Source: a virus
DNA length: 48,987 nt
Virus record (IMG/VR): IMGVR_UViG_3300023301_000018
Coordinates: 1-48,987 of that record
Direction: 5' to 3' (one strand)
Each line of letters starts with the position of its first letter. The first letter of the stretch is position 1. This document shows, one piece after another, positions 1 through 48,987 of the stretch. Both the position numbers and the translations under genes were made by a program. The notes below the pieces were generated by a model that did no database searches, was not told the origin of the DNA, and saw only the letters and a program-made list of their open reading frames with translations.

Positions 1-43
1 CGCCGCCCGAACGCCAGATGCTTTGGGTAGTAGAAAGTGCCAT
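1..43 (-). CDS. Partial unknown late gene, N-terminus only
   Basis: An ATG at 43 (minus strand) opens a frame that runs off the left edge; the visible residues are MALSTTQSIWRSGG. A ribosome-binding site (GAGGA) lies about eight bases upstream. It follows the major capsid gene in the same direction and is separated from it by a strong hairpin. By position it is a virion or head-tail gene, but 14 residues are too few to name it. Confidence 0.6.
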   Translation of the reverse strand, partial: MALSTTQSIWRSGG

Positions 44-186
44 TTTGAGTTGTCCTCACATGCGAGTTAAGCGCGACGATATGCATGTAACAGGCCGGGA
101 GCCATTCGTTCGCACCGGTATTCCCGGGATAAGTTCTTTATACCAGAGCTAATAAAAATAGCAAGTACAATACCAAGATACTACTA

Positions 187-215
187 AAGAACCCCACCTT
201 GTGAGTGGGGTTCTT
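187..215 (-). terminator. Strong hairpin after the capsid gene
   Basis: An 11-bp perfect stem (AAGAACCCCAC / GTGGGGTTCTT) with a 7-base loop lies 20 bases past the capsid stop codon. On the minus strand it is not followed by a long T run, so it may be a partial terminator or an mRNA-stabilising hairpin that sets capsid mRNA above downstream genes. A role for the minus strand is inferred from position; the hairpin is seen directly. Confidence 0.65.
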
Positions 216-234
216 GTACTACACTTACTTTAGG

Positions 235-1149
235 TTACGCGCCTTGTGAGCCATACATGGAAAGTGGATCACTCCAGCCAAAGCTGTAGCGCTCACGACT
301 TTTATATCTGACGTTCCCTGTATCGAAATCCCCGTCCATTGACTGAGCGAGTGGTGAGCGCACGAAATGCTTCATGCCGTTTGGAACATCAGTGGTCAGG
401 AACCATGCGTTCGTATCGGTCAGGAAGTGATTAATGGCAAATCCTTCTGGGATTGAGCCATTGTTCTTCAGTGCGTTAACGTCGTTGTCGTTTGTGCCAA
501 CACGCAATTCAGTCTCAAGCAAGCGAGTAGAAACAAATTGCAACGATGGTGGGACGACTAGTTTGCGAGGCTTTGCAGCGATCAGCAGGCCACGCTCATC
601 TGTCCACAGTGAGATTTGAATAACAGCGTTTTCCAACGATGTTTCGTTCAAGTCAGCAGGGGTAGATGGGATGTTGCTGTTAGTGCCACCGGAAACTAAA
701 GGATGTGCGGCCGAGAACAGTGGTACGCCATCGCCACCGTAATAAGCGGCGGTGTTGGTGAAACCGTTGTTCAGAACAGCAGAAGCCTTTACTTGCTTGG
801 TGTAAGCCATAGCACGAGCCAGCGCTTTGGTATAACGAGCCGACAGGCTGTCATACAGGTTGTCTTCGATGGCCTCTTCGGTCAGCGAGAAACCCAGTGC
901 GATGGTTTCGTGGTTGTATCGAGCAGTCCATGCTTCTTGTGCGTTGTCATAAGCGATGGCGGAACCCTCGTTTTTGACAGGTGCAGCGGAGAAGCCAGAC
1001 AGCTTGGCCTCTTCTTCAAAGCTACGTTCCGAAGTTTCAGTTTCGTAGATCTCTTTATGCTCTTCGCCGTATTTGGCGTACTCCAGACCAAACAGTGCAT
1101 TCAAGCCTGGGAGCAGTTCTTTAAGTAGTTGTGCGCGTGAAATAGCCAT
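235..1149 (-). CDS. Major capsid protein, Mu gpT-like
   Basis: 304 residues. The sequence resembles the Mu gpT type of major head subunit: an N-terminal stretch with ARYNHETIALGFSLTEEAIE, a central PLFSAAHPLVSGGTNSN segment and a C-terminal SRERYSFGWSDP. It would form the shell of the icosahedral head. The gene ends the portal-scaffold-coat series, 11 bases after the previous coat gene, and is followed by a strong hairpin, an arrangement common for the most heavily expressed late gene. The ATG at 1149 follows an AAGGAG site. There is no sign of a separate protease domain. Family assignment rests on remembered motifs, not on a search. Confidence 0.85.
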   Translation of the reverse strand: MAISRAQLLKELLPGLNALFGLEYAKYGEEHKEIYETETSERSFEEEAKLSGFSAAPVKNEGSAIAYDNAQEAWTARYNHETIALGFSLTEEAIEDNLYDSLSARYTKALARAMAYTKQVKASAVLNNGFTNTAAYYGGDGVPLFSAAHPLVSGGTNSNIPSTPADLNETSLENAVIQISLWTDERGLLIAAKPRKLVVPPSLQFVSTRLLETELRVGTNDNDVNALKNNGSIPEGFAINHFLTDTNAWFLTTDVPNGMKHFVRSPLAQSMDGDFDTGNVRYKSRERYSFGWSDPLSMYGSQGA

Positions 1150-1160
1150 GATTTAGCTCC

Positions 1161-1796
1161 TTAGATGCCAGTGGCGTTATAGAACGAATGATAACCAAAG
1201 TTAAGCTTAACAATAAACTCAACAAAGTTACCAGACGAGTTGGCAGTATCAGGAACTACTGAAACGATGCGCAGTGGCAACGAAGAAGTAGTTGCGCCAG
1301 CAGTGGTAAAGATGCCAACCTTGGAGTCGCCAGTTGTTGCCGAGCCAGCATTTAAAACTAACCGAGCATTAGATCCAACAACTGTTTGACCTAAATACGC
1401 TGGCAACAGACCAGAGGCTGCATCATTAACAGTAGTTCCAGCTACGTTAACAGCCTTATACAGTGTGTCTGGATTATCATTAACGTACGCAACAATATTG
1501 CTTGCGCCAGCGACGCCAGGCCAGTACTGAGAAAAAGTTAGTTGCCCGTTAGTTGGGTTGGTATAAGAACATCCCATAAACACACCAACAACGCCAGCTA
1601 AAGGCGATGCATCAGCAGCAAGTGGGGAATTCTCAATCGTACCGCCAGCTACCAGAGTTACAACACTGTCTTTATAAATAGAAGTGGTATATGTTGCTGC
1701 AATAACATACTGCGTAGTTGCACCAGCAAATACCTGACCGCCAATCAAATTGATTGGTTTTAGGCCGTATGGGCCAGAAATTACAGGGTAAGCCAT
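1161..1796 (-). CDS. Probable capsid decoration or accessory coat protein
   Basis: 211 residues, rich in Gly, Ala, Val, Thr and Ser, without a membrane segment or signal peptide. It starts MAYPVISGPYGLKPINLIGG, an opening (short leader, then GL.P.NLIGG) that I associate with hypothetical structural proteins next to capsid genes in environmental phages. It sits directly upstream of the major capsid gene in the late operon with a good ribosome-binding site (AAGGAG). A head-decoration or minor coat role is inferred from composition and position only. Confidence 0.6.
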   Translation of the reverse strand: MAYPVISGPYGLKPINLIGGQVFAGATTQYVIAATYTTSIYKDSVVTLVAGGTIENSPLAADASPLAGVVGVFMGCSYTNPTNGQLTFSQYWPGVAGASNIVAYVNDNPDTLYKAVNVAGTTVNDAASGLLPAYLGQTVVGSNARLVLNAGSATTGDSKVGIFTTAGATTSSLPLRIVSVVPDTANSSGNFVEFIVKLNFGYHSFYNATGI

Positions 1797-1816
1797 TGAA
1801 GACTCCTTAAAAAATT

Positions 1817-2266
1817 TTACTTGCCTTTGCCAAAGCTGCTTGAGGATTTACGCTCTTGGAAGAGTGGCATCCGTGCATCGCTTTGACGCATAAAGCTATT
1901 GTCTACAGCCTCTGTCTGAGATTGCGTGACGCGGGCGAAATGAGAATTTCGTTGGTCAACAAAATCAGTCGGGGTCTTGCAAAGCAATAAGCCACCAATC
2001 TCGATGTTGTCTTTATAACGACTACCGGGATCAGCTAACAGTCTAAATTTTGGTTGTTCTTCGACAGGAACAGGCTCCCAACCTTCACGGAATTTGGCCG
2101 TGTAGTTACGTGGGTCTGCGGTGTTCAGTGTCGAAACACGAATCCAGCGATAGCTATAGCCTGGCTGCTTGTCTGGCTCAGGCAATAATTCAGGTTGTTG
2201 CCACTGTTTAGGACGTTCCTGTACCGCACGTGTTTCTAACTCGCGTGTGAGTTTGTTATCAGCCAT
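1817..2266 (-). CDS. Unknown late protein between scaffold and coat
   Basis: 149 residues starting MADNKLTRELETRAVQ. The ATG at 2266 is preferred to an upstream in-frame start at 2299 because a GGAGG site lies six bases before it; this start overlaps the end of the scaffold gene by 8 bases, suggesting translational coupling. The protein is soluble, with a Tyr/Trp-rich central part (GYSYRWIRVSTLN) and a Ser/Lys-rich tail ending SSSSFGKGK. A virion or head-assembly role follows from position; no family recognised with certainty. Confidence 0.7.
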   Translation of the reverse strand: MADNKLTRELETRAVQERPKQWQQPELLPEPDKQPGYSYRWIRVSTLNTADPRNYTAKFREGWEPVPVEEQPKFRLLADPGSRYKDNIEIGGLLLCKTPTDFVDQRNSHFARVTQSQTEAVDNSFMRQSDARMPLFQERKSSSSFGKGK

Positions 2267-3206
2267 TTCGGGCCTCCAATTCAAGTTGAGCCTTAACATA
2301 TTGTTCAGGCGTTAAACCAAGCTTTCTTGCTATGTTCACCTGGCTTTGTTTTAGCTTGACCTTGTTTGAGGATGTGCTACGAACCGCCGGTGCCACAACA
2401 GTACCGAGTTTTGTACGGCCTTGTTCGGGTTGACTCTCGAACTTATCCGAGAATCGTTTGCGTATTGTTTTGTCCAATTCGCGGTAATAATCGTCAGAAC
2501 CAACCTCTACTCCTACGTCTCTAAGGTCTTCGTGTAGACCTAGAGCAAAGGCCGTCATACCTCGATCCTTTCCAAACCAGCGGTTGCGGTTTTGCCACGC
2601 CACTGCTTTATTGTCTGGTTCTGATATGTACGGTGCAGGTTGCTGCACATTTGTAGGTTGTACAACAGTTTCGTTTTCTTGTAAAGAAGGCATCCGGAAA
2701 TTTTTTGCCTGCATCAATTTGATGTTAGCAACTTGTAACGCCTGCTGGGCATCTACAATCTTATCCGTGTCTCCCATATCATAAGCTTCTTTGTATGCAC
2801 GTTGAGCCATCTTTAGCTCCATATCCGCATTGCTTTGGATAGTCGTTACATACTCTTTCTCGCCATTGCTAAGAATTAGCTTAACGCGTTTATTCTCTTC
2901 TAATAGCCGCTGGGCCAAGGAAATAGCCTCGTGCTGCTCCCGTATAGCTGATTCTTTTTCTCGGCGCTCATCGTGCCAAACCTTACGCATTTGCTTAAGT
3001 TTTGTCTTGACGTTATCGTCGTACTGGTCAAGCTCATCTTTTTCCAGCTCTTCAACCAAATTTTTTGGCAGGGGCTGACGGCCTCGATCTTCTGCCGGCG
3101 CATCGTCCTCAATTTCAATCTCATATTCAACATCTGAATTTTTAATTAAATCATCATCTTGGTCTTCGTCCGGAAACTTATAATCTGTATTGTCGTCTAA
3201 AGGCAT
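2259..3206 (-). CDS. Capsid assembly scaffolding-like protein
   Basis: 315 residues. The first 60 are very acidic (DEDQDDD, EYEIEIEDD), followed by a long charged predicted helix or coiled coil (about residues 60-170, LEKDELDQYDDNVKTKLKQM) and a basic C-terminus with a short helix motif (LGLTPEQYVKAQLEL). Acidic-helical-basic architecture and position between portal and coat genes are those of a scaffold, which guides procapsid assembly and then leaves. The motif WQNRNRWFGKDRGMTAFA is one I associate with similar genes in environmental podophages. No protease domain is seen. Confidence 0.7.
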   Translation of the reverse strand: MPLDDNTDYKFPDEDQDDDLIKNSDVEYEIEIEDDAPAEDRGRQPLPKNLVEELEKDELDQYDDNVKTKLKQMRKVWHDERREKESAIREQHEAISLAQRLLEENKRVKLILSNGEKEYVTTIQSNADMELKMAQRAYKEAYDMGDTDKIVDAQQALQVANIKLMQAKNFRMPSLQENETVVQPTNVQQPAPYISEPDNKAVAWQNRNRWFGKDRGMTAFALGLHEDLRDVGVEVGSDDYYRELDKTIRKRFSDKFESQPEQGRTKLGTVVAPAVRSTSSNKVKLKQSQVNIARKLGLTPEQYVKAQLELEARNG

Positions 3207-3217
3207 TTTGTACTCCT

Positions 3218-3640
3218 TTATTTACGTTTAATGCCGCGAGGATCATCAACGATGGCCTCGACAGAATCATCATTAATAATACGGAACTCACGGCCACTTA
3301 TGACCAAGCGGGAACCGGTATGGGGGCGCACCAATATAAAATCACCTTTCGCACACCACGGGCCTGTGGGAAATTTTGCCTTGTCTTTGTAACAATCAGG
3401 CCCAAGATCAACAACAAATAAAACCGTTGTAAGCGCTTCTTCGGTACGTAAGGTTTCATCAGCCTTAAGGAGACCACTATCTTCAAACTCTTTTTCTGCC
3501 TCTGGTATGGCACAAAGAATCCTATAGCCCGAAGGTTTAGGCAGTAGTTTCCCCTTTTCCTCTGATGTTGCTTCAAAGTTATGAGACCCAACTACTTGAG
3601 GGTTGCTGGCGTCTGTAGCCAACAAGATGGCACTAGTCAT
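3218..3640 (-). CDS. GroES-like co-chaperonin domain protein
   Basis: 140 residues. The middle and C-terminal parts resemble the GroES beta-barrel: PSGYRILCAIP, a mobile-loop-like region, then VVDLGPDCYKD, WCAKGDFILVRPHTGSR and EFRIINDDSVEAIVDDP. In GroES the matching elements are the first strand, the G.V..VGPG turn and the V..GD.VL strand. It lies between scaffold and portal genes, so it may assist GroEL-dependent folding of the coat protein, as T4 gp31 does. The first 35 residues have no counterpart I know. It overlaps the next upstream gene by 8 bases. Confidence 0.65.
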   Translation of the reverse strand: MTSAILLATDASNPQVVGSHNFEATSEEKGKLLPKPSGYRILCAIPEAEKEFEDSGLLKADETLRTEEALTTVLFVVDLGPDCYKDKAKFPTGPWCAKGDFILVRPHTGSRLVISGREFRIINDDSVEAIVDDPRGIKRK

Positions 3641-3824
3641 CCGAATTCTCCATTTTGTTTTTTAGGTCTAAGGTGTAGCCCCGCATAGTAAGTAGACCCC
3701 TAATCTCACCACACAGTTTTTTATATTCTTCATAAGAATCAGCTCGTCCTTCCGCCAAAAATTCTTTTAGCTGATCTATTCTTTCATTCGCTTGTTGGAT
3801 GAGAACTTCAAAAACGTCCATCAT
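3633..3824 (-). CDS. Small helical protein after portal
   Basis: 63 residues (or 62 from the second ATG), mostly predicted helix with heptad-like spacing: ANERIDQLKEFLAEGRAD and YEEYKKLCGEIRGLL. Its tandem ATGs overlap the portal stop codon, so it is probably translated by coupling. Short helical proteins of this type are common beside portal genes in environmental podophages; function unknown. A small connector or assembly role is only a guess. Confidence 0.65.
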   Translation of the reverse strand: MMDVFEVLIQQANERIDQLKEFLAEGRADSYEEYKKLCGEIRGLLTMRGYTLDLKNKMENSDD

Positions 3825-6355
3825 TCACCTTTTGATTGTTTGTTTTGTTGTGCCCGCATTTGTACTCGTTCTTGCATTAGACGAAGTTGCTCTTCATTAC
3901 TCTTGTTGGAGAGTTGCTTAAGAACATCAACACCCGCACTCATCATCCGGCCTTCTTTATCTGCGCTCATTTGTACTGACGTTTTGAGTAAGTCCATTTG
4001 TATGCGCTTAGTATCGGTTGCTTGCTGAGTTTGAATCCGCTCGCGCTCGATTTGCTGCTGTGATTTTTTAAGCTCAATATCAGCGAGATCCTTTTGCGCT
4101 TTGCGTTGCTGATCGGCTTGTTTAATTTGTATCTCTTGCATCTGCATTTGAACAATTGGATCTTGTTGCTGCTGTTTGGCTTGCTGCTGTTGAATTTCCT
4201 GCTGGTTTTGTTGCAGTAATTTCTGAGCTGCTTGCGCCAACAAAGGGGACAACCGTGCTTCGACTTCTGGGTCCATCGGCGTTTCTTCGCCGTTTTCGTC
4301 CTTCTGTGGTGGCAGGGACATACCCAGTTGTTGCTCTATTTGTTTGCGATACTCGAAGCCTAAGTGTTCATTAATATGCGCCATCATTGATGCAGACATC
4401 TGCTGCGCCATTGGGTTTTGCTGAAGAATCGCTTGAATCTTAGGATCTTGCATTGCCGCCATGTGGACAATAATGTGTGACTTATGGTCCTGGGTAAGGA
4501 AAGCTTTGACTGGTTTACCCGCCAAGATGTTTTGGTTTTCCGATATAGGGTCGGTCGGCTTTTGATCCTCATCCATAGGGATAAGTTTTTGCGCGTCCTT
4601 AATACCGAGTACATCTAGCATCTGTCGGTGTAACAAAGGCAAGTTGTACAACTGCGGTGCGCCCTGAGCCAATTGCAAAACCGCTTGGTACTGTACGATC
4701 TTCTGCGCCATTGTGGCGGCGTTAGGATCGCTAACCGGAATAACATCTACATTATCGTAGTCGGATTTCTTGGCTCTACGGTCACCTTCAGTTGGCTCAT
4801 AGGAATAGTCTTCTGGCGTGTACTCAGCAATAATGTGCTTTAAAAGACCAAGCTCCTGCTTCATAGAGTAATGAACACGCGCTTGAATGGCAGACATATT
4901 CTTAAGTGTTCGCTCCAGAATAGCTAGGGTTGTACCCACTGGAGCTTGCGCCGACATATCACTAATCTGCAAATCCGTAGCATTAGCAAATCTGCGACCT
5001 TCTTCAATAATCTTATCCATCAAGCTAGCCAAAACTTGGCTTGGCTCTTTATATGGCAAAGGAAGTAAGTTATCTTTGAGGGTGCCAGAGGCTACATCTA
5101 CGTCACGCCATTCGCCTGGAGCAATCGGTGTGTCGTCACCTTTCACTCGCATACCACGGGTTTTGAATCCGCCCGGCAAATTAGACAGCGTGCCTGCGTC
5201 AACTAACTGACGGATAAGCGAAGTGCCTGATTTAGCAAAAGCGCCAATCAAATGAATTAGGCCAAAGCAATAGAAGCCAAAGCCTGGCACATATCCATAG
5301 TGTACAAAGTGCTGGCGCTTCTGGTGGTTCTTGTCTTCAGGCTCCCAGTTACGGCGGATAGCCAGAACCTCGCTAGAACCTTGTTCGATAGTGACAACGT
5401 AAGGAAGGGCAATACCCGTAGTCTCACCATCCTTATCTTTGTCCTCGTAACCTTTTAGGTCGAGATCAACATTCATCTCAAGAAACTTGAACCGATTATC
5501 CGACGTAGCCCTAAAGCCCATCTTCTCGGCAATTTTTTTCTCAACCTCATCTAATACATTAGCAGGCTCGCCTAAGTCTATGTCGCGCCAGAATCCAGCG
5601 GCTTGTAGCTTACGAACCTCGTTCTCAGTTTTACGCATAACGTGCGTAATACGCGGCGAAGACTCTAGATTAGAAGCGCCGTACGGCACAACAATGTCTT
5701 CTGCCGGAACGAAGATGGACACCTGACGATCTAGACTTGGGTCAAAGTACACCTTCTTAAATGCATTACCAGCAAGTCCCAAGCCCCATAACATACGCTC
5801 ATGCTCAGGGCGATATTCTTTCATTACGTCGGTCAACTGATAGTTCATATCCTCCTGAACTCGTTTGGCCGATTCTTTCTTGGCGGGCGTTTCTTTGCCA
5901 ATAATCTGTGTCTTAACTGGCCCCGCCGATGGGAAAGTTGCCATCATGGTTTCAGATTGGAACTTAACTAAAGCCTCAGACAGCATGGGATGGTACACAC
6001 CACACGCGCCTTCCCACGGCTCACTGCGCTCTTCAATCTTCATTCCCAGTAACTCAAGACCGTCTACATAAGTCTGCATCCAGTCTTTGCGGCTATCTAT
6101 GTCATCCTCAAAATCGCCGCTCAACTCACTAGCAATACTTTGCAATACATCTTCACCTAAGTACTCTGCCAAGTTAGCATCAAAATCATCTTCCGACTCT
6201 TCGTCTGGCACAATCTCAATCTCCAACCCATCCACACCAATCGTTACGGAATCAGGGTTTTCAATCTCAATCTCAATCTGAGACTCAGCGATTTCATCAC
6301 CCATCAAGTCTTCCATGCCCGCTGGGGCAGCATATAAGGATTTTTCAATTGACAT
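3821..6355 (-). CDS. Portal protein, P22-like size class
   Basis: 844 residues. After an acidic N-terminal extension (about 1-75) comes a portal body with SRKDWMQTYVDGLELLG, WEGACGVYHPMLSEALVKF and RPEHERMLWGLGLAGNAFKK, motifs I associate with large podophage portals. The last 150 residues are Gln-rich and helical (for example LLQQNQQEIQQQQAK), which fits a C-terminal barrel or helical crown. The dodecameric portal forms the DNA entry and exit channel and docks the terminase. The gene is longer than P22 gp1 mainly because of the acidic N-terminus and Gln-rich tail. It overlaps neighbours on both sides by a few bases. Confidence 0.85.
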   Translation of the reverse strand: MSIEKSLYAAPAGMEDLMGDEIAESQIEIEIENPDSVTIGVDGLEIEIVPDEESEDDFDANLAEYLGEDVLQSIASELSGDFEDDIDSRKDWMQTYVDGLELLGMKIEERSEPWEGACGVYHPMLSEALVKFQSETMMATFPSAGPVKTQIIGKETPAKKESAKRVQEDMNYQLTDVMKEYRPEHERMLWGLGLAGNAFKKVYFDPSLDRQVSIFVPAEDIVVPYGASNLESSPRITHVMRKTENEVRKLQAAGFWRDIDLGEPANVLDEVEKKIAEKMGFRATSDNRFKFLEMNVDLDLKGYEDKDKDGETTGIALPYVVTIEQGSSEVLAIRRNWEPEDKNHQKRQHFVHYGYVPGFGFYCFGLIHLIGAFAKSGTSLIRQLVDAGTLSNLPGGFKTRGMRVKGDDTPIAPGEWRDVDVASGTLKDNLLPLPYKEPSQVLASLMDKIIEEGRRFANATDLQISDMSAQAPVGTTLAILERTLKNMSAIQARVHYSMKQELGLLKHIIAEYTPEDYSYEPTEGDRRAKKSDYDNVDVIPVSDPNAATMAQKIVQYQAVLQLAQGAPQLYNLPLLHRQMLDVLGIKDAQKLIPMDEDQKPTDPISENQNILAGKPVKAFLTQDHKSHIIVHMAAMQDPKIQAILQQNPMAQQMSASMMAHINEHLGFEYRKQIEQQLGMSLPPQKDENGEETPMDPEVEARLSPLLAQAAQKLLQQNQQEIQQQQAKQQQQDPIVQMQMQEIQIKQADQQRKAQKDLADIELKKSQQQIERERIQTQQATDTKRIQMDLLKTSVQMSADKEGRMMSAGVDVLKQLSNKSNEEQLRLMQERVQMRAQQNKQSKGE

Positions 6356-6854
6356 AACTTAGTCCTTCAATGTCTCTGCAAAGTTCATTAAATGTTAGCC
6401 CTCTGTCTTCTTCCAAAAACTCAAGGCTAAAAAGGTATCTTGGCTTACTGGTATTTAATACCATGTGTGGAACTTGCGTGTTAAATGCATAGTACATGTC
6501 TGGTTTATACCTTAGCTCTTCGGTATCAAATACTACCCCAGGTTCTCCAGCTATAAATAACGTACGGCTATCCCCATCATCCTCAATTAGCATATTTAGC
6601 CCGACCTTACGATCAGTATCTGAATGCCAGTTGTAACAAGTGTTCGGGTTCATCCGTAAAATTCCTGCATGAAACTTACGTATCCTAGCCAAATTCATAA
6701 TGAATGAGTCTAGCTTTAATATGTAGCCAGGTACAGGGGTTACGACAAAATTATAGTAAGGAACCCACTGATCGTCTGGCGTTAACTTTGCATGTAACAA
6801 TAAAGTCTTGGATATTAAAGACTCACTTTCAACTAACGCATAAGGTTTTGCCAT
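6345..6854 (-). CDS. Aspartyl/asparaginyl hydroxylase-like 2OG-Fe(II) oxygenase
   Basis: 169 residues. A jelly-roll dioxygenase is suggested by the iron-ligand pattern H77-x-D79 (NWHSDTDRKVGLNMLI) and H130 (QVPHMVLNTSKPRYLFSLEF), with R139 placed to bind 2-oxoglutarate. The H.D...H.x8.R spacing and the HMVLNTS stretch are like the Asp/Asn beta-hydroxylase family (PF05118 type). The expected reaction is hydroxylation of a protein side chain with 2-oxoglutarate and oxygen. It lies between terL and portal and overlaps the portal start by 11 bases, so it is expressed with virion genes. The substrate is unknown; a virion or host protein is equally possible. Confidence 0.6.
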   Translation of the reverse strand: MAKPYALVESESLISKTLLLHAKLTPDDQWVPYYNFVVTPVPGYILKLDSFIMNLARIRKFHAGILRMNPNTCYNWHSDTDRKVGLNMLIEDDGDSRTLFIAGEPGVVFDTEELRYKPDMYYAFNTQVPHMVLNTSKPRYLFSLEFLEEDRGLTFNELCRDIEGLSYVN

Positions 6855-6856
6855 AA

Positions 6857-7024
6857 CTAGTCTTCAATTAAAGATGCTGTTCCAGTAATGTTATTTTTAA
6901 CCTGACTCCAATCGTGCCCAACGAATGAAGGTGGAACACCATTTAGCCATTTTTGCATAGAAAGGAAACAACCACCTTTTTTTCCAAAAATTCCCCCGTG
7001 CCAGCTTTCGTCTACATTATCCAT
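6857..7024 (-). CDS. Unknown 55-residue late protein
   Basis: 55 residues starting MDNVDESWHGGIFG. The ATG at 7024 follows the terL stop codon with one base between. An earlier in-frame start would overlap terL by about 50 bases and is less likely. The protein has a Gly/Lys-rich loop (GIFGKKGGC) and aromatic residues; no family recognised. It is probably a real gene because it fills the gap between terL and the hydroxylase gene without overlap. Confidence 0.55.
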   Translation of the reverse strand: MDNVDESWHGGIFGKKGGCFLSMQKWLNGVPPSFVGHDWSQVKNNITGTASLIED

Positions 7025-7025
7025 A

Positions 7026-9011
7026 TTAGTAGTACGCCGCTTTCCTACGAAAATTGACAATTTCATCCTGCTCATCAGATGCTAGCCGCAAAAACCCGCC
7101 CTGCCTAAATCTGATTAGCGCCTGCACCCCGGAATCAACTAAGTCGTCATGCTCCGCATTTGGAAATCGTGCAAATTCTTCAATAACCTCATCAGCCCAG
7201 CGCGTTTCTGGTGCCCATACTTTACCTGAACTAAATAAATCCGTGACGCTATTCAAACGAACGAACTTGTCGTTGCCACGGGTAGGGGTAAAGTCCTGCA
7301 CCATCACGCCCATGCGCCGTAGCTCCAAAATTAACGGTGTTCCGGCAGCTTTTGCCTCAATAATGCAGCTATCTGGCTCCCATTCATCGTAAAACTGCTT
7401 GGCCGCCACTTTTAAATCAGGAAATTCCACCTTATCCTTCCAAGAATCTAGCAAGATGATGTGGACATCCGACTCATTCTCGTTTAAATAGAATACCCCC
7501 CACGTAGTACACGCCGAATAGTCAGCCCGCTGGCTTTTTGTAAACGCCGTGTCCCAGCTTTGGATAATAAACTCACACCTTGGCGGTCTTTCCTTCTCCC
7601 ACCGACGCCACCACTCACGTTTTACTATGGCACCTTCATCGCCAGTAGGTTTTTGCTGGTACTGCGCATTCCATTTGAACGACGGTAACTCTTCTTTCAG
7701 CGCCGTTAGCTCATCTATAGACCAAAACTCAGGCCAAAGAGAATTGCCCGACGGCAAAATAGCCGGTAACTCTATAACCTCCCAATCCGCCAAGTCATTC
7801 TTAAGCACACGCCCCGTTAAGTCCTTGTCAGACCATCTTGTATTATGGCTTACTAGTCCGTTGGCTATGAAGTTCTCAGTCCGCTCAATCTCAACATCAA
7901 ATACCTCTTCATAACCATAAGGTGTTACATCTGTAATCTCTTCAAGAATTATCTCGTAAGTATTTTGCGGCACTGAGCAAGATCTTGTGGTATGAGCGTG
8001 TTGCTTGGCATGGGGCACAAAGTCCTCCCGGTCTTGTTTGTGCTCGTGCGGGTCTTCCACAGTCCTTGTTGCTACAAGTAACATTCCCTCCTTTAGGTCT
8101 TTCAGTCGTATCCATTGCCGTACTCCATTGTTATCAACAAGAAATGGATGTCTCTCATTCGCATAAACAATTTTACCAAAATTCGTTGTTATTCTATATG
8201 TAAAATCAAAACCATTTGACTGCCAATTAAGTACTTTAGATGTTGTTATTTTTCCACTGTCATACGTAGCAACCTCATCCCCGACCTTAATGCTGCGTAG
8301 CTCTTTCTCCAACCCATTGGCCAACAAAACACGCGTATCGCCTGTCATACACATAACTAAAACTATGGCCCCGCCAGGCTGAAGTCGCTGACGAGGACCA
8401 GACGTGTACCACTCATATACAGAATCAAATACCCCAGGGTCACCCTGTGCTTGTCTTGCTTCTTGCTCTGAGTGTGGGTCATCTATTATCAATAGATCCG
8501 CACCCTTACCCGTTACCGTACCACCAACACCAATAGCAAAGTAGTCGCCGCCATGACTAGTAGCCCAACGACCAGCCGCCTTAGAATCCGCCCGTAGACC
8601 TACACCCGGAAACATCTTTGTATATATATCACTACCCACTAAGTTACGAACCTTACGACCAAACCCCACAGCTAATTCCGCCGTGTTAGAAGTCTGGATA
8701 ACCTTCTTATTAGGATACCTACCCAAAAACCACGCCGGTAACAAATAACTGGCAAACTCAGACTTAGTGTGCCGAGGCGGCATATTGATAATCAACCGCT
8801 TTAACTTACCCTCAGCAATCTCCTCAAACTTCTTCGCCATAAGAGCATGATGCCTCCCATGTATAAACCCCGGCCACATTTCTTTCACAAACGCCATAAA
8901 AGACTTCTGCGCCTTCTCCCTAACAATCGCCTCCCGATACTCCGTAACCTGCTGGAATAACTTTTCCTGCTCCGCCGCCGGTAACTTATTGATTAGCTCG
9001 TCTAAATCCAT
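7026..9011 (-). CDS. terL: Terminase large subunit with embedded intein
   Basis: 661 codons: a 491-residue packaging motor interrupted by a 170-residue intein. The ATPase shows a Walker A-like MPPRHTKSE (77-85), Walker B LLIIDDPH (173-180) and the coupling motif TRWSDKDLTGR after the intein. The nuclease part has SWDTAF, then IIEAKAAGTPLILELRRMG, and ends with HDDLVDSG. The enzyme pumps DNA through the portal and cuts concatemers. Removing residues 221-390 restores GGAIVLVM-TRWSDKDL, the normal order for this family. The gene lies downstream of the LexA-like gene and the repeat array. Confidence 0.93.
   Translation of the reverse strand: MDLDELINKLPAAEQEKLFQQVTEYREAIVREKAQKSFMAFVKEMWPGFIHGRHHALMAKKFEEIAEGKLKRLIINMPPRHTKSEFASYLLPAWFLGRYPNKKVIQTSNTAELAVGFGRKVRNLVGSDIYTKMFPGVGLRADSKAAGRWATSHGGDYFAIGVGGTVTGKGADLLIIDDPHSEQEARQAQGDPGVFDSVYEWYTSGPRQRLQPGGAIVLVMCMTGDTRVLLANGLEKELRSIKVGDEVATYDSGKITTSKVLNWQSNGFDFTYRITTNFGKIVYANERHPFLVDNNGVRQWIRLKDLKEGMLLVATRTVEDPHEHKQDREDFVPHAKQHAHTTRSCSVPQNTYEIILEEITDVTPYGYEEVFDVEIERTENFIANGLVSHNTRWSDKDLTGRVLKNDLADWEVIELPAILPSGNSLWPEFWSIDELTALKEELPSFKWNAQYQQKPTGDEGAIVKREWWRRWEKERPPRCEFIIQSWDTAFTKSQRADYSACTTWGVFYLNENESDVHIILLDSWKDKVEFPDLKVAAKQFYDEWEPDSCIIEAKAAGTPLILELRRMGVMVQDFTPTRGNDKFVRLNSVTDLFSSGKVWAPETRWADEVIEEFARFPNAEHDDLVDSGVQALIRFRQGGFLRLASDEQDEIVNFRRKAAYY
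7842..8351 (-). other. Mini-intein inside TerL (protein splicing element)
   Basis: Residues 221-390 of the terL product (170 residues). Block A begins with Cys221 (CMTGDTRVLLANG), block B is YANERHPFLV with its conserved His, block F is EEVFDVEIERTENFIA and block G ends VSHN, followed by extein Thr391. Splicing would use Cys1, the terminal His-Asn pair and Thr+1. The TxxH of block B reads NERH, so the usual Thr is Asn. No LAGLIDADG or HNH endonuclease is present: about 60 residues of linker (VEDPHEHKQDREDFVPHAKQ) separate the splicing halves, so it is a mini-intein that cannot home by itself. Confidence 0.9.
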
Positions 9012-9047
9012 TAAAGCAAACTCTCCACTGTTATCTTATATAAAGCA

Positions 9048-9362
9048 CTACTCCAAACCCCTGAAGTTTATATACACCGGCCTAACAGACCTAAAACTCC
9101 CCTTTACCCTTTTCAATACACCAATCTTCACCAACCTATCTATTATCTCGCTCGTGTTCCCCATCCCACTCTTCCCACGAATCCTGCATATATCCCTAAT
9201 GCTAGGACCAAACCCATAAACCTTCCACCACTCATCAATAATCAAAAATACATCCTTCTGCACTGGCGTCATATCCATACCTATACATTCTTCAAACGTC
9301 TTATCACAACGCCTAGCCTTCATCTCTAAATTAATCATCACCCTACTTAAACTCTTTTCCAT
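9048..9362 (-). CDS. LexA-type winged-helix DNA-binding protein
   Basis: 104 residues. From residue 30 it resembles the LexA N-terminal domain: MTPVQKDVFLIIDEWW, GFGPSIRDICRIRG, SEIIDRLVKIGVLKR and FRSVRPV match the LexA order (TPRQ..V, G.PPSI.EIA, ..HL..L...G.L.R). There is no LexA protease domain, so it would be a simple repressor or activator. Its start codon is 9 bases from the first palindrome of the repeat array, which makes autoregulation likely. It lies between terS and terL. It could instead be a structural component of packaging; I prefer a regulator. Confidence 0.65.
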   Translation of the reverse strand: MEKSLSRVMINLEMKARRCDKTFEECIGMDMTPVQKDVFLIIDEWWKVYGFGPSIRDICRIRGKSGMGNTSEIIDRLVKIGVLKRVKGSFRSVRPVYINFRGLE

Positions 9363-9372
9363 ATATCCCTAG

Positions 9373-9401
9373 TGTAAATTCTTACACTAAATAGTTGTCA
9401 A
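9373..9401 (-). promoter_or_regulatory. Possible promoter of the LexA-like gene under operator A
   Basis: On the minus strand TTGACA (9396-9401) is followed after 17 bases by TTTACA (9373-9378). The -35 is perfect and the -10 weak. The -10 lies inside palindrome A, so a protein bound there would block the promoter. The start codon is at 9362, giving a very short leader with an AGGGA site. The same elements recur in the other three units. Confidence 0.45.
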
Positions 9402-9437
9402 AAATTCCTTCGTGTAAGTTCTTACACAAGCGAAGTT

Positions 9438-9466
9438 TTGATAACTAATTGTCTAATCAATAATAT
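9438..9466 (+). promoter_or_regulatory. Rightward promoter in each repeat unit (first copy)
   Basis: TTGATA (9438-9443), 17 bases, TAATAT (9461-9466): close to the sigma-70 consensus. Copies recur at 9538, 9638 and 9738. In unit 4 the surrounding bases change but TAATAT at 9761 is kept. In units 1-3 the next palindrome A starts five bases after the -10, across the expected start point. These promoters point into the antisense strand of terS. Promoter strength and use are predictions. Confidence 0.5.
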
Positions 9467-9752
9467 TCCAAGTGTAAATTCTTACACTAAATAGTTGTCA
9501 AAAATTCCTTCGTGTAAGTTCTTACACAAGCGAAGTTTTGATAACTAATTGTCTAATCAATAATATTCCAAGTGTAAATTCTTACACTAAATAGTTGTCA
9601 AAAATTCCTTCGTGTAAGTTCTTACACAAGCAAAGTTTTGATAACTAATTGTCTAATCAATAATATTCCAAGTGTAAATTCTTACACTAAATAGTTGTCA
9701 AAAATTCCTTCGTGTAAGTTCTTACACAAGCAAAGTTTTGATAACTAATTGT

Positions 9753-10499
9753 CTAATTGATAATATCGTCTTTTTCTAAAAATATATCCCCCCCGGGGGT
9801 CCCATTCTCAAAAGAGGTGGGGGGGTCTTTTTTAAAAGGCTTATCGGAAAAAGCCTGGGATTGTTCGAGTGGAATACTATGTATAGACAGACTTACCTCA
9901 GCCCCCATATCTAGGGGGTGGGGGGGTTCCCCGTCACCCTGCGGAATTTCATCCACTTCATCCACTAGTTCACCCAGCAAGCTATTCACTTCAGCCTCGC
10001 TACCAGTGTCGCTGTTAATAGTGATGCCCCGAAGCTGTTCTAATATCTGCTTGCGTATATCGCCCGAATCCTGCACTCGCTCTATCCTCTTCGTTTCTCT
10101 AAAAGCATCAACGCCGACAAGCTGCCCGATTGAGCGTACCGCCTGCACTCTAGTGGCGCCCTTTTCGTCGGGGTTTGTAGCGATAGACGTGAGGGTGGAA
10201 ATGACTATAGACCGCAGTCCTTCAGCAGAATGCAAAGCGCTTAGTCTATTCGCTTGCTCTATCCGAGCGATTTCAAGTGCGATACCGGCATGGCCCTTAA
10301 GCGTATTCGCGGCATTTCCGACGGCTCGTGGCTTTGCGCGTGTTTTATATGCGGCACGATATGCATCAGACCCCGTTTCCCCTCTTGCAACTCCTTCAGC
10401 GAATAGGCGCTGTTTATGTGTGAGCTTGCCCTTGGGGATTCTCATAGCTCGCTCTATGTCTTCGTTCTTGACTATTTGTTTGATAGTGTCTCTCTTCAT
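9753..10499 (-). CDS. terS: Terminase small subunit
   Basis: 248 residues. An N-terminal helix-turn-helix region reads LTHKQRLFAEGVARGETGSD then AYRAAYKT, typical of terminase small subunits (T.KQ.FA..Y..G.....AY..A), followed by RAVGNAANTLKGHAGIALEI. The protein binds the packaging start site and recruits TerL. The C-terminal 90 residues are acidic, Pro/Gly-rich and probably disordered. The start at 10499 has upstream promoter elements at 10546-10574. The stop codon lies within the fourth 100-bp repeat. A long open frame on the opposite strand is a shadow. Confidence 0.8.
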   Translation of the reverse strand: MKRDTIKQIVKNEDIERAMRIPKGKLTHKQRLFAEGVARGETGSDAYRAAYKTRAKPRAVGNAANTLKGHAGIALEIARIEQANRLSALHSAEGLRSIVISTLTSIATNPDEKGATRVQAVRSIGQLVGVDAFRETKRIERVQDSGDIRKQILEQLRGITINSDTGSEAEVNSLLGELVDEVDEIPQGDGEPPHPLDMGAEVSLSIHSIPLEQSQAFSDKPFKKDPPTSFENGTPGGDIFLEKDDIIN

Positions 10500-10545
10500 G
10501 ATCTGTGCCGATGCTCTCTACGTTCGCTGTCCTTCTACTGCGCGA

Positions 10546-10574
10546 ATCATACCGGAACAAATAGGGAAAATCAA
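10546..10574 (-). promoter_or_regulatory. Leftward promoter for terS and the late operon
   Basis: Minus-strand TTGATT (10569-10574), 17-base spacer, TATGAT (10546-10551), with the predicted start about 40 bases before the terS ATG. Five of six -35 and five of six -10 bases match the sigma-70 consensus. Confidence 0.6.
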
Positions 10575-10628
10575 TCGATGGCACGATACGCGATAGATAT
10601 ATATGTGAAACACTGTATTGTAAAGCAC

Positions 10629-10657
10629 TTGACTCATGTATTGCATCCGTCTAATCT
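10629..10657 (+). promoter_or_regulatory. Rightward promoter for the accessory operon
   Basis: TTGACT (10629-10634), 17 bases, TAATCT (10652-10657), ahead of the ATG at 10716. It is back to back with the terS promoter, so 10500-10715 is a divergent control region. No palindrome of the TGTAA..TTACA type was found here. Confidence 0.6.
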
Positions 10658-10715
10658 CTCTCTCATGGAATGCACTAATCCCAGTGCAGTAAACCAAGAG
10701 AACTGGAGCTACAAA

Positions 10716-11147
10716 ATGACTGAAAACCCAATTGCGCGTTCAGTGCTGGTCTTCCGGCACAGCGGAATCGCTAAATTCATCGGCAAACGTCAAATTTCTG
10801 CAATGCTCGCCGGGGCGCAGTCCGAAGAGGGCCAATTCTTTATCGACAAAATCCGCGAACTTTCCGAAATTGTCGCCTTAATGCCGATGCTCTACGAGCA
10901 GGACGGTCTGGGCAATGCTGCCATTGTCCACCTACATTACTTCAAAAACAGTGCTGACTGGTATATCACCGAGCGCGATAACGTGCTGGGTGAACCACAG
11001 TATCAGGCTTTTGGCTTGGCCGATCTGTTCGGTGATGGTGGTGAGTTTGGCAACATCAGCATTCAAGAACTGATTGAAAATCATGTCGAGCTTGACTTGT
11101 ATTGGACACCTAAAACGCTTGGCGAATGCCGCAAGGCGGAAGCCTAA
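10716..11147 (+). CDS. DUF2958-like protein
   Basis: 143 residues. I chose the ATG at 10716 because it follows a GGAG site and lies downstream of the promoter; an open frame continues upstream but contains the promoter. The C-terminal 90 residues resemble DUF2958 of plasmids and phages: LMPMLYEQDGLGN, VHLHYFKNSADWYITERD, AFGLADLFG, GNISIQELIE and LDLYWTPKTL match the family order (LP.LYSQE, V..K.F....WTWY..E, FGLV.G.E, G.FSL.EL, ERDL.F.P..L). The biochemical role of the family is unknown. It is the first gene of the rightward accessory operon. Confidence 0.7.
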   Translation: MTENPIARSVLVFRHSGIAKFIGKRQISAMLAGAQSEEGQFFIDKIRELSEIVALMPMLYEQDGLGNAAIVHLHYFKNSADWYITERDNVLGEPQYQAFGLADLFGDGGEFGNISIQELIENHVELDLYWTPKTLGECRKAEA

Positions 11148-11206
11148 ACCCGCCCTTTAACCATTTAGGAGAATGACACATGACACACACACCACCGGAG
11201 ATTGAC

Positions 11207-11485
11207 ATGACACAAAAACTCACAATTGAAACGTCGACCTACGACTACATCCAAGACCCAGCACATGGCTGGATTGTTGTTCCTCTCGCCGAAATCACCC
11301 AGATCGGCATCAAGGGCATCAGTTCTTACAGCTATCGCAAGCATGGGCTGGCGTATCTGGAAGAGGATTGTGATGCTGGCCTGTTTCTTCGCGCCAAGGA
11401 AGCGGCCGGTGAATCCTACACTCTGATTGACCGTCATCTCAACCATGACGCGCCTTGCCGTAACTTTTCCCGTTTTATCGACTAA
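11207..11485 (+). CDS. Conserved mobile-element protein of unknown function
   Basis: 92 residues from the ATG at 11207 (GGAG site seven bases upstream); an in-frame ATG at 11180 with AGGAG is also possible. The sequence (YDYIQDPAHGWIVVP, ISSYSYRKHGLAYLEEDCD) matches a short family I have seen in phages and plasmids, where a Tyr-rich N-terminus is followed by an acidic YLEEDCDA motif. No function is known. Its leader shares about 21 bases with that of the next gene. Confidence 0.7.
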   Translation: MTQKLTIETSTYDYIQDPAHGWIVVPLAEITQIGIKGISSYSYRKHGLAYLEEDCDAGLFLRAKEAAGESYTLIDRHLNHDAPCRNFSRFID

Positions 11486-11549
11486 AACATTATTGCGCTA
11501 TCGGATGCGCTTAAGCCTTACTCAGACAAACACACCACCGGAGATTGAC

Positions 11550-12095
11550 ATGAACGCACATATTGAAACAAACCGCGCAAAAGAACAGGCCGGCCTGCAA
11601 ATGTCCAGCATCCGGGATATGCTCGCTGCCGTGAATTGTGACTATGGACGTCTTGAGGACCTGCGCGAGGAACTGGCCGATTTGGAATCAGAAGCAAACG
11701 ACGATACAAACGTGGTCAGCATCGAAGCCCGCGAATTTCTCGCCGACTGGCACAAGGAAAACGACGAAGAACTATCCGACATGGTGGCCGCCGCCGGTGA
11801 CTGCGAAGGCGAAGAGTCAGCACGCGCACGCATACAAGAAGACCCGTTATCCATACAAGTCCGCTCTGGCTGGTACACGCCCGGTGACTCAGATGTTAAA
11901 CCCGGTGAATTTGAAATTTTGCTTTGCACCGGTGGGCCTGCCGTCCGAATCAGGGGCGATCTGGACGACCACGGGCAACCGACGCGGGCATATCTGCAAT
12001 ATCAGGATTGGAACACGCCTTGGACTGACTATTATGAGAGCGGAGCCGGTGCTGACCTGCTGGAATACGCCACCCACTTTTTCTACGGCGAATGA
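11550..12095 (+). CDS. Conserved phage/plasmid hypothetical protein
   Basis: 181 residues. The ATG at 11550 is preceded by the same CACCACCGGAGATTGAC leader as the previous gene. The first 100 residues are acidic and helical (DYGRLEDLREELADLES); the second half carries IQVRSGWYTPGD, EILLCTGGPAVRIRGDLD and YLQYQDWNTPWTDY, a conserved block I recognise from hypothetical proteins on mobile elements. No catalytic motif is evident. Confidence 0.7.
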   Translation: MNAHIETNRAKEQAGLQMSSIRDMLAAVNCDYGRLEDLREELADLESEANDDTNVVSIEAREFLADWHKENDEELSDMVAAAGDCEGEESARARIQEDPLSIQVRSGWYTPGDSDVKPGEFEILLCTGGPAVRIRGDLDDHGQPTRAYLQYQDWNTPWTDYYESGAGADLLEYATHFFYGE

Positions 12096-12140
12096 GGAGC
12101 CACTCCCCGATCGCGCGGGGTAGGCCCTTATTACTACTGC

Positions 12141-12161
12141 CACACACACACACACACACAC
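12141..12161. repeat. CA dinucleotide tract
   Basis: Ten and a half CA units lie between two genes, 13 bases before the next ATG. Such a tract can vary in length by slippage and could change spacing upstream of the gene at 12174, but no promoter or ribosome-binding site clearly depends on it. Confidence 0.9.
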
Positions 12162-12173
12162 TAGGATATCAAA

Positions 12174-12398
12174 ATGTTCACAATTGAAAAACACACTGGT
12201 TCATTTGGTGGCGCTAAATTCCGTATGCAAATCAAGGCATTCAAAACGTCGGATGCTATGCACGCGTTTTTAAGCAGCCAATACGATAACAATTGGAGCG
12301 AATCACGCAAAGGCTTAAAAGCCGGAATGTATGCGATTGCAGGTGGCGCATGGCATAACGTCAAATCGCTTGACGCGCTGGTGCTCGCCCACATTTAG
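12174..12398 (+). CDS. Unknown 74-residue protein
   Basis: 74 residues, soluble and mildly basic, starting MFTIEKHTGSFGGAKF and ending with SLDALVLAHI. The ATG at 12174 has only a weak ribosome-binding site (TAGGA) and follows the CA tract. It fills the operon gap without overlap. No family recognised. Confidence 0.55.
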   Translation: MFTIEKHTGSFGGAKFRMQIKAFKTSDAMHAFLSSQYDNNWSESRKGLKAGMYAIAGGAWHNVKSLDALVLAHI

Positions 12399-12485
12399 CC
12401 TCACTGAGAACGCCTCGACGGCGTGCTATCGGGGATGCTATTTCGTATTTTAAATTATGCGCCTACGGGTGCGAAAAGGAAAATT

Positions 12486-12704
12486 ATGCTCAAGCTTTCA
12501 AAAGCCCACCTGCAGACGATACAAATTGACGGAACTACATTCATGAAAGTCTATCAAGATCACGGCTTTGCCACCCGCCGCGCGTATTTAGAATCTCTTT
12601 GTGAAGAATATCCGCCTGAAGCTGTGTACGCATTAGCAGACCTTTTGGGGCCATTAGAAGATTTCGACGGCTTGGTCACTGGCTTAGAGGAATACTGTGG
12701 CTAA
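12486..12704 (+). CDS. Unknown 72-residue protein
   Basis: 72 residues starting MLKLSKAHLQTIQIDG. The ATG at 12486 has an AAGGA site; an in-frame start at 12423 is less likely for lack of one. The protein is predicted mostly helical with an acidic C-terminus (LLGPLEDFDGLVTGLEEY). No family recognised. Confidence 0.55.
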   Translation: MLKLSKAHLQTIQIDGTTFMKVYQDHGFATRRAYLESLCEEYPPEAVYALADLLGPLEDFDGLVTGLEEYCG

Positions 12705-12742
12705 AGCATAAACACACTGAATTAATACTTAAGGGAACTGCT

Positions 12743-13081
12743 ATGAAAAAAACACTCGAGGGAAAAACAATGAACACTATTTCTATCAATGGCATTGACT
12801 ACGTCCGCGCTGACACAGTGCAACCGCTAATCAAAGGTAGCCGCGCGGTAATTGTGGCTGACCGTGGTTGGATTTTTGCAGGCGATGTAACGCGCGAAAA
12901 TGGGCGCATTAAATTGTCTCGTGCAGTTTGGGTATTTAAATGGGAATCAATCGGTTTTGATGGAGTTATCAATGAGCCAAAAAACAAGAATGTACTGATT
13001 AAACCGATGCTAAATGATGTGGACTTGCCCGACGGCGCAGAGATTTTCTGCGTCCCCGTCGACGATAACTGGGGACTTTGA
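12743..13081 (+). CDS. Unknown 112-residue protein
   Basis: 112 residues. Two starts are equally good: 12743 (AAGGGA site) and 12770 (GAGGG site), giving 112 or 103 residues. The sequence looks like a mixed beta protein (GSRAVIVADRGWIFAGDV, IKLSRAVWVFKWES), with no known catalytic motif. Its stop codon overlaps the next ATG by one base. Confidence 0.6.
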   Translation: MKKTLEGKTMNTISINGIDYVRADTVQPLIKGSRAVIVADRGWIFAGDVTRENGRIKLSRAVWVFKWESIGFDGVINEPKNKNVLIKPMLNDVDLPDGAEIFCVPVDDNWGL

Positions 13082-13266
13082 TGTTTAAGCCCATCGGCAA
13101 CGGCTACGGCTACGGCAACGGCTACGGCGACGGCTACGGCGACGGCTACGGCGACGGCTACGGCGACGGCAACGGCTACGGCAATGGCGACGGCAACGGC
13201 AACGGCAACGGCTACGGCAATGGCGACGGCACAGTTTCACCGAACCGATTAAGGAGAGACAAATGA
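13081..13266 (+). CDS. Glycine-rich Gly-Tyr/Asp/Asn repeat protein
   Basis: 61 residues. Residues 5-50 alternate Gly with Tyr, Asn or Asp, encoded by a repeated GGCNAC hexamer (about 13093-13229). The ATG overlaps the previous stop codon and a GGGGA site lies upstream; the end overlaps the next ATG (ATGA). Because start and stop couple to both neighbours the frame is likely translated, but the hexamer array is slippage-prone and length may vary between isolates. No homologue is recognised; Gly-rich repeats like this are often flexible or aggregate-forming. Confidence 0.55.
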   Translation: MFKPIGNGYGYGNGYGDGYGDGYGDGYGDGNGYGNGDGNGNGNGYGNGDGTVSPNRLRRDK

Positions 13267-13610
13267 CTAACGAATTTAACCCCGATTGGGCTTCGATGGC
13301 TGTGATGGTTGAAGAACAACAACGCATGGCAGCAGAGATTGAGGCCTTAAAGCGCCTATTGGACAATGCGTTTAGCCCGCAGCCGGTAGCGTGGATGATG
13401 ACCAATGCCATTGGCAAATCCTATTTCCGCAAGAAGCCGCAGGACAAGGTGTTTAACCCGCAGCCGGTTTACACCCGTTCGCAATCTCCGTGGATTGAGT
13501 TTACGGAACAAGAAGTAGACCAGTTCCACAATTGGAAAGATTGCACATGGTCAACCAACGAACTGGTGCGCCATGTAGCGGCGGCATTGAAGGAGAAGAA
13601 CAATGGCTAA
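13263..13610 (+). CDS. Unknown 115-residue accessory protein
   Basis: 115 residues. A short coiled-coil (MVEEQQRMAAEIEALKRLL) leads into SPQPVAWMM and NPQPVYTRS, a phrase frequent in phage hypothetical proteins. The C-terminus AAALKEKNNG resembles the ends of two later genes, and the DNA encoding it supplies the AAGGAG site of the next gene. The ATG overlaps the previous stop. Confidence 0.65.
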   Translation: MTNEFNPDWASMAVMVEEQQRMAAEIEALKRLLDNAFSPQPVAWMMTNAIGKSYFRKKPQDKVFNPQPVYTRSQSPWIEFTEQEVDQFHNWKDCTWSTNELVRHVAAALKEKNNG

Positions 13611-13818
13611 GCTAATTGATTTTCCTGTTGGCCTCCATGAAGGTGAGACGCGCCTTGAGCCCGTTACAGACACGCAGGCGATGCTCCTGAGATGGTTGCC
13701 GCCAACTGGTGCGCCGACGGCGTGCGCGCAAGAGGCAACACATGACTACAGAAGAACTGATGAAGCAGGCGCCGGCGTACCCAGAAGGCGATGTGGTTGG
13801 CCCTTGCGTCTGCGGTAG
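13603..13818 (+). CDS. Possible small gene overlapping the next one
   Basis: 71 residues, starting MAKLIDFPVGLHEG, with a good AAGGAG site and an 8-base overlap with the previous gene. The first half looks like normal protein, while the last 25 residues (RRTDEAGAGVPRRRCGWPLRLR part) are read in the overlap with the next gene and look non-native. Either it is a short gene truncated by frameshift or only the first half is significant. Confidence 0.4.
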   Translation: MAKLIDFPVGLHEGETRLEPVTDTQAMLLRWLPPTGAPTACAQEATHDYRRTDEAGAGVPRRRCGWPLRLR

Positions 13819-13909
13819 TTGGCCCGGCGGGAAATGTTTAAAGTGCCCTTGGGTTGAACAGGCAGAGAAGGCAGAGATTGAGGCTAAGTTAAAGGAGAAG
13901 AACACATGA
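13742..13909 (+). CDS. Small cysteine-containing protein
   Basis: 55 residues from the ATG at 13742 (GAGG site): MTTEELMKQAPAYPEG, then GPCVCGSWPGGKCLKCPW. The CxC...CxxC arrangement could bind zinc. The C-terminus EIEAKLKEKNT repeats that of the next gene. An earlier in-frame start would be buried in the preceding frame. Confidence 0.6.
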   Translation: MTTEELMKQAPAYPEGDVVGPCVCGSWPGGKCLKCPWVEQAEKAEIEAKLKEKNT

Positions 13910-14178
13910 ACGACCGCGAACTGATGCAGCAGGCGTTAGATACGCTTAAGCATTTGTGCCTGCATTCAAGGGCAATTGCTGGTTACGACGGGGAAACAGT
14001 TCAATCAGGAGTTAACGCAATAAAAAAGCGACTTGCGCGTACTGATCGTGAATGGCAAGGGCTGACGGATGAGGACATTAAAGAAATAATTGGGCCGTGG
14101 GGCGCTACGCCCATCAAGGGATACACAAGAAAGTTATTTGACCAGATAGAAGCCAAGTTGAAGGAGAAGAACAAATGA
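13906..14178 (+). CDS. Unknown 90-residue accessory protein
   Basis: 90 residues, predicted helical: MNDRELMQQALDTLKHL at the start and REWQGLTDEDIKEIIG in the middle, phrases common in small phage proteins. The ATGA overlap with the previous gene and the AAGGAG site inside the repeated KLKEKN codons indicate coupling. It ends with the same IEAKLKEKN. No function known. Confidence 0.65.
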   Translation: MNDRELMQQALDTLKHLCLHSRAIAGYDGETVQSGVNAIKKRLARTDREWQGLTDEDIKEIIGPWGATPIKGYTRKLFDQIEAKLKEKNK

Positions 14179-14441
14179 CCACAGTAAACGAAAAACTGGG
14201 AGCGGCGCAACGCGAAAAGTATTGGGATGAGCGCGATATTAACGAACAGACTAACGCATTACGTTACCAAATTATTGAGCTTACACAGAAGCTAGACGCT
14301 GCGTGCAGAATACTAGAAAAACTTATGCTCCACAGCCATGCGCTTGACGGTGCATTAGTTGCACCACTGGATGCGCATGAACGATATCAGCAGTCTCAAA
14401 TGCCAACATCCATAAGGTTGAGCCATGATGACAAAATCTAA
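14175..14441 (+). CDS. Unknown helical accessory protein
   Basis: 88 residues; a long helix (about 10-60, ALRYQIIELTQKLDAACRIL) suggests a coiled coil. It begins by ATGA overlap with the previous gene behind an AAGGAG site. No family recognised. After it, 14442-14495 holds only the first copy of a 34-bp direct repeat. Confidence 0.6.
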   Translation: MTTVNEKLGAAQREKYWDERDINEQTNALRYQIIELTQKLDAACRILEKLMLHSHALDGALVAPLDAHERYQQSQMPTSIRLSHDDKI

Positions 14442-14475
14442 AGCGCCGCGCGGGCAAGCTACAGTAAGCACACGA

Positions 14476-14509
14476 ATAGTGCAGGCGGCAACGGTATGAA
14501 AACCACACT
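14476..14509 (+). repeat. 34-bp direct repeat, first copy (second at 15078-15111)
   Basis: The repeat contains GGTATGAAAACCACACT and differs at three positions from 15078-15111. The second copy spans the last codons of the Ala/Trp-rich gene and a new ATG; the first copy spans the same kind of 3' end remnant and the real ATG at 14496. The gene between them is thus flanked by copies of its own termini. Confidence 0.85.
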
Positions 14510-15101
14510 AAATAAAATTCGTACTAAGAAACCCTGCGCCTATGGCTGGCAAAAACTTCTGGCTTACTTAGGTAAGAGGAAGGCTGACGACGAGGCACTA
14601 AGTATCATCACCATACTTGACAGCAATGGGCTGGACGATGCCCTGTGGTGCTTACGAGCAGTCGAAAACCATGACCGCGAAATTAGACTCTACGCGGTGT
14701 GGTGCGCTAGGCAAGTGCAACACCTGATGACAGATAAGCGAAGCCTTGAGGCGCTGGATGTTGCCGAGCGGTTTGCCAACGGGTTAGCTACCGCTGATGA
14801 TCTAGCTGCTGCGAGTGATGCTGCAAGGTCTGCGATGGCTGCTGCAGGGGCTGTGAGGGGTGCTGCGATGGCTGCGGTGGCTGCTGCAGGGGCTGTGAGG
14901 GGTGCTGCGAGTGCTGCTGCAAGGTCTGCGATGGCTGCTTGGGCTGCTGCGTGGGATGCTGCGTGGGCTGCTGCGTGGGATGCTGCGTGGGAGGCTGCGT
15001 GGTCTGCTGCGGGGCGTGCTGCGAGGGATGCCCAAGAAAAACGCCTGCGTGAAGTTTGCGCCGCTATCAACGCTGCCATAGCGCAGGTGGAAACGGTATG
15101 A
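14496..15101 (+). CDS. Alanine/tryptophan-rich repeat protein
   Basis: 201 residues. The first 100 (GLDDALWCLRAVENHDREIR, LYAVWCARQVQHL, ALDVAERFANG) match a family I recall from phages and bacteria in which this helical start is followed by Ala-rich repeats. Residues 100-185 are repeats such as WDAAWAAAWDAAWEAAW, coded by GCTGCGTGGGATGCT-type units. The repeats would form an amphipathic Ala/Trp helix. It ends AAINAAIAQVETV. Function unknown. Flanked by 34-bp direct repeats; repeat number is likely variable. Confidence 0.7.
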   Translation: MKTTLNKIRTKKPCAYGWQKLLAYLGKRKADDEALSIITILDSNGLDDALWCLRAVENHDREIRLYAVWCARQVQHLMTDKRSLEALDVAERFANGLATADDLAAASDAARSAMAAAGAVRGAAMAAVAAAGAVRGAASAAARSAMAAWAAAWDAAWAAAWDAAWEAAWSAAGRAARDAQEKRLREVCAAINAAIAQVETV

Positions 15102-15111
15102 AAACCACACT
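15078..15111 (+). repeat. 34-bp direct repeat, second copy (first at 14476-14509)
   Basis: Second copy of the repeat flanking the Ala/Trp-rich gene. It covers the gene's last codons and its stop, which overlaps a new ATG at 15098. That ATG starts a nine-codon frame (MKTTLKKFF) that stops at once, apparently the decayed start of a further copy. Downstream, an imperfect CTCAGGC/GCCTGGG stem before a T run (15132-15174) could act as a weak terminator. Confidence 0.8.
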
Positions 15112-15189
15112 GAAAAAGTTTTTTTAAATATGCTCAGGCAACTTGCGAAGCCTGGGCTAAGTGATTTTTTAAAACACGAAGGGGAAACA

Positions 15190-15465
15190 ATGTCAGCTAT
15201 AAAGAAACACCGACCGGATCACGTGCTTGAGCGAAATGAATATCTCAGTCGAGTGCATGAGTTTTGTCACAGAGGCGAATCTTTGCCTCAATCGAAGCTG
15301 ACAGAGGAAAAAGTTTTGTTAATCCGTAGTGCGGCACTTCAGCGTAAAAATTTACAAAAATACATTAGTGACAATTTATCTGCTAAGGCTTTAGCCAAAC
15401 AATTTAACATTACTGAAAGCACAGTTGAAAAAGTAACACAGCGTTATAGCTGGATCCACATATGA
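15190..15465 (+). CDS. Small helix-turn-helix protein
   Basis: 91 residues from the ATG at 15190 (AGGGG site). The C-terminal 50 residues form a helix-turn-helix like those of resolvases: KLTEEKVLLIRSAALQ, then LSAKALAKQFNITESTVEKV and YSWIHI. It probably binds DNA and may regulate the accessory genes. The start overlaps no other gene; the end overlaps the next ATG by four bases. Confidence 0.65.
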   Translation: MSAIKKHRPDHVLERNEYLSRVHEFCHRGESLPQSKLTEEKVLLIRSAALQRKNLQKYISDNLSAKALAKQFNITESTVEKVTQRYSWIHI

Positions 15466-15863
15466 GCAGAATACCTGAGCTTAATTCTAGCGTACTGTAC
15501 CTACTTGGTCCTGATATACACCCGCCACCAGTCAGAGCTTTGCTGGCCGCACCAGTACCGCGCATTGCATTAGAAAATCCAATAGGTTGTATTTCCACAA
15601 AACAAGGAATCGCAGACGCAATGGCCGATCAATGGCTTAACCAATCGGAGATCAGACGAATGAAAACAATAACAGAAATGGTAAGCGAGTCCGAAGAACT
15701 AGCTGAAGATTTTTTCTACTCGGACGACGAGCGCGAAATTCTATGGGAGCCGTTCGAGGATTACCCGCCAGAATGGATAGCATACCAAAAGCACAAACTG
15801 AGCGATCTTATATACGACGCAATGGTTTGGGCACTATCTGACTTGAAAGGAATGGACACTTGA
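15462..15863 (+). CDS. Chimeric protein with a methyltransferase-like fragment
   Basis: 133 residues. Residues 20-48 (HPPPVRALLAAPVPRIALEN, then PIGCIST) resemble a conserved piece of phage DNA methylase-like proteins in which F.RALLDAPV.RIAVENP.G..S occurs. The rest of that protein is missing: there is no AdoMet pocket before it and no following QPWQFG segment. The second half (WLNQSEIRRMKTITEMVSES, then EDYPPEWIAYQKHKLSDL) is unrelated. A recombination product or remnant is likely; whether it is functional is open. It starts by ATGA-type overlap with the previous gene. Confidence 0.45.
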   Translation: MSRIPELNSSVLYLLGPDIHPPPVRALLAAPVPRIALENPIGCISTKQGIADAMADQWLNQSEIRRMKTITEMVSESEELAEDFFYSDDEREILWEPFEDYPPEWIAYQKHKLSDLIYDAMVWALSDLKGMDT

Positions 15864-16012
15864 CCTGTACCTGCAAAACCCCACGCCCCTGGCAAATTTT
15901 GTCCACTTCACAGACCAAGACCCTGTGGCTCATGGCCAACAAGAAACTGAGCCTCTTCATCCCACTGATGGACGCGAAGTTAAAAGAACTTAACCACGAA
16001 GGAAAACCATGA
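15860..16012 (+). CDS. Possible 50-residue peptide (TTG start)
   Basis: An open frame from a TTG overlapping the previous stop to a stop overlapping the next ATG: 50 codons with the C-terminus MDAKLKELNHEGKP, resembling the EAKLKEKN ends of earlier genes. It fills a 145-base gap. No ribosome-binding site stands out for the TTG, so confidence is low. Confidence 0.3.
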   Translation: MTCTCKTPRPWQILSTSQTKTLWLMANKKLSLFIPLMDAKLKELNHEGKP

Positions 16013-16290
16013 CTAAATTCCCTGCTGAAGAAAAAATCAGGCACGAACACGGCTACGTTAATGACCATGACCTGCTAAAACTCAAACGCTACAAGAAATT
16101 CTATGTAGACCTTTGCGTCATGGGCGAAACCATGACCCGCAAAATGGCAAAAGTACCCCTGAAGAATAAAAAAACCGCCGAATTTGAAGCTTGGTACGTC
16201 GATCTCATTACAGGAACCATGTACCACTGCAAAACCCTGCGCGGCAATAGCCGGTTAATTCAGGTAGAGCGCGTTAGTGAGGCGAAATGA
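16009..16290 (+). CDS. Unknown 93-residue protein
   Basis: 93 residues, strongly basic in the middle (LKRYKKFYVDLCVMGETMTR, MAKVPLKNKK), with a Tyr/Trp-containing C-terminal half (EAWYVDLITGTMYHCKTLRG). The ATG at 16009 has an AAGGA site. It is among the last genes of the accessory operon before the convergent primase gene. No family recognised. Confidence 0.6.
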   Translation: MTKFPAEEKIRHEHGYVNDHDLLKLKRYKKFYVDLCVMGETMTRKMAKVPLKNKKTAEFEAWYVDLITGTMYHCKTLRGNSRLIQVERVSEAK

Positions 16291-16388
16291 GCCTATACGG
16301 CCAATACATGCACAATTTTCGTCGTGCTAAGTGTTTTTATGCCAGCCACTACCGGCACCGAGCATTGCCCGAGTCAGGCTTTGGGTGA
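16287..16388 (+). CDS. Possible 33-residue peptide at the convergent junction
   Basis: The ATG overlaps the previous stop (ATGA) and the frame MSLYGQYMHNFRRAKCFYAS continues to a stop at 16388, overlapping the 3' end of the primase gene by about 60 bases on the other strand. It is short and may be chance. Confidence 0.2.
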   Translation: MSLYGQYMHNFRRAKCFYASHYRHRALPESGFG

Positions 16389-17184
16389 ACGAAAACAAAC
16401 CGATCCGACGCTCGCAATCATTGGCATCCTCACCCTCAACATTAGAAATCCAGATAGGCCAGCCAATTGCTTCCGCTGCGTGTTGACCTGTCTGGCTCTT
16501 ATCATTATCAGCAACCACTAGTCCGGTTTCTAGTTTAGATGCTACCTTAACCATGTTACCAGCAGAAAAACATACGTGTAGGTTATACCGCTTCTTTAAT
16601 TGCTTCATCGCCGCACGAACGGATAGCGCGGTGGCATATCCCTCGCACACGATATTGATTCCGCGATTGTCAAAATTAAATGATGCGCCACCCATCTTCT
16701 GCCCGTATAGAAACTTCTTGGTACCATCAGCCCATATCTGCTGAATACCAACCAGACTCTTGTGCAGGCGCATCGGAATCAGAAGCACAGGCTTTCCCTC
16801 GATGTACAGAACATTACCCTGCTCATCTGGAAAACCTTTGCTAATCAGGTATTCATGCGTACTCATCCCGCTCTCATTCAGCATTACAACGGCCTTGTGG
16901 ACGGCGGCCACCTGTAATTTCTTTCTATCCTGATCCGCTTTGGTCTGCGACATAAGCAAAACCTTAGAGTCAGGATAATTTAAAATATCCTTTGCATCAG
17001 CTTGCCAGACAGACACGACCGAATGAATAGCATGGTTCTGCACAAACCCATGCGTGCCAAGAAACTTGACCGCGCCATTCCGAGAACGAGGATGATCCTC
17101 AGTAGGGTAACGCTTCCACACCCCTATTGGAGGTAAGTCGTGGATGATTACCCCATGCGACCGACAGAACCCTACAAAATCCAT
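16327..17184 (-). CDS. DNA primase with Toprim domain
   Basis: 285 residues; start at 17184 (GAGGA site) preferred to the GTG three bases before. The C-terminal half is Toprim: catalytic E181 in VCEGYATALS, FSAGNM, and D226/D228 in VVADNDKSQ, which bind metal. The middle (KPVLLIPMRLHKSLVGIQQI, then FLYGQKMGGASF) is typical of the catalytic core before Toprim. The zinc-finger domain of DnaG-type primases is missing, but a separate zinc-ribbon peptide is encoded immediately upstream. It would lay down RNA primers with the helicase gene of the same operon. Confidence 0.8.
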   Translation of the reverse strand: MDFVGFCRSHGVIIHDLPPIGVWKRYPTEDHPRSRNGAVKFLGTHGFVQNHAIHSVVSVWQADAKDILNYPDSKVLLMSQTKADQDRKKLQVAAVHKAVVMLNESGMSTHEYLISKGFPDEQGNVLYIEGKPVLLIPMRLHKSLVGIQQIWADGTKKFLYGQKMGGASFNFDNRGINIVCEGYATALSVRAAMKQLKKRYNLHVCFSAGNMVKVASKLETGLVVADNDKSQTGQHAAEAIGWPIWISNVEGEDANDCERRIGLFSFTQSLTRAMLGAGSGWHKNT

Positions 17185-17234
17185 CACTCGTCCTCAATAA
17201 TTTTAGCGTGCTTGGAAAAAGTATATACATTTTG

Positions 17235-17357
17235 CTATGTTGTTTTACACATCAAGCAGATCATTTCATCTTTTACTTTGTTCTTTTCCCTGTGCATCTC
17301 AATGATTGATATGTCACGCACTTTGCAAATAGGGCATCTATCTATACGACCAACCAT
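17235..17357 (-). CDS. Zinc-ribbon peptide between helicase and primase
   Basis: 40 residues: MVGRIDRCPICKVRDISIIE, later ICLMCKTT. Two CxxC pairs 25 residues apart form a likely zinc ribbon. The ATG at 17357 lies one base after the helicase stop codon with an AGAGG site. The primase that follows lacks a zinc-binding domain, so this peptide may supply it in trans (inference). Confidence 0.6.
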   Translation of the reverse strand: MVGRIDRCPICKVRDISIIEMHREKNKVKDEMICLMCKTT

Positions 17358-17358
17358 T

Positions 17359-18852
17359 TTATTTCCTCTCAGATTTAATACTCTTCAAAAAGTCTTTTAG
17401 TTTCTTATCCATGAACCGCTTTGTTTCTGGCAGAACCATCGCCGGTGTATCGTCCCGCAATGACTTAGGCCATACGCCAAACTTGTCACGATACAGATGA
17501 GATGCCCTGCCCTTAGACCAACCTTGATACCGCATCAACCAGATCATTTGATTCCAGAATTCCTGCTTACTTTCCCGCGTGCCTCCCGATGTCAACTCCT
17601 GCATCTCGCCCTGAACCTGAATCACCAGGTTATTACGCTCCAGAACATGCCCGCAGTTGTAGCAAGTATCGCTACCCGCAGTCCACAAAGCGCCACAGGC
17701 CGAGCATTTACTTTCTTTCTTCTCTTTCTGTGTCGGTTCTGGCTTGGCTTTCTCAGCGCCGTCCTTTAGTTCCTTAACGCCGTCCTCGAATAAATTGTCC
17801 CAATCATCCTTGAATCGTAAGTAATTCCCGCTGTGGTCAAGCCATATAGCGAAAGGTTTGGATTCTGGATTGGCCTGATTAGACCGCATGACCCTACCCA
17901 TTTGCTGGATGTGGGACGAGAAAGATTTAGAGAACGGACGAGCAGACACGCCGATCTTGACGTACTCATTATCAAAACCCTTGGTCAGGATGTCGCAGGC
18001 GATCAGGCCGATGATGCTAGAGTCTGGCTTAGCAAAGTCTTCAATGACCTTACGCTTCCACTCTTCGTCATCCTTGTAGCTCAGACTGATGAAGTTATAT
18101 CCTGCCTCTTGGAACTTCTCGCTGAGGTTTGCTGCATGATCTACACCGGCGGCGAACACAAGTGTTTTTTCTGGCTTGCCAAATACTTCGCGTGTCTTTT
18201 TTGCCCACTCACTGACAACATCGCCCGTTATCCTGACGCCGCGCTCGGTGGCCGCCGCCGTGCTCCACTCACCAGCAACCTTTTTCGCGCCCTGCATGTC
18301 CACTTCTTTGGCGATGAAGACACGTAGCGGTACTAACGAACCCTGATCTACTAGTTGTTTTGTTGTGATGGGAGAGACAACATTAGAATATGTTCTGGCC
18401 AAACCCTTTGTGAATGGGCTGGCTGATAGACCGACAACCCTGATATGCGGGTTATTCTTGATAAAGTCGATTGTTGTCTTGCGTTGGGAATGACATTCAT
18501 CGATTACCAAGAGGTCTAGACCTGGGAAGGAGCCGCGCTTCTCTAGCGTTTGTGCAGAGCAGACCTGAATGGCCTCATACGGACGATAGCGCCAGTGTCC
18601 AGCCTGTAAGACACCATGATCTACCTTGTACTTGTCTAGGCGAGCACTTGTCTGATCGCATAGGACAATCCGATCTAAGATCATTGCGGCCTTGCTGCCC
18701 TTCTTTCGCGCCGCGTCGAGCATTGCTATTGCAATCTCAGTCTTACCCCCACCTGTACCTAAGTATAGTAGCTGTGACTTATGACCCGCTGCGAACCCTT
18801 CCCTAAGCTTTTGTATTGCATCCTTCTGGTATTGCCGTAATTCCAGTGCCAT
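17359..18852 (-). CDS. SF2 DEAD/DEAH-type helicase
   Basis: 497 residues. Motif I GTGGGKTE (32-39), motif II DECH (118-121), motif III SASP (143-146), and later QQMGRVMR (motif VI) match superfamily 2 helicases of the UvsW/RecG-like type found in phage replication modules. A zinc ribbon (CSACG...CYNCG) follows the helicase core, then a C-terminal helical region (GWSKGRASHLYRDKFGVWP) reminiscent of other replication helicases. It would unwind DNA 3' to 5' in replication or recombination. It lies between the ParB-like gene and the primase in the leftward early operon. Confidence 0.85.
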   Translation of the reverse strand: MALELRQYQKDAIQKLREGFAAGHKSQLLYLGTGGGKTEIAIAMLDAARKKGSKAAMILDRIVLCDQTSARLDKYKVDHGVLQAGHWRYRPYEAIQVCSAQTLEKRGSFPGLDLLVIDECHSQRKTTIDFIKNNPHIRVVGLSASPFTKGLARTYSNVVSPITTKQLVDQGSLVPLRVFIAKEVDMQGAKKVAGEWSTAAATERGVRITGDVVSEWAKKTREVFGKPEKTLVFAAGVDHAANLSEKFQEAGYNFISLSYKDDEEWKRKVIEDFAKPDSSIIGLIACDILTKGFDNEYVKIGVSARPFSKSFSSHIQQMGRVMRSNQANPESKPFAIWLDHSGNYLRFKDDWDNLFEDGVKELKDGAEKAKPEPTQKEKKESKCSACGALWTAGSDTCYNCGHVLERNNLVIQVQGEMQELTSGGTRESKQEFWNQMIWLMRYQGWSKGRASHLYRDKFGVWPKSLRDDTPAMVLPETKRFMDKKLKDFLKSIKSERK

Positions 18853-18893
18853 TTAAATCTCCTGCCGGAACACCCTCCGGCTTGGGTAACTCA

Positions 18894-19694
18894 TTATGAT
18901 TTCTTCTTTTGGAATGAAAGAATTTGTTTCTTTAACTCTGCATTTTCCCTGACAAACGTATCGCGTGAAAGCTTAATTTCTTTCATTTCAATCTCTAATA
19001 GCCTGATATGCGCCCGCAAGTCCTTGATAGTAGACTCTGCCATCTCTCGATCCAAATCATCTTGGCTACCCGCCATAGCAGCAGTTAGCTTATCTTGTAA
19101 CTCTACATTCTCACGCTGTAATGATTCAACCGCAGCAGCTTTTGTTTCCTGCTCGATAGCATCATCATCGAAAGATGCATCAAACTCGTCGTCAGCCTCT
19201 TCTTTCGGCGCTTCTAGGCGGCTAATAACCTTATCGCCACGCTTGTAAGTAGTCTCTTCTTTATCTGCGCCAAGACTCTTCCTTACTACGGCTACAAGCG
19301 GTGCACTAACTCTGCACTGGCGGGCTATTTCGCGGTCACTCCAATCCTTCCATTCATCATCTGTAAGCATGAATGTAATTGCCTTACGCTTATCCGCAGA
19401 CGTACGCGGTAGCCCGTGGTCAAAATTAGCTTGGAAACTGAAGAGCTTTGCATCCCGTGCAGTACCTTCCTTCACTATGCATTCTAGGCATGGCGCTTTT
19501 ATTTTCTTAACAGCGAAGTACCTGTGAAAGCCATCAGCCAGTATGTAATCTATGCCGTCAAAGAACACGATTGCTGGCGGGAATACATCGCCGGCTAGCA
19601 TGGAATCAGCGTACTCAGTAATCGTTGCATCCTTAATCTCTGCGCGGCTTTGTGTGCCAGCATCGATTTTAATTTTACCCAAGCTCAAGTTCAT
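18894..19694 (-). CDS. ParB-like protein with HTH and coiled coil
   Basis: 266 residues. The N-terminal ParB/Srx-like fold has ILADGFHRYFAVKK (51-64) in place of the GE.R..A motif; then LPRTSADKRKAI and a helix-turn-helix at 118-140 (SDREIARQCRVSAPLVAVVR). Residues 185-265 form a coiled coil. ParB-type proteins bind palindromic DNA; some phage versions are regulators or nucleases. There is no ParA gene nearby. The protein is a candidate ligand for the TGTAA..TTACA palindromes. AAAGGA directly abuts the ATG, which is tight for a ribosome-binding site. Confidence 0.7.
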   Translation of the reverse strand: MNLSLGKIKIDAGTQSRAEIKDATITEYADSMLAGDVFPPAIVFFDGIDYILADGFHRYFAVKKIKAPCLECIVKEGTARDAKLFSFQANFDHGLPRTSADKRKAITFMLTDDEWKDWSDREIARQCRVSAPLVAVVRKSLGADKEETTYKRGDKVISRLEAPKEEADDEFDASFDDDAIEQETKAAAVESLQRENVELQDKLTAAMAGSQDDLDREMAESTIKDLRAHIRLLEIEMKEIKLSRDTFVRENAELKKQILSFQKKKS

Positions 19695-20038
19695 TACATT
19701 CCTTTAAATAGATTAATCAACACCACTTTCGTGTATTGCGTGTTCTAGGTTTAGGTCTCCCAAGGGTGATAGCCCCCACCAATGCGAAGCACAGATGGCA
19801 GTAAGGTATCTCCCTGCCCAATCTACTTATTGCTGTAGATCTAGCAAACCCATAAGGTAGCGATTCATTCGTCACAGAGTTTGTCTCACCACTTGCCTCT
19901 GAGCTTGTGTAGTACCTCGCTAACAGTCTACACGGCTTGCCATGGGGTGAACATGAGCCGATGTTTCTTCTACAGCAGCCCAGTTAGGCCCGTTACTATC
20001 GCGGTAGGTGCGCCCGGTTAACTGCCGGGAAATGTGAC
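19695..20038. other. 344-bp gap with no convincing gene
   Basis: No open frame above about 25 codons with a ribosome-binding site was found on either strand. It contains a CCCGG/CCGGG hairpin (about 20019-20035) just after the gene at 20039 and several short inverted repeats. It may carry a small RNA, an origin or a leader for the ParB-like gene; I see no decisive signal. Confidence 0.5.
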
Positions 20039-20347
20039 TTACTTCAGTGCCGCGTCAACGACCTTGCCGTGCTCAATACCAACGCGGTGCTTGATCTCAA
20101 TAACGTAATACATAAAGTCTAAATGACCCAAACTAGCCATATTTGCCGCATATTCACGGCTACGCTCTGTGGCTGACTCAATGGAATCGTGAAGGTATTT
20201 GAAATGTGCTCTTGATCCGGAAGGCGAACGCAAAAATACGGCGTACTTTGAACCATCAGAAACGTGCAATTGCTGCACGGCTATTCTTTTAGAATTATTT
20301 TCGCCTTCCATACGCTCCATCCTTTTATTAATGGTTGCGAAGGCCAT
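20039..20347 (-). CDS. Unknown 102-residue early protein
   Basis: 102 residues from the ATG at 20347, or 90 from the ATG at 20311 (MEGENNSKRIAVQQLHV), which has an AGGA site nine bases upstream. The ATG at 20347 directly follows a terminator-like hairpin and has no ribosome-binding site, so 20311 is the better start. The protein is soluble with a central IESATERSREYAANMA helix. First gene of the leftward early operon. Function unknown. Confidence 0.6.
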   Translation of the reverse strand: MAFATINKRMERMEGENNSKRIAVQQLHVSDGSKYAVFLRSPSGSRAHFKYLHDSIESATERSREYAANMASLGHLDFMYYVIEIKHRVGIEHGKVVDAALK

Positions 20348-20460
20348 AAAAAAACCCTTGAGGGTTGGCTCTCCGTGTATAGACCACGTCCCTGTTCAGG
20401 GTAAGAACCAAACCTCAAGGGTTCGGAAATCATCTATGGTCTATACATTGACACGTCAAT
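20348..20460 (-). promoter_or_regulatory. Structured leader with terminator/antiterminator-like repeats
   Basis: Read on the minus strand, the RNA would end in AACCCTCAAGGGTT followed by a T run (20348-20366): an intrinsic-terminator shape placed before the first gene. An upstream segment at 20408-20423 is complementary to the same hairpin (14 of 15 pairs between 20354-20368 and 20408-20422). A second pair, TGTATAGACC and GGTCTATACA (about 20375-20384 and 20438-20447), interleaves with it, giving pseudoknot topology. Further out a 14-base dyad ATTGACACGTCAAT (20447-20460) may be an operator. Confidence 0.55.
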
Positions 20461-20664
20461 TTTAAAATAGCTCGTGGCAAAGCACAAGCATTAAATTAAT
20501 TATTTTTGAAACGTAAACAGGAAAAAAAAGAGGTGCCACCTAGGACACCCCAAAACCCCGTGAAGGATCGTTGCTGTTAAAAATACTTGAGAGGAGACAT
20601 CCAAAATATTCCACCCAAAAGTACCACAAACCAACCGAAAAAAAAAGTTATCAAAAAGTCGCTC

Positions 20665-20680
20665 GTGTAAGTTCTTACAC
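20665..20680. promoter_or_regulatory. Isolated copy of palindrome B (operator-like)
   Basis: GTGTAAGTTCTTACAC here is identical to palindrome B of the array at 9.4-9.7 kb. The preceding TTATCAAAAAGTCGCTC also resembles the flank there. It lies 58 bases upstream of the -35 of the rightward early promoter, and a possible TATAAT (20700-20705) follows. It is the only copy seen outside the array. Confidence 0.75.
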
Positions 20681-20737
20681 AAGCAGATGGCCTCATAGCT
20701 ATAATTACAACACATTGTTCCGGCGTGCATTAATCTA

Positions 20738-20766
20738 TTGACTATTGCATTTTTCCGTTTTAATAT
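20738..20766 (+). promoter_or_regulatory. Rightward early promoter
   Basis: TTGACT (20738-20743), 17-base spacer, TAATAT (20761-20766). Transcription would start near 20773 and reach the ATG at 20796 after about 23 bases without a clear ribosome-binding site. A second, weaker TATAAT lies at 20700. Confidence 0.65.
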
Positions 20767-20795
20767 AGGTACTCACCCACTCACACTCATAACAA

Positions 20796-21191
20796 ATGCC
20801 AAGACCACATGAAGATGACCCTGAGGTATTTTTTATACATTCGCTTGAGCAGCGGAAGAAAGATGCCATGTCCCCTATAAAAGTAGCGCGGGATGAATTT
20901 ATTGACACGTTTAAGCGGCAGAAAAAGAAGCAGCCTGACTTCAGTAACCCGATCACCCATGTAATTTTTAACGCATGGCTGGCTAAACAAGATGGCCGAG
21001 AGTGGTTCACGAAGGAACAGAAAAAAGATGCTCAAAACAAAGAAGAGCATTTGAAAAAGTGGTCTCAAACAATTGCTTTATCAAGAGAGAAGCAGGCCGT
21101 TGCGCGTGCCGAGGCCGCCGAAGAGCGTAAGCGTTTAGCAAGCCTAGAATATATACGCATCAAACAAGAACACAAAAGAGGTAACAAATGA
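20796..21191 (+). CDS. Unknown charged early protein
   Basis: 131 residues, very rich in Lys, Glu and Arg, predicted helical (SLEQRKKDAMSPIKVARDEF, then AVARAEAAEERKRLASLEYI). No signal peptide or membrane segment. It is the first gene behind the rightward early promoter. There is no clear ribosome-binding site, fitting a short-leader transcript. No family recognised; early position suggests host take-over or regulation, which is inference. Confidence 0.6.
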   Translation: MPRPHEDDPEVFFIHSLEQRKKDAMSPIKVARDEFIDTFKRQKKKQPDFSNPITHVIFNAWLAKQDGREWFTKEQKKDAQNKEEHLKKWSQTIALSREKQAVARAEAAEERKRLASLEYIRIKQEHKRGNK

Positions 21192-21433
21192 GAGATGTAA
21201 TTTATATAGCTGTAATTTGTTTTGGGGTAATTTTTGGATACCAGCTTGGATACCAACTTGGGACGAAAGATGGCTTCAAAGACGGTATAAAAACTACGCA
21301 CACCCATGCTGCTGTAGATATATATAAACAGTGTGTGGCATGGTTCTTTGATACAAATCTTAAAGACGTTAAGAAAAAAATCTGCGGAGGAAAGCCGTCT
21401 GCAAGTAACAAAACCCAGGAAATGAGCAAATGA
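21188..21433 (+). CDS. Small membrane-anchored early protein
   Basis: 81 residues. A hydrophobic segment (about 4-24, VIYIAVICFGVIFGYQLGYQ) is followed by a lysine-rich soluble part. The start overlaps the previous stop (ATGA). It may be a single-pass inner membrane protein facing the cytoplasm or periplasm. Function unknown. Confidence 0.6.
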   Translation: MRDVIYIAVICFGVIFGYQLGYQLGTKDGFKDGIKTTHTHAAVDIYKQCVAWFFDTNLKDVKKKICGGKPSASNKTQEMSK

Positions 21434-21705
21434 AAAAACTGTTGATTGCGTTGATGTTGGTGTCTAGCGCCGTTCATGCAGAAGAGTGGCTGGAGTTACC
21501 AAACAATGCTGGAGGAAAGATTTTGCTATTGACGAGTAAGTGCAAGGGCAGCGACACAGGTCTGTTAGTAATTTCCACTATCCCAAAAGGAATTAATTTA
21601 CATGGCTGCTGGTATGCATTTGCCGACATGATCCACATCTCGTGGGATAGCGGCCAAGCTTCCAGCTTTGACCCAAATGAATTTACTTACCGTAAAAGTA
21701 AATGA
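21430..21705 (+). CDS. Predicted secreted small protein
   Basis: 91 residues with a classical signal peptide MKKLLIALMLVSSAVHA and probable cleavage before EEW. The mature part has two cysteines (TSKCKGSD, NLHGCWYA) that could form a disulfide in the periplasm. It overlaps both neighbours. Secretion suggests action on the host envelope, possibly superinfection exclusion; this is inference. Confidence 0.7.
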   Translation: MKKLLIALMLVSSAVHAEEWLELPNNAGGKILLLTSKCKGSDTGLLVISTIPKGINLHGCWYAFADMIHISWDSGQASSFDPNEFTYRKSK

Positions 21706-21929
21706 AAAAGATTGATCCATATTGGCGGGCTAAGGTAGACGCCACCCGTACAGGGGTAATGAAAACAATTAAATCTGTTCGTGCGGGCGAAGTAAACGAG
21801 GAAGATATAGATAAGCTACAAAACTTTTGTTTATTTGCATTGGCGCTGATGCAGGCAGAAGGCCCTAAGAAGTGGGAGTTAGCTAAACTTAATGCAGAAC
21901 TAATGTCTTTTATGAAGGAGGTGAAATGA
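21702..21929 (+). CDS. Unknown 75-residue early protein
   Basis: 75 residues starting MKKIDPYWRAKVDATRTG, then a helical acidic part (AGEVNEEDIDKLQNF). A truncated relative of its start occurs at 22145-22189 (MKKIYPYWGAK), so this gene has been partly duplicated. ATGA overlap with the previous gene. Function unknown. Confidence 0.6.
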   Translation: MKKIDPYWRAKVDATRTGVMKTIKSVRAGEVNEEDIDKLQNFCLFALALMQAEGPKKWELAKLNAELMSFMKEVK

Positions 21930-22066
21930 TTAAATATAGCCAAGCGTATGAGCGCGTTGTTGAATACCTTTGTATTGCTTGCAGGCGCATCGAGGAGGCC
22001 GCCAAGCAGGGCCAGCTATTCGAGCCAGAACCACCAGCCAAGCAAGAACAAACAAAGTTTTTTTAA
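21926..22066 (+). CDS. 46-residue early peptide with strong ribosome-binding site
   Basis: MIKYSQAYERVVEYLCIACR, then a C-terminus PAKQEQTKFF. The ATG overlaps the previous stop and an AAGGAGGTG site lies three bases upstream, the best such site nearby. The last codons (AAGTTTTTTTAA) recur at the nine-codon frame at 15098. Unknown function. Confidence 0.6.
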   Translation: MIKYSQAYERVVEYLCIACRRIEEAAKQGQLFEPEPPAKQEQTKFF

Positions 22067-22079
22067 AAATGCCAAGGCG

Positions 22080-22156
22080 ACAGCCTGGCGATTGCTCGGA
22101 GGGCAATAAATGAACAACACACCTACAGAGCACTTTGAGCAGCGATGAAAAAGATA
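22080..22156 (+). repeat. 77-bp perfect direct repeat, copy 1 (copy 2 at 22885-22961)
   Basis: Identical to 22885-22961. It contains the last 11 codons of a cytosine methyltransferase gene, a 12-codon frame MNNTPTEHFEQR (22110-22148) and the overlapping start of an MKKI frame. Copy 1 keeps this 3' end without the rest of the gene, so it looks like a relic of a second methyltransferase copy or a recombination footprint. Confidence 0.95.
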
Positions 22157-22189
22157 TATCCGTACTGGGGGGCTAAATGTCCGTTTTAA
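22145..22189 (+). pseudogene. Truncated relic of an MKKI.PYW gene
   Basis: A 14-codon frame MKKIYPYWGAKCPF begins inside the repeat and resembles the start of the gene at 21702 (MKKIDPYWRAK) at both protein and DNA level. It stops at once after the homology. The methyltransferase start lies inside it. Confidence 0.5.
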
Positions 22190-22914
22190 TTGGGGAAAAG
22201 AATGAAATCAGAACAATGCACCTTTTCGCAGGTCACGGCGGTGGACTGCTTGCCGACATCATTCTTGGACACAAGCCAGTTGTTGCTGTTGAGTGGGAAC
22301 CCTACGCCTGCCAAGTCCTTAGAGAACGAGCAGCAGACGGATGGTTCCCCGGCCTGCGAGTGCACGAAGGGGACGTTAGCCTGTTTGACCCATCCGAGTA
22401 CACCGGCTTCGTGGACGTTATTCATGCAGGCTTCCCTTGCCAAGACGTTAGCGTTGCTGGAAAGCAGGCAGGTGTATCTGAGGGAACCCGATCAGGTCTT
22501 TACCGTGAAGTCCTGCGCATCGCTGGCGTGGTACGACCAAAGTTCTTGTTCTTGGAAAACGTATCAGCAATCCTTTCTAACGGATTGGAAACCGTACTCG
22601 GAGACTTGGCCGCGCTGGGGTATGACAGCCGGTGGTGCTGCATACGTGCATCCGATGTCGGGGCACCGCATCAGCGCGACAGGTGGTTTTTGTTGGCCGA
22701 CACCGACAGCGCACAATGCCAAGGAAACGAACGCACCGAGCGAGTCGAATCGGAACACGCCGACATTGGCGGCTCAAGTTGGTGGGAGTCTGAATCCGAC
22801 GTGGATCGAGTGGCTAATGGCGTTTCCAATCGGGTTCACCGTCTTAAAGGATTGGGTAACGCCCAGTGCCCGCTCCAAGCGGCAACAGCCTGGCGATTGC
22901 TCGGAGGGCAATAA
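22177..22914 (+). CDS. DNA cytosine-5 methyltransferase
   Basis: 245 residues; ATG at 22177 behind a GGGGGG site. Motif I HLFAGHGGGLLADIILG (15-31), motif IV GFPCQDVSVAGKQAG (85-99) with catalytic Cys88, motif VI ENVSA (127-131), motif VIII QRDRWFLL (166-173), and the terminal RVHRLKGLGNAQCPLQAA (motifs IX/X). The target-recognition region between VIII and IX is short (about 45 residues), so the enzyme is small for the family. It would methylate cytosine in phage DNA to evade host restriction. No restriction nuclease partner is seen. A second gene uses the same DNA in the next frame, and 77-bp repeats flank the locus. Confidence 0.88.
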   Translation: MSVLIGEKNEIRTMHLFAGHGGGLLADIILGHKPVVAVEWEPYACQVLRERAADGWFPGLRVHEGDVSLFDPSEYTGFVDVIHAGFPCQDVSVAGKQAGVSEGTRSGLYREVLRIAGVVRPKFLFLENVSAILSNGLETVLGDLAALGYDSRWCCIRASDVGAPHQRDRWFLLADTDSAQCQGNERTERVESEHADIGGSSWWESESDVDRVANGVSNRVHRLKGLGNAQCPLQAATAWRLLGGQ

Positions 22915-22918
22915 ATGA
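22202..22918 (+). CDS. Overprinted protein of the LNPxWxEWLM phage family
   Basis: 238 residues in the +1-shifted frame, lying wholly over the methyltransferase gene apart from four bases. The ATG at 22202 has its own GGGG site. It contains SLAKTLALLESRQVYLREP, SWKTYQQSFL, YSETWPRWGM, FCWPTPTAHNAKE and SLNPTWIEWLMAFPIGFT, motifs I recognise from stand-alone phage proteins (SETWPR.GM, WPTP, LNP.WVEWLMG.P.GWT). The function of that family is unknown to me. LAKT reads the codons of PCQD one base out of phase, so the family may descend from this overlap. Confidence 0.65.
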   Translation: MKSEQCTFSQVTAVDCLPTSFLDTSQLLLLSGNPTPAKSLENEQQTDGSPACECTKGTLACLTHPSTPASWTLFMQASLAKTLALLESRQVYLREPDQVFTVKSCASLAWYDQSSCSWKTYQQSFLTDWKPYSETWPRWGMTAGGAAYVHPMSGHRISATGGFCWPTPTAHNAKETNAPSESNRNTPTLAAQVGGSLNPTWIEWLMAFPIGFTVLKDWVTPSARSKRQQPGDCSEGNK

Positions 22919-22961
22919 ACAACACACCTACAGAGCACTTTGAGCAGCGATGAAAAAGATA
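22885..22961 (+). repeat. 77-bp perfect direct repeat, copy 2 (copy 1 at 22080-22156)
   Basis: Second copy, here continuous with the methyltransferase 3' end. It includes a 12-codon frame (22915-22953) overlapping the next ATG by ATGA, a possible translated leader for the gene at 22950. Confidence 0.95.
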
Positions 22962-23147
22962 GAGCAGCCTGAAACTGACTGTAACTATGACCCGTATACA
23001 GGGGAGCCTTTAGTTGATGGTTGGCCGCTTTATTCTGGGTTGCCTCAACGTGAATGGCTAGGGTTGACATATAAAGAAAGGTGCGAGAATTATTGGCATT
23101 ATTTTTGGCGAGTAAAAACCCAAAAATGGATGGGAGCTTTTATATAA
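22950..23147 (+). CDS. Unknown 65-residue protein
   Basis: 65 residues: MKKIEQPETDCNYDPYTGEP, then a Trp/Tyr-rich second half (GLTYKERCENYWHYFW). Its first 12 bases lie in the 77-bp repeat. The start overlaps the preceding 12-codon frame, consistent with coupling. No family recognised. Confidence 0.55.
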   Translation: MKKIEQPETDCNYDPYTGEPLVDGWPLYSGLPQREWLGLTYKERCENYWHYFWRVKTQKWMGAFI

Positions 23148-23161
23148 AAAAGGGAGGTGCA

Positions 23162-23272
23162 GTGATCATACTTGAACTTATTTTGCTGGGAGCAGGCGCT
23201 CTTATTTGTTTGGGTCTTATCTGCGCCGTGTTTGCTATTGCTTTGAAGTTATTAATGGGAGAAGAAGAATGA
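23162..23272 (+). CDS. 36-residue single-pass membrane peptide
   Basis: GTG start at 23162 with a strong GGGAGG site: MIILELILLGAGALICLGLI continues as one hydrophobic helix, then KLLMGEEE. It is likely an inner-membrane peptide. A longer frame starting upstream is less likely because it lacks a site. A 12-codon frame (23269-23307) bridges to the next gene. Confidence 0.6.
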   Translation: MIILELILLGAGALICLGLICAVFAIALKLLMGEEE

Positions 23273-23303
23273 TAGGCGATGTGAACAGTTTAGAAAGGGT
23301 CAT

Positions 23304-24197
23304 ATGAAGTTAACAAACAAATTTGATCTGCCGGAAACAATCGTTAATGTATTAAAGAGGCCGCAGTACAGTCGTGGTAATAGTCATATCTCAGTGACCG
23401 AGTTACTATCAGCGCCGCAGATTGTTCAGCTACGCATAAAGCATAACGATGAACTGGAGCAGGATGCTAGTGAGATGGTCTGGTCTTTATTTGGCACAGC
23501 TATCCACAACGTACTAGAGCACGGTAAGGGTGACAACCATATCGTAGAGGAGCGCGTGTTCGTAGATCTTGATGGCTGGCGCGTATCAGGTCAGATTGAT
23601 TTACAAGAAGTGTATGAGGATGGCATCGAGCTAAAGGACTACAAGATGACATCAGCTTGGTCTGTGCAGCAGGAGAAAACTGATTGGGTAGAGCAGCTAA
23701 ATATCTACGCTTGGTTAATCCAAAAGGCCAAGGGTGTGACCATAAAGAGTTTGCAAATTGTGGCTATCGTTCGAGATTGGAACCGCCGCGATGCTGTTAA
23801 CAAAGAGAGCTATCCCAAGGCTCCGATTGTAAAGATTGACATCCCACTGTGGGACTTTGCCGATGCAGAAGCGTTCGTGCGCGGAAAGATACATAGCCAT
23901 AGCAGTGCTAGTTTGAATGCACAGATTGGTCATGATTTACCTGAATGTACGCCAGATGATATGTGGGAACGCCCTACTACATATGCTGTTAAGAAGATCG
24001 GCGGCGTGCGGGCGAAGCGTGTATTTGACACAGCGGAAGAAGCAGATGAGATGTTAAGCACGCTGAGGGATCACGAAGTTGTAGTTCGGCCTGGGATACG
24101 GATGAGATGCGCAAGCTTCTGTAACGTCAACCAGTTTTGTAAGCAGTACCAGCAATATCTAGAACAAGCTGGTCACATGATTGAATCAGGAGATTAA
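23304..24197 (+). CDS. PD-(D/E)XK exonuclease, RecB/Cas4-like
   Basis: 297 residues. Motifs: GTAIHNVLEH (64-73), D99 in VSGQIDLQ, E109-x-K111 in GIELKDYK, and Q131xxxY in WVEQLNIYAWL. This order is that of RecB-family nucleases. Cysteines near the end (CASFCNVNQFC) could bind an iron-sulphur cluster as in Cas4/AddB. It precedes the ERF gene by one base, a classic exonuclease-annealase pair for phage recombination, resecting ends for the annealing protein. AAGGG site at the ATG. Confidence 0.8.
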   Translation: MKLTNKFDLPETIVNVLKRPQYSRGNSHISVTELLSAPQIVQLRIKHNDELEQDASEMVWSLFGTAIHNVLEHGKGDNHIVEERVFVDLDGWRVSGQIDLQEVYEDGIELKDYKMTSAWSVQQEKTDWVEQLNIYAWLIQKAKGVTIKSLQIVAIVRDWNRRDAVNKESYPKAPIVKIDIPLWDFADAEAFVRGKIHSHSSASLNAQIGHDLPECTPDDMWERPTTYAVKKIGGVRAKRVFDTAEEADEMLSTLRDHEVVVRPGIRMRCASFCNVNQFCKQYQQYLEQAGHMIESGD

Positions 24198-24941
24198 ATG
24201 AAAGAAATTGCCGCAGCCCTAGTGAAGGCTCAAAAAGAGTTTGAACCTGCTCTCAAAAATAGTATTAACCCGCAGTTCCGTTCGCCCTATGCAAACCTTA
24301 GTTCTTGTGTAGAGGCAGTCGTTGGTGCGCTAAACAATAACGGCATCTACCTTATGCAGTTAACCGATGAACACGAGGATGGTGTCAAAGTATCTACGGT
24401 GTTTATACATGAGTCTGGCGAGCAGATATCAGCAGGTAGCCTGTTCATGCCTGCTACTAAGCAGGATGCCCAAGGGTTTGGATCTGCGCTTACCTATGCC
24501 CGCCGTTATAGCTTGATGGCAGCGTGCTGTATTGCAGGAGAAGATGATGATGCAAACCTATCCTCTAGGCCAAAGGAGTCGTCTTATGAACCGAAGCCCG
24601 CTCAGGTTAAGGCTATCCCCAAACCACCGGTTATTGAAAAAGTACAGCCAGTTGCATCTCCGCCCGTACAGACAATTGCTCCTCCGCAGAAAATGGAGGG
24701 TACAGTTGGCCAATGGCAGCTTAAGGTATCGGCGGAACCCGGTACGGACACCGAGGATTGGTCGCTAGCTATTTCAAAGTCGGTTATCTTTGCTTTAGAA
24801 ATGGCGCAATCATCAGAAGATGTAACGAATATCTTTAAGATTAACCGCGTAATTTTTGACAAACTGAAAGCGATTGACCCAGTATCGTATGACATGTTGT
24901 TGAGCAAATTTAAAGAACTCAAGGAGAAATTAAATGGATAA
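24198..24941 (+). CDS. erf: ERF-family single-strand annealing protein
   Basis: 247 residues. The N-terminal 115 resemble ERF: EIAAALVKAQKEFEPALKNS, NPQFRSPYANLSSCVEAV, LNNNGIYLMQLT and QGFGSALTYARRYSLMAACC followed by GEDDDAN. The C-terminal half is Pro-rich then a helical domain. ERF proteins form rings on ssDNA and anneal complementary strands, enabling recombination or circularisation. It is coupled to the nuclease gene before it and overlaps the SSB-like gene after it by eight bases. Confidence 0.85.
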   Translation: MKEIAAALVKAQKEFEPALKNSINPQFRSPYANLSSCVEAVVGALNNNGIYLMQLTDEHEDGVKVSTVFIHESGEQISAGSLFMPATKQDAQGFGSALTYARRYSLMAACCIAGEDDDANLSSRPKESSYEPKPAQVKAIPKPPVIEKVQPVASPPVQTIAPPQKMEGTVGQWQLKVSAEPGTDTEDWSLAISKSVIFALEMAQSSEDVTNIFKINRVIFDKLKAIDPVSYDMLLSKFKELKEKLNG

Positions 24942-25236
24942 CACCCCTAAAAAAACCTACCCAAACAGTGGCCGACTGAACTATACCAAGAGCAAGATTC
25001 ACCCTGATAGCCCTGATATGTACGGCGAAATATCTGTCGAGCGCGGCGTTCTGCGGCAGATGCTGGATGAGGATGATAGCGATTCGGTGACGCTTAAGAT
25101 TAACGCTTGGCAGAAGGATGGTAACTATGGACCTTGGTTTTCCGTTCGTATCAACACATACAAGCCAGGTATGCAGCAGATACCACAGCAAAAGCAAGCT
25201 GCGCCAGAAGATGACAGTTCCGATGTGCCCTTCTGA
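24934..25236 (+). CDS. Small SSB-like protein
   Basis: 100 residues. The body (RLNYTKSKIHPDSPDMYGEI, WFSVRIN) is compatible with a small beta-barrel, and the acidic C-terminus DDSSDVPF resembles the partner-binding tip of SSB (DDDIPF). It lies between the annealase and nuclease genes. I infer an ssDNA-binding protein; an OB fold is not proven. Confidence 0.55.
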   Translation: MDNTPKKTYPNSGRLNYTKSKIHPDSPDMYGEISVERGVLRQMLDEDDSDSVTLKINAWQKDGNYGPWFSVRINTYKPGMQQIPQQKQAAPEDDSSDVPF

Positions 25237-25556
25237 TGGCCGGTAAATCTCCAACGCAGCGTAGTTTGGAATACCTTCGGGAGATTGGCTATCTTCCGGA
25301 GGTAGTTGAGCGGTTTAATAGTTTTACTAAACGGAAAAAAGACCTTTGGGGTTGGTGTGATGTGATCGCCATTCGTAAGGATGAGGTCTTAGCCGTGCAA
25401 GTAACGAGTAGTAGTAATGTATCTGCCCGCATAAAGAAGATACAGGAGTCTGACACCGTAGGTCGGGTCAGGGACGCTGGGATCAGAATTGTTGTTCATG
25501 GCTGGGGTAAGAACAGCAAGGGCAAATATGTTCTAAGAGAGGAGGATATTAGCTAA
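25236..25556 (+). CDS. Putative PD-(D/E)XK-type endonuclease
   Basis: 106 residues. KKDLWGWCDVIAIRKDEVLA then VQVTSSSNVSARIKKI has the order D-(x)n-E-x-x-x-Q typical of small resolvase-like nucleases (VRR-NUC or Hjc type), though the usual Lys is replaced by Gln. A Holliday-junction or repair nuclease fits the recombination module, but the assignment is tentative. Confidence 0.45.
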   Translation: MAGKSPTQRSLEYLREIGYLPEVVERFNSFTKRKKDLWGWCDVIAIRKDEVLAVQVTSSSNVSARIKKIQESDTVGRVRDAGIRIVVHGWGKNSKGKYVLREEDIS

Positions 25557-25978
25557 TGGAAACAAGCCAATTTGAAGCGGTAAAGGTTTCGATAAAGCAG
25601 GACAACACGGGGTATGTTCTTACGCTAAGGATACATCCAGACGAGCTACCAGAGGTTATCATGCGGGATTTTGTTGGCTCTAGGTATGTGGCTGTTCTTG
25701 TTCGGATTAACGATGAAGAGCGCCCGATGAACCGAGAGGATGAGTTGGGTAGGGACATGGTTAGATTTTCTGGGATGCTATGCCGTGACCCTAACTTTTG
25801 GGAGTTCCTTGCAGATGCTGGTGAAATATTCGATAAATCAGAAAAGGAAGCAACGCAATGGATAAGCAGTCGATTGAAGGTAAAGAGCCGGTCAGACATT
25901 CAAAAAAGTCAGACGGCGATAGATCAAATGATGAGGATCAAACAGGAGTTCAACGCGTGGAAAATGCAAAAAGATTAG
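25556..25978 (+). CDS. Conserved phage protein of unknown function
   Basis: 140 residues. The sequence (VSIKQDNTGYVLTLRIHPDE, MRDFVGSRYVAVLVRIND, FSGMLCRDPNFWEFL) is one I recognise from many phages next to recombination genes; function unknown. A mixed beta N-terminus is followed by a helical tail. It starts adjacent to the previous stop. The next gene may begin 121 bases before its end. Confidence 0.65.
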   Translation: METSQFEAVKVSIKQDNTGYVLTLRIHPDELPEVIMRDFVGSRYVAVLVRINDEERPMNREDELGRDMVRFSGMLCRDPNFWEFLADAGEIFDKSEKEATQWISSRLKVKSRSDIQKSQTAIDQMMRIKQEFNAWKMQKD

Positions 25979-26244
25979 TGCCTTACTCTCTGTATCTGCC
26001 AGAGGAAATGCACGCGCAGCTAAAGCTCAAGGCCAAAAACCGACAGGCTTCTTCTATGGTGCGCGATGCTATCACTATGATTCTTGAGGGTAATGATTAC
26101 TTTACCGCTGGCTACAAACAAGCAATCACTGATTCTCTAAGAGTAGTTAACTCTAACGAAACCGTAACCGCCATATCTTTAAACGGGATAAACATGGCAG
26201 ATGTTATTTCTAATGAGCTAAATGATTTGGCTCTAAAAAAATAA
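25858..26244 (+). CDS. Ribbon-helix-helix DNA-binding protein
   Basis: 128 residues from the ATG at 25858 (AAGGAAG site), or 88 from a GTG at 25978 overlapping the previous stop (weak site). The RHH core is LVPYSLYLPEEMHAQLKLKA then ASSMVRDAITMIL. The N-terminal 40 residues are polar and probably disordered and share DNA with the previous gene. It likely represses early genes; operator sites are not identified. Confidence 0.65.
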   Translation: MDKQSIEGKEPVRHSKKSDGDRSNDEDQTGVQRVENAKRLVPYSLYLPEEMHAQLKLKAKNRQASSMVRDAITMILEGNDYFTAGYKQAITDSLRVVNSNETVTAISLNGINMADVISNELNDLALKK

Positions 26245-26261
26245 ATTAGGAGGGGATCAAA

Positions 26262-26516
26262 ATGCTAGTAAATGGAAGATTCATTCAAGAAAACCCAATA
26301 AAAATTGGTGTGTACTACATACCAAAAAACAAAACCACGTTAACAACAGAAGAATATTTTGCTCAGGAAATTATGCTTTCAGATTATAGCAAAATAAACA
26401 ACATGTTAATTAGCACTAGATTATCGAAAGTATTTTTGTTGGTTTGTATTTTTATACTGGGCGTGGCGGTACTTGCACCATTCATTAAATTTATTGAAGA
26501 ATTTCTTGCAGAGTGA
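26262..26516 (+). CDS. Small C-terminal membrane protein
   Basis: 84 residues with one hydrophobic helix near the C-terminus (SKVFLLVCIFILGVAVLAPF). AGGAGGGG site nine bases before the ATG, very strong. It could be a holin-like or envelope protein, but a single helix at the C-terminus is not enough to say. Function unknown. Confidence 0.6.
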   Translation: MLVNGRFIQENPIKIGVYYIPKNKTTLTTEEYFAQEIMLSDYSKINNMLISTRLSKVFLLVCIFILGVAVLAPFIKFIEEFLAE

Positions 26517-26812
26517 GCGACAACTTAAAGACTGCGCAGAAAATAGCGCAGGACAATGGCCTTGTTTACTCTCCAGATGGTGACGCTATCCTTTGGATGA
26601 ACAAGCTTTCTGATTTAATAAGACAAGAGGAAAGAGAAATATGCGCTAGGCTTTGTGAGGATTCTGCAATGGCTGAAGCGGCAAAGATTTTACGGCGACA
26701 ACAACCAGACTTTGATAAGTTATACAACGAGTTCTTAATGAGGAAAGGCTGGATGACCAGACCTCAAACAGAACAAACATTTAAAGCTGGTTGGGATGCC
26801 GCTAAAACGTAA
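26513..26812 (+). CDS. Unknown 99-residue protein (GTG start)
   Basis: 99 residues starting with GTG that overlaps the previous stop. Cys-containing helical segment QEEREICARLCEDSAMAEAA and a C-terminal FKAGWDAAKT, a phrase frequent in small phage proteins. No family recognised. After it, 26813-26903 is an AT-rich gap without a gene. Confidence 0.55.
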   Translation: MSDNLKTAQKIAQDNGLVYSPDGDAILWMNKLSDLIRQEEREICARLCEDSAMAEAAKILRRQQPDFDKLYNEFLMRKGWMTRPQTEQTFKAGWDAAKT

Positions 26813-26903
26813 CGCTAAGTAATTTGTAAATGCTATTAGATATTTCTTTTTGATAGAGATTATCTATGTATTTTAAAATCTATTACCAACAAGATTTTTA
26901 TAG

Positions 26904-27194
26904 ATGAAATCTATTAAGAAGTATATGAGTGAAGTAGCAAATGTGGGCTGCGTTCTTTGCCACCATCTTGATTACGGGCATACCCCTGCTGTTCTCCACC
27001 ACCCGCGTGATGCGGTTGGTGGAGCGCAGCGGGCCTCTGATTGGCTTGTAATACCTCTTTGCCCAGAACACCATGTCGGTAAGTCTGGGTACCACGGACT
27101 AGGTAGCAGAGGGTTTTATACACGGTATAAACTTTCAGAGTGGGATCTTATGGCTATGACTATAGAGCTACACCAGAAATCAATTTCTCATTGA
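26904..27194 (+). CDS. Ref/HNH-like nuclease
   Basis: 96 residues. VGCVLCHHLDYGHTPAVLHH, IPLCPEHHVG and YHGLGSRGFYTRYKLSEWDL match the Ref-type nuclease pattern (CxxC, a His pair, LCxxHH, then IHG......FE.RYG...DLL). In P1 Ref, RecA filaments guide DNA cutting by such an HNH-like fold. Here it ends the recombination module, so a recombination-linked endonuclease is likely. It meets the giant leftward gene head-on with a 15-base overlap. Confidence 0.65.
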   Translation: MKSIKKYMSEVANVGCVLCHHLDYGHTPAVLHHPRDAVGGAQRASDWLVIPLCPEHHVGKSGYHGLGSRGFYTRYKLSEWDLMAMTIELHQKSISH

Positions 27195-27197
27195 TTT
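27177..27197. terminator. AT-rich hairpin at convergent gene ends
   Basis: AAATCAAT and ATTGATTT form an 8-bp stem with a 5-base loop, spanning the stop codons of both convergent genes. On the plus strand it is followed by CCTTACTTCTTC, so not a perfect U-tract. A bidirectional terminator is plausible; the stem is AT-rich. Confidence 0.45.
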
Positions 27198-30100
27198 CCT
27201 TACTTCTTCTGCCTGTTGTGCCAATTGTGCAATCAGTTCTTTTAGACGATCAATTTCTTCTTTCTTCTGAGCGCCGCTCATAGTTTCGTCGTTGATAATC
27301 GCGCGTTGAACCTGGCGGATTCTAGACATGTCTTTTGATGTCTTGTCATAGAATTTAGCTAAGGCAATTTTGTCGCCCTTCTCTTCTAATATCGCCTGCA
27401 TCTTTTCCGACTCGCCAATTTCTGCGTAGTGGCGCATGTCGGAATAAGCTTGTTCAATAATTTTCATGTTTTCGTAGAAGCTTGTAACGTAAGAAGACTG
27501 TGTAGCCGGCAGAGACTTTACAAAGCCTAACGATACGGTGTCAGTCCAATCCTTATCTGGATACGCACTCTTGGAGAACGGCATCATAGCGTAATGCGAT
27601 GTCGCTGCAATTGTTGCGCCCATCCAGCCAAGGTATGCCTTGATTGCATAGTCTGTTTGGACAGGAGATATTTCCGTAGCCTCCGGTAAGAATACATTAC
27701 TAACCTGGCTTAATAACTTTGCTAGCGGGCTAGTGTTTGTAGCTACACGCTCCCCTTTAGACAAGCGTTCCATACCAGCAGTCTCAATAGGTGAGCCTGT
27801 AAAACTATCTTTATTAGAGTACAGATCTATCAGTGGTTTAAACATCTGTGGCGTAGGGTTCATGGCAAAGGTATCTGTGAGCATACGTTTCATACTCTGT
27901 CCGAACACTTTACCTTCTGCGCCCTCGTCAAACATCTGCTCCGCCAAGCGCTCGGCTAGCGTACCAAATGCACCAATCTCAAACGGTTTTGGAATACGGA
28001 TAGCCGCCTCCATACCAGGCAATCTAAACCACCAGAAATTGTCACGATCCCATTGCTCGCGCTTTTTAAACTCTTCATCATCTTTGAACGCCATGTACAG
28101 CATCAAGGAGGCCAAGACCGTCGCGCTAGTAACAATGGAAAACTGCTGGGCTTTCTGTTTGTCTGTGGCTTCTATAGGTTTACCTGTTACGGAGTTATAA
28201 ATCACCCGGCCAGTCGGCATAATACCGTCGCGGCCAAGCTTGTATAAGCCCTGTATACGTGCGTTCAAGAATGGGACTACCTGCGTTACAACCCGTAGCG
28301 CCGGCCAAGAACCTTGCATAGAGAAGTCCAGCAAATCCCTGGCGTAAAAAGATGCCTCAAGATGGCTAAAGTTTTTGCCGGTCTCTGGGTTAATCTTGTT
28401 TTTTAATTGCTGATACAACGACATACGGTTAGCGGATTCAGACTTATTGCCAAGATCTTGATAAGCCTTCCATGCCCCAGCTAAGCCAGATTTAATCTTT
28501 CCTTCTGTGGTGAGGATAGTTGATGCATCCACACCAGCATCAATCAATCTCCTTACTAACCTTGCTTGGTCTCCCTCAAAAGCAGTTCCAAAATTAAAAA
28601 TAGCACCGCCAGCAAGAGCGGAAATGTACTCAGGATTATTTTTGTTACTCGCTTGTAAACCTTGAGAAACATTTTTTGCAATGTTCAAGCCGATTCCAGA
28701 CACGGCGGCAGATTGCACGCTGTCTCGAACAAGGTTGCGTACTTTAAACGCAGGAGATGACGTTACGCCAAACTGTAAAATGTTCTTAAAGTCACGGGCT
28801 ATATCCAGAAATTTAGACTTTGGCCCCATGTAACCAATAGACATAATTGATTCTAAGAGTAGCGGGTCTACTATCTCAAAGTAAGCAGGGAAGCCCTTGT
28901 ACATTACCTTTACAAGACCCTTTCCCTCTGCGGAAAAAATTCCTGGCCGAAGCTCGCCATCAGCGTAAGTAACGCCATCAATTTCCGTGCCACCCAATAG
29001 CTTCTCGTTGACATAAACTTTACCATCTTGGAATTCATAGTTGGATTTAAGGCTAGGGAACGCAGCACCAATGTCTGTTGCTGCCATAACAGTCTCTACT
29101 GCTGCATCATTTTTCATGGATGAAGACAGGATATGATTCCAGTTACGCAACAAGTTTTCCATCAAATCGCCAAAAGGTTTCTCGCCGCCTTTTAATTGCT
29201 TGGAAAAATATTTGTTAGCAAGACCAGAGGACGTACGAATGTCAGCTACCTCACCCTCTTCAACCATCTTATAAAAAGGAATGTAGTAAACATCTTTTAA
29301 GAACGTGTCGTAACCCGCCTTATCAATCAATCCTTTTTGAAGGGCAACATCCAAAACAGATCTATTTAGTCTGTTAAGTTCCTTCCTAACTTTTTCATAC
29401 ACTACTAACCGGCTTTCGTTACCAATTTTTCCTTCTGCTAGTTTATTGCGGTCACTTACAATATCCTTGTTGATAGAAGCTATCCGTCCTTTTTCAACCA
29501 GCGTAGCATCTCGGTTTAGGGCCAGCCAAATTAGAAAACTATTTACCTCGCCACCTATTGGGCCAAGTGCCTCAGTTAAACCTTTGGTGCCTTGTTTAAT
29601 ATCCAGCGCCCCGTCAGTTAGCTTTACCTCACCGTCGAAGAGAAGCCCCTCCAGTGCGCCGTCTACAGTCTTAGATAGCCGAGCCTTCATATAGGCAAGC
29701 GGGCTAATGTCCTTGATAGTCCTGTACTGGTCTGCAATACCTTGTGCAAGGCGCTGGAAGGTACGGTCCTTATACTTGTCCATCTTGTCTGAAAAGGTCT
29801 TACCCTCTGGCGAAAAGATAGGCTCAAGTCTTTTTAGGAACTCAGGATCAACGTGCTGGAATCCTTGTGATGGATCTATGCCACCCTTTTTCGTGGCTTT
29901 CTCTACACCCTTACGGATGAACTCCGGTATCTCCATTTCAGATTCAACGCCCCCCTCAGACGGGGATGTTTTACTCTGCTGCCCAGTTCTTGTACCTAAG
30001 AATGTTCCGCCTCTTTCCGTTAGCGCAGCAATATCAACAGCGGCATCACTCAGAATGTCTTCTGAAATAGCGGCAACCTGCTCTAAAGCGGTTTGATATT

Positions 30101-33100
30101 TAGGGTCAAGATTAAGTAGCTTACGCAGTACATCAACAAATTGTGTAAATGCACTTTGCTTTTTAGGCAAACGAATCTGAGAGATATAGTTTTGATAGTC
30201 TGGGTCAGTTAGACCCCACGTTATGATCTCATCTATATCTTTCATCGGTCCAAATTTTGTCCACGATCCTGGCATAGCTTCTTTTGCACGCATCATCATT
30301 TTAATGAATGGATGATCTTTGCCTGCCGCAACATCAACTTTAATTTGATCGTTAATCGTCTCAAGAAGTTTGGTTAAGTCTTTAATCTCATAAGAATTTT
30401 TTGGCAAAAACTGTAACTGCGTTTGGGTACTAACATGCAACAATTCATGTATGATTGTTTCGTAAGTTGTCCCAGTTTTTCTATCCGAAATTCCTTGTGC
30501 GCCAGTACCGTTCAGAAAAACTTTAAACGAAACCCCTTGTGGCCCCCAAGACATTGCGGATTTACCAGTGGTGCTGTTGCTACGGTTTGCGCCATTAAGT
30601 ATTCTCATTGTCATAGGAACGCCGCGCTTATCAAACTCATTGATCCGCACTAGCATCTTCTCAGCAATAGCTTTGGCCACACTGTTAGGGGCGTTATCTA
30701 CTAGCCACTGAGTTAATTTAGGCAAAGACATGCCTTTAATCTCTTTGGCAATAACCGCAGGATCTTTATCTATTACAAATTCAACACGCTCTGGCTTTTC
30801 TTTTGGCTGCTCTGACTGTACCTCTTCTTCTACAACAGGGGCAACAGTAGTAGGCTCCCCGCGTAGAGTTTGGAATATCTCTTCTATCGGGCGACTGATT
30901 GGCTCATTGCCAAACATATCGGTACCAACCTGGGTTTGCTCGTATGCCTTTTGCGCTTCTACAGCTAAGTTAGTGAGCGCGTCACCTATACGACGAGGCG
31001 CGTTCCTGTTGTTAGCGAACATACTAACTACTTCCTGCGTCAAGGGATCCATCTCAATATCACCCTGACTCGCATAGGTAGCTAGATCAACGCCTTGTCT
31101 ACGAGCGTTCACCGCTAACTCGGCAGCTTTAGACACGAATTGGCGAATGTCATACTCTCCTGTACCAGAAAGATTAGACATAGCCGGTGCAGCAATAGAC
31201 ATCCCACGAAGAATCTGCTGAGCTTCTGGATCTGTAGCTTCGGCGTATAGGTCAATTAGCCCATCGTTTTCATATGCACGAGCAAATAGCGCGTTTGCCA
31301 GACGGATCTTGGATAACGGATTAGGCTGACCCTGCTTGTTCATTAACTGCGCTTGCTCTTCTTTCGGCATCGCAGCAAGGAAATTGCGTAGGGATCTTGG
31401 GCTAGGAGAGCCGTCTGCTAGGAACTCTATCCCTTGCAGATCAAACCGCCCCATATCAATCTTTGCTTGTTCTGTCGGCGACATGCCAAGCTGCCCGCCA
31501 ACATTACCCTTGTCGGCAATATCAGGAGTAAGGGATGACTTAGGCATAATCCGAACCAACACCGGCCGATCAAAATCTTTGATTGCTTCTGAATTAATCC
31601 CGTGCGAAGGATCGTTAATTAGGTTTTGTGTGTAATCCGTATTCGTACCATTTTCATACGCTCTATTTAGTCCCGCCACCCGCCCGTTACCAGCCACTGG
31701 GCGCACGCCTTGGAATGTAGGGTCTGAATACTCAGGAATAGCGGTGCCATCAGCCAGGTTGCTAGGCGTAATAGCTTTAACATCTATTACTGCATATTGG
31801 ATAGGTATCTTAGTACCGTCTGAGGCAGACACCATATCAATACGACCTAGATACTTAGGATTAAATTCAACATCACTGATGACTACCGGAGCGCCCGCGC
31901 CAAAATCTTTAGACTCAGACAGGCGATTGTAATCAGGCTCTGCCGCAATGCTAGTCATTTGCTGAATAGACGCTGGCTTAGAGCGGTCACGATTTTGAAT
32001 GTCTGCGAACGACATCCCAAAGTCTTCCGGCGTACCTTCCCAGTACGTACTCATAGCCTGCACAGCTTCTTCCGGTGGTGCGGAAAATGATGGGCTTACT
32101 AATTTAATCGGTTCTTCTGGAGTAGTAGGCTCTACTTCCACAGGAGGAACAGCGCCATCAATGAGCAAGTCTGGCTCTGGCTCTGGGCTAGGCGCAAACT
32201 GTGATGATGGTTGCTTACCCTCTATCGGTGTAACTTCACCCCTATTTTGCCTTTGTAGTAGGCCAGCAGCGCCACCTAAACTACCGCCGCCGATAGCAGC
32301 CATAGCAGCAGTCTCACCTAATCCCTTAGTTAAGGATGTTTCTGGTACAACCTGTTGTAACGCTAGATTCTGGGCAAACTTAGCTGGCGTTTCCTCAACG
32401 CCCTCACTAATACTCTCTCCTATAGCGCCACGAGCACCGCCAATAAGTCTACCTAAGCTACCAGTCTTACCGGCAAAGGCTTCTTCTATAACTCTTGCGC
32501 CCGGCAGTCTCTGTGCGAGTAAAGAAATTACCGCAGCACTAGCACCCGTAGCACGAGCGTAACCGATAGCCTGACCAGCAGCTTCTGGCTCAAGCATCCC
32601 TTTATCTACTAATGCTTTATATATATCTGTATAAGTACCTGCGCCAATATCAGCGCCCTGCTGTACAGCGCCTGCGCCCACCGCAGAACTAACAGCGCCA
32701 GATACCCCTAACAATGGTTTGGCAATTCTAGCTGCGCCAAAAGGTACAAGTAGCTGCGGTGCTTGTTCTGCAAGGAAGTTAGTTATTAGCGCTGGGTCTC
32801 TTATAGTTTCAGAGAACGCAGCAGCAAACGCACTAAACTGACCAGACTTCTCCGCCTCAGAAACTTTTTCAGCGCGGGCTTTCTCACGGGCTAATAGGCC
32901 CGGAGATTTCATAGCCGTCGCTTCTGTTTGCATCTCCTTACCAATAGATGTAAGGCCGGTTTCCTCCCCCGGCTTTTCAAAGTTCCCAGTAATAAGATTA
33001 GATACTTGTCCAGGAAATTGTAAAAGCGAACCTGCTCCTGATTTTAACCCCGCACCAATGTCCGTAAATGCCTCACCCATCGTACGGTCTGTTGGCTTTT

Positions 33101-33209
33101 TATTGATGGATGGCAGGATTTCATTTTCAATAGCATTAACAATTGCATCCTGCGACATCGTATCTGGGAAGTCAATAAGGCCAACTCCAGGAACATTTAC
33201 TCTAGGCAT
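27180..33209 (-). CDS. Giant polyvalent ejection-type protein
   Basis: 2009 residues. An Ala/Gly-rich N-terminal third has hydrophobic segments (QGADIGAGTYTDIYKALV region). Residues about 436-553 look like the DdrB/ParB-type domain of polyvalent proteins (GTAIPEYSDPTFQGVRPV, AGNGRVAGLNRAY). A zinc protease motif HELLH lies at about 921-925. The C-terminal part (ITSSPAFKVRNLVRD-like region, then SHLEASFYARDLLDFSMQG) resembles the LPD38 associated domain. Such proteins are packaged and injected with phage DNA to act in the host. Domains are recognised from motifs only. It is the last gene of the leftward run if the genome is permuted. Confidence 0.75.
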   Translation of the reverse strand: MPRVNVPGVGLIDFPDTMSQDAIVNAIENEILPSINKKPTDRTMGEAFTDIGAGLKSGAGSLLQFPGQVSNLITGNFEKPGEETGLTSIGKEMQTEATAMKSPGLLAREKARAEKVSEAEKSGQFSAFAAAFSETIRDPALITNFLAEQAPQLLVPFGAARIAKPLLGVSGAVSSAVGAGAVQQGADIGAGTYTDIYKALVDKGMLEPEAAGQAIGYARATGASAAVISLLAQRLPGARVIEEAFAGKTGSLGRLIGGARGAIGESISEGVEETPAKFAQNLALQQVVPETSLTKGLGETAAMAAIGGGSLGGAAGLLQRQNRGEVTPIEGKQPSSQFAPSPEPEPDLLIDGAVPPVEVEPTTPEEPIKLVSPSFSAPPEEAVQAMSTYWEGTPEDFGMSFADIQNRDRSKPASIQQMTSIAAEPDYNRLSESKDFGAGAPVVISDVEFNPKYLGRIDMVSASDGTKIPIQYAVIDVKAITPSNLADGTAIPEYSDPTFQGVRPVAGNGRVAGLNRAYENGTNTDYTQNLINDPSHGINSEAIKDFDRPVLVRIMPKSSLTPDIADKGNVGGQLGMSPTEQAKIDMGRFDLQGIEFLADGSPSPRSLRNFLAAMPKEEQAQLMNKQGQPNPLSKIRLANALFARAYENDGLIDLYAEATDPEAQQILRGMSIAAPAMSNLSGTGEYDIRQFVSKAAELAVNARRQGVDLATYASQGDIEMDPLTQEVVSMFANNRNAPRRIGDALTNLAVEAQKAYEQTQVGTDMFGNEPISRPIEEIFQTLRGEPTTVAPVVEEEVQSEQPKEKPERVEFVIDKDPAVIAKEIKGMSLPKLTQWLVDNAPNSVAKAIAEKMLVRINEFDKRGVPMTMRILNGANRSNSTTGKSAMSWGPQGVSFKVFLNGTGAQGISDRKTGTTYETIIHELLHVSTQTQLQFLPKNSYEIKDLTKLLETINDQIKVDVAAGKDHPFIKMMMRAKEAMPGSWTKFGPMKDIDEIITWGLTDPDYQNYISQIRLPKKQSAFTQFVDVLRKLLNLDPKYQTALEQVAAISEDILSDAAVDIAALTERGGTFLGTRTGQQSKTSPSEGGVESEMEIPEFIRKGVEKATKKGGIDPSQGFQHVDPEFLKRLEPIFSPEGKTFSDKMDKYKDRTFQRLAQGIADQYRTIKDISPLAYMKARLSKTVDGALEGLLFDGEVKLTDGALDIKQGTKGLTEALGPIGGEVNSFLIWLALNRDATLVEKGRIASINKDIVSDRNKLAEGKIGNESRLVVYEKVRKELNRLNRSVLDVALQKGLIDKAGYDTFLKDVYYIPFYKMVEEGEVADIRTSSGLANKYFSKQLKGGEKPFGDLMENLLRNWNHILSSSMKNDAAVETVMAATDIGAAFPSLKSNYEFQDGKVYVNEKLLGGTEIDGVTYADGELRPGIFSAEGKGLVKVMYKGFPAYFEIVDPLLLESIMSIGYMGPKSKFLDIARDFKNILQFGVTSSPAFKVRNLVRDSVQSAAVSGIGLNIAKNVSQGLQASNKNNPEYISALAGGAIFNFGTAFEGDQARLVRRLIDAGVDASTILTTEGKIKSGLAGAWKAYQDLGNKSESANRMSLYQQLKNKINPETGKNFSHLEASFYARDLLDFSMQGSWPALRVVTQVVPFLNARIQGLYKLGRDGIMPTGRVIYNSVTGKPIEATDKQKAQQFSIVTSATVLASLMLYMAFKDDEEFKKREQWDRDNFWWFRLPGMEAAIRIPKPFEIGAFGTLAERLAEQMFDEGAEGKVFGQSMKRMLTDTFAMNPTPQMFKPLIDLYSNKDSFTGSPIETAGMERLSKGERVATNTSPLAKLLSQVSNVFLPEATEISPVQTDYAIKAYLGWMGATIAATSHYAMMPFSKSAYPDKDWTDTVSLGFVKSLPATQSSYVTSFYENMKIIEQAYSDMRHYAEIGESEKMQAILEEKGDKIALAKFYDKTSKDMSRIRQVQRAIINDETMSGAQKKEEIDRLKELIAQLAQQAEEVRKSMRN

Positions 33210-33218
33210 TTTTAATCC

Positions 33219-35111
33219 TTATTTAAGACCTTGTCCCGGAACATAAGTTAAAACATTTGAGCCAGCACCAGACGGTTTTTCATTAACCATCTTTTGAGCT
33301 TCGGCCATTTGTTCTTGCGGCGTTTTCCCCATAAACCTTGGGTTACGCTGTACTGCCTCTAGCGCTTGATTTAAGGTTAGACCACCTGTTTTTGCCACCC
33401 CAAACGTTGCCCTATAAGCATCTAACTTTGTAGCCTTAGGATCGTCTTCTTTCATCGATTTGTACAAGTCATTAACCATCGACTGCTGCGCTCCTGGCAA
33501 TTGACCAATTTGATACGCAGCCGCAACTTCTGCTGCCTTAACTTTTGCCTGATTTTGCATCTCAAGATTCTTGAGAAGGATACCATCTCGCTTATCAGAA
33601 ACGGATTGGAGTTTACTCAGCGCTTTGTCAGACCTGCCCATCCTAAATTGATTCTCTGCCAACGATAGTTCGCGGCTGGCTTGGCGTAGCTTCTCTTCGT
33701 TATTATCAAGTTTTTCCATCGCGTTTGAGTACATATTCAATGCCTGCGTACCAGCCTCACCAAGTTTTTGGAACTCCCGCCCACGACGAGCGCCCGCAAG
33801 GTTCAAGCCAAACATCATCAAAGCAGAATTAAATGCCTGATCTTTTTTCTTTGCAAAATTACCGGCTGTAGATTTATAGTCTTCGCGTATCTTATTAAAG
33901 ATGTCTGCATCAACACCCATAGATTTATCCGCTTCTGCTTGCTCTGCGATAACATCCTGTAAGCTTTTTTCCTTTGGAATTGGGAATCCCTCTACGTTAA
34001 ACCTACCCATCATCTCAGCCGTAGGGTTAACTTGTGGACGCTCTCTGCGTGGGCTGCTGCTGCGAGTGCTGCGGGGCGTGCTGCGTGGGCTGCTGCGGGT
34101 TTTGCTGCGAGTGTCTACTGGAGGTGGTGCGTCTTGAGGCGCAAATGCATTTTTAACAGTATCTGTAGCAGGCCCAGTAGCAGGCTTTTCTTGTGGGGTT
34201 ACAAGCGAAGTTATACCAGCAGGGTTTTCGCGCTTGAACAATGCCGCAGCTTTTGCCTCCCTATCCGCACGTTGCGTTGGAGTTAACTGCTCTAGAAGAC
34301 CTGGAATAACTTGTGCGCCCTCTAAGTCTCGTTTGTATTGACGTTTAATTTCAGCAAGACTTTCTTGGCCTTTTTTCCCGCCCGTCATAAAATCGTTAAC
34401 GCCTTTAAACAAATTACCTAACGTAGAAGATCTTTCTTCATCTGCCGGAGCAGCAACAGGTAGCGCAGTATTACTTGCTTGAGCCGCAGGAACTAACGAC
34501 TCTAACCCACCCCTAATTTTGTTAGTTACTTGGCCTACTGGCTTCATTCTAGATATTTCACGCTGTAGCATCACAACATTTTCTTGTGCGCCAGGGTATC
34601 CTTTAGCGGCCCTATCTTGTTCTTCTTCTAATTCTTGAAGCAAAATATCTCTACGGCCGCCAGAGCCATAATCACGATCTCTTTGCACGCTTGGATCAAC
34701 AATAAAACTACCATCAGGCCCAGCATAACCAGGTACTTCACCGCCACCTTCAAACGCAATAATGCCACCACCCGCATACTCTTCCGGAAGATTGGAGGGT
34801 AAGGACTCTAAGCCAGCACTCTCTTGTTCTGCTTGCTGCATGACTTGCTGTGCAATAGGCGGGCTATTCTGCATGGGCGCTTCTCCACCCATAGTGCCCA
34901 TAGCCGTCTGTGCTTTGGCTTCATTTAGTTTTTGCGTTAACTCCTGCATTAGCGGTACGCCGATGTACGCAGGAATTGAGCCATTTTGAACACCGTTAAC
35001 GAGGTGTCTTTGTATGGACTGAATGTCTTGCGGGTTTGTAGCGCGTTTTGCCATCTGCGCCATTTTAGCGGCGCGTTGACCCATTTGGTTCTGGATGCTA
35101 TTGAGGCTCAT
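33219..35111 (-). CDS. Internal virion protein-like
   Basis: 630 residues. It includes the Gly-rich EEYAGGGIIAFEGGGEVPGY, a phrase I associate with uncharacterised virion genes of environmental podophages, long helices (LREASRELSLAENQFRMG region), and a Ser/Arg/Pro low-complexity stretch at about residues 330-355 (KTRSSPRSTPRSTRSSSPRR). It is encoded between the giant protein and a Gln/Gly-rich gene. An internal or ejection role is inferred. The Ser/Arg stretch shares DNA words with the Ala/Trp repeat of 14.9 kb, in opposite coding sense. Confidence 0.6.
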   Translation of the reverse strand: MSLNSIQNQMGQRAAKMAQMAKRATNPQDIQSIQRHLVNGVQNGSIPAYIGVPLMQELTQKLNEAKAQTAMGTMGGEAPMQNSPPIAQQVMQQAEQESAGLESLPSNLPEEYAGGGIIAFEGGGEVPGYAGPDGSFIVDPSVQRDRDYGSGGRRDILLQELEEEQDRAAKGYPGAQENVVMLQREISRMKPVGQVTNKIRGGLESLVPAAQASNTALPVAAPADEERSSTLGNLFKGVNDFMTGGKKGQESLAEIKRQYKRDLEGAQVIPGLLEQLTPTQRADREAKAAALFKRENPAGITSLVTPQEKPATGPATDTVKNAFAPQDAPPPVDTRSKTRSSPRSTPRSTRSSSPRRERPQVNPTAEMMGRFNVEGFPIPKEKSLQDVIAEQAEADKSMGVDADIFNKIREDYKSTAGNFAKKKDQAFNSALMMFGLNLAGARRGREFQKLGEAGTQALNMYSNAMEKLDNNEEKLRQASRELSLAENQFRMGRSDKALSKLQSVSDKRDGILLKNLEMQNQAKVKAAEVAAAYQIGQLPGAQQSMVNDLYKSMKEDDPKATKLDAYRATFGVAKTGGLTLNQALEAVQRNPRFMGKTPQEQMAEAQKMVNEKPSGAGSNVLTYVPGQGLK

Positions 35112-35120
35112 GATTAACCT

Positions 35121-36668
35121 TTATTTTGCAGCGTTATACATACCCAGCGCACCAAGGCCACGGCCACGCTTGCTCTTAATAATACCGCCAGCTTTTTTGC
35201 CCAGATTAGCAGCACCAATTGCGGTAGTACCTAAGCCAGCTATTTGCGCCCCAACACTAGGAGAAGCTTGATACTGTGTAGTGGTTGTACCAGGTAGAGC
35301 ATAGCCGCGCAGGAGGGCGTTGTATTGATTAAGCTTATCCATCGAATTATTTTGTACGTTTGCGTAGTTCTGGATATTCTGATTCATAATTTGTTGTTCT
35401 CTTTCTTGCTGTTGCCCGCCAACTTGATTTTGCAAACTAAGTATGCCGGTCTGAGCAGCAAGTTGTTGCGTTCCAATATTGGCTAAGTTTGCAGCGGCGG
35501 TATTCTGTAGGCCATAACCAGCCTGCGCCCCACTAACTCCTTGTAGACCTACTTGCGCACCTTGCATACCCTGCGCCGTTCCAGCTAACTGTCGGTCAAC
35601 ACCTTGCAATCCCATTTGTGATCCTTGCATACCAAGGCCATACATAGAGCCAGCTTGACCAACACCTTGTAGACCAGCGCTAGTACCTTGCAAGCCTAGC
35701 TGCCCAGCGCCGAGCGTAGTACCGGATAAACCAGACTGCGCACCAGATAGACCCTGTAAGCCTAAGTTAGAACCGTATTGCATGTTCTGTATGGCTTTAT
35801 CGTAAGCAGCTTGTTGACCCAGTAATTGGTTGTTGTTAAGCGTAGATTGCAGCGCACGATTAGCTTCTGCATTCTCAATAGCCTGACGAGCACCGCCGTA
35901 GGCACCGGCTCGCGCAAACTGAGAGCCACGGGCTTGTGCTGCAATATCCGCATTTCGCTGTGCAGCTTCATTTTGAACATCAATAACATTCTTCTGATAC
36001 GGCGACATGTAAGCGCTAACCGCATAAGGGTTAGTCATTTGGCTTGCATAGTCTTGCCCCGCCGCAGCTTGGATAGCAGCTAAATTTTGCCCCTGCTGCG
36101 CAATATCAAATCCAAGATTCTGAGCATTTTGCGAACCTTGTTGCCCGTAATTAAGGGCGGTATCCGCTAACTGCGCAGCTTGTGCGCCATACCCGGCTCC
36201 AATCCCACCATAATATTGTCCGCCTTGCGTACCCATTTGCTGGCCTTGCATGCCAGACTGCATACCCATATTGCCGTAGCCATACGCAGCGTTAGCACTA
36301 TCTGCCCCACCTTGGCCTGCGTTAGCCGCCATATTTGAAGCTTGATTGTATTGGCCTGGTACTTGTAGATTGGCGGCGTTAGCCTGTACTTGGTTCTGTA
36401 ATGGACTAAAATTAGCTACGTAATCGCTTGGATCGGCGCTATACGGCCTAAACTCCTTTACGCCTGTAATCTCATTAATACCTTCGGCGTTTTGCTTCAT
36501 ATTAAACAACTCTTTTGTCGCGCCGCCCAAGAGCATTTCTACTTGAGGAAGTAGTTCCTTGGGTAAGTTACTTTGAGTAACTGTAGAATCTTGTGAGCCT
36601 CCGCCGCCGGCAGGATAAATACGAATACCGTCGCGTGCGTAACCATTAAATTTATTTAGGATGATCAT
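35121..36668 (-). CDS. Gln/Gly/Ala-rich virion protein
   Basis: 515 residues, with a central low-complexity region of short GLQG, GAQ and MQG repeats (MQSGMQGQQMGTQGGQYYGG and later QLGLQGTSAGLQGVGQ), and a basic Gly-rich C-terminus. A helix-rich part around residues 215-280 (NPYAVSAYMSPYQKNVIDVQ) is conserved in environmental phages. Position among tail and internal genes suggests a virion component such as an ejection-channel or internal protein. The start overlaps the acetyltransferase gene by four bases. Confidence 0.6.
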   Translation of the reverse strand: MIILNKFNGYARDGIRIYPAGGGGSQDSTVTQSNLPKELLPQVEMLLGGATKELFNMKQNAEGINEITGVKEFRPYSADPSDYVANFSPLQNQVQANAANLQVPGQYNQASNMAANAGQGGADSANAAYGYGNMGMQSGMQGQQMGTQGGQYYGGIGAGYGAQAAQLADTALNYGQQGSQNAQNLGFDIAQQGQNLAAIQAAAGQDYASQMTNPYAVSAYMSPYQKNVIDVQNEAAQRNADIAAQARGSQFARAGAYGGARQAIENAEANRALQSTLNNNQLLGQQAAYDKAIQNMQYGSNLGLQGLSGAQSGLSGTTLGAGQLGLQGTSAGLQGVGQAGSMYGLGMQGSQMGLQGVDRQLAGTAQGMQGAQVGLQGVSGAQAGYGLQNTAAANLANIGTQQLAAQTGILSLQNQVGGQQQEREQQIMNQNIQNYANVQNNSMDKLNQYNALLRGYALPGTTTTQYQASPSVGAQIAGLGTTAIGAANLGKKAGGIIKSKRGRGLGALGMYNAAK

Positions 36669-37096
36669 ACAAGTACCTCTACTAAGGTGTTACGCGGTTC
36701 AAAGTTAGCTCGTGCTAAGAGTCGCACCATTGATTCTCTACAATATGCTTGTATCTTAGTTGCGCCATTAATTTTTACCAGAGCCTTTAGTTGCTCTAAA
36801 AGGTCTGGGTTTGCAATAAATTTACCGCCTGTGGTGGTTACAAACGCTACTCGATGTAAAGGGTAATTAATATATGAGATCGTCATCGCCCCATGTATTT
36901 TATTCTCTTCATCTACTGCAACAAATAAAGTCCATTGGCCTGATGTTAAGAACATCTGTACATGATGCGCGTTATAACTATCAGCCCAATCAGGGAATTC
37001 CCCGCCTTTATCTAACGCCTCTTGGATGAAACCTTCAACTATAGGCCATACCTGTTGAATGTAATTAGTATCTACAGGACGTACTGTTAAGCTCAT
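36665..37096 (-). CDS. GNAT-like acetyltransferase
   Basis: 143 residues. Order of elements: TNYIQQVWPIVEGFIQEALD helices, a beta part WTLFVAVDEENKIHGAMTIS, then VTTTGGKFIANPDLLEQLK in place of the acetyl-CoA loop, and a last strand-helix with YCRESMVRLLARANFEPRN. This is a small GNAT fold as found in many phages near structural genes. The substrate is unknown. Overlaps both neighbours by four bases. Confidence 0.55.
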   Translation of the reverse strand: MSLTVRPVDTNYIQQVWPIVEGFIQEALDKGGEFPDWADSYNAHHVQMFLTSGQWTLFVAVDEENKIHGAMTISYINYPLHRVAFVTTTGGKFIANPDLLEQLKALVKINGATKIQAYCRESMVRLLARANFEPRNTLVEVLV

Positions 37097-37938
37097 TCCT
37101 CATCCATTAGCGACATGATACCGCCCTCTGCTCGGCGTATAACATTAGGTGTTCCTCGTAAGCTAGACGAACGACCAACAATAGGTGAACTTGGGCCGGA
37201 AGATCGTCGTTGTGGTTGTTGGTACTGCGGCTGCTGATATTGCTGCTGCGGTTGATATCGTTGATACAAAGGTTGCTGGAATTGCTGAAATTGTTGCGGT
37301 TGGAATTGTTGTAACTGATTACCACCATAATTGCCACCGTCACTACCACTGTAGTTGTTTGCCGCTTGTCCACCATAGCCAAACGGCGTTTGCATTTGAG
37401 GCATAAAGTTTTGTTGTGATGGCGGGAAAAAACTACCACCAAAAATACTACCATCATCGTTACTAGTACCGTACTGACTTACACCCATAGGGCTAGTCAT
37501 ATTGTAATCTTGATATACTGGTTGGTAAACGCTTGGAACAAAATGATTGTTGTTGTTTACATTATTCGTAAGATTACTTTGGGGTGTATTTCCTCCGCCA
37601 CTTACGTTCCCACCACCAACACTTCCATTTCCGGTAGATTTTGTGCCTTGTACATTAGGGCTGAATGGACTACGATTTATAGCAATATCACCTCCAGGGC
37701 TGAATGGCCCTTGATTTCTACCAATGTCACCTCCAGGCTTTACTACTTGTACATTAGGGCTGAATGGACTACGATTTATAGCAATATCACCTCCAGGGCT
37801 GAATGGCCCTTGATTTCTACCAATGTCACTTCCAGGCTTTAATACTTGTACATTAGGGCTGAATGGACTACGATTTCTAGCAATGTCACCTCCAGGGCTG
37901 AATGGCCCAACAGGTCTACTATCATTACCACCGCCCAT
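37093..37938 (-). CDS. Repeat-containing Gly/Asn/Gln-rich virion protein
   Basis: 281 residues. Residues 10-95 hold nearly three copies of a 33-residue unit with NRSPFSPNVQVVKPGGDIGR and NQGPFSPGGDIAI, the DNA period being 99 bp. The middle and C-terminal parts are Asn/Gln/Tyr-rich (FQQFQQPLYQRYQPQQ), ending in RRAEGGIMSLMDEE, an ending I have seen in virion gene products of environmental phages. It is probably an internal or tail-associated protein. No enzymatic motif. Confidence 0.55.
   Translation of the reverse strand: MGGGNDSRPVGPFSPGGDIARNRSPFSPNVQVLKPGSDIGRNQGPFSPGGDIAINRSPFSPNVQVVKPGGDIGRNQGPFSPGGDIAINRSPFSPNVQGTKSTGNGSVGGGNVSGGGNTPQSNLTNNVNNNNHFVPSVYQPVYQDYNMTSPMGVSQYGTSNDDGSIFGGSFFPPSQQNFMPQMQTPFGYGGQAANNYSGSDGGNYGGNQLQQFQPQQFQQFQQPLYQRYQPQQQYQQPQYQQPQRRSSGPSSPIVGRSSSLRGTPNVIRRAEGGIMSLMDEE
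37657..37910. repeat. 99-bp coding tandem repeat
   Basis: About 2.6 copies, period 99 bp (33 codons), within the gene at 37093. The first two copies are nearly identical in DNA, so the array looks recent or kept by gene conversion. Confidence 0.8.
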
Positions 37939-37948
37939 AATATTCTCC

Positions 37949-38998
37949 TTACGCCGCTGCGTATTTACGGGCGCTAATCTCGCGTCCCTGTGTTTTTCTA
38001 CCTGTACGTGCCTTACGTACTCTGTCCATCATAGCGTAAAGTTGTTTAGCGCCAGCATCAGTTGAGCCATTACCTAAGTGAGATACCACATCAGCAGGGA
38101 TTACAAACTCACCATCAGCCAACCGTGCTGGCCGCTTCCCAGCAATATTTGCAGGGATACTGTCAGACATGCCGTCGCCAGGCCCTTGAAGCATACGACC
38201 ACCGTCTGAGTAGCTACCCAAATCAGTGATGCCACCACGAGCCATAGTCTGATACATCGGCTCTTCACCAACCATACGGTCGTAACCATTAGCAGCTAAA
38301 GATGCCACGCCGCCTTCCGCAAAAGCAGGGACATAGTTGTCACTTAAACGATAGCGCGACAGAGGGCCGCTATAATCTTCAGGCTCCTCTTGTTTTCTTC
38401 TACCGCCAAGAGCGCCAGTTAAAGCAGTAGCGCCAGTTAAGAACTTGTGATTTTTCATGTATTTCATCGGGTCTTTAAACAACCCGTATTGATCGTCACC
38501 CTGTGCTGGTCGCATAGCTTTCTTAAATATATCTCCAATGCCACCACTACTTGGTTGTACCGCCGCAGTATTTAGTGGTACATCCCGAACTGGGCCGGGC
38601 ATAAGAGCCGCGTTAACTCCGCTAGGTTGCCCCATGCCTAGTGCCGCGCCACCAGAAGGCGCTACACTGGAAGCTGTGTTGGACATAAACGCTGGGTTAA
38701 CACCACTCATATTACCTACACCAAGGACATTAGTCCCAAGATTTGTCCCCGCCATAATGGCATCGTCAGCAACCCCAGCGACAGCATTTGTTACTGCGTT
38801 ACTAGTAGCTGGTGCGACGGCTGGCAAAGTAGCCGCAGCCGTTCCAGCATTAGCTACGCCACTAATACCGCCACCTATGCCGCCAGTTAGACCGCCAAGA
38901 AGAGCGCCTTTAAGTGGATCGCCACCCGTTATCGCAGCCGAGCCACCACCCATCGCAGCCCCAAGCAGCATTGCTTCCCCAATTCCACCACCAGCCAT
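37949..38998 (-). CDS. Gly/Ala-rich virion protein with conserved C-terminus
   Basis: 349 residues. The N-terminal 110 residues are Gly/Ala-rich and partly hydrophobic (ALLGGLTGGIGGGISGVANA), possibly membrane-active. The C-terminus RLADGEFVIPADVVSHLGNG, then AKQLYAMMDRVRKARTG is a conserved block known from many phages, of unknown role. It is followed by the next virion gene with ten bases between. An ejection protein inserting into the host membrane would fit, but this is inference. Confidence 0.6.
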   Translation of the reverse strand: MAGGGIGEAMLLGAAMGGGSAAITGGDPLKGALLGGLTGGIGGGISGVANAGTAAATLPAVAPATSNAVTNAVAGVADDAIMAGTNLGTNVLGVGNMSGVNPAFMSNTASSVAPSGGAALGMGQPSGVNAALMPGPVRDVPLNTAAVQPSSGGIGDIFKKAMRPAQGDDQYGLFKDPMKYMKNHKFLTGATALTGALGGRRKQEEPEDYSGPLSRYRLSDNYVPAFAEGGVASLAANGYDRMVGEEPMYQTMARGGITDLGSYSDGGRMLQGPGDGMSDSIPANIAGKRPARLADGEFVIPADVVSHLGNGSTDAGAKQLYAMMDRVRKARTGRKTQGREISARKYAAA

Positions 38999-39028
38999 AA
39001 TGTTCTCCTGAATTACATTTTCTGTAAG

Positions 39029-39280
39029 TTAAACCTTGATTTTAAGTACGTCAGTTGCTGTGTCTCGATATACATCACCTAAACGCAAATTAGCTACATC
39101 AGCATCAGTCGGTAATGTTTTTAAATCAAGATTTAAACTAGCTAAGTTTAATTGCTGCACTGTGTTAATGGTATTAAAAAATAACCGGATCACGTTACTA
39201 AGCGAATCCATGTACGACTGATTGTACTCAGTCGGCGCTTGAGGGATATTTGGTGCTGCCCTATTCTGTAGCATTGGCAT
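39029..39280 (-). CDS. Small virion-associated protein
   Basis: 83 residues: PTEYNQSYMDSLSNVIRLFF helix, then NTVQQLNLASLNLDLKTLPT and an RLGDVYRDTATDVLKIKV end. Proteins of this size and pattern accompany tail hub genes in environmental podophages. It starts three bases after the hub-like gene stop. Function unknown; structural role inferred. Confidence 0.6.
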   Translation of the reverse strand: MPMLQNRAAPNIPQAPTEYNQSYMDSLSNVIRLFFNTINTVQQLNLASLNLDLKTLPTDADVANLRLGDVYRDTATDVLKIKV

Positions 39281-39283
39281 AAT

Positions 39284-41395
39284 TTACCTACGACCGTCAG
39301 GTTTAATTTCTATTCGCGGCGCACCTAACTGCCACGTTGTACCAATCTGGTCAGAGTCAATTTTAAAGATCATCTGCCGACCTCTTACGCGGGTATAAAT
39401 TTGCCCCGTATATTCTTCAGTAATAACATATGCAGAACCCTTGGTTACATTAGCAGCGGCAGTAGTTTGTACCCCTGAGCCAGAGTTTTGCAACCCATAC
39501 AATGTCATAGTTACCTTGGGTGCTGCGCCATTTGTTGGGTCTGTTGTTGAGTTTTCAAAAGTCAAATCAGGCAACACTCGCCACACAAAACCAAAGTTAT
39601 GCCCGTCGTTAATGTCAAACTCTGACGAAGAAATATTGGCTGCGATAGGTTCTTGTACACCCAAAACATATGAATCTACACCGTCCTCATGTTGGACAAT
39701 CTCGCTATCATATGTTGCGGCTATAGGCCGTGCCAGCAAACCTGAGTCTAACCATGCTGAACGCCCTAAGTTGCCGTAATACCAAACATTCTCTAAGTAG
39801 TTATAGACCACATAGCGGTCACTAGACAATGAATCTTTAGAGCAATAGAACCACCAGACTTCGTTAAACCCTTCGTTTGTTCCAGCGTACACTTGTTCGT
39901 TCTGTGTGTCGTTAATGTCACTAAAAATATAACGACGTAGATCGCAACTCAATGTTTGAACTCGTCCATCGTACCTATAGAACTTATCTACCCCCATCCA
40001 ATAAATAACGCCAGACGCAATTGCAGCAGCATTAGGGCCAATGATGGAAACATTATCGCCAACTAACTGCGCCGTCCAAACAAATGGCGGGCCTACGTAT
40101 TGTAAGGAGTATAACGATGAATCGGTGAATACAATAATTTCTTGGCGCGACTGTACGGCTGTAACAATCTTGGATCCCTGAGATAGTTTTAAGCTACCTG
40201 CTTGGTTGGTAACTAAAGGCTCCCATATAAACGGATCTTCTTGAGTTGACCAACGAATAAGCATAGGGTCAATAAAAGTTGTCCCATAATCGTTTGTACC
40301 AAACACCAGAACAAAACGAGATGCATCTGAAACTAAAATATAATTTTGGAAAAGTGGTGCATCTACATCGCCTGTATCAGCTAAATCAATACCCCTTTGG
40401 GATATGCGCTGAATGCCAGACTGAGTGCCGCTAGTTGTAATAGGCGAGCCAGCTAGTGTTGTAGCCACATTAAATGTGCTGCCTGTAGAGCCAACTACAA
40501 AATAAACCTCGCCTACCGTTAGCCCAGTAGGTAATTCGCCTGTTGACGTTAAGGTTATTGTTGTCCCATCAGTAAATGAAAACCCGCTTGGCAATGTTAT
40601 AAGTCCTGGCGTATCAATACTTATAGTGATCTGGATGGGGGTATACCCCACGTTTGCGTTCCAGTAGTAGATACCTTGCCCACGCGGGCCATAAAGTAAA
40701 TCCTCACCAAAGTTTTGCTGGTTCCATATCTGCAAAGGATTAGCAGTTTCTTGACTATTACCCCAAGTACCTAAACCCCAAGCGCCTGCGCCCCAACCAA
40801 CAAGCGGAACTTGGAAAGCTAAACCAGTATTAGTTTCATATTGCGTAACAACTGTGCCACCGCCTGGGGAACCAGATACGTCTGTAGCATTTGCAACAGC
40901 AGATACCGTAATTGTGTAGCTGTCGTCATTAAGATACGTAATTTGAAATTCGCCAGTTAGTACTGATGCAGTAATGTCCCCGCCCAAGCCAACAATCCCT
41001 GCGCCGGTGTAGTAGACATTATCTTCGTCTACGCAACCGTGGTCTACATCGAAAATAGTTATGATGTTAGAACCTAATGTGGCAGTAAATGGGTCAGTTA
41101 ATGTAATTGTTTTACGAATAGGGGTTATGTCGTAATAATTTGCCCCCTTTAAAATGTAAAACTTTAAATTCGTACCAACGCCAACTAAACTTTCTGCGGT
41201 TAACGTAATCCAGTTCCACAAAGAACGGCAAATACCCAAGAACGTACCGGCACCAAACGGCTTCCAGCCCCCTATTTTTTCAGGGTTACCTTGGCGGAAA
41301 CGAATCTTATCGCATTCATACCAACCACCTTCAGTCGTGTACCGTGTGTTCTCACGATTTACGCCAGGCCGAAATAAGAATTTTTGTAATGGCAT
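39284..41395 (-). CDS. Tail hub/stabilisation protein, P22 gp10-like
   Basis: 703 residues, almost all beta. The N-terminus (VNRENTRYTTEGGWYECDKI, RFRQGNPEKIGGW) is like phage stabilisation proteins of the P22 gp10 type, where R....G....GW recurs. The middle contains beta repeats (FTDGTTITLTSTGELPTG) and a propeller-like part (LYSLQYVGPPFVWTAQLVGD, IIGPNAAAIASGVIYWMGVD). It would seal the portal and hold tail fibres. No tail tube or tape-measure genes are seen, supporting a short-tailed virion. Confidence 0.7.
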   Translation of the reverse strand: MPLQKFLFRPGVNRENTRYTTEGGWYECDKIRFRQGNPEKIGGWKPFGAGTFLGICRSLWNWITLTAESLVGVGTNLKFYILKGANYYDITPIRKTITLTDPFTATLGSNIITIFDVDHGCVDEDNVYYTGAGIVGLGGDITASVLTGEFQITYLNDDSYTITVSAVANATDVSGSPGGGTVVTQYETNTGLAFQVPLVGWGAGAWGLGTWGNSQETANPLQIWNQQNFGEDLLYGPRGQGIYYWNANVGYTPIQITISIDTPGLITLPSGFSFTDGTTITLTSTGELPTGLTVGEVYFVVGSTGSTFNVATTLAGSPITTSGTQSGIQRISQRGIDLADTGDVDAPLFQNYILVSDASRFVLVFGTNDYGTTFIDPMLIRWSTQEDPFIWEPLVTNQAGSLKLSQGSKIVTAVQSRQEIIVFTDSSLYSLQYVGPPFVWTAQLVGDNVSIIGPNAAAIASGVIYWMGVDKFYRYDGRVQTLSCDLRRYIFSDINDTQNEQVYAGTNEGFNEVWWFYCSKDSLSSDRYVVYNYLENVWYYGNLGRSAWLDSGLLARPIAATYDSEIVQHEDGVDSYVLGVQEPIAANISSSEFDINDGHNFGFVWRVLPDLTFENSTTDPTNGAAPKVTMTLYGLQNSGSGVQTTAAANVTKGSAYVITEEYTGQIYTRVRGRQMIFKIDSDQIGTTWQLGAPRIEIKPDGRR

Positions 41396-41401
41396 AATTA
41401 C

Positions 41402-41875
41402 CTACGATAAGTACATTGCGCGTTCGTCATTACGACGGTTTACTAGCCCCTTTAATACTCTACCTCCGCCTTTGGTGTACTTTAAAAATTCTTTGGCCGC
41501 ACCCGCATAGTCGCCTCGGTTGTGCTTTCGCCGTAAAGTACTGCGTTGTAGTGCGCCTAGCCCGCAGTTAAAACTAAAGCTGACAAGTGCATCAAACTGC
41601 CCTTGAGTAAGAGGAGCAGGACAATAACGGGATACCCCTCGTACAAAACGGTTAAGGTCTTTTGCAAGAATTGCATTAACTTCTCCTGCTGTAAATACAC
41701 GATTATCCTTGTTCTGTAAAGAGTATTTTACCCGATCCTCTAGCTTAAGTTTGCCTTGTTCTGGGTATAAAACATGACCCACGCCGATTGTCCACAACTG
41801 CGCCGGACAACGATACGGTCTGTACCGAGTACCCTCGTGATGAGCAATCATCTTTAGGGCTTTAGGGCTAATCAT
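41402..41875 (-). CDS. Endolysin, T4-like lysozyme (GH24)
   Basis: 157 residues. HEGTRYRPYRCP with catalytic Glu14, WTIGVGHVLYP (T29, G31-H34) and the conserved SFSFNCGLGALQRSTL followed by NRRNDERAMYL match GH24 lysozymes (RrrD type). It cleaves the glycan strands of peptidoglycan for lysis. There is no signal peptide, so it needs the holin. The start overlaps the holin gene by four bases. Confidence 0.88.
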   Translation of the reverse strand: MISPKALKMIAHHEGTRYRPYRCPAQLWTIGVGHVLYPEQGKLKLEDRVKYSLQNKDNRVFTAGEVNAILAKDLNRFVRGVSRYCPAPLTQGQFDALVSFSFNCGLGALQRSTLRRKHNRGDYAGAAKEFLKYTKGGGRVLKGLVNRRNDERAMYLS

Positions 41876-42387
41876 TTTCCAAACGCTCTGCCGCCAAAAT
41901 GAAAGGCGATTATCGCTGCAAACAAAGCTTGAGTCTCATCATCCCAGAGTTGGTCAGCAAGTACCGTAAAATCAGTATTAGATGTAAGCCCCTTGTAAGC
42001 TAACGTAGCGTCAATACCCACCAATAAGAAGAAGAAACCGTAGGTAATAACAGGCCGTACTGAAGCCCGTAGATTCTTCATCCACTTACTAGTACCTTCG
42101 CCGAGACTTTCGTCATGCGCGTAGATAGCCTGCATCTCAGACTGCTGCGCTCCGATGATGGAGATACGCTCGTCTGATGCGGTCTGCGTCTTTATCTCGT
42201 CAAGCTTAACTTCCTCAACTTTAAGTTGTGCAGCATAGCCAGCTTCTAGCAGTTTTAACTCTCGCTCAGTTTGTACCTGGGCTAGTTGTAACTCATGCTT
42301 TTTGTCAGACTTATCCTGGAAGAAGTCTAATATTTTAGGCAGACCGCCCATCAAGAACGAGGCAAATGTTGAAAAGATGGTAAGCAT
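41872..42387 (-). CDS. Holin, 3TM family
   Basis: 171 residues. An N-terminal hydrophobic helix (FSTFASFLMGGLPKILDF), a long charged coiled coil (about 30-95), then WMKNLRASVRPVITYGFFFL and a C-terminal hydrophobic end (ALFAAIIAFHFGGRAFGK). This is the layout of the holin 3TM family (PF11351 type). It would permeabilise the inner membrane and release the endolysin. Directly upstream of lysozyme with a four-base overlap. Confidence 0.75.
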   Translation of the reverse strand: MLTIFSTFASFLMGGLPKILDFFQDKSDKKHELQLAQVQTERELKLLEAGYAAQLKVEEVKLDEIKTQTASDERISIIGAQQSEMQAIYAHDESLGEGTSKWMKNLRASVRPVITYGFFFLLVGIDATLAYKGLTSNTDFTVLADQLWDDETQALFAAIIAFHFGGRAFGK

Positions 42388-42459
42388 TATTTTTTCCTTG
42401 TACTAATTTATTTTTTTGCAGCTCCGACTGATTTAGATATTGCCTCAATGTAGTCCATA

Positions 42460-43230
42460 TTAGATTAGCAATTCATTTAATATTAAGTTAATTTTTGTGC
42501 AATTTGCTTTGGTGTATTTTTGATACCCGCATAACTCCGCAGGCATTGGAATATAGTTAATTTTAGCAAATTCTTTACCCATTGACAGTTTTGCAACTTC
42601 TTCAAAAGATAATGTTTTCCCTGTCCCTACATTCCAAATACCCGATTCACTTACATTAAAAAACTTTTTGTGTACTTTGATAACGTCATTTACATGAATA
42701 AAGTCCCTGCAAAACTTGTCGCTGCCCTCAAACAATTGAACTGCCCCCGTCTTTGCCTGTTCTTTAAACTTATGAAACGGTGAAGCCTGATCGCCTTTAT
42801 GGTCTTCATGTGGGCCATACACATTAAAATAACGAAATATTTGTATGGGCGACTTTGGCTTCATTGTATGAAAGTACTGCTCCACAAGAGCTTTAGACTT
42901 CGCGTACAAATTAGCTGGCGCCACTGGGTCAGATTCAGTAAAAGTCGTATTGTCTGGCCCATATACAGATGCTGAAGAAGCTATCTGAATAGGTATGCCT
43001 TGCTGTTGGCAGCGCTCCATAAGCGTAATGGTATAGGCCACATTTTGCTTACAAAGTGCCTTCCAGTCTTGACACCGCGTATCTGAAATTGCTCCCAAAT
43101 GAATAACTTGATCTACCCCAAAAAGAGAACAATCATCGCCCCACTCGCACAAAGACAACTCATGGTCAGCCAATGCATTAACCATGTTCTGCCCAATAAA
43201 ACCCTTATGCCCCGTAATTAAGATACGCAT
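42460..43230 (-). CDS. hldD: ADP-heptose epimerase-like NAD-dependent enzyme
   Basis: 256 residues; ATG at 43230 chosen because the Rossmann motif follows at once: MRILITGHKGFIGQNMVNAL. The catalytic triad is present as SSASVYG (Ser) and YAKSK (Tyr-Lys), and the sugar-binding part has FRYFNVYGPHEDHKGDQASP, a form typical of HldD/RfaD. The reaction would be epimerisation of ADP-D-glycero-D-manno-heptose to the L-glycero form. A general NDP-sugar epimerase remains possible. It overlaps the kinase gene by 13 bases. Confidence 0.75.
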   Translation of the reverse strand: MRILITGHKGFIGQNMVNALADHELSLCEWGDDCSLFGVDQVIHLGAISDTRCQDWKALCKQNVAYTITLMERCQQQGIPIQIASSASVYGPDNTTFTESDPVAPANLYAKSKALVEQYFHTMKPKSPIQIFRYFNVYGPHEDHKGDQASPFHKFKEQAKTGAVQLFEGSDKFCRDFIHVNDVIKVHKKFFNVSESGIWNVGTGKTLSFEEVAKLSMGKEFAKINYIPMPAELCGYQKYTKANCTKINLILNELLI

Positions 43231-43931
43231 ACCGTCCCCAAGCTCTGACAAGACAGTGCCGCCTTTTCGTTGGCAAACTCTAAAGCCATAGCTATGTTGC
43301 CTGTTTCCATGTGCTTATAAACCATCGCCGCCAAAAACACGTCACCCGCTCCACATACGTCCACCACCTCAATAGGTCTGGCAGCGTACATCTTGTCCAT
43401 ATAGCCACAGCCTTTTGACCCGTAAGTCACAATTAGCTTATCTAGGGAAGGCACCGATGTTGCCTCTCCAAGCTCGCGCTCGTTAATCTTAATGAAAATG
43501 TCAGAGAAGTCAGCTAGGTCAAGCTTCTTGGTGTCCATATAAATTGGGCCAACAAACTGGCTGCGCAGATCTTTAATAGTCTTAGTCAATACGAAACCTT
43601 TATCGTAGTCTGAAATTACTATGGCGTCAAAGTCAGCTAAGTCTTTACTAAAGTTATACGGTGTAGCCTCTACATCATGGTCTACTCTTAGTAGGTGTTC
43701 GCCCGTTCTACGGTCAATGTACCTAATCTTTCGGGAAATCTTGTCACTCACACACAGCTTGACGCTAGCGCCAAACGATCGCAAGTTCTGGGCTACGTTA
43801 ACCGCCATGCCCATTTTTTCTTCGCTGCTGTCAAAACTTAATAGCGGCGCAGTAGACTCAGGGTTTACCCTGCAAATAGCGCCGTATCTGTATTCGTCTA
43901 TGCAAACGTCACCAATGACTAGAATTTTCAA
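43218..43931 (-). CDS. hldE: PfkB-family heptose 7-phosphate kinase-like
   Basis: 237 residues, shorter than the roughly 310 of the HldE kinase domain. The N-terminus MKILVIGDVCIDEYRYG matches the HldE start (V.GDV..D.Y), the mid part has VISDYDKGFVLT, and VCGAGDVFLAAMVY is the PfkB signature with catalytic Asp. It would phosphorylate D-glycero-D-manno-heptose 7-phosphate to the 1,7-bisphosphate. In E. coli this domain is fused to the adenylyltransferase; here both are separate genes. A lid segment around residue 30-60 looks shortened. Confidence 0.75.
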   Translation of the reverse strand: MKILVIGDVCIDEYRYGAICRVNPESTAPLLSFDSSEEKMGMAVNVAQNLRSFGASVKLCVSDKISRKIRYIDRRTGEHLLRVDHDVEATPYNFSKDLADFDAIVISDYDKGFVLTKTIKDLRSQFVGPIYMDTKKLDLADFSDIFIKINERELGEATSVPSLDKLIVTYGSKGCGYMDKMYAARPIEVVDVCGAGDVFLAAMVYKHMETGNIAMALEFANEKAALSCQSLGTVCVS

Positions 43932-44217
43932 AAAATACCTTTGCGTTGATGGCTTTGTCGTCTACCCAAACATCGTAAGACGGTTTTTTCATATTTAAGG
44001 TTGTATACATACAACCCCATTCAACTAATTGTTTTTTAGTAAGTTCTGACCAATCTTTACCCGACTCTGCGCCACGTGCCGTCCAATAATGAATCTCGTC
44101 ACCAGTAAGAAATAAGTCGTTAACTTTTTTAATACGCTCAATAATTGGTTGCGATTTTTCGTAATAACTTAAATTAGTATGGCAAATGGTACCGTCTATA
44201 TCTATGAAGTAACGCAT
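43909..44217 (-). CDS. Small HAD-family phosphatase
   Basis: 102 residues. Motif I FIDIDGTICHT with the nucleophile Asp; then IERIKKVNDLFLTGDEIHYW, TARGAESG and at the end KPSYDVWVDDKAIN with motif IV. Small HAD proteins of this type accompany sugar-nucleotide genes. In the heptose pathway a phosphatase (GmhB role) removes the 7-phosphate; this enzyme is shorter than GmhB, so the assignment rests on context. Confidence 0.6.
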   Translation of the reverse strand: MRYFIDIDGTICHTNLSYYEKSQPIIERIKKVNDLFLTGDEIHYWTARGAESGKDWSELTKKQLVEWGCMYTTLNMKKPSYDVWVDDKAINAKVFFENSSHW

Positions 44218-44567
44218 TGGCTATCCCCCGGCTCAACCCTGTAGTTATCTTCCACGGAATCAGCCGTGGATATTTCTAGGATTGTTCCTGCCTGCAAGCA
44301 GACTAGCTGGTGCGGCAATAGTGGCGGATTATGCCAAGAATCTCCCGCATTAAGCACCTTCTCATGCCTGCTGGCGTCCTTAGTGTCTATATAGATCACC
44401 TTAAATAACCCGCTTTGCACTAGCCAAGTCTCATCTTTTACTGCGTGAAAGTGCATAGAAAACTTAGCGCCCTCACGGAAAGTCATTAGCTTCCCGCAGT
44501 ACTTGTCATTAGTAGCCCAGATAAACTCTGAACCCCAGCCCTTGGATACCCTCCCGTTAAAACGCAT
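44202..44567 (-). CDS. Cupin protein in sugar cluster
   Basis: 121 residues. A single cupin barrel: CGKLMTFREGAKFSMHFHAV then KDETWLVQSGLFKVIY and LPHQLVCLQAGTILEISTAD. The HFH...E...H metal-binding pattern resembles the cupin domain of mannose-6-phosphate isomerase type II. Possibly a sugar isomerase or binding protein. It overlaps both neighbours by a few bases. Confidence 0.65.
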   Translation of the reverse strand: MRFNGRVSKGWGSEFIWATNDKYCGKLMTFREGAKFSMHFHAVKDETWLVQSGLFKVIYIDTKDASRHEKVLNAGDSWHNPPLLPHQLVCLQAGTILEISTADSVEDNYRVEPGDSQCVTS

Positions 44568-44937
44568 TGATAATCCTTGTTGAAGAATATCCGTCTAAGA
44601 AAGGAAGAATAATTGTTTGTTTGACTATGCTAAAACCAACAACTTGATCAATCTTGAAGTCGCCACCTTTAGTAAGGATGTCTGGCTTTATTGTCTGGAT
44701 TAGTTCCAGCGGCGAAGGCTCGTCAAAGATGATAACTTCGTCTACAGACCTTAGCGCCAGCAAGACAGCCTTACGATCTTCTTGCGTGTTAATAGGTCTG
44801 CCGGGCTTTAAGGCTCTTACCGAGGCATCAGAATTTAACCCAATAACTAACCTAGTACCTAGCGCCTTAGACTTCTCTAAATACTCAACATGCCCGCGAT
44901 GGAGAATATCAAAGCACCCGTTAGTAAAGACAATCAT
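44557..44937 (-). CDS. hldE: Heptose 1-phosphate adenylyltransferase-like
   Basis: 126 residues. MIVFTNGCFDILHRGHVEYL carries the HxGH nucleotidyltransferase motif, followed by RLVIGLNSDASVRALKPGRP and ILTKGGDFKID, as in the C-terminal domain of HldE (RfaE2). It would transfer AMP from ATP to heptose 1-phosphate to give ADP-heptose. The kinase half lies two genes downstream as a separate gene. The ATG overlaps the end of the broken APS-kinase-like gene. Confidence 0.78.
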   Translation of the reverse strand: MIVFTNGCFDILHRGHVEYLEKSKALGTRLVIGLNSDASVRALKPGRPINTQEDRKAVLLALRSVDEVIIFDEPSPLELIQTIKPDILTKGGDFKIDQVVGFSIVKQTIILPFLDGYSSTRIINAF

Positions 44938-45102
44938 TTCACGCGATACACTTTACCGTGCTGTTTTGGGTTAATCTGCATAGCTAGTTTTTCTGCGTAA
45001 TATTGCATAGGCCACGCACATGCAATCCGAGATTTCTTTTGCGAGCGCCTCTGCCAGCGTTGTCTTACCTGAGCCGGGCAAGCCCATAATAAGAATCTTC
45101 AC
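44934..45102 (-). pseudogene. Deleted, frame-shifted APS-kinase-like gene
   Basis: A GTG start at 45102 (GAGGA site) opens VKILIMGLPGSGKTTLAEAL with an intact Walker A, then 23 more codons and a stop at 44971. In another frame 45008-44934 reads MQYYAEKLAMQINPKQHGKV, resembling the C-terminal end of phage adenylylsulfate-kinase-like proteins (YWAEK....NP). The roughly 140 middle residues are missing. A deletion plus frameshift explains this; the front peptide may still be made. APS kinase makes PAPS, the sulfotransferase donor. Confidence 0.55.
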
Positions 45103-45665
45103 AGTGATCCTCTTGGTGGCTTGTGCGCCATTGCATTTATCTGAACTTGATAGCAGGCATTGTTACGCTTGTTAATTTCCCGATCTACTATATCGCGAGA
45201 CTTACCGTACATTTCTTGCTGAAACGCCGGCATTAGGTCATAGCCTACTTGAGTAACGCCTATGTCTATGCCAATTTGCAATCCAAGCGTTGTCTCACTG
45301 CCACCCGTTTTAATGGTGTTTAGGTTCCGCTCTTGGCTAAACATATCAATACCTACTACGGTAATTTTGCGGCAGTGTGTTGGGTCGTGGTGGAAGTTCT
45401 CATGCAAGTGATGTGGAACCGTAATTTTAATTACGCCCGTATTTTTTAACACACGATATAACTCTTTCCAAATAGACAGATACGTCTTTGTATCTTGACC
45501 TAAATGCTCAAGGATATGAGACATTACAATCTCATCTACCGTACTTTCCTCAAAGGGCAACACGCCTTCCAAGTCTGCAACCACATCTGGATTGCATAGT
45601 GGATCATGGTCTACGTTAGTGTAGCCATCAAGCTTGTTGTACCCACAACCAAAATTTAATTTCAC
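45099..45665 (-). CDS. SAM-dependent methyltransferase
   Basis: 188 residues. MKLNFGCGYNKLDGYTNVDH has AdoMet motif I (LNFGCG), an acidic D18-x-D20, then ADLEGVLPFEESTVDEIV and SHILEHL, characteristic of class I methyltransferases (type 11). The C-terminal half has HENFHHDPTHCRKI. The substrate is unknown; sugar or lipid methylation fits the cluster. Overlaps both neighbours by four bases. Confidence 0.7.
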   Translation of the reverse strand: MKLNFGCGYNKLDGYTNVDHDPLCNPDVVADLEGVLPFEESTVDEIVMSHILEHLGQDTKTYLSIWKELYRVLKNTGVIKITVPHHLHENFHHDPTHCRKITVVGIDMFSQERNLNTIKTGGSETTLGLQIGIDIGVTQVGYDLMPAFQQEMYGKSRDIVDREINKRNNACYQVQINAMAHKPPRGSL

Positions 45666-46045
45666 AGCAGGGCGTCAAGTTCGTCATGCGTTGTGCAGGC
45701 ATCAATGGCGGCTTGCTTTACGGAAATTTCAGCCTTAGCAGCGGCAATAGCTTCTAGGTCTATGTTTTCTACGCCTACTTGCAGTAGTTGCTGAACAGCA
45801 AAGTTAGCATTAGATTTCATACCAGACTTACGCTCATCAACCGTAATGTCGTAGGTTTCGTAGACAATTTGAACTGGGTCTGATGTTAAGTCAAAGGTGT
45901 GGCCTGTGTAGCCTTGGCGATGGGCTGTAATAGCTAGACGCATTTCCACAGCGTTTTTCCATCCGTCTGTACCAATGGGTGCTGGCGGCATTGTGTCAAT
46001 GCACTGCGCCATTTGGTTGTCAACGATTTGAACGTATAAAGACAT
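45662..46045 (-). CDS. Tail-fibre-associated hypothetical protein
   Basis: 127 residues: MSLYVQIVDNQMAQCIDTMP, YETYDITVDERKSGMKSNAN and a helical C-terminus. The pattern (V.I.NNQ....D..P, then RKA.M...) is that of small proteins following fibre genes, some of which assist fibre assembly. It lies directly after an RCC1-type gene. Function inferred. Confidence 0.55.
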   Translation of the reverse strand: MSLYVQIVDNQMAQCIDTMPPAPIGTDGWKNAVEMRLAITAHRQGYTGHTFDLTSDPVQIVYETYDITVDERKSGMKSNANFAVQQLLQVGVENIDLEAIAAAKAEISVKQAAIDACTTHDELDALL

Positions 46046-46066
46046 AGTAATACTCCTATTAAAAAA

Positions 46067-46978
46067 TTAAGGCCACGTGCCTGCGGCTTTAGCATTGCCT
46101 TGGCTGTTGATGTTCCAGATACCTGCGTATTGGGTGTAGGGGTAAGTGGTTGTTCCAGAAATAGCAGTTGTGTAAGAATAACCACAAGCAGTTCTTAACC
46201 AAGTAGTTAACGCACCAACTTGTTTAGGTGATGAGTAATTAGTTATGTTACCTAATCCTAATTGACCAAGATTGTTTTGTCCCCAAGTCCATAAAGTTCC
46301 GTCTGTTTTAATAGCAGTTGTGTAAGAATAACCACAAGCAGTTCTTAACCAAGTAGTTAACGCACCAACTTGTTTAGGTGATGAGTAATTAGTTGTGTTA
46401 CCTAATCCTAATGGACCATTAGTGTTTAGTCCCCAAGTCCATAAAGTTCCGTCTGTTTTAATAGCAGTGGTGTGATAACGACCACAAGCAGTACTTAACC
46501 AAGTAGTTAACGCACCAACTTGTTTAGGTGATGAGTAATTAGTTGTGTTACCTAATCCTAATTGACCATTAGTGTTTTGTCCCCAAGTCCATAAAGTTCC
46601 GTCTGTTTTAATAGCAGTGGTGTAATAAAAACCACAAGCAGTTCTTAACCAAGTAGTTAACGCACCAACTTGTTTAGGTGATGAGTAATTAGTTCTGTTA
46701 CCTAATCCTAATTCACCAAGATTGTTTCTTCCCCAAGTCCATAAAGTTCCGTCTGTTTTAATAGCAGTGGTGTGATTACTACCACAAGCAGTACTAGACC
46801 AAGTAGTTAACGCACCAACTTGTTTAGGTGATGAGTAATTAGTTGTGTTACCTAATCCTAATTGACCAACATTGTTTCTTCCCCAAGTCCATAAACCTTG
46901 GTAAGTAACAATCGCAGCAGGACTTGCCAACGTGTTTAGCCCCGGCTTGTTTATACTTGACGCATACCTGAAGCTCAT
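46067..46978 (-). CDS. RCC1-repeat protein, probable fibre or receptor-binding protein
   Basis: 303 residues with five full repeats of 50 residues, each WTWGRNNLGELGLGN, TNYSSPKQVGALTTW, TACGSNHTTAIKTDGTL, coded by a 150-bp DNA repeat. RCC1 repeats fold into a seven-bladed beta-propeller; five to six copies would give an incomplete propeller or need partners. Variation is limited to a few positions. The C-terminus (TYPYTQYAGIWNINSQGNAK) matches that of the paralogue at the right edge. A tail-fibre or adhesin role is inferred from position. GGAGAG site; ATGA overlap with the gene before. Confidence 0.75.
   Translation of the reverse strand: MSFRYASSINKPGLNTLASPAAIVTYQGLWTWGRNNVGQLGLGNTTNYSSPKQVGALTTWSSTACGSNHTTAIKTDGTLWTWGRNNLGELGLGNRTNYSSPKQVGALTTWLRTACGFYYTTAIKTDGTLWTWGQNTNGQLGLGNTTNYSSPKQVGALTTWLSTACGRYHTTAIKTDGTLWTWGLNTNGPLGLGNTTNYSSPKQVGALTTWLRTACGYSYTTAIKTDGTLWTWGQNNLGQLGLGNITNYSSPKQVGALTTWLRTACGYSYTTAISGTTTYPYTQYAGIWNINSQGNAKAAGTWP
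46127..46307. repeat. 181-bp identical tract shared with 48807-48987
   Basis: Base-for-base identical to the right-edge segment 48807-48987 (which continues outside). It covers the last RCC1 repeat and C-terminus of both paralogues. Identity over synonymous sites implies recent duplication or gene conversion. Confidence 0.95.
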
Positions 46979-48744
46979 GCAACTCTCCGTATCGTTGTCT
47001 TGTTGGTCAGGCGCTCTTTGATCTTGTCAAACGGAGCCGTCCAATCACCAAAAATCTCCTGCCTAAACAAAGTCATGGTGTCATAGTAAGGCGTCTTATT
47101 GCCGTCAAGCGCATACAAGTAATATCCCATAACAGGTATTACTACCCAAGTCTCTATACCCATAGCCGCCGATAAATGACTTACAGAAGTACAAGAACTA
47201 ATCACTAAATTACAAGAAGCTATTGCTGCCTGTGTATCTTCCCAAGTATCCAAAGGAACTGTCTTTATCCACGGCGGGCAGTCATCAGCGCCCTCATCGC
47301 GCTGTAAAGAAATAAACTCAGCGTCAGTTTCTTTCAAAGCATCAAACATCAACGAATAAGGAAACCGTTTGTTATGGTCATCCTCAAACCTGGAATTGCC
47401 CTGCCAGCGAACACCAATTCGTTGCCTATGACCCTTAATCACCGTAGGCTTAGAAATATAAGCATCCCCGCGCAAATCTTCCATCTCGTAACCAAGATAG
47501 TTTGGTAACGTCATGCCGTAAGCCCAGAAGTCGTGGTACACACCAAACTCAGCACCAACCTGCACCACCGCAGAGACACCCTCTATGCCAGAAAACAACG
47601 CCGCAAGAGTGCCAGTACAACAGGCAACAACCTTATTACCCCGTGCTACTAAGTCACGGGCATAACGTACTTGATGGATTTGATCCCCCAAGCCATGATC
47701 GCAATATAAAAGAATGGTTCCCTTAGTCTTACCGTCCCACTCAGGAGCCGGTGTATTCGGGCGGCGGTCGCCAATAATTCCGCAGTAACGACCACGATTC
47801 ATCTGCTTGTAACCCTCACCTATCTGACCCTGCTTGAGTAGATACCAAGAACGGTTATAAGCTGCGCGGTGGTCAGTAGGACGTTCGGCATGTAGCTTCT
47901 TAGATAGTCTCCAGCCCTCAACAAAGTCACCTACTCTACCGGCAGTTACCTGCAAATCTAGATCGTCCAATTCAGGCAAAGTGCGTAGACCGCTACCCCA
48001 AAACTCAGGCTGGCAGAATTGATTGTAATGGTACTTTAATACATCCCTTGGATTATCACTATGCTGGCGATTTAACTTCGGTTTAATGTCGTGCATGCCT
48101 TCATAACCGTGCAGATTTTCGTCATCTTCCTTTACACTAGAACCGTCAATGTTATTAAAATCATAGTCATAAGGGGGCAACTCCAAAAATGCGTGGATAC
48201 GGTCTAGCTGTGCCTTTGGGTCAGCAAGTAAGTTGTCATACTCAACAATACAAAAACATTCCTTGTCGTACTCATATCCCTCTTGCAACGATATGTAAGC
48301 AGCTTTCAAATGGTCTGCAAGCTGACCTGAATACATGAACTCATCAAGGTTTTCAGGCTTGGCTACACGAACGAACGATGCCATGCAATCAGGTACTGAA
48401 CGAACTGTTGCAATAATCTTAGGCTTAGTATTTAGCACCTGTGTCATGGCAGACATGATGATGGGGATAGGCCAGCCACGTCCCTTATCAATAATTACCG
48501 GCTTGTCTGTGTCGTCGTAGAACGCATCAATGGCACCACGCATGGTCTGCGCTAACTTCTTGCGTTCGGGGTCATTCTCGTTTAACAGACCCGCAGAGTG
48601 CCAAGTATTAGCAAGGCCATCTAGCGCATGAACCAGCCCCGATGTCGTGGAGACATGCGTCATCGGGTTTTGGTTGAGAATAGCCGCCAAGACCGTTGAG
48701 CCTGAGCGGGGGATGCCTGAGAGGAAATGTAGTGTTTTTTTCAT
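46975..48744 (-). CDS. Sulfotransferase fused to GT-B glycosyltransferase
   Basis: 589 residues from the ATG at 48744. Residues 5-20 are the PAPS-binding loop HFLSGIPRSGSTVLAAIL; about 130-147 reads IIATVRSVPDCMASFVRV, the 3'-phosphate binding element of sulfotransferases. After about residue 280 a TPR-like stretch (AYNRSWYLLKQGQIGEGYKQ) leads to a GT-B domain similar to heptosyltransferase/GT9-like enzymes: LLYCDHGLGDQIHQVRYARD and IGVRWQGNSRFEDDHNKRF, then SSCTSVSHLSAAMG. The fused enzyme could glycosylate and sulfate a surface glycan. It sits between two RCC1 genes and near the heptose cluster. The substrate is unknown. Confidence 0.72.
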   Translation of the reverse strand: MKKTLHFLSGIPRSGSTVLAAILNQNPMTHVSTTSGLVHALDGLANTWHSAGLLNENDPERKKLAQTMRGAIDAFYDDTDKPVIIDKGRGWPIPIIMSAMTQVLNTKPKIIATVRSVPDCMASFVRVAKPENLDEFMYSGQLADHLKAAYISLQEGYEYDKECFCIVEYDNLLADPKAQLDRIHAFLELPPYDYDFNNIDGSSVKEDDENLHGYEGMHDIKPKLNRQHSDNPRDVLKYHYNQFCQPEFWGSGLRTLPELDDLDLQVTAGRVGDFVEGWRLSKKLHAERPTDHRAAYNRSWYLLKQGQIGEGYKQMNRGRYCGIIGDRRPNTPAPEWDGKTKGTILLYCDHGLGDQIHQVRYARDLVARGNKVVACCTGTLAALFSGIEGVSAVVQVGAEFGVYHDFWAYGMTLPNYLGYEMEDLRGDAYISKPTVIKGHRQRIGVRWQGNSRFEDDHNKRFPYSLMFDALKETDAEFISLQRDEGADDCPPWIKTVPLDTWEDTQAAIASCNLVISSCTSVSHLSAAMGIETWVVIPVMGYYLYALDGNKTPYYDTMTLFRQEIFGDWTAPFDKIKERLTNKTTIRRVA

Positions 48745-48987
48745 TATGTAGGCCATGTTCCGGCTGCTTTAGCCGAGTTTACCTGCTGCATTGTCCATAT
48801 GCCGGTGTATTGGGTGTAGGGGTAAGTGGTTGTTCCAGAAATAGCAGTTGTGTAAGAATAACCACAAGCAGTTCTTAACCAAGTAGTTAACGCACCAACT
48901 TGTTTAGGTGATGAGTAATTAGTTATGTTACCTAATCCTAATTGACCAAGATTGTTTTGTCCCCAAGTCCATAAAGTTCCGTCTGTT
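48744..48987 (-). CDS. Partial second RCC1-repeat gene, C-terminus only
   Basis: Cut by the right edge. The visible 80 residues contain one RCC1 repeat (TDGTLWTWGQNNLGQLGLGN) and the tail YTQYTGIWTMQQVNSAKAAG, differing from the 46067 gene mainly near the very end. Its stop codon overlaps the sulfotransferase ATG (TAATG). The 181-bp tract at 48807-48987 is identical to 46127-46307. Confidence 0.75.
   Translation of the reverse strand, partial: TDGTLWTWGQNNLGQLGLGNITNYSSPKQVGALTTWLRTACGYSYTTAISGTTTYPYTQYTGIWTMQQVNSAKAAGTWPT

Follow-up and report, generated by a model that had tools for sequence, protein, structure and literature searches.

The window analyzed here is a stretch of 48,987 nucleotides, positions 1 to 48,987 of the IMG/VR virus record IMGVR_UViG_3300023301_000018. 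The list of open reading frames (ORFs) and the translation of the window place two long ORFs on the same strand of one 740-base gene (Table 1). One of these runs from an ATG to a TAA stop codon and encodes a cytosine-C5 DNA methyltransferase (C5-MTase) of 245 aa; the other, in the +1 frame relative to the first, starts at its own ATG and encodes a protein of 238 aa that we denote F2. Both ORFs were found, open and overlapping by ~713 nt, at the positions given in the first-pass annotation of this DNA. The suggestion made there that F2 possesses its own ATG and a purine-rich site also holds, with GGGGAAAAGA directly preceding position 22202. In profile searches, the MTase frame matches PF00145 (3.4e-34) and phrog_363 (1.8e-59), with HhaI as the nearest solved relative; it contains motifs I, IV (PCQ), VI (ENV), VIII and IX in this order, motif IX being read as RLKGLGNAQ, and the ATG at 22216 may be an alternative to the start at 22177. 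F2 of the window matches phrog_1008, described as 'DNA methyltransferase' (4.5e-18), a profile that is matched by 51 of the 52 aligned F2 proteins; Pfam yielded no match for the window F2 or for any of these 52 proteins.

Table 1. Coordinates of the features of the MTase/F2 locus in the window.
Feature	Position	Strand	Evidence
Direct repeat, 81 nt, upstream copy, 99% identical; holds the last MTase codons	22076..22156	+	
Catalytic C5-MTase frame, motifs I-VIII and IX-X, no recognizable target-recognition domain	22177..22914	+	PF00145, phrog_363, omega
Purine-rich possible ribosome-binding site of F2, GGGGAAAAGA	22191..22201	+	Sequence
F2, +1-frame protein, proposed target-recognition subunit	22202..22918	+	phrog_1008, +1 position at all loci, omega
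MTase motif I (FAGHGG)	22225..22242	+	Sequence; conserved in alignment A4
F2 CxCx6CxxH motif, residues 52-64	22355..22393	+	Pattern C.C...C..H
MTase motif IV (PCQ, catalytic Cys)	22435..22443	+	P and C invariant in A4
MTase motif VI (ENV)	22555..22563	+	E127 invariant in A4
F2 SETWPRWGM motif	22598..22624	+	Conserved block, alignment A1; also in +1 of actinophage MTases
MTase motif VIII (APHQRDR)	22663..22683	+	H165, R167, R169 invariant in A4
F2 PTPTAHNAKETNAPSESNRNTPTLAAQV module, proposed to be a specificity cassette; poorly conserved linker in the MTase frame	22697..22780	+	Module identity, spacer omega, cassette exchange
F2 LNPTWIEWLMAFPIGFT, segment preceding motif IX in single-chain relatives	22790..22840	+	Profile match, spacing
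MTase motif IX (RVHRLKGLGNAQ), nucleotides in common with the F2 FPIGFT tail	22831..22866	+	R219, N228 invariant in A4
Direct repeat, 81 nt, downstream copy; includes the 3' end of both frames	22881..22961	+	

The locus is situated upstream of genes for a PD-(D/E)XK nuclease (23304) and an ERF recombinase (24198), that is, in an early/recombination region, and no restriction partner was apparent among the ten flanking ORFs scanned. The 81-nt direct repeat that flanks the MTase/F2 gene points to recombination or duplication at this locus, assembly being a less likely cause. A further repeat of 32 nt (84%) connects positions 21702-21733 and 22145-22176 of the window, so that the MTase start is immediately preceded by a further copy of the start of the small gene located at 21702 (ATGAAAAAGAT...GGGCTAA), which suggests that the leader was assembled from neighboring genes. 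Elsewhere in the window, the minus strand of 27180-33209 contains a 2009-codon ORF that possibly encodes a very large virion or tail protein. In two phages, another gene annotated as a methylase adjoins the overlapping C5-MTase, namely, an adenine methylase in Salmonella phage S9-5 (L003, 895-1488) and an N4/N6 MTase in Sulfitobacter phage phiGT1 (L328, from 1666).

The F2 motif LNPTWIEWLM...FP results from reading the conserved MTase block DVDRVANGVSNRVHRLKGLGNA (motif IX) in the +1 frame; because this motif is accordingly not independent of the MTase coding, a dedicated test for selection is required. A shuffle test of alignment columns was set aside as proof given that the control frame (+2) also scored above the null through shared ancestry. 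The test we used relies on changes whose effect in one frame is independent of the other: omega of F2 was obtained from changes at MTase first positions that are nonsynonymous in the MTase, split by their effect on F2, and omega of the MTase from changes at MTase third positions, split by whether they alter the MTase. With transversions only, in 41 disjoint pairs, omega is 0.117 [0.074-0.166] for F2, 0.084 [0.055-0.117] for the MTase and 1.04 for the control frame. In the sample fetched with the MTase only (64 loci, 20 pairs), the respective values are 0.196 [0.131-0.307], 0.065 [0.034-0.111] and 1.16, the latter with a wide interval. Furthermore, new stops in F2 are strongly suppressed (3 at 1407 sites). 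The alignment of homologs with an overlapping-frame substitution test that had been proposed for this locus thus yields omega of 0.12-0.20 for F2 and 0.07-0.08 for the MTase against ~1 for the control; both F2 and the MTase evolve under purifying selection, and it is close to certain that both are genes.

All 88 viral loci fetched with F2 queries (8 annotated phages, 79 IMG/VR loci and the window) encode F2 in the +1 frame of a C5-MTase ORF, and the same was observed at 80 of 80 loci in a genome-wide scan with F2. Whether the LNPxWxEWLM family generally overlaps MTase genes, a question posed in the first-pass annotation, can thus be answered in the affirmative; its description of the F2 motifs as typical of separate phage proteins is not supported, given that a stand-alone F2 lacking an overlapping MTase was found at none of these viral or genome loci. 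The records identified in the genome scan include Pseudomonadota, Actinomycetota, Planctomycetota, Verrucomicrobiota, Synergistota, Bacillota and one archaeal MAG, and the pair is also present on plasmids of Leptospira, Acinetobacter and Nostoc as well as on a large Shinella replicon. In one class-level sample, an F2 match was detected in 12 of 369 genomes (~3%, the center genome counted). Across 137 distinct MTase loci (those found with F2 together with those found by the MTase only), the open part of the +1 frame averages 94% of the MTase, compared to 43% after synonymous codon shuffling (p <= 0.01 in 85% of the loci), and the +2 frame and the three antisense frames are at the shuffle null. 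For the window MTase, the open run in +1 is 240 codons versus a mean of 101 in synonymous shuffles (p = 0.010). Canonical C5-MTases encoded in the same genomes (n = 20) lack F2, and their +1 frame is open over 25% on average, the level expected by chance; the restriction-modification MTase that adjoins NgoMIV lacks F2 as well. In the phylogenetic tree, where the 'B' label is noisy and only the split between MTases with and without F2 was used, the MTases that carry F2 group together in a single clade (support 99/97) separated from a small, distant neighbor group; nested within this clade, the actinophage forms constitute one of their own (96/97).

The claim of two conserved families in overlapping frames stands, with F2 homologs retained across phages, plasmids and genomes, and no relative was found with an intact MTase of the same type and a disrupted F2. 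One F2 match in a genome (L345) turned out to be a canonical MTase that never had F2. In L124/L125 (F2 at ~25-712 nt from the MTase start), both proteins are altered at once by a single frameshift within the region of the PTP modules, which moves the segment that precedes motif IX (hereinafter pre-IX) into the MTase frame and removes motif IX from it. In another locus (L347, genome handle G355, 486-1271), the MTase frame contains an in-frame stop after motif VI and F2 is open; this copy may be decaying, or the stop may reflect a sequencing error or a natural split.

The starts of the MTase and F2 form the sequence NTGAATG, with the two 4 nt apart, in 41 of the 137 loci, and in 103 of the 137 the F2 ATG lies between -25 and +45 nt relative to the MTase start that was chosen. 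Among 12 distinct phage records, the annotated coding sequence corresponds to F2 in 4 cases and to the MTase in 8, and none of the 12 annotates both frames over the full overlap.

The target-recognition domain of C5-MTases normally sits between motifs VIII and IX. In the MTase chain of the present family, no such domain is recognizable: the family profile aligns only with HhaI residues 15-176, none of which belong to the HhaI recognition domain; in the window, ~40 residues separate the end of the PF00145 match from motif IX; and the median VIII-IX spacer is 107 aa in the F2 family versus 158 aa in canonical enzymes. The two frames divide the gene accordingly in their substitution patterns. In the sample fetched with the MTase only, which is unbiased and from which these rates were taken, changes silent in the MTase and not in F2 drop from 0.062 per site in motifs I-VIII to 0.0054 in the VIII-IX spacer, and those silent in F2 and not in the MTase rise from 0.009 to 0.056. 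Omega in the spacer is 0.079 for F2 and 0.168 for the MTase, and F2 is under weaker constraint over motifs I-VIII (0.37). With F2 constrained and the MTase relaxed in this region, the VIII-IX spacer is held by F2 and is nearly free in the MTase frame.

F2 consists of a variable N-terminal part, a SWKT...SETWPxWGM core, at least one PTPxA module and the pre-IX segment LNPxWVEWLMGFPxGWT. The pattern C.C...C..H is present in 53 of 166 F2 sequences, all from one subfamily, and CxCx6CxxH is a possible metal site. In loci of the window type, the parts of the enzyme are divided over two ORFs, with the modules and pre-IX in F2 and motifs I-VIII and IX-X in the MTase frame; pre-IX in +1 and motif IX in the catalytic frame are a constant 53 nt apart in the loci displayed. 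The methylases of actinophages (Lton gp60, Wachhund gp69, Bartimeaus gp79/gp78) have a related catalytic domain, PTPxA modules and the segment LNxxFxEWMMGxPxGWVT, and likewise carry the N-terminal part of F2 in +1, but differ from the window in that pre-IX and motif IX share one frame, either that of the MTase or that of the second ORF. In the single-chain enzymes Lton gp60, Wachhund gp69 and Spartoi gp40, the modules, pre-IX and motif IX are all in the catalytic ORF. The F2 HMM matches inside such single-chain ORFs (L168, 1.6e-5; L169, 1.3e-6; L175, 1e-5) over the modules and the pre-IX segment, and comparison of the F2 profile with single-chain MTases gave a probability of 84.7 (E = 6.7e-6) over 22 pre-IX columns. 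In split loci (L167, L170, L173 and L199; for example, Bartimeaus gp79/gp78, Renna12 and Winget), the catalytic ORF ends after motif VIII, and the +1 ORF contributes the modules, pre-IX and motif IX. Still other actinophage enzymes have pre-IX and motif IX in the MTase frame, with the F2 modules remaining in +1. Because the placement of pre-IX and motif IX differs among the actinophage enzymes, the border between the frames is not fixed; an initial assignment of architectures by regular expression left 87 loci unresolved. In the actinophage-type MTase ORFs L186-L193, a linker predicted to be disordered (pLDDT ~30 in L190) lies opposite the +1 PTP modules; going by this prediction, these also look like overlapping pairs even though pre-IX and motif IX are in the MTase frame.

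The relationship between the C-terminal half of F2 and the recognition region of actinophage MTases speaks against the initial description of two unrelated families. An hhalign comparison of F2 with canonical C5-MTases produced no match; the homology of F2 to recognition domains therefore rests on the actinophage enzymes, and the likeness of LNPxWVEWLMGFP to the canonical LTPRECARLMGFP segment is a lead only. Searches of Pfam, PADLOC and the PDB identified no relative of F2. AlphaFold2 models of F2 alone (pLDDT 60, pTM 0.30) and of a single-chain relative (pLDDT 48) were both too poor for structural claims and were discarded as evidence on the fold. A Foldseek search returned nothing from the PDB and only weak phage methyltransferase matches from BFVD.

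The modules are swapped like specificity cassettes. In 15 pairs of loci, the N block is at least 88% and the C block at least 80% identical in DNA, and the middles are mostly unalignable or contain a large insertion. For instance, L246 and L247 from two Pseudomonas genomes have flanks that are 92% and 96.5% identical around unalignable middles of 300 and 183 nt consisting of different PTP modules. The window module (PTPTAHNAKETNAPSE..RNTPTLAA) occurs on 8 distinct backbones (two of them fragments) that average 30% identity; over the same codons, the module shows 84% identity in the F2 frame versus 35% in the MTase frame, the former value being inflated because AHNAKETN was among the search patterns and the sample is biased toward the window module.

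Several known systems share some of these features. The C5-MTases of the Bacillus phages SPR, phi3T and rho11s are reportedly multispecific, with several target-recognition domains; the resemblance lies in the tandem, exchangeable recognition modules of a phage C5-MTase, and the modules of those enzymes are part of the catalytic chain whereas here they are encoded in an overlapping frame. The small gene of M.EcoHK31I is said to be nested in another frame within the large gene, and the two ORFs of M.AquI reportedly overlap. M.EcoHK31I (YGGCCR) is a C5-MTase of two polypeptides, both of which are needed, with motifs I-VIII, X and the recognition domain in the large subunit and only motif IX in the small one, and M.AquI (CYCGRG) consists of alpha and beta subunits (PMC3404938). 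The pair described here resembles M.EcoHK31I as a C5-MTase that, under our proposal, comprises two polypeptides, but is set apart from the strict M.EcoHK31I type by the reported division of motifs, with motif IX in the MTase frame and the recognition modules in F2. In M.AquI, the catalytic part, on the one hand, and part of the recognition region with motif IX, on the other hand, are in separate chains, an arrangement that the split actinophage loci L167, L170 and L173 resemble; the strict M.AquI type, with motifs IX-X in the second polypeptide, describes the split actinophage group but not the window, where motifs IX-X stay in the catalytic frame and almost all of the catalytic gene is overlapped by the second ORF. 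Because the reported motif divisions differ in both cases, we assign the pair to neither type. The out-of-frame HNH element of ShiLan (PMC11855218) is likewise a case in which the gene of a related phage methylase harbors a second protein in another frame; as portrayed there, it is an inserted homing endonuclease in the third frame, in contrast to F2, which is native to the gene and in +1. No mention of F2 was found in the passages of that article considered here. Split C5-MTases are known (M.AquI, M.EcoHK31I), but a layout that leaves motif IX to the catalytic frame and assigns the recognition domain to the other, as well as the breadth of its distribution, appear to be undescribed; no report matching the overlapping pair was found in the open-access literature, although priority is not certain.

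Considering that no stand-alone F2 was found and that its C-terminal half is related to the actinophage recognition region, we regard the MTase and F2 as probable parts of one enzyme. The pair is likely to be a two-subunit C5-MTase in which the specificity subunit, F2, is overprinted on the catalytic subunit, and the sequence comparisons make it likely, too, that F2 is the recognition subunit. Frame 1 would then encode a catalytic subunit responsible for SAM binding and catalysis (motifs I-VIII) that retains motifs IX-X and almost no recognition domain. Frame 2 would encode F2, with an accessory N-terminal part over motifs I-VI, the PTPxA... modules and the LNPxWVEWLMGFPxGWT segment that would normally lead into motif IX. 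Both proteins would be produced from neighboring starts on one mRNA, and the subunits can be predicted to assemble such that F2 takes the place of the recognition domain that the catalytic chain lacks and determines the sequence to be methylated; for the phage, the main use of this methylation would be evasion of restriction by the host. The proposal in the first-pass annotation that the second frame arose by overprinting of a methyltransferase fits the stretch of F2 over motifs I-VIII; for the recognition part, it is no more likely than the relocation of a piece of the MTase to the other frame. We also lean toward a broader reading, under which these genes constitute a C5-MTase lineage with an exchangeable specificity subunit encoded wholly in the +1 frame, where the cassettes, constrained in F2 and a linker in the MTase frame, would give rise to new specificities by swapping.

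Some of the observations could be accommodated if F2 were a genuine overlapping gene that is not an MTase subunit and hitch-hikes with a job of its own, in anti-restriction, anti-defense or regulation: F2 extends over almost the entire gene from a start of its own, one subfamily has the CxC..C..H motif, and no relatives are found in Pfam, PADLOC or the PDB. This is unlikely in our estimate, and it leaves unexplained why the recognition domain is missing from the MTase at precisely the place of strongest constraint on F2, why the modules and pre-IX are in the MTase frame of the single-chain relatives, and why cassettes are exchanged. The conservation of F2 upstream of any possible shift site (codons 41-150, omega 0.13-0.19) is difficult to reconcile with a programmed +1 frameshift after motif VIII that would produce a single chain with a recognition domain, as is the separate start of F2, often within NTGAATG; moreover, motif IX would be missing from the frameshifted product in loci of the window type. 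Such a shift would have the right direction and, in the split actinophage loci, would join motifs I-VIII to the recognition domain and motif IX, but we consider this mechanism highly improbable. Finally, F2 might be a ghost frame, open and conserved only through conservation of the MTase, an idea to which the origin of LNPxWVEWLMGFP as the +1 reading of the conserved motif IX, and the above-null score of the frame+2 translation (shared ancestry), could lend some credence. Against it stand the values of omega for F2 and the control from the ancestry-independent tests, the suppression of new stops in F2 and the lack of such an open frame in canonical MTases; this explanation retains almost no probability and, within the assumptions of the tests, is already refuted.

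Provided that F2 acts as the specificity subunit, the annotation of many short phage and prophage 'DNA cytosine methyltransferases' covers only half an enzyme, and recoding the annotated gene before expression would destroy the overlapping partner. To our knowledge, same-strand overlaps of >200 codons in prokaryotes with purifying selection measured in both frames have rarely been established; the present one is found again at hundreds of loci, and the roles of the two frames are clearly divided along the gene. Should the reading as a lineage with exchangeable specificity hold, phages, prophages and plasmids of many phyla, as well as one archaeal MAG, would carry a modular, evolvable overlapping pair that is mostly recorded as a single gene. 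The pair allows a direct test of how exchangeable recognition modules evolve on bases that also encode another protein.
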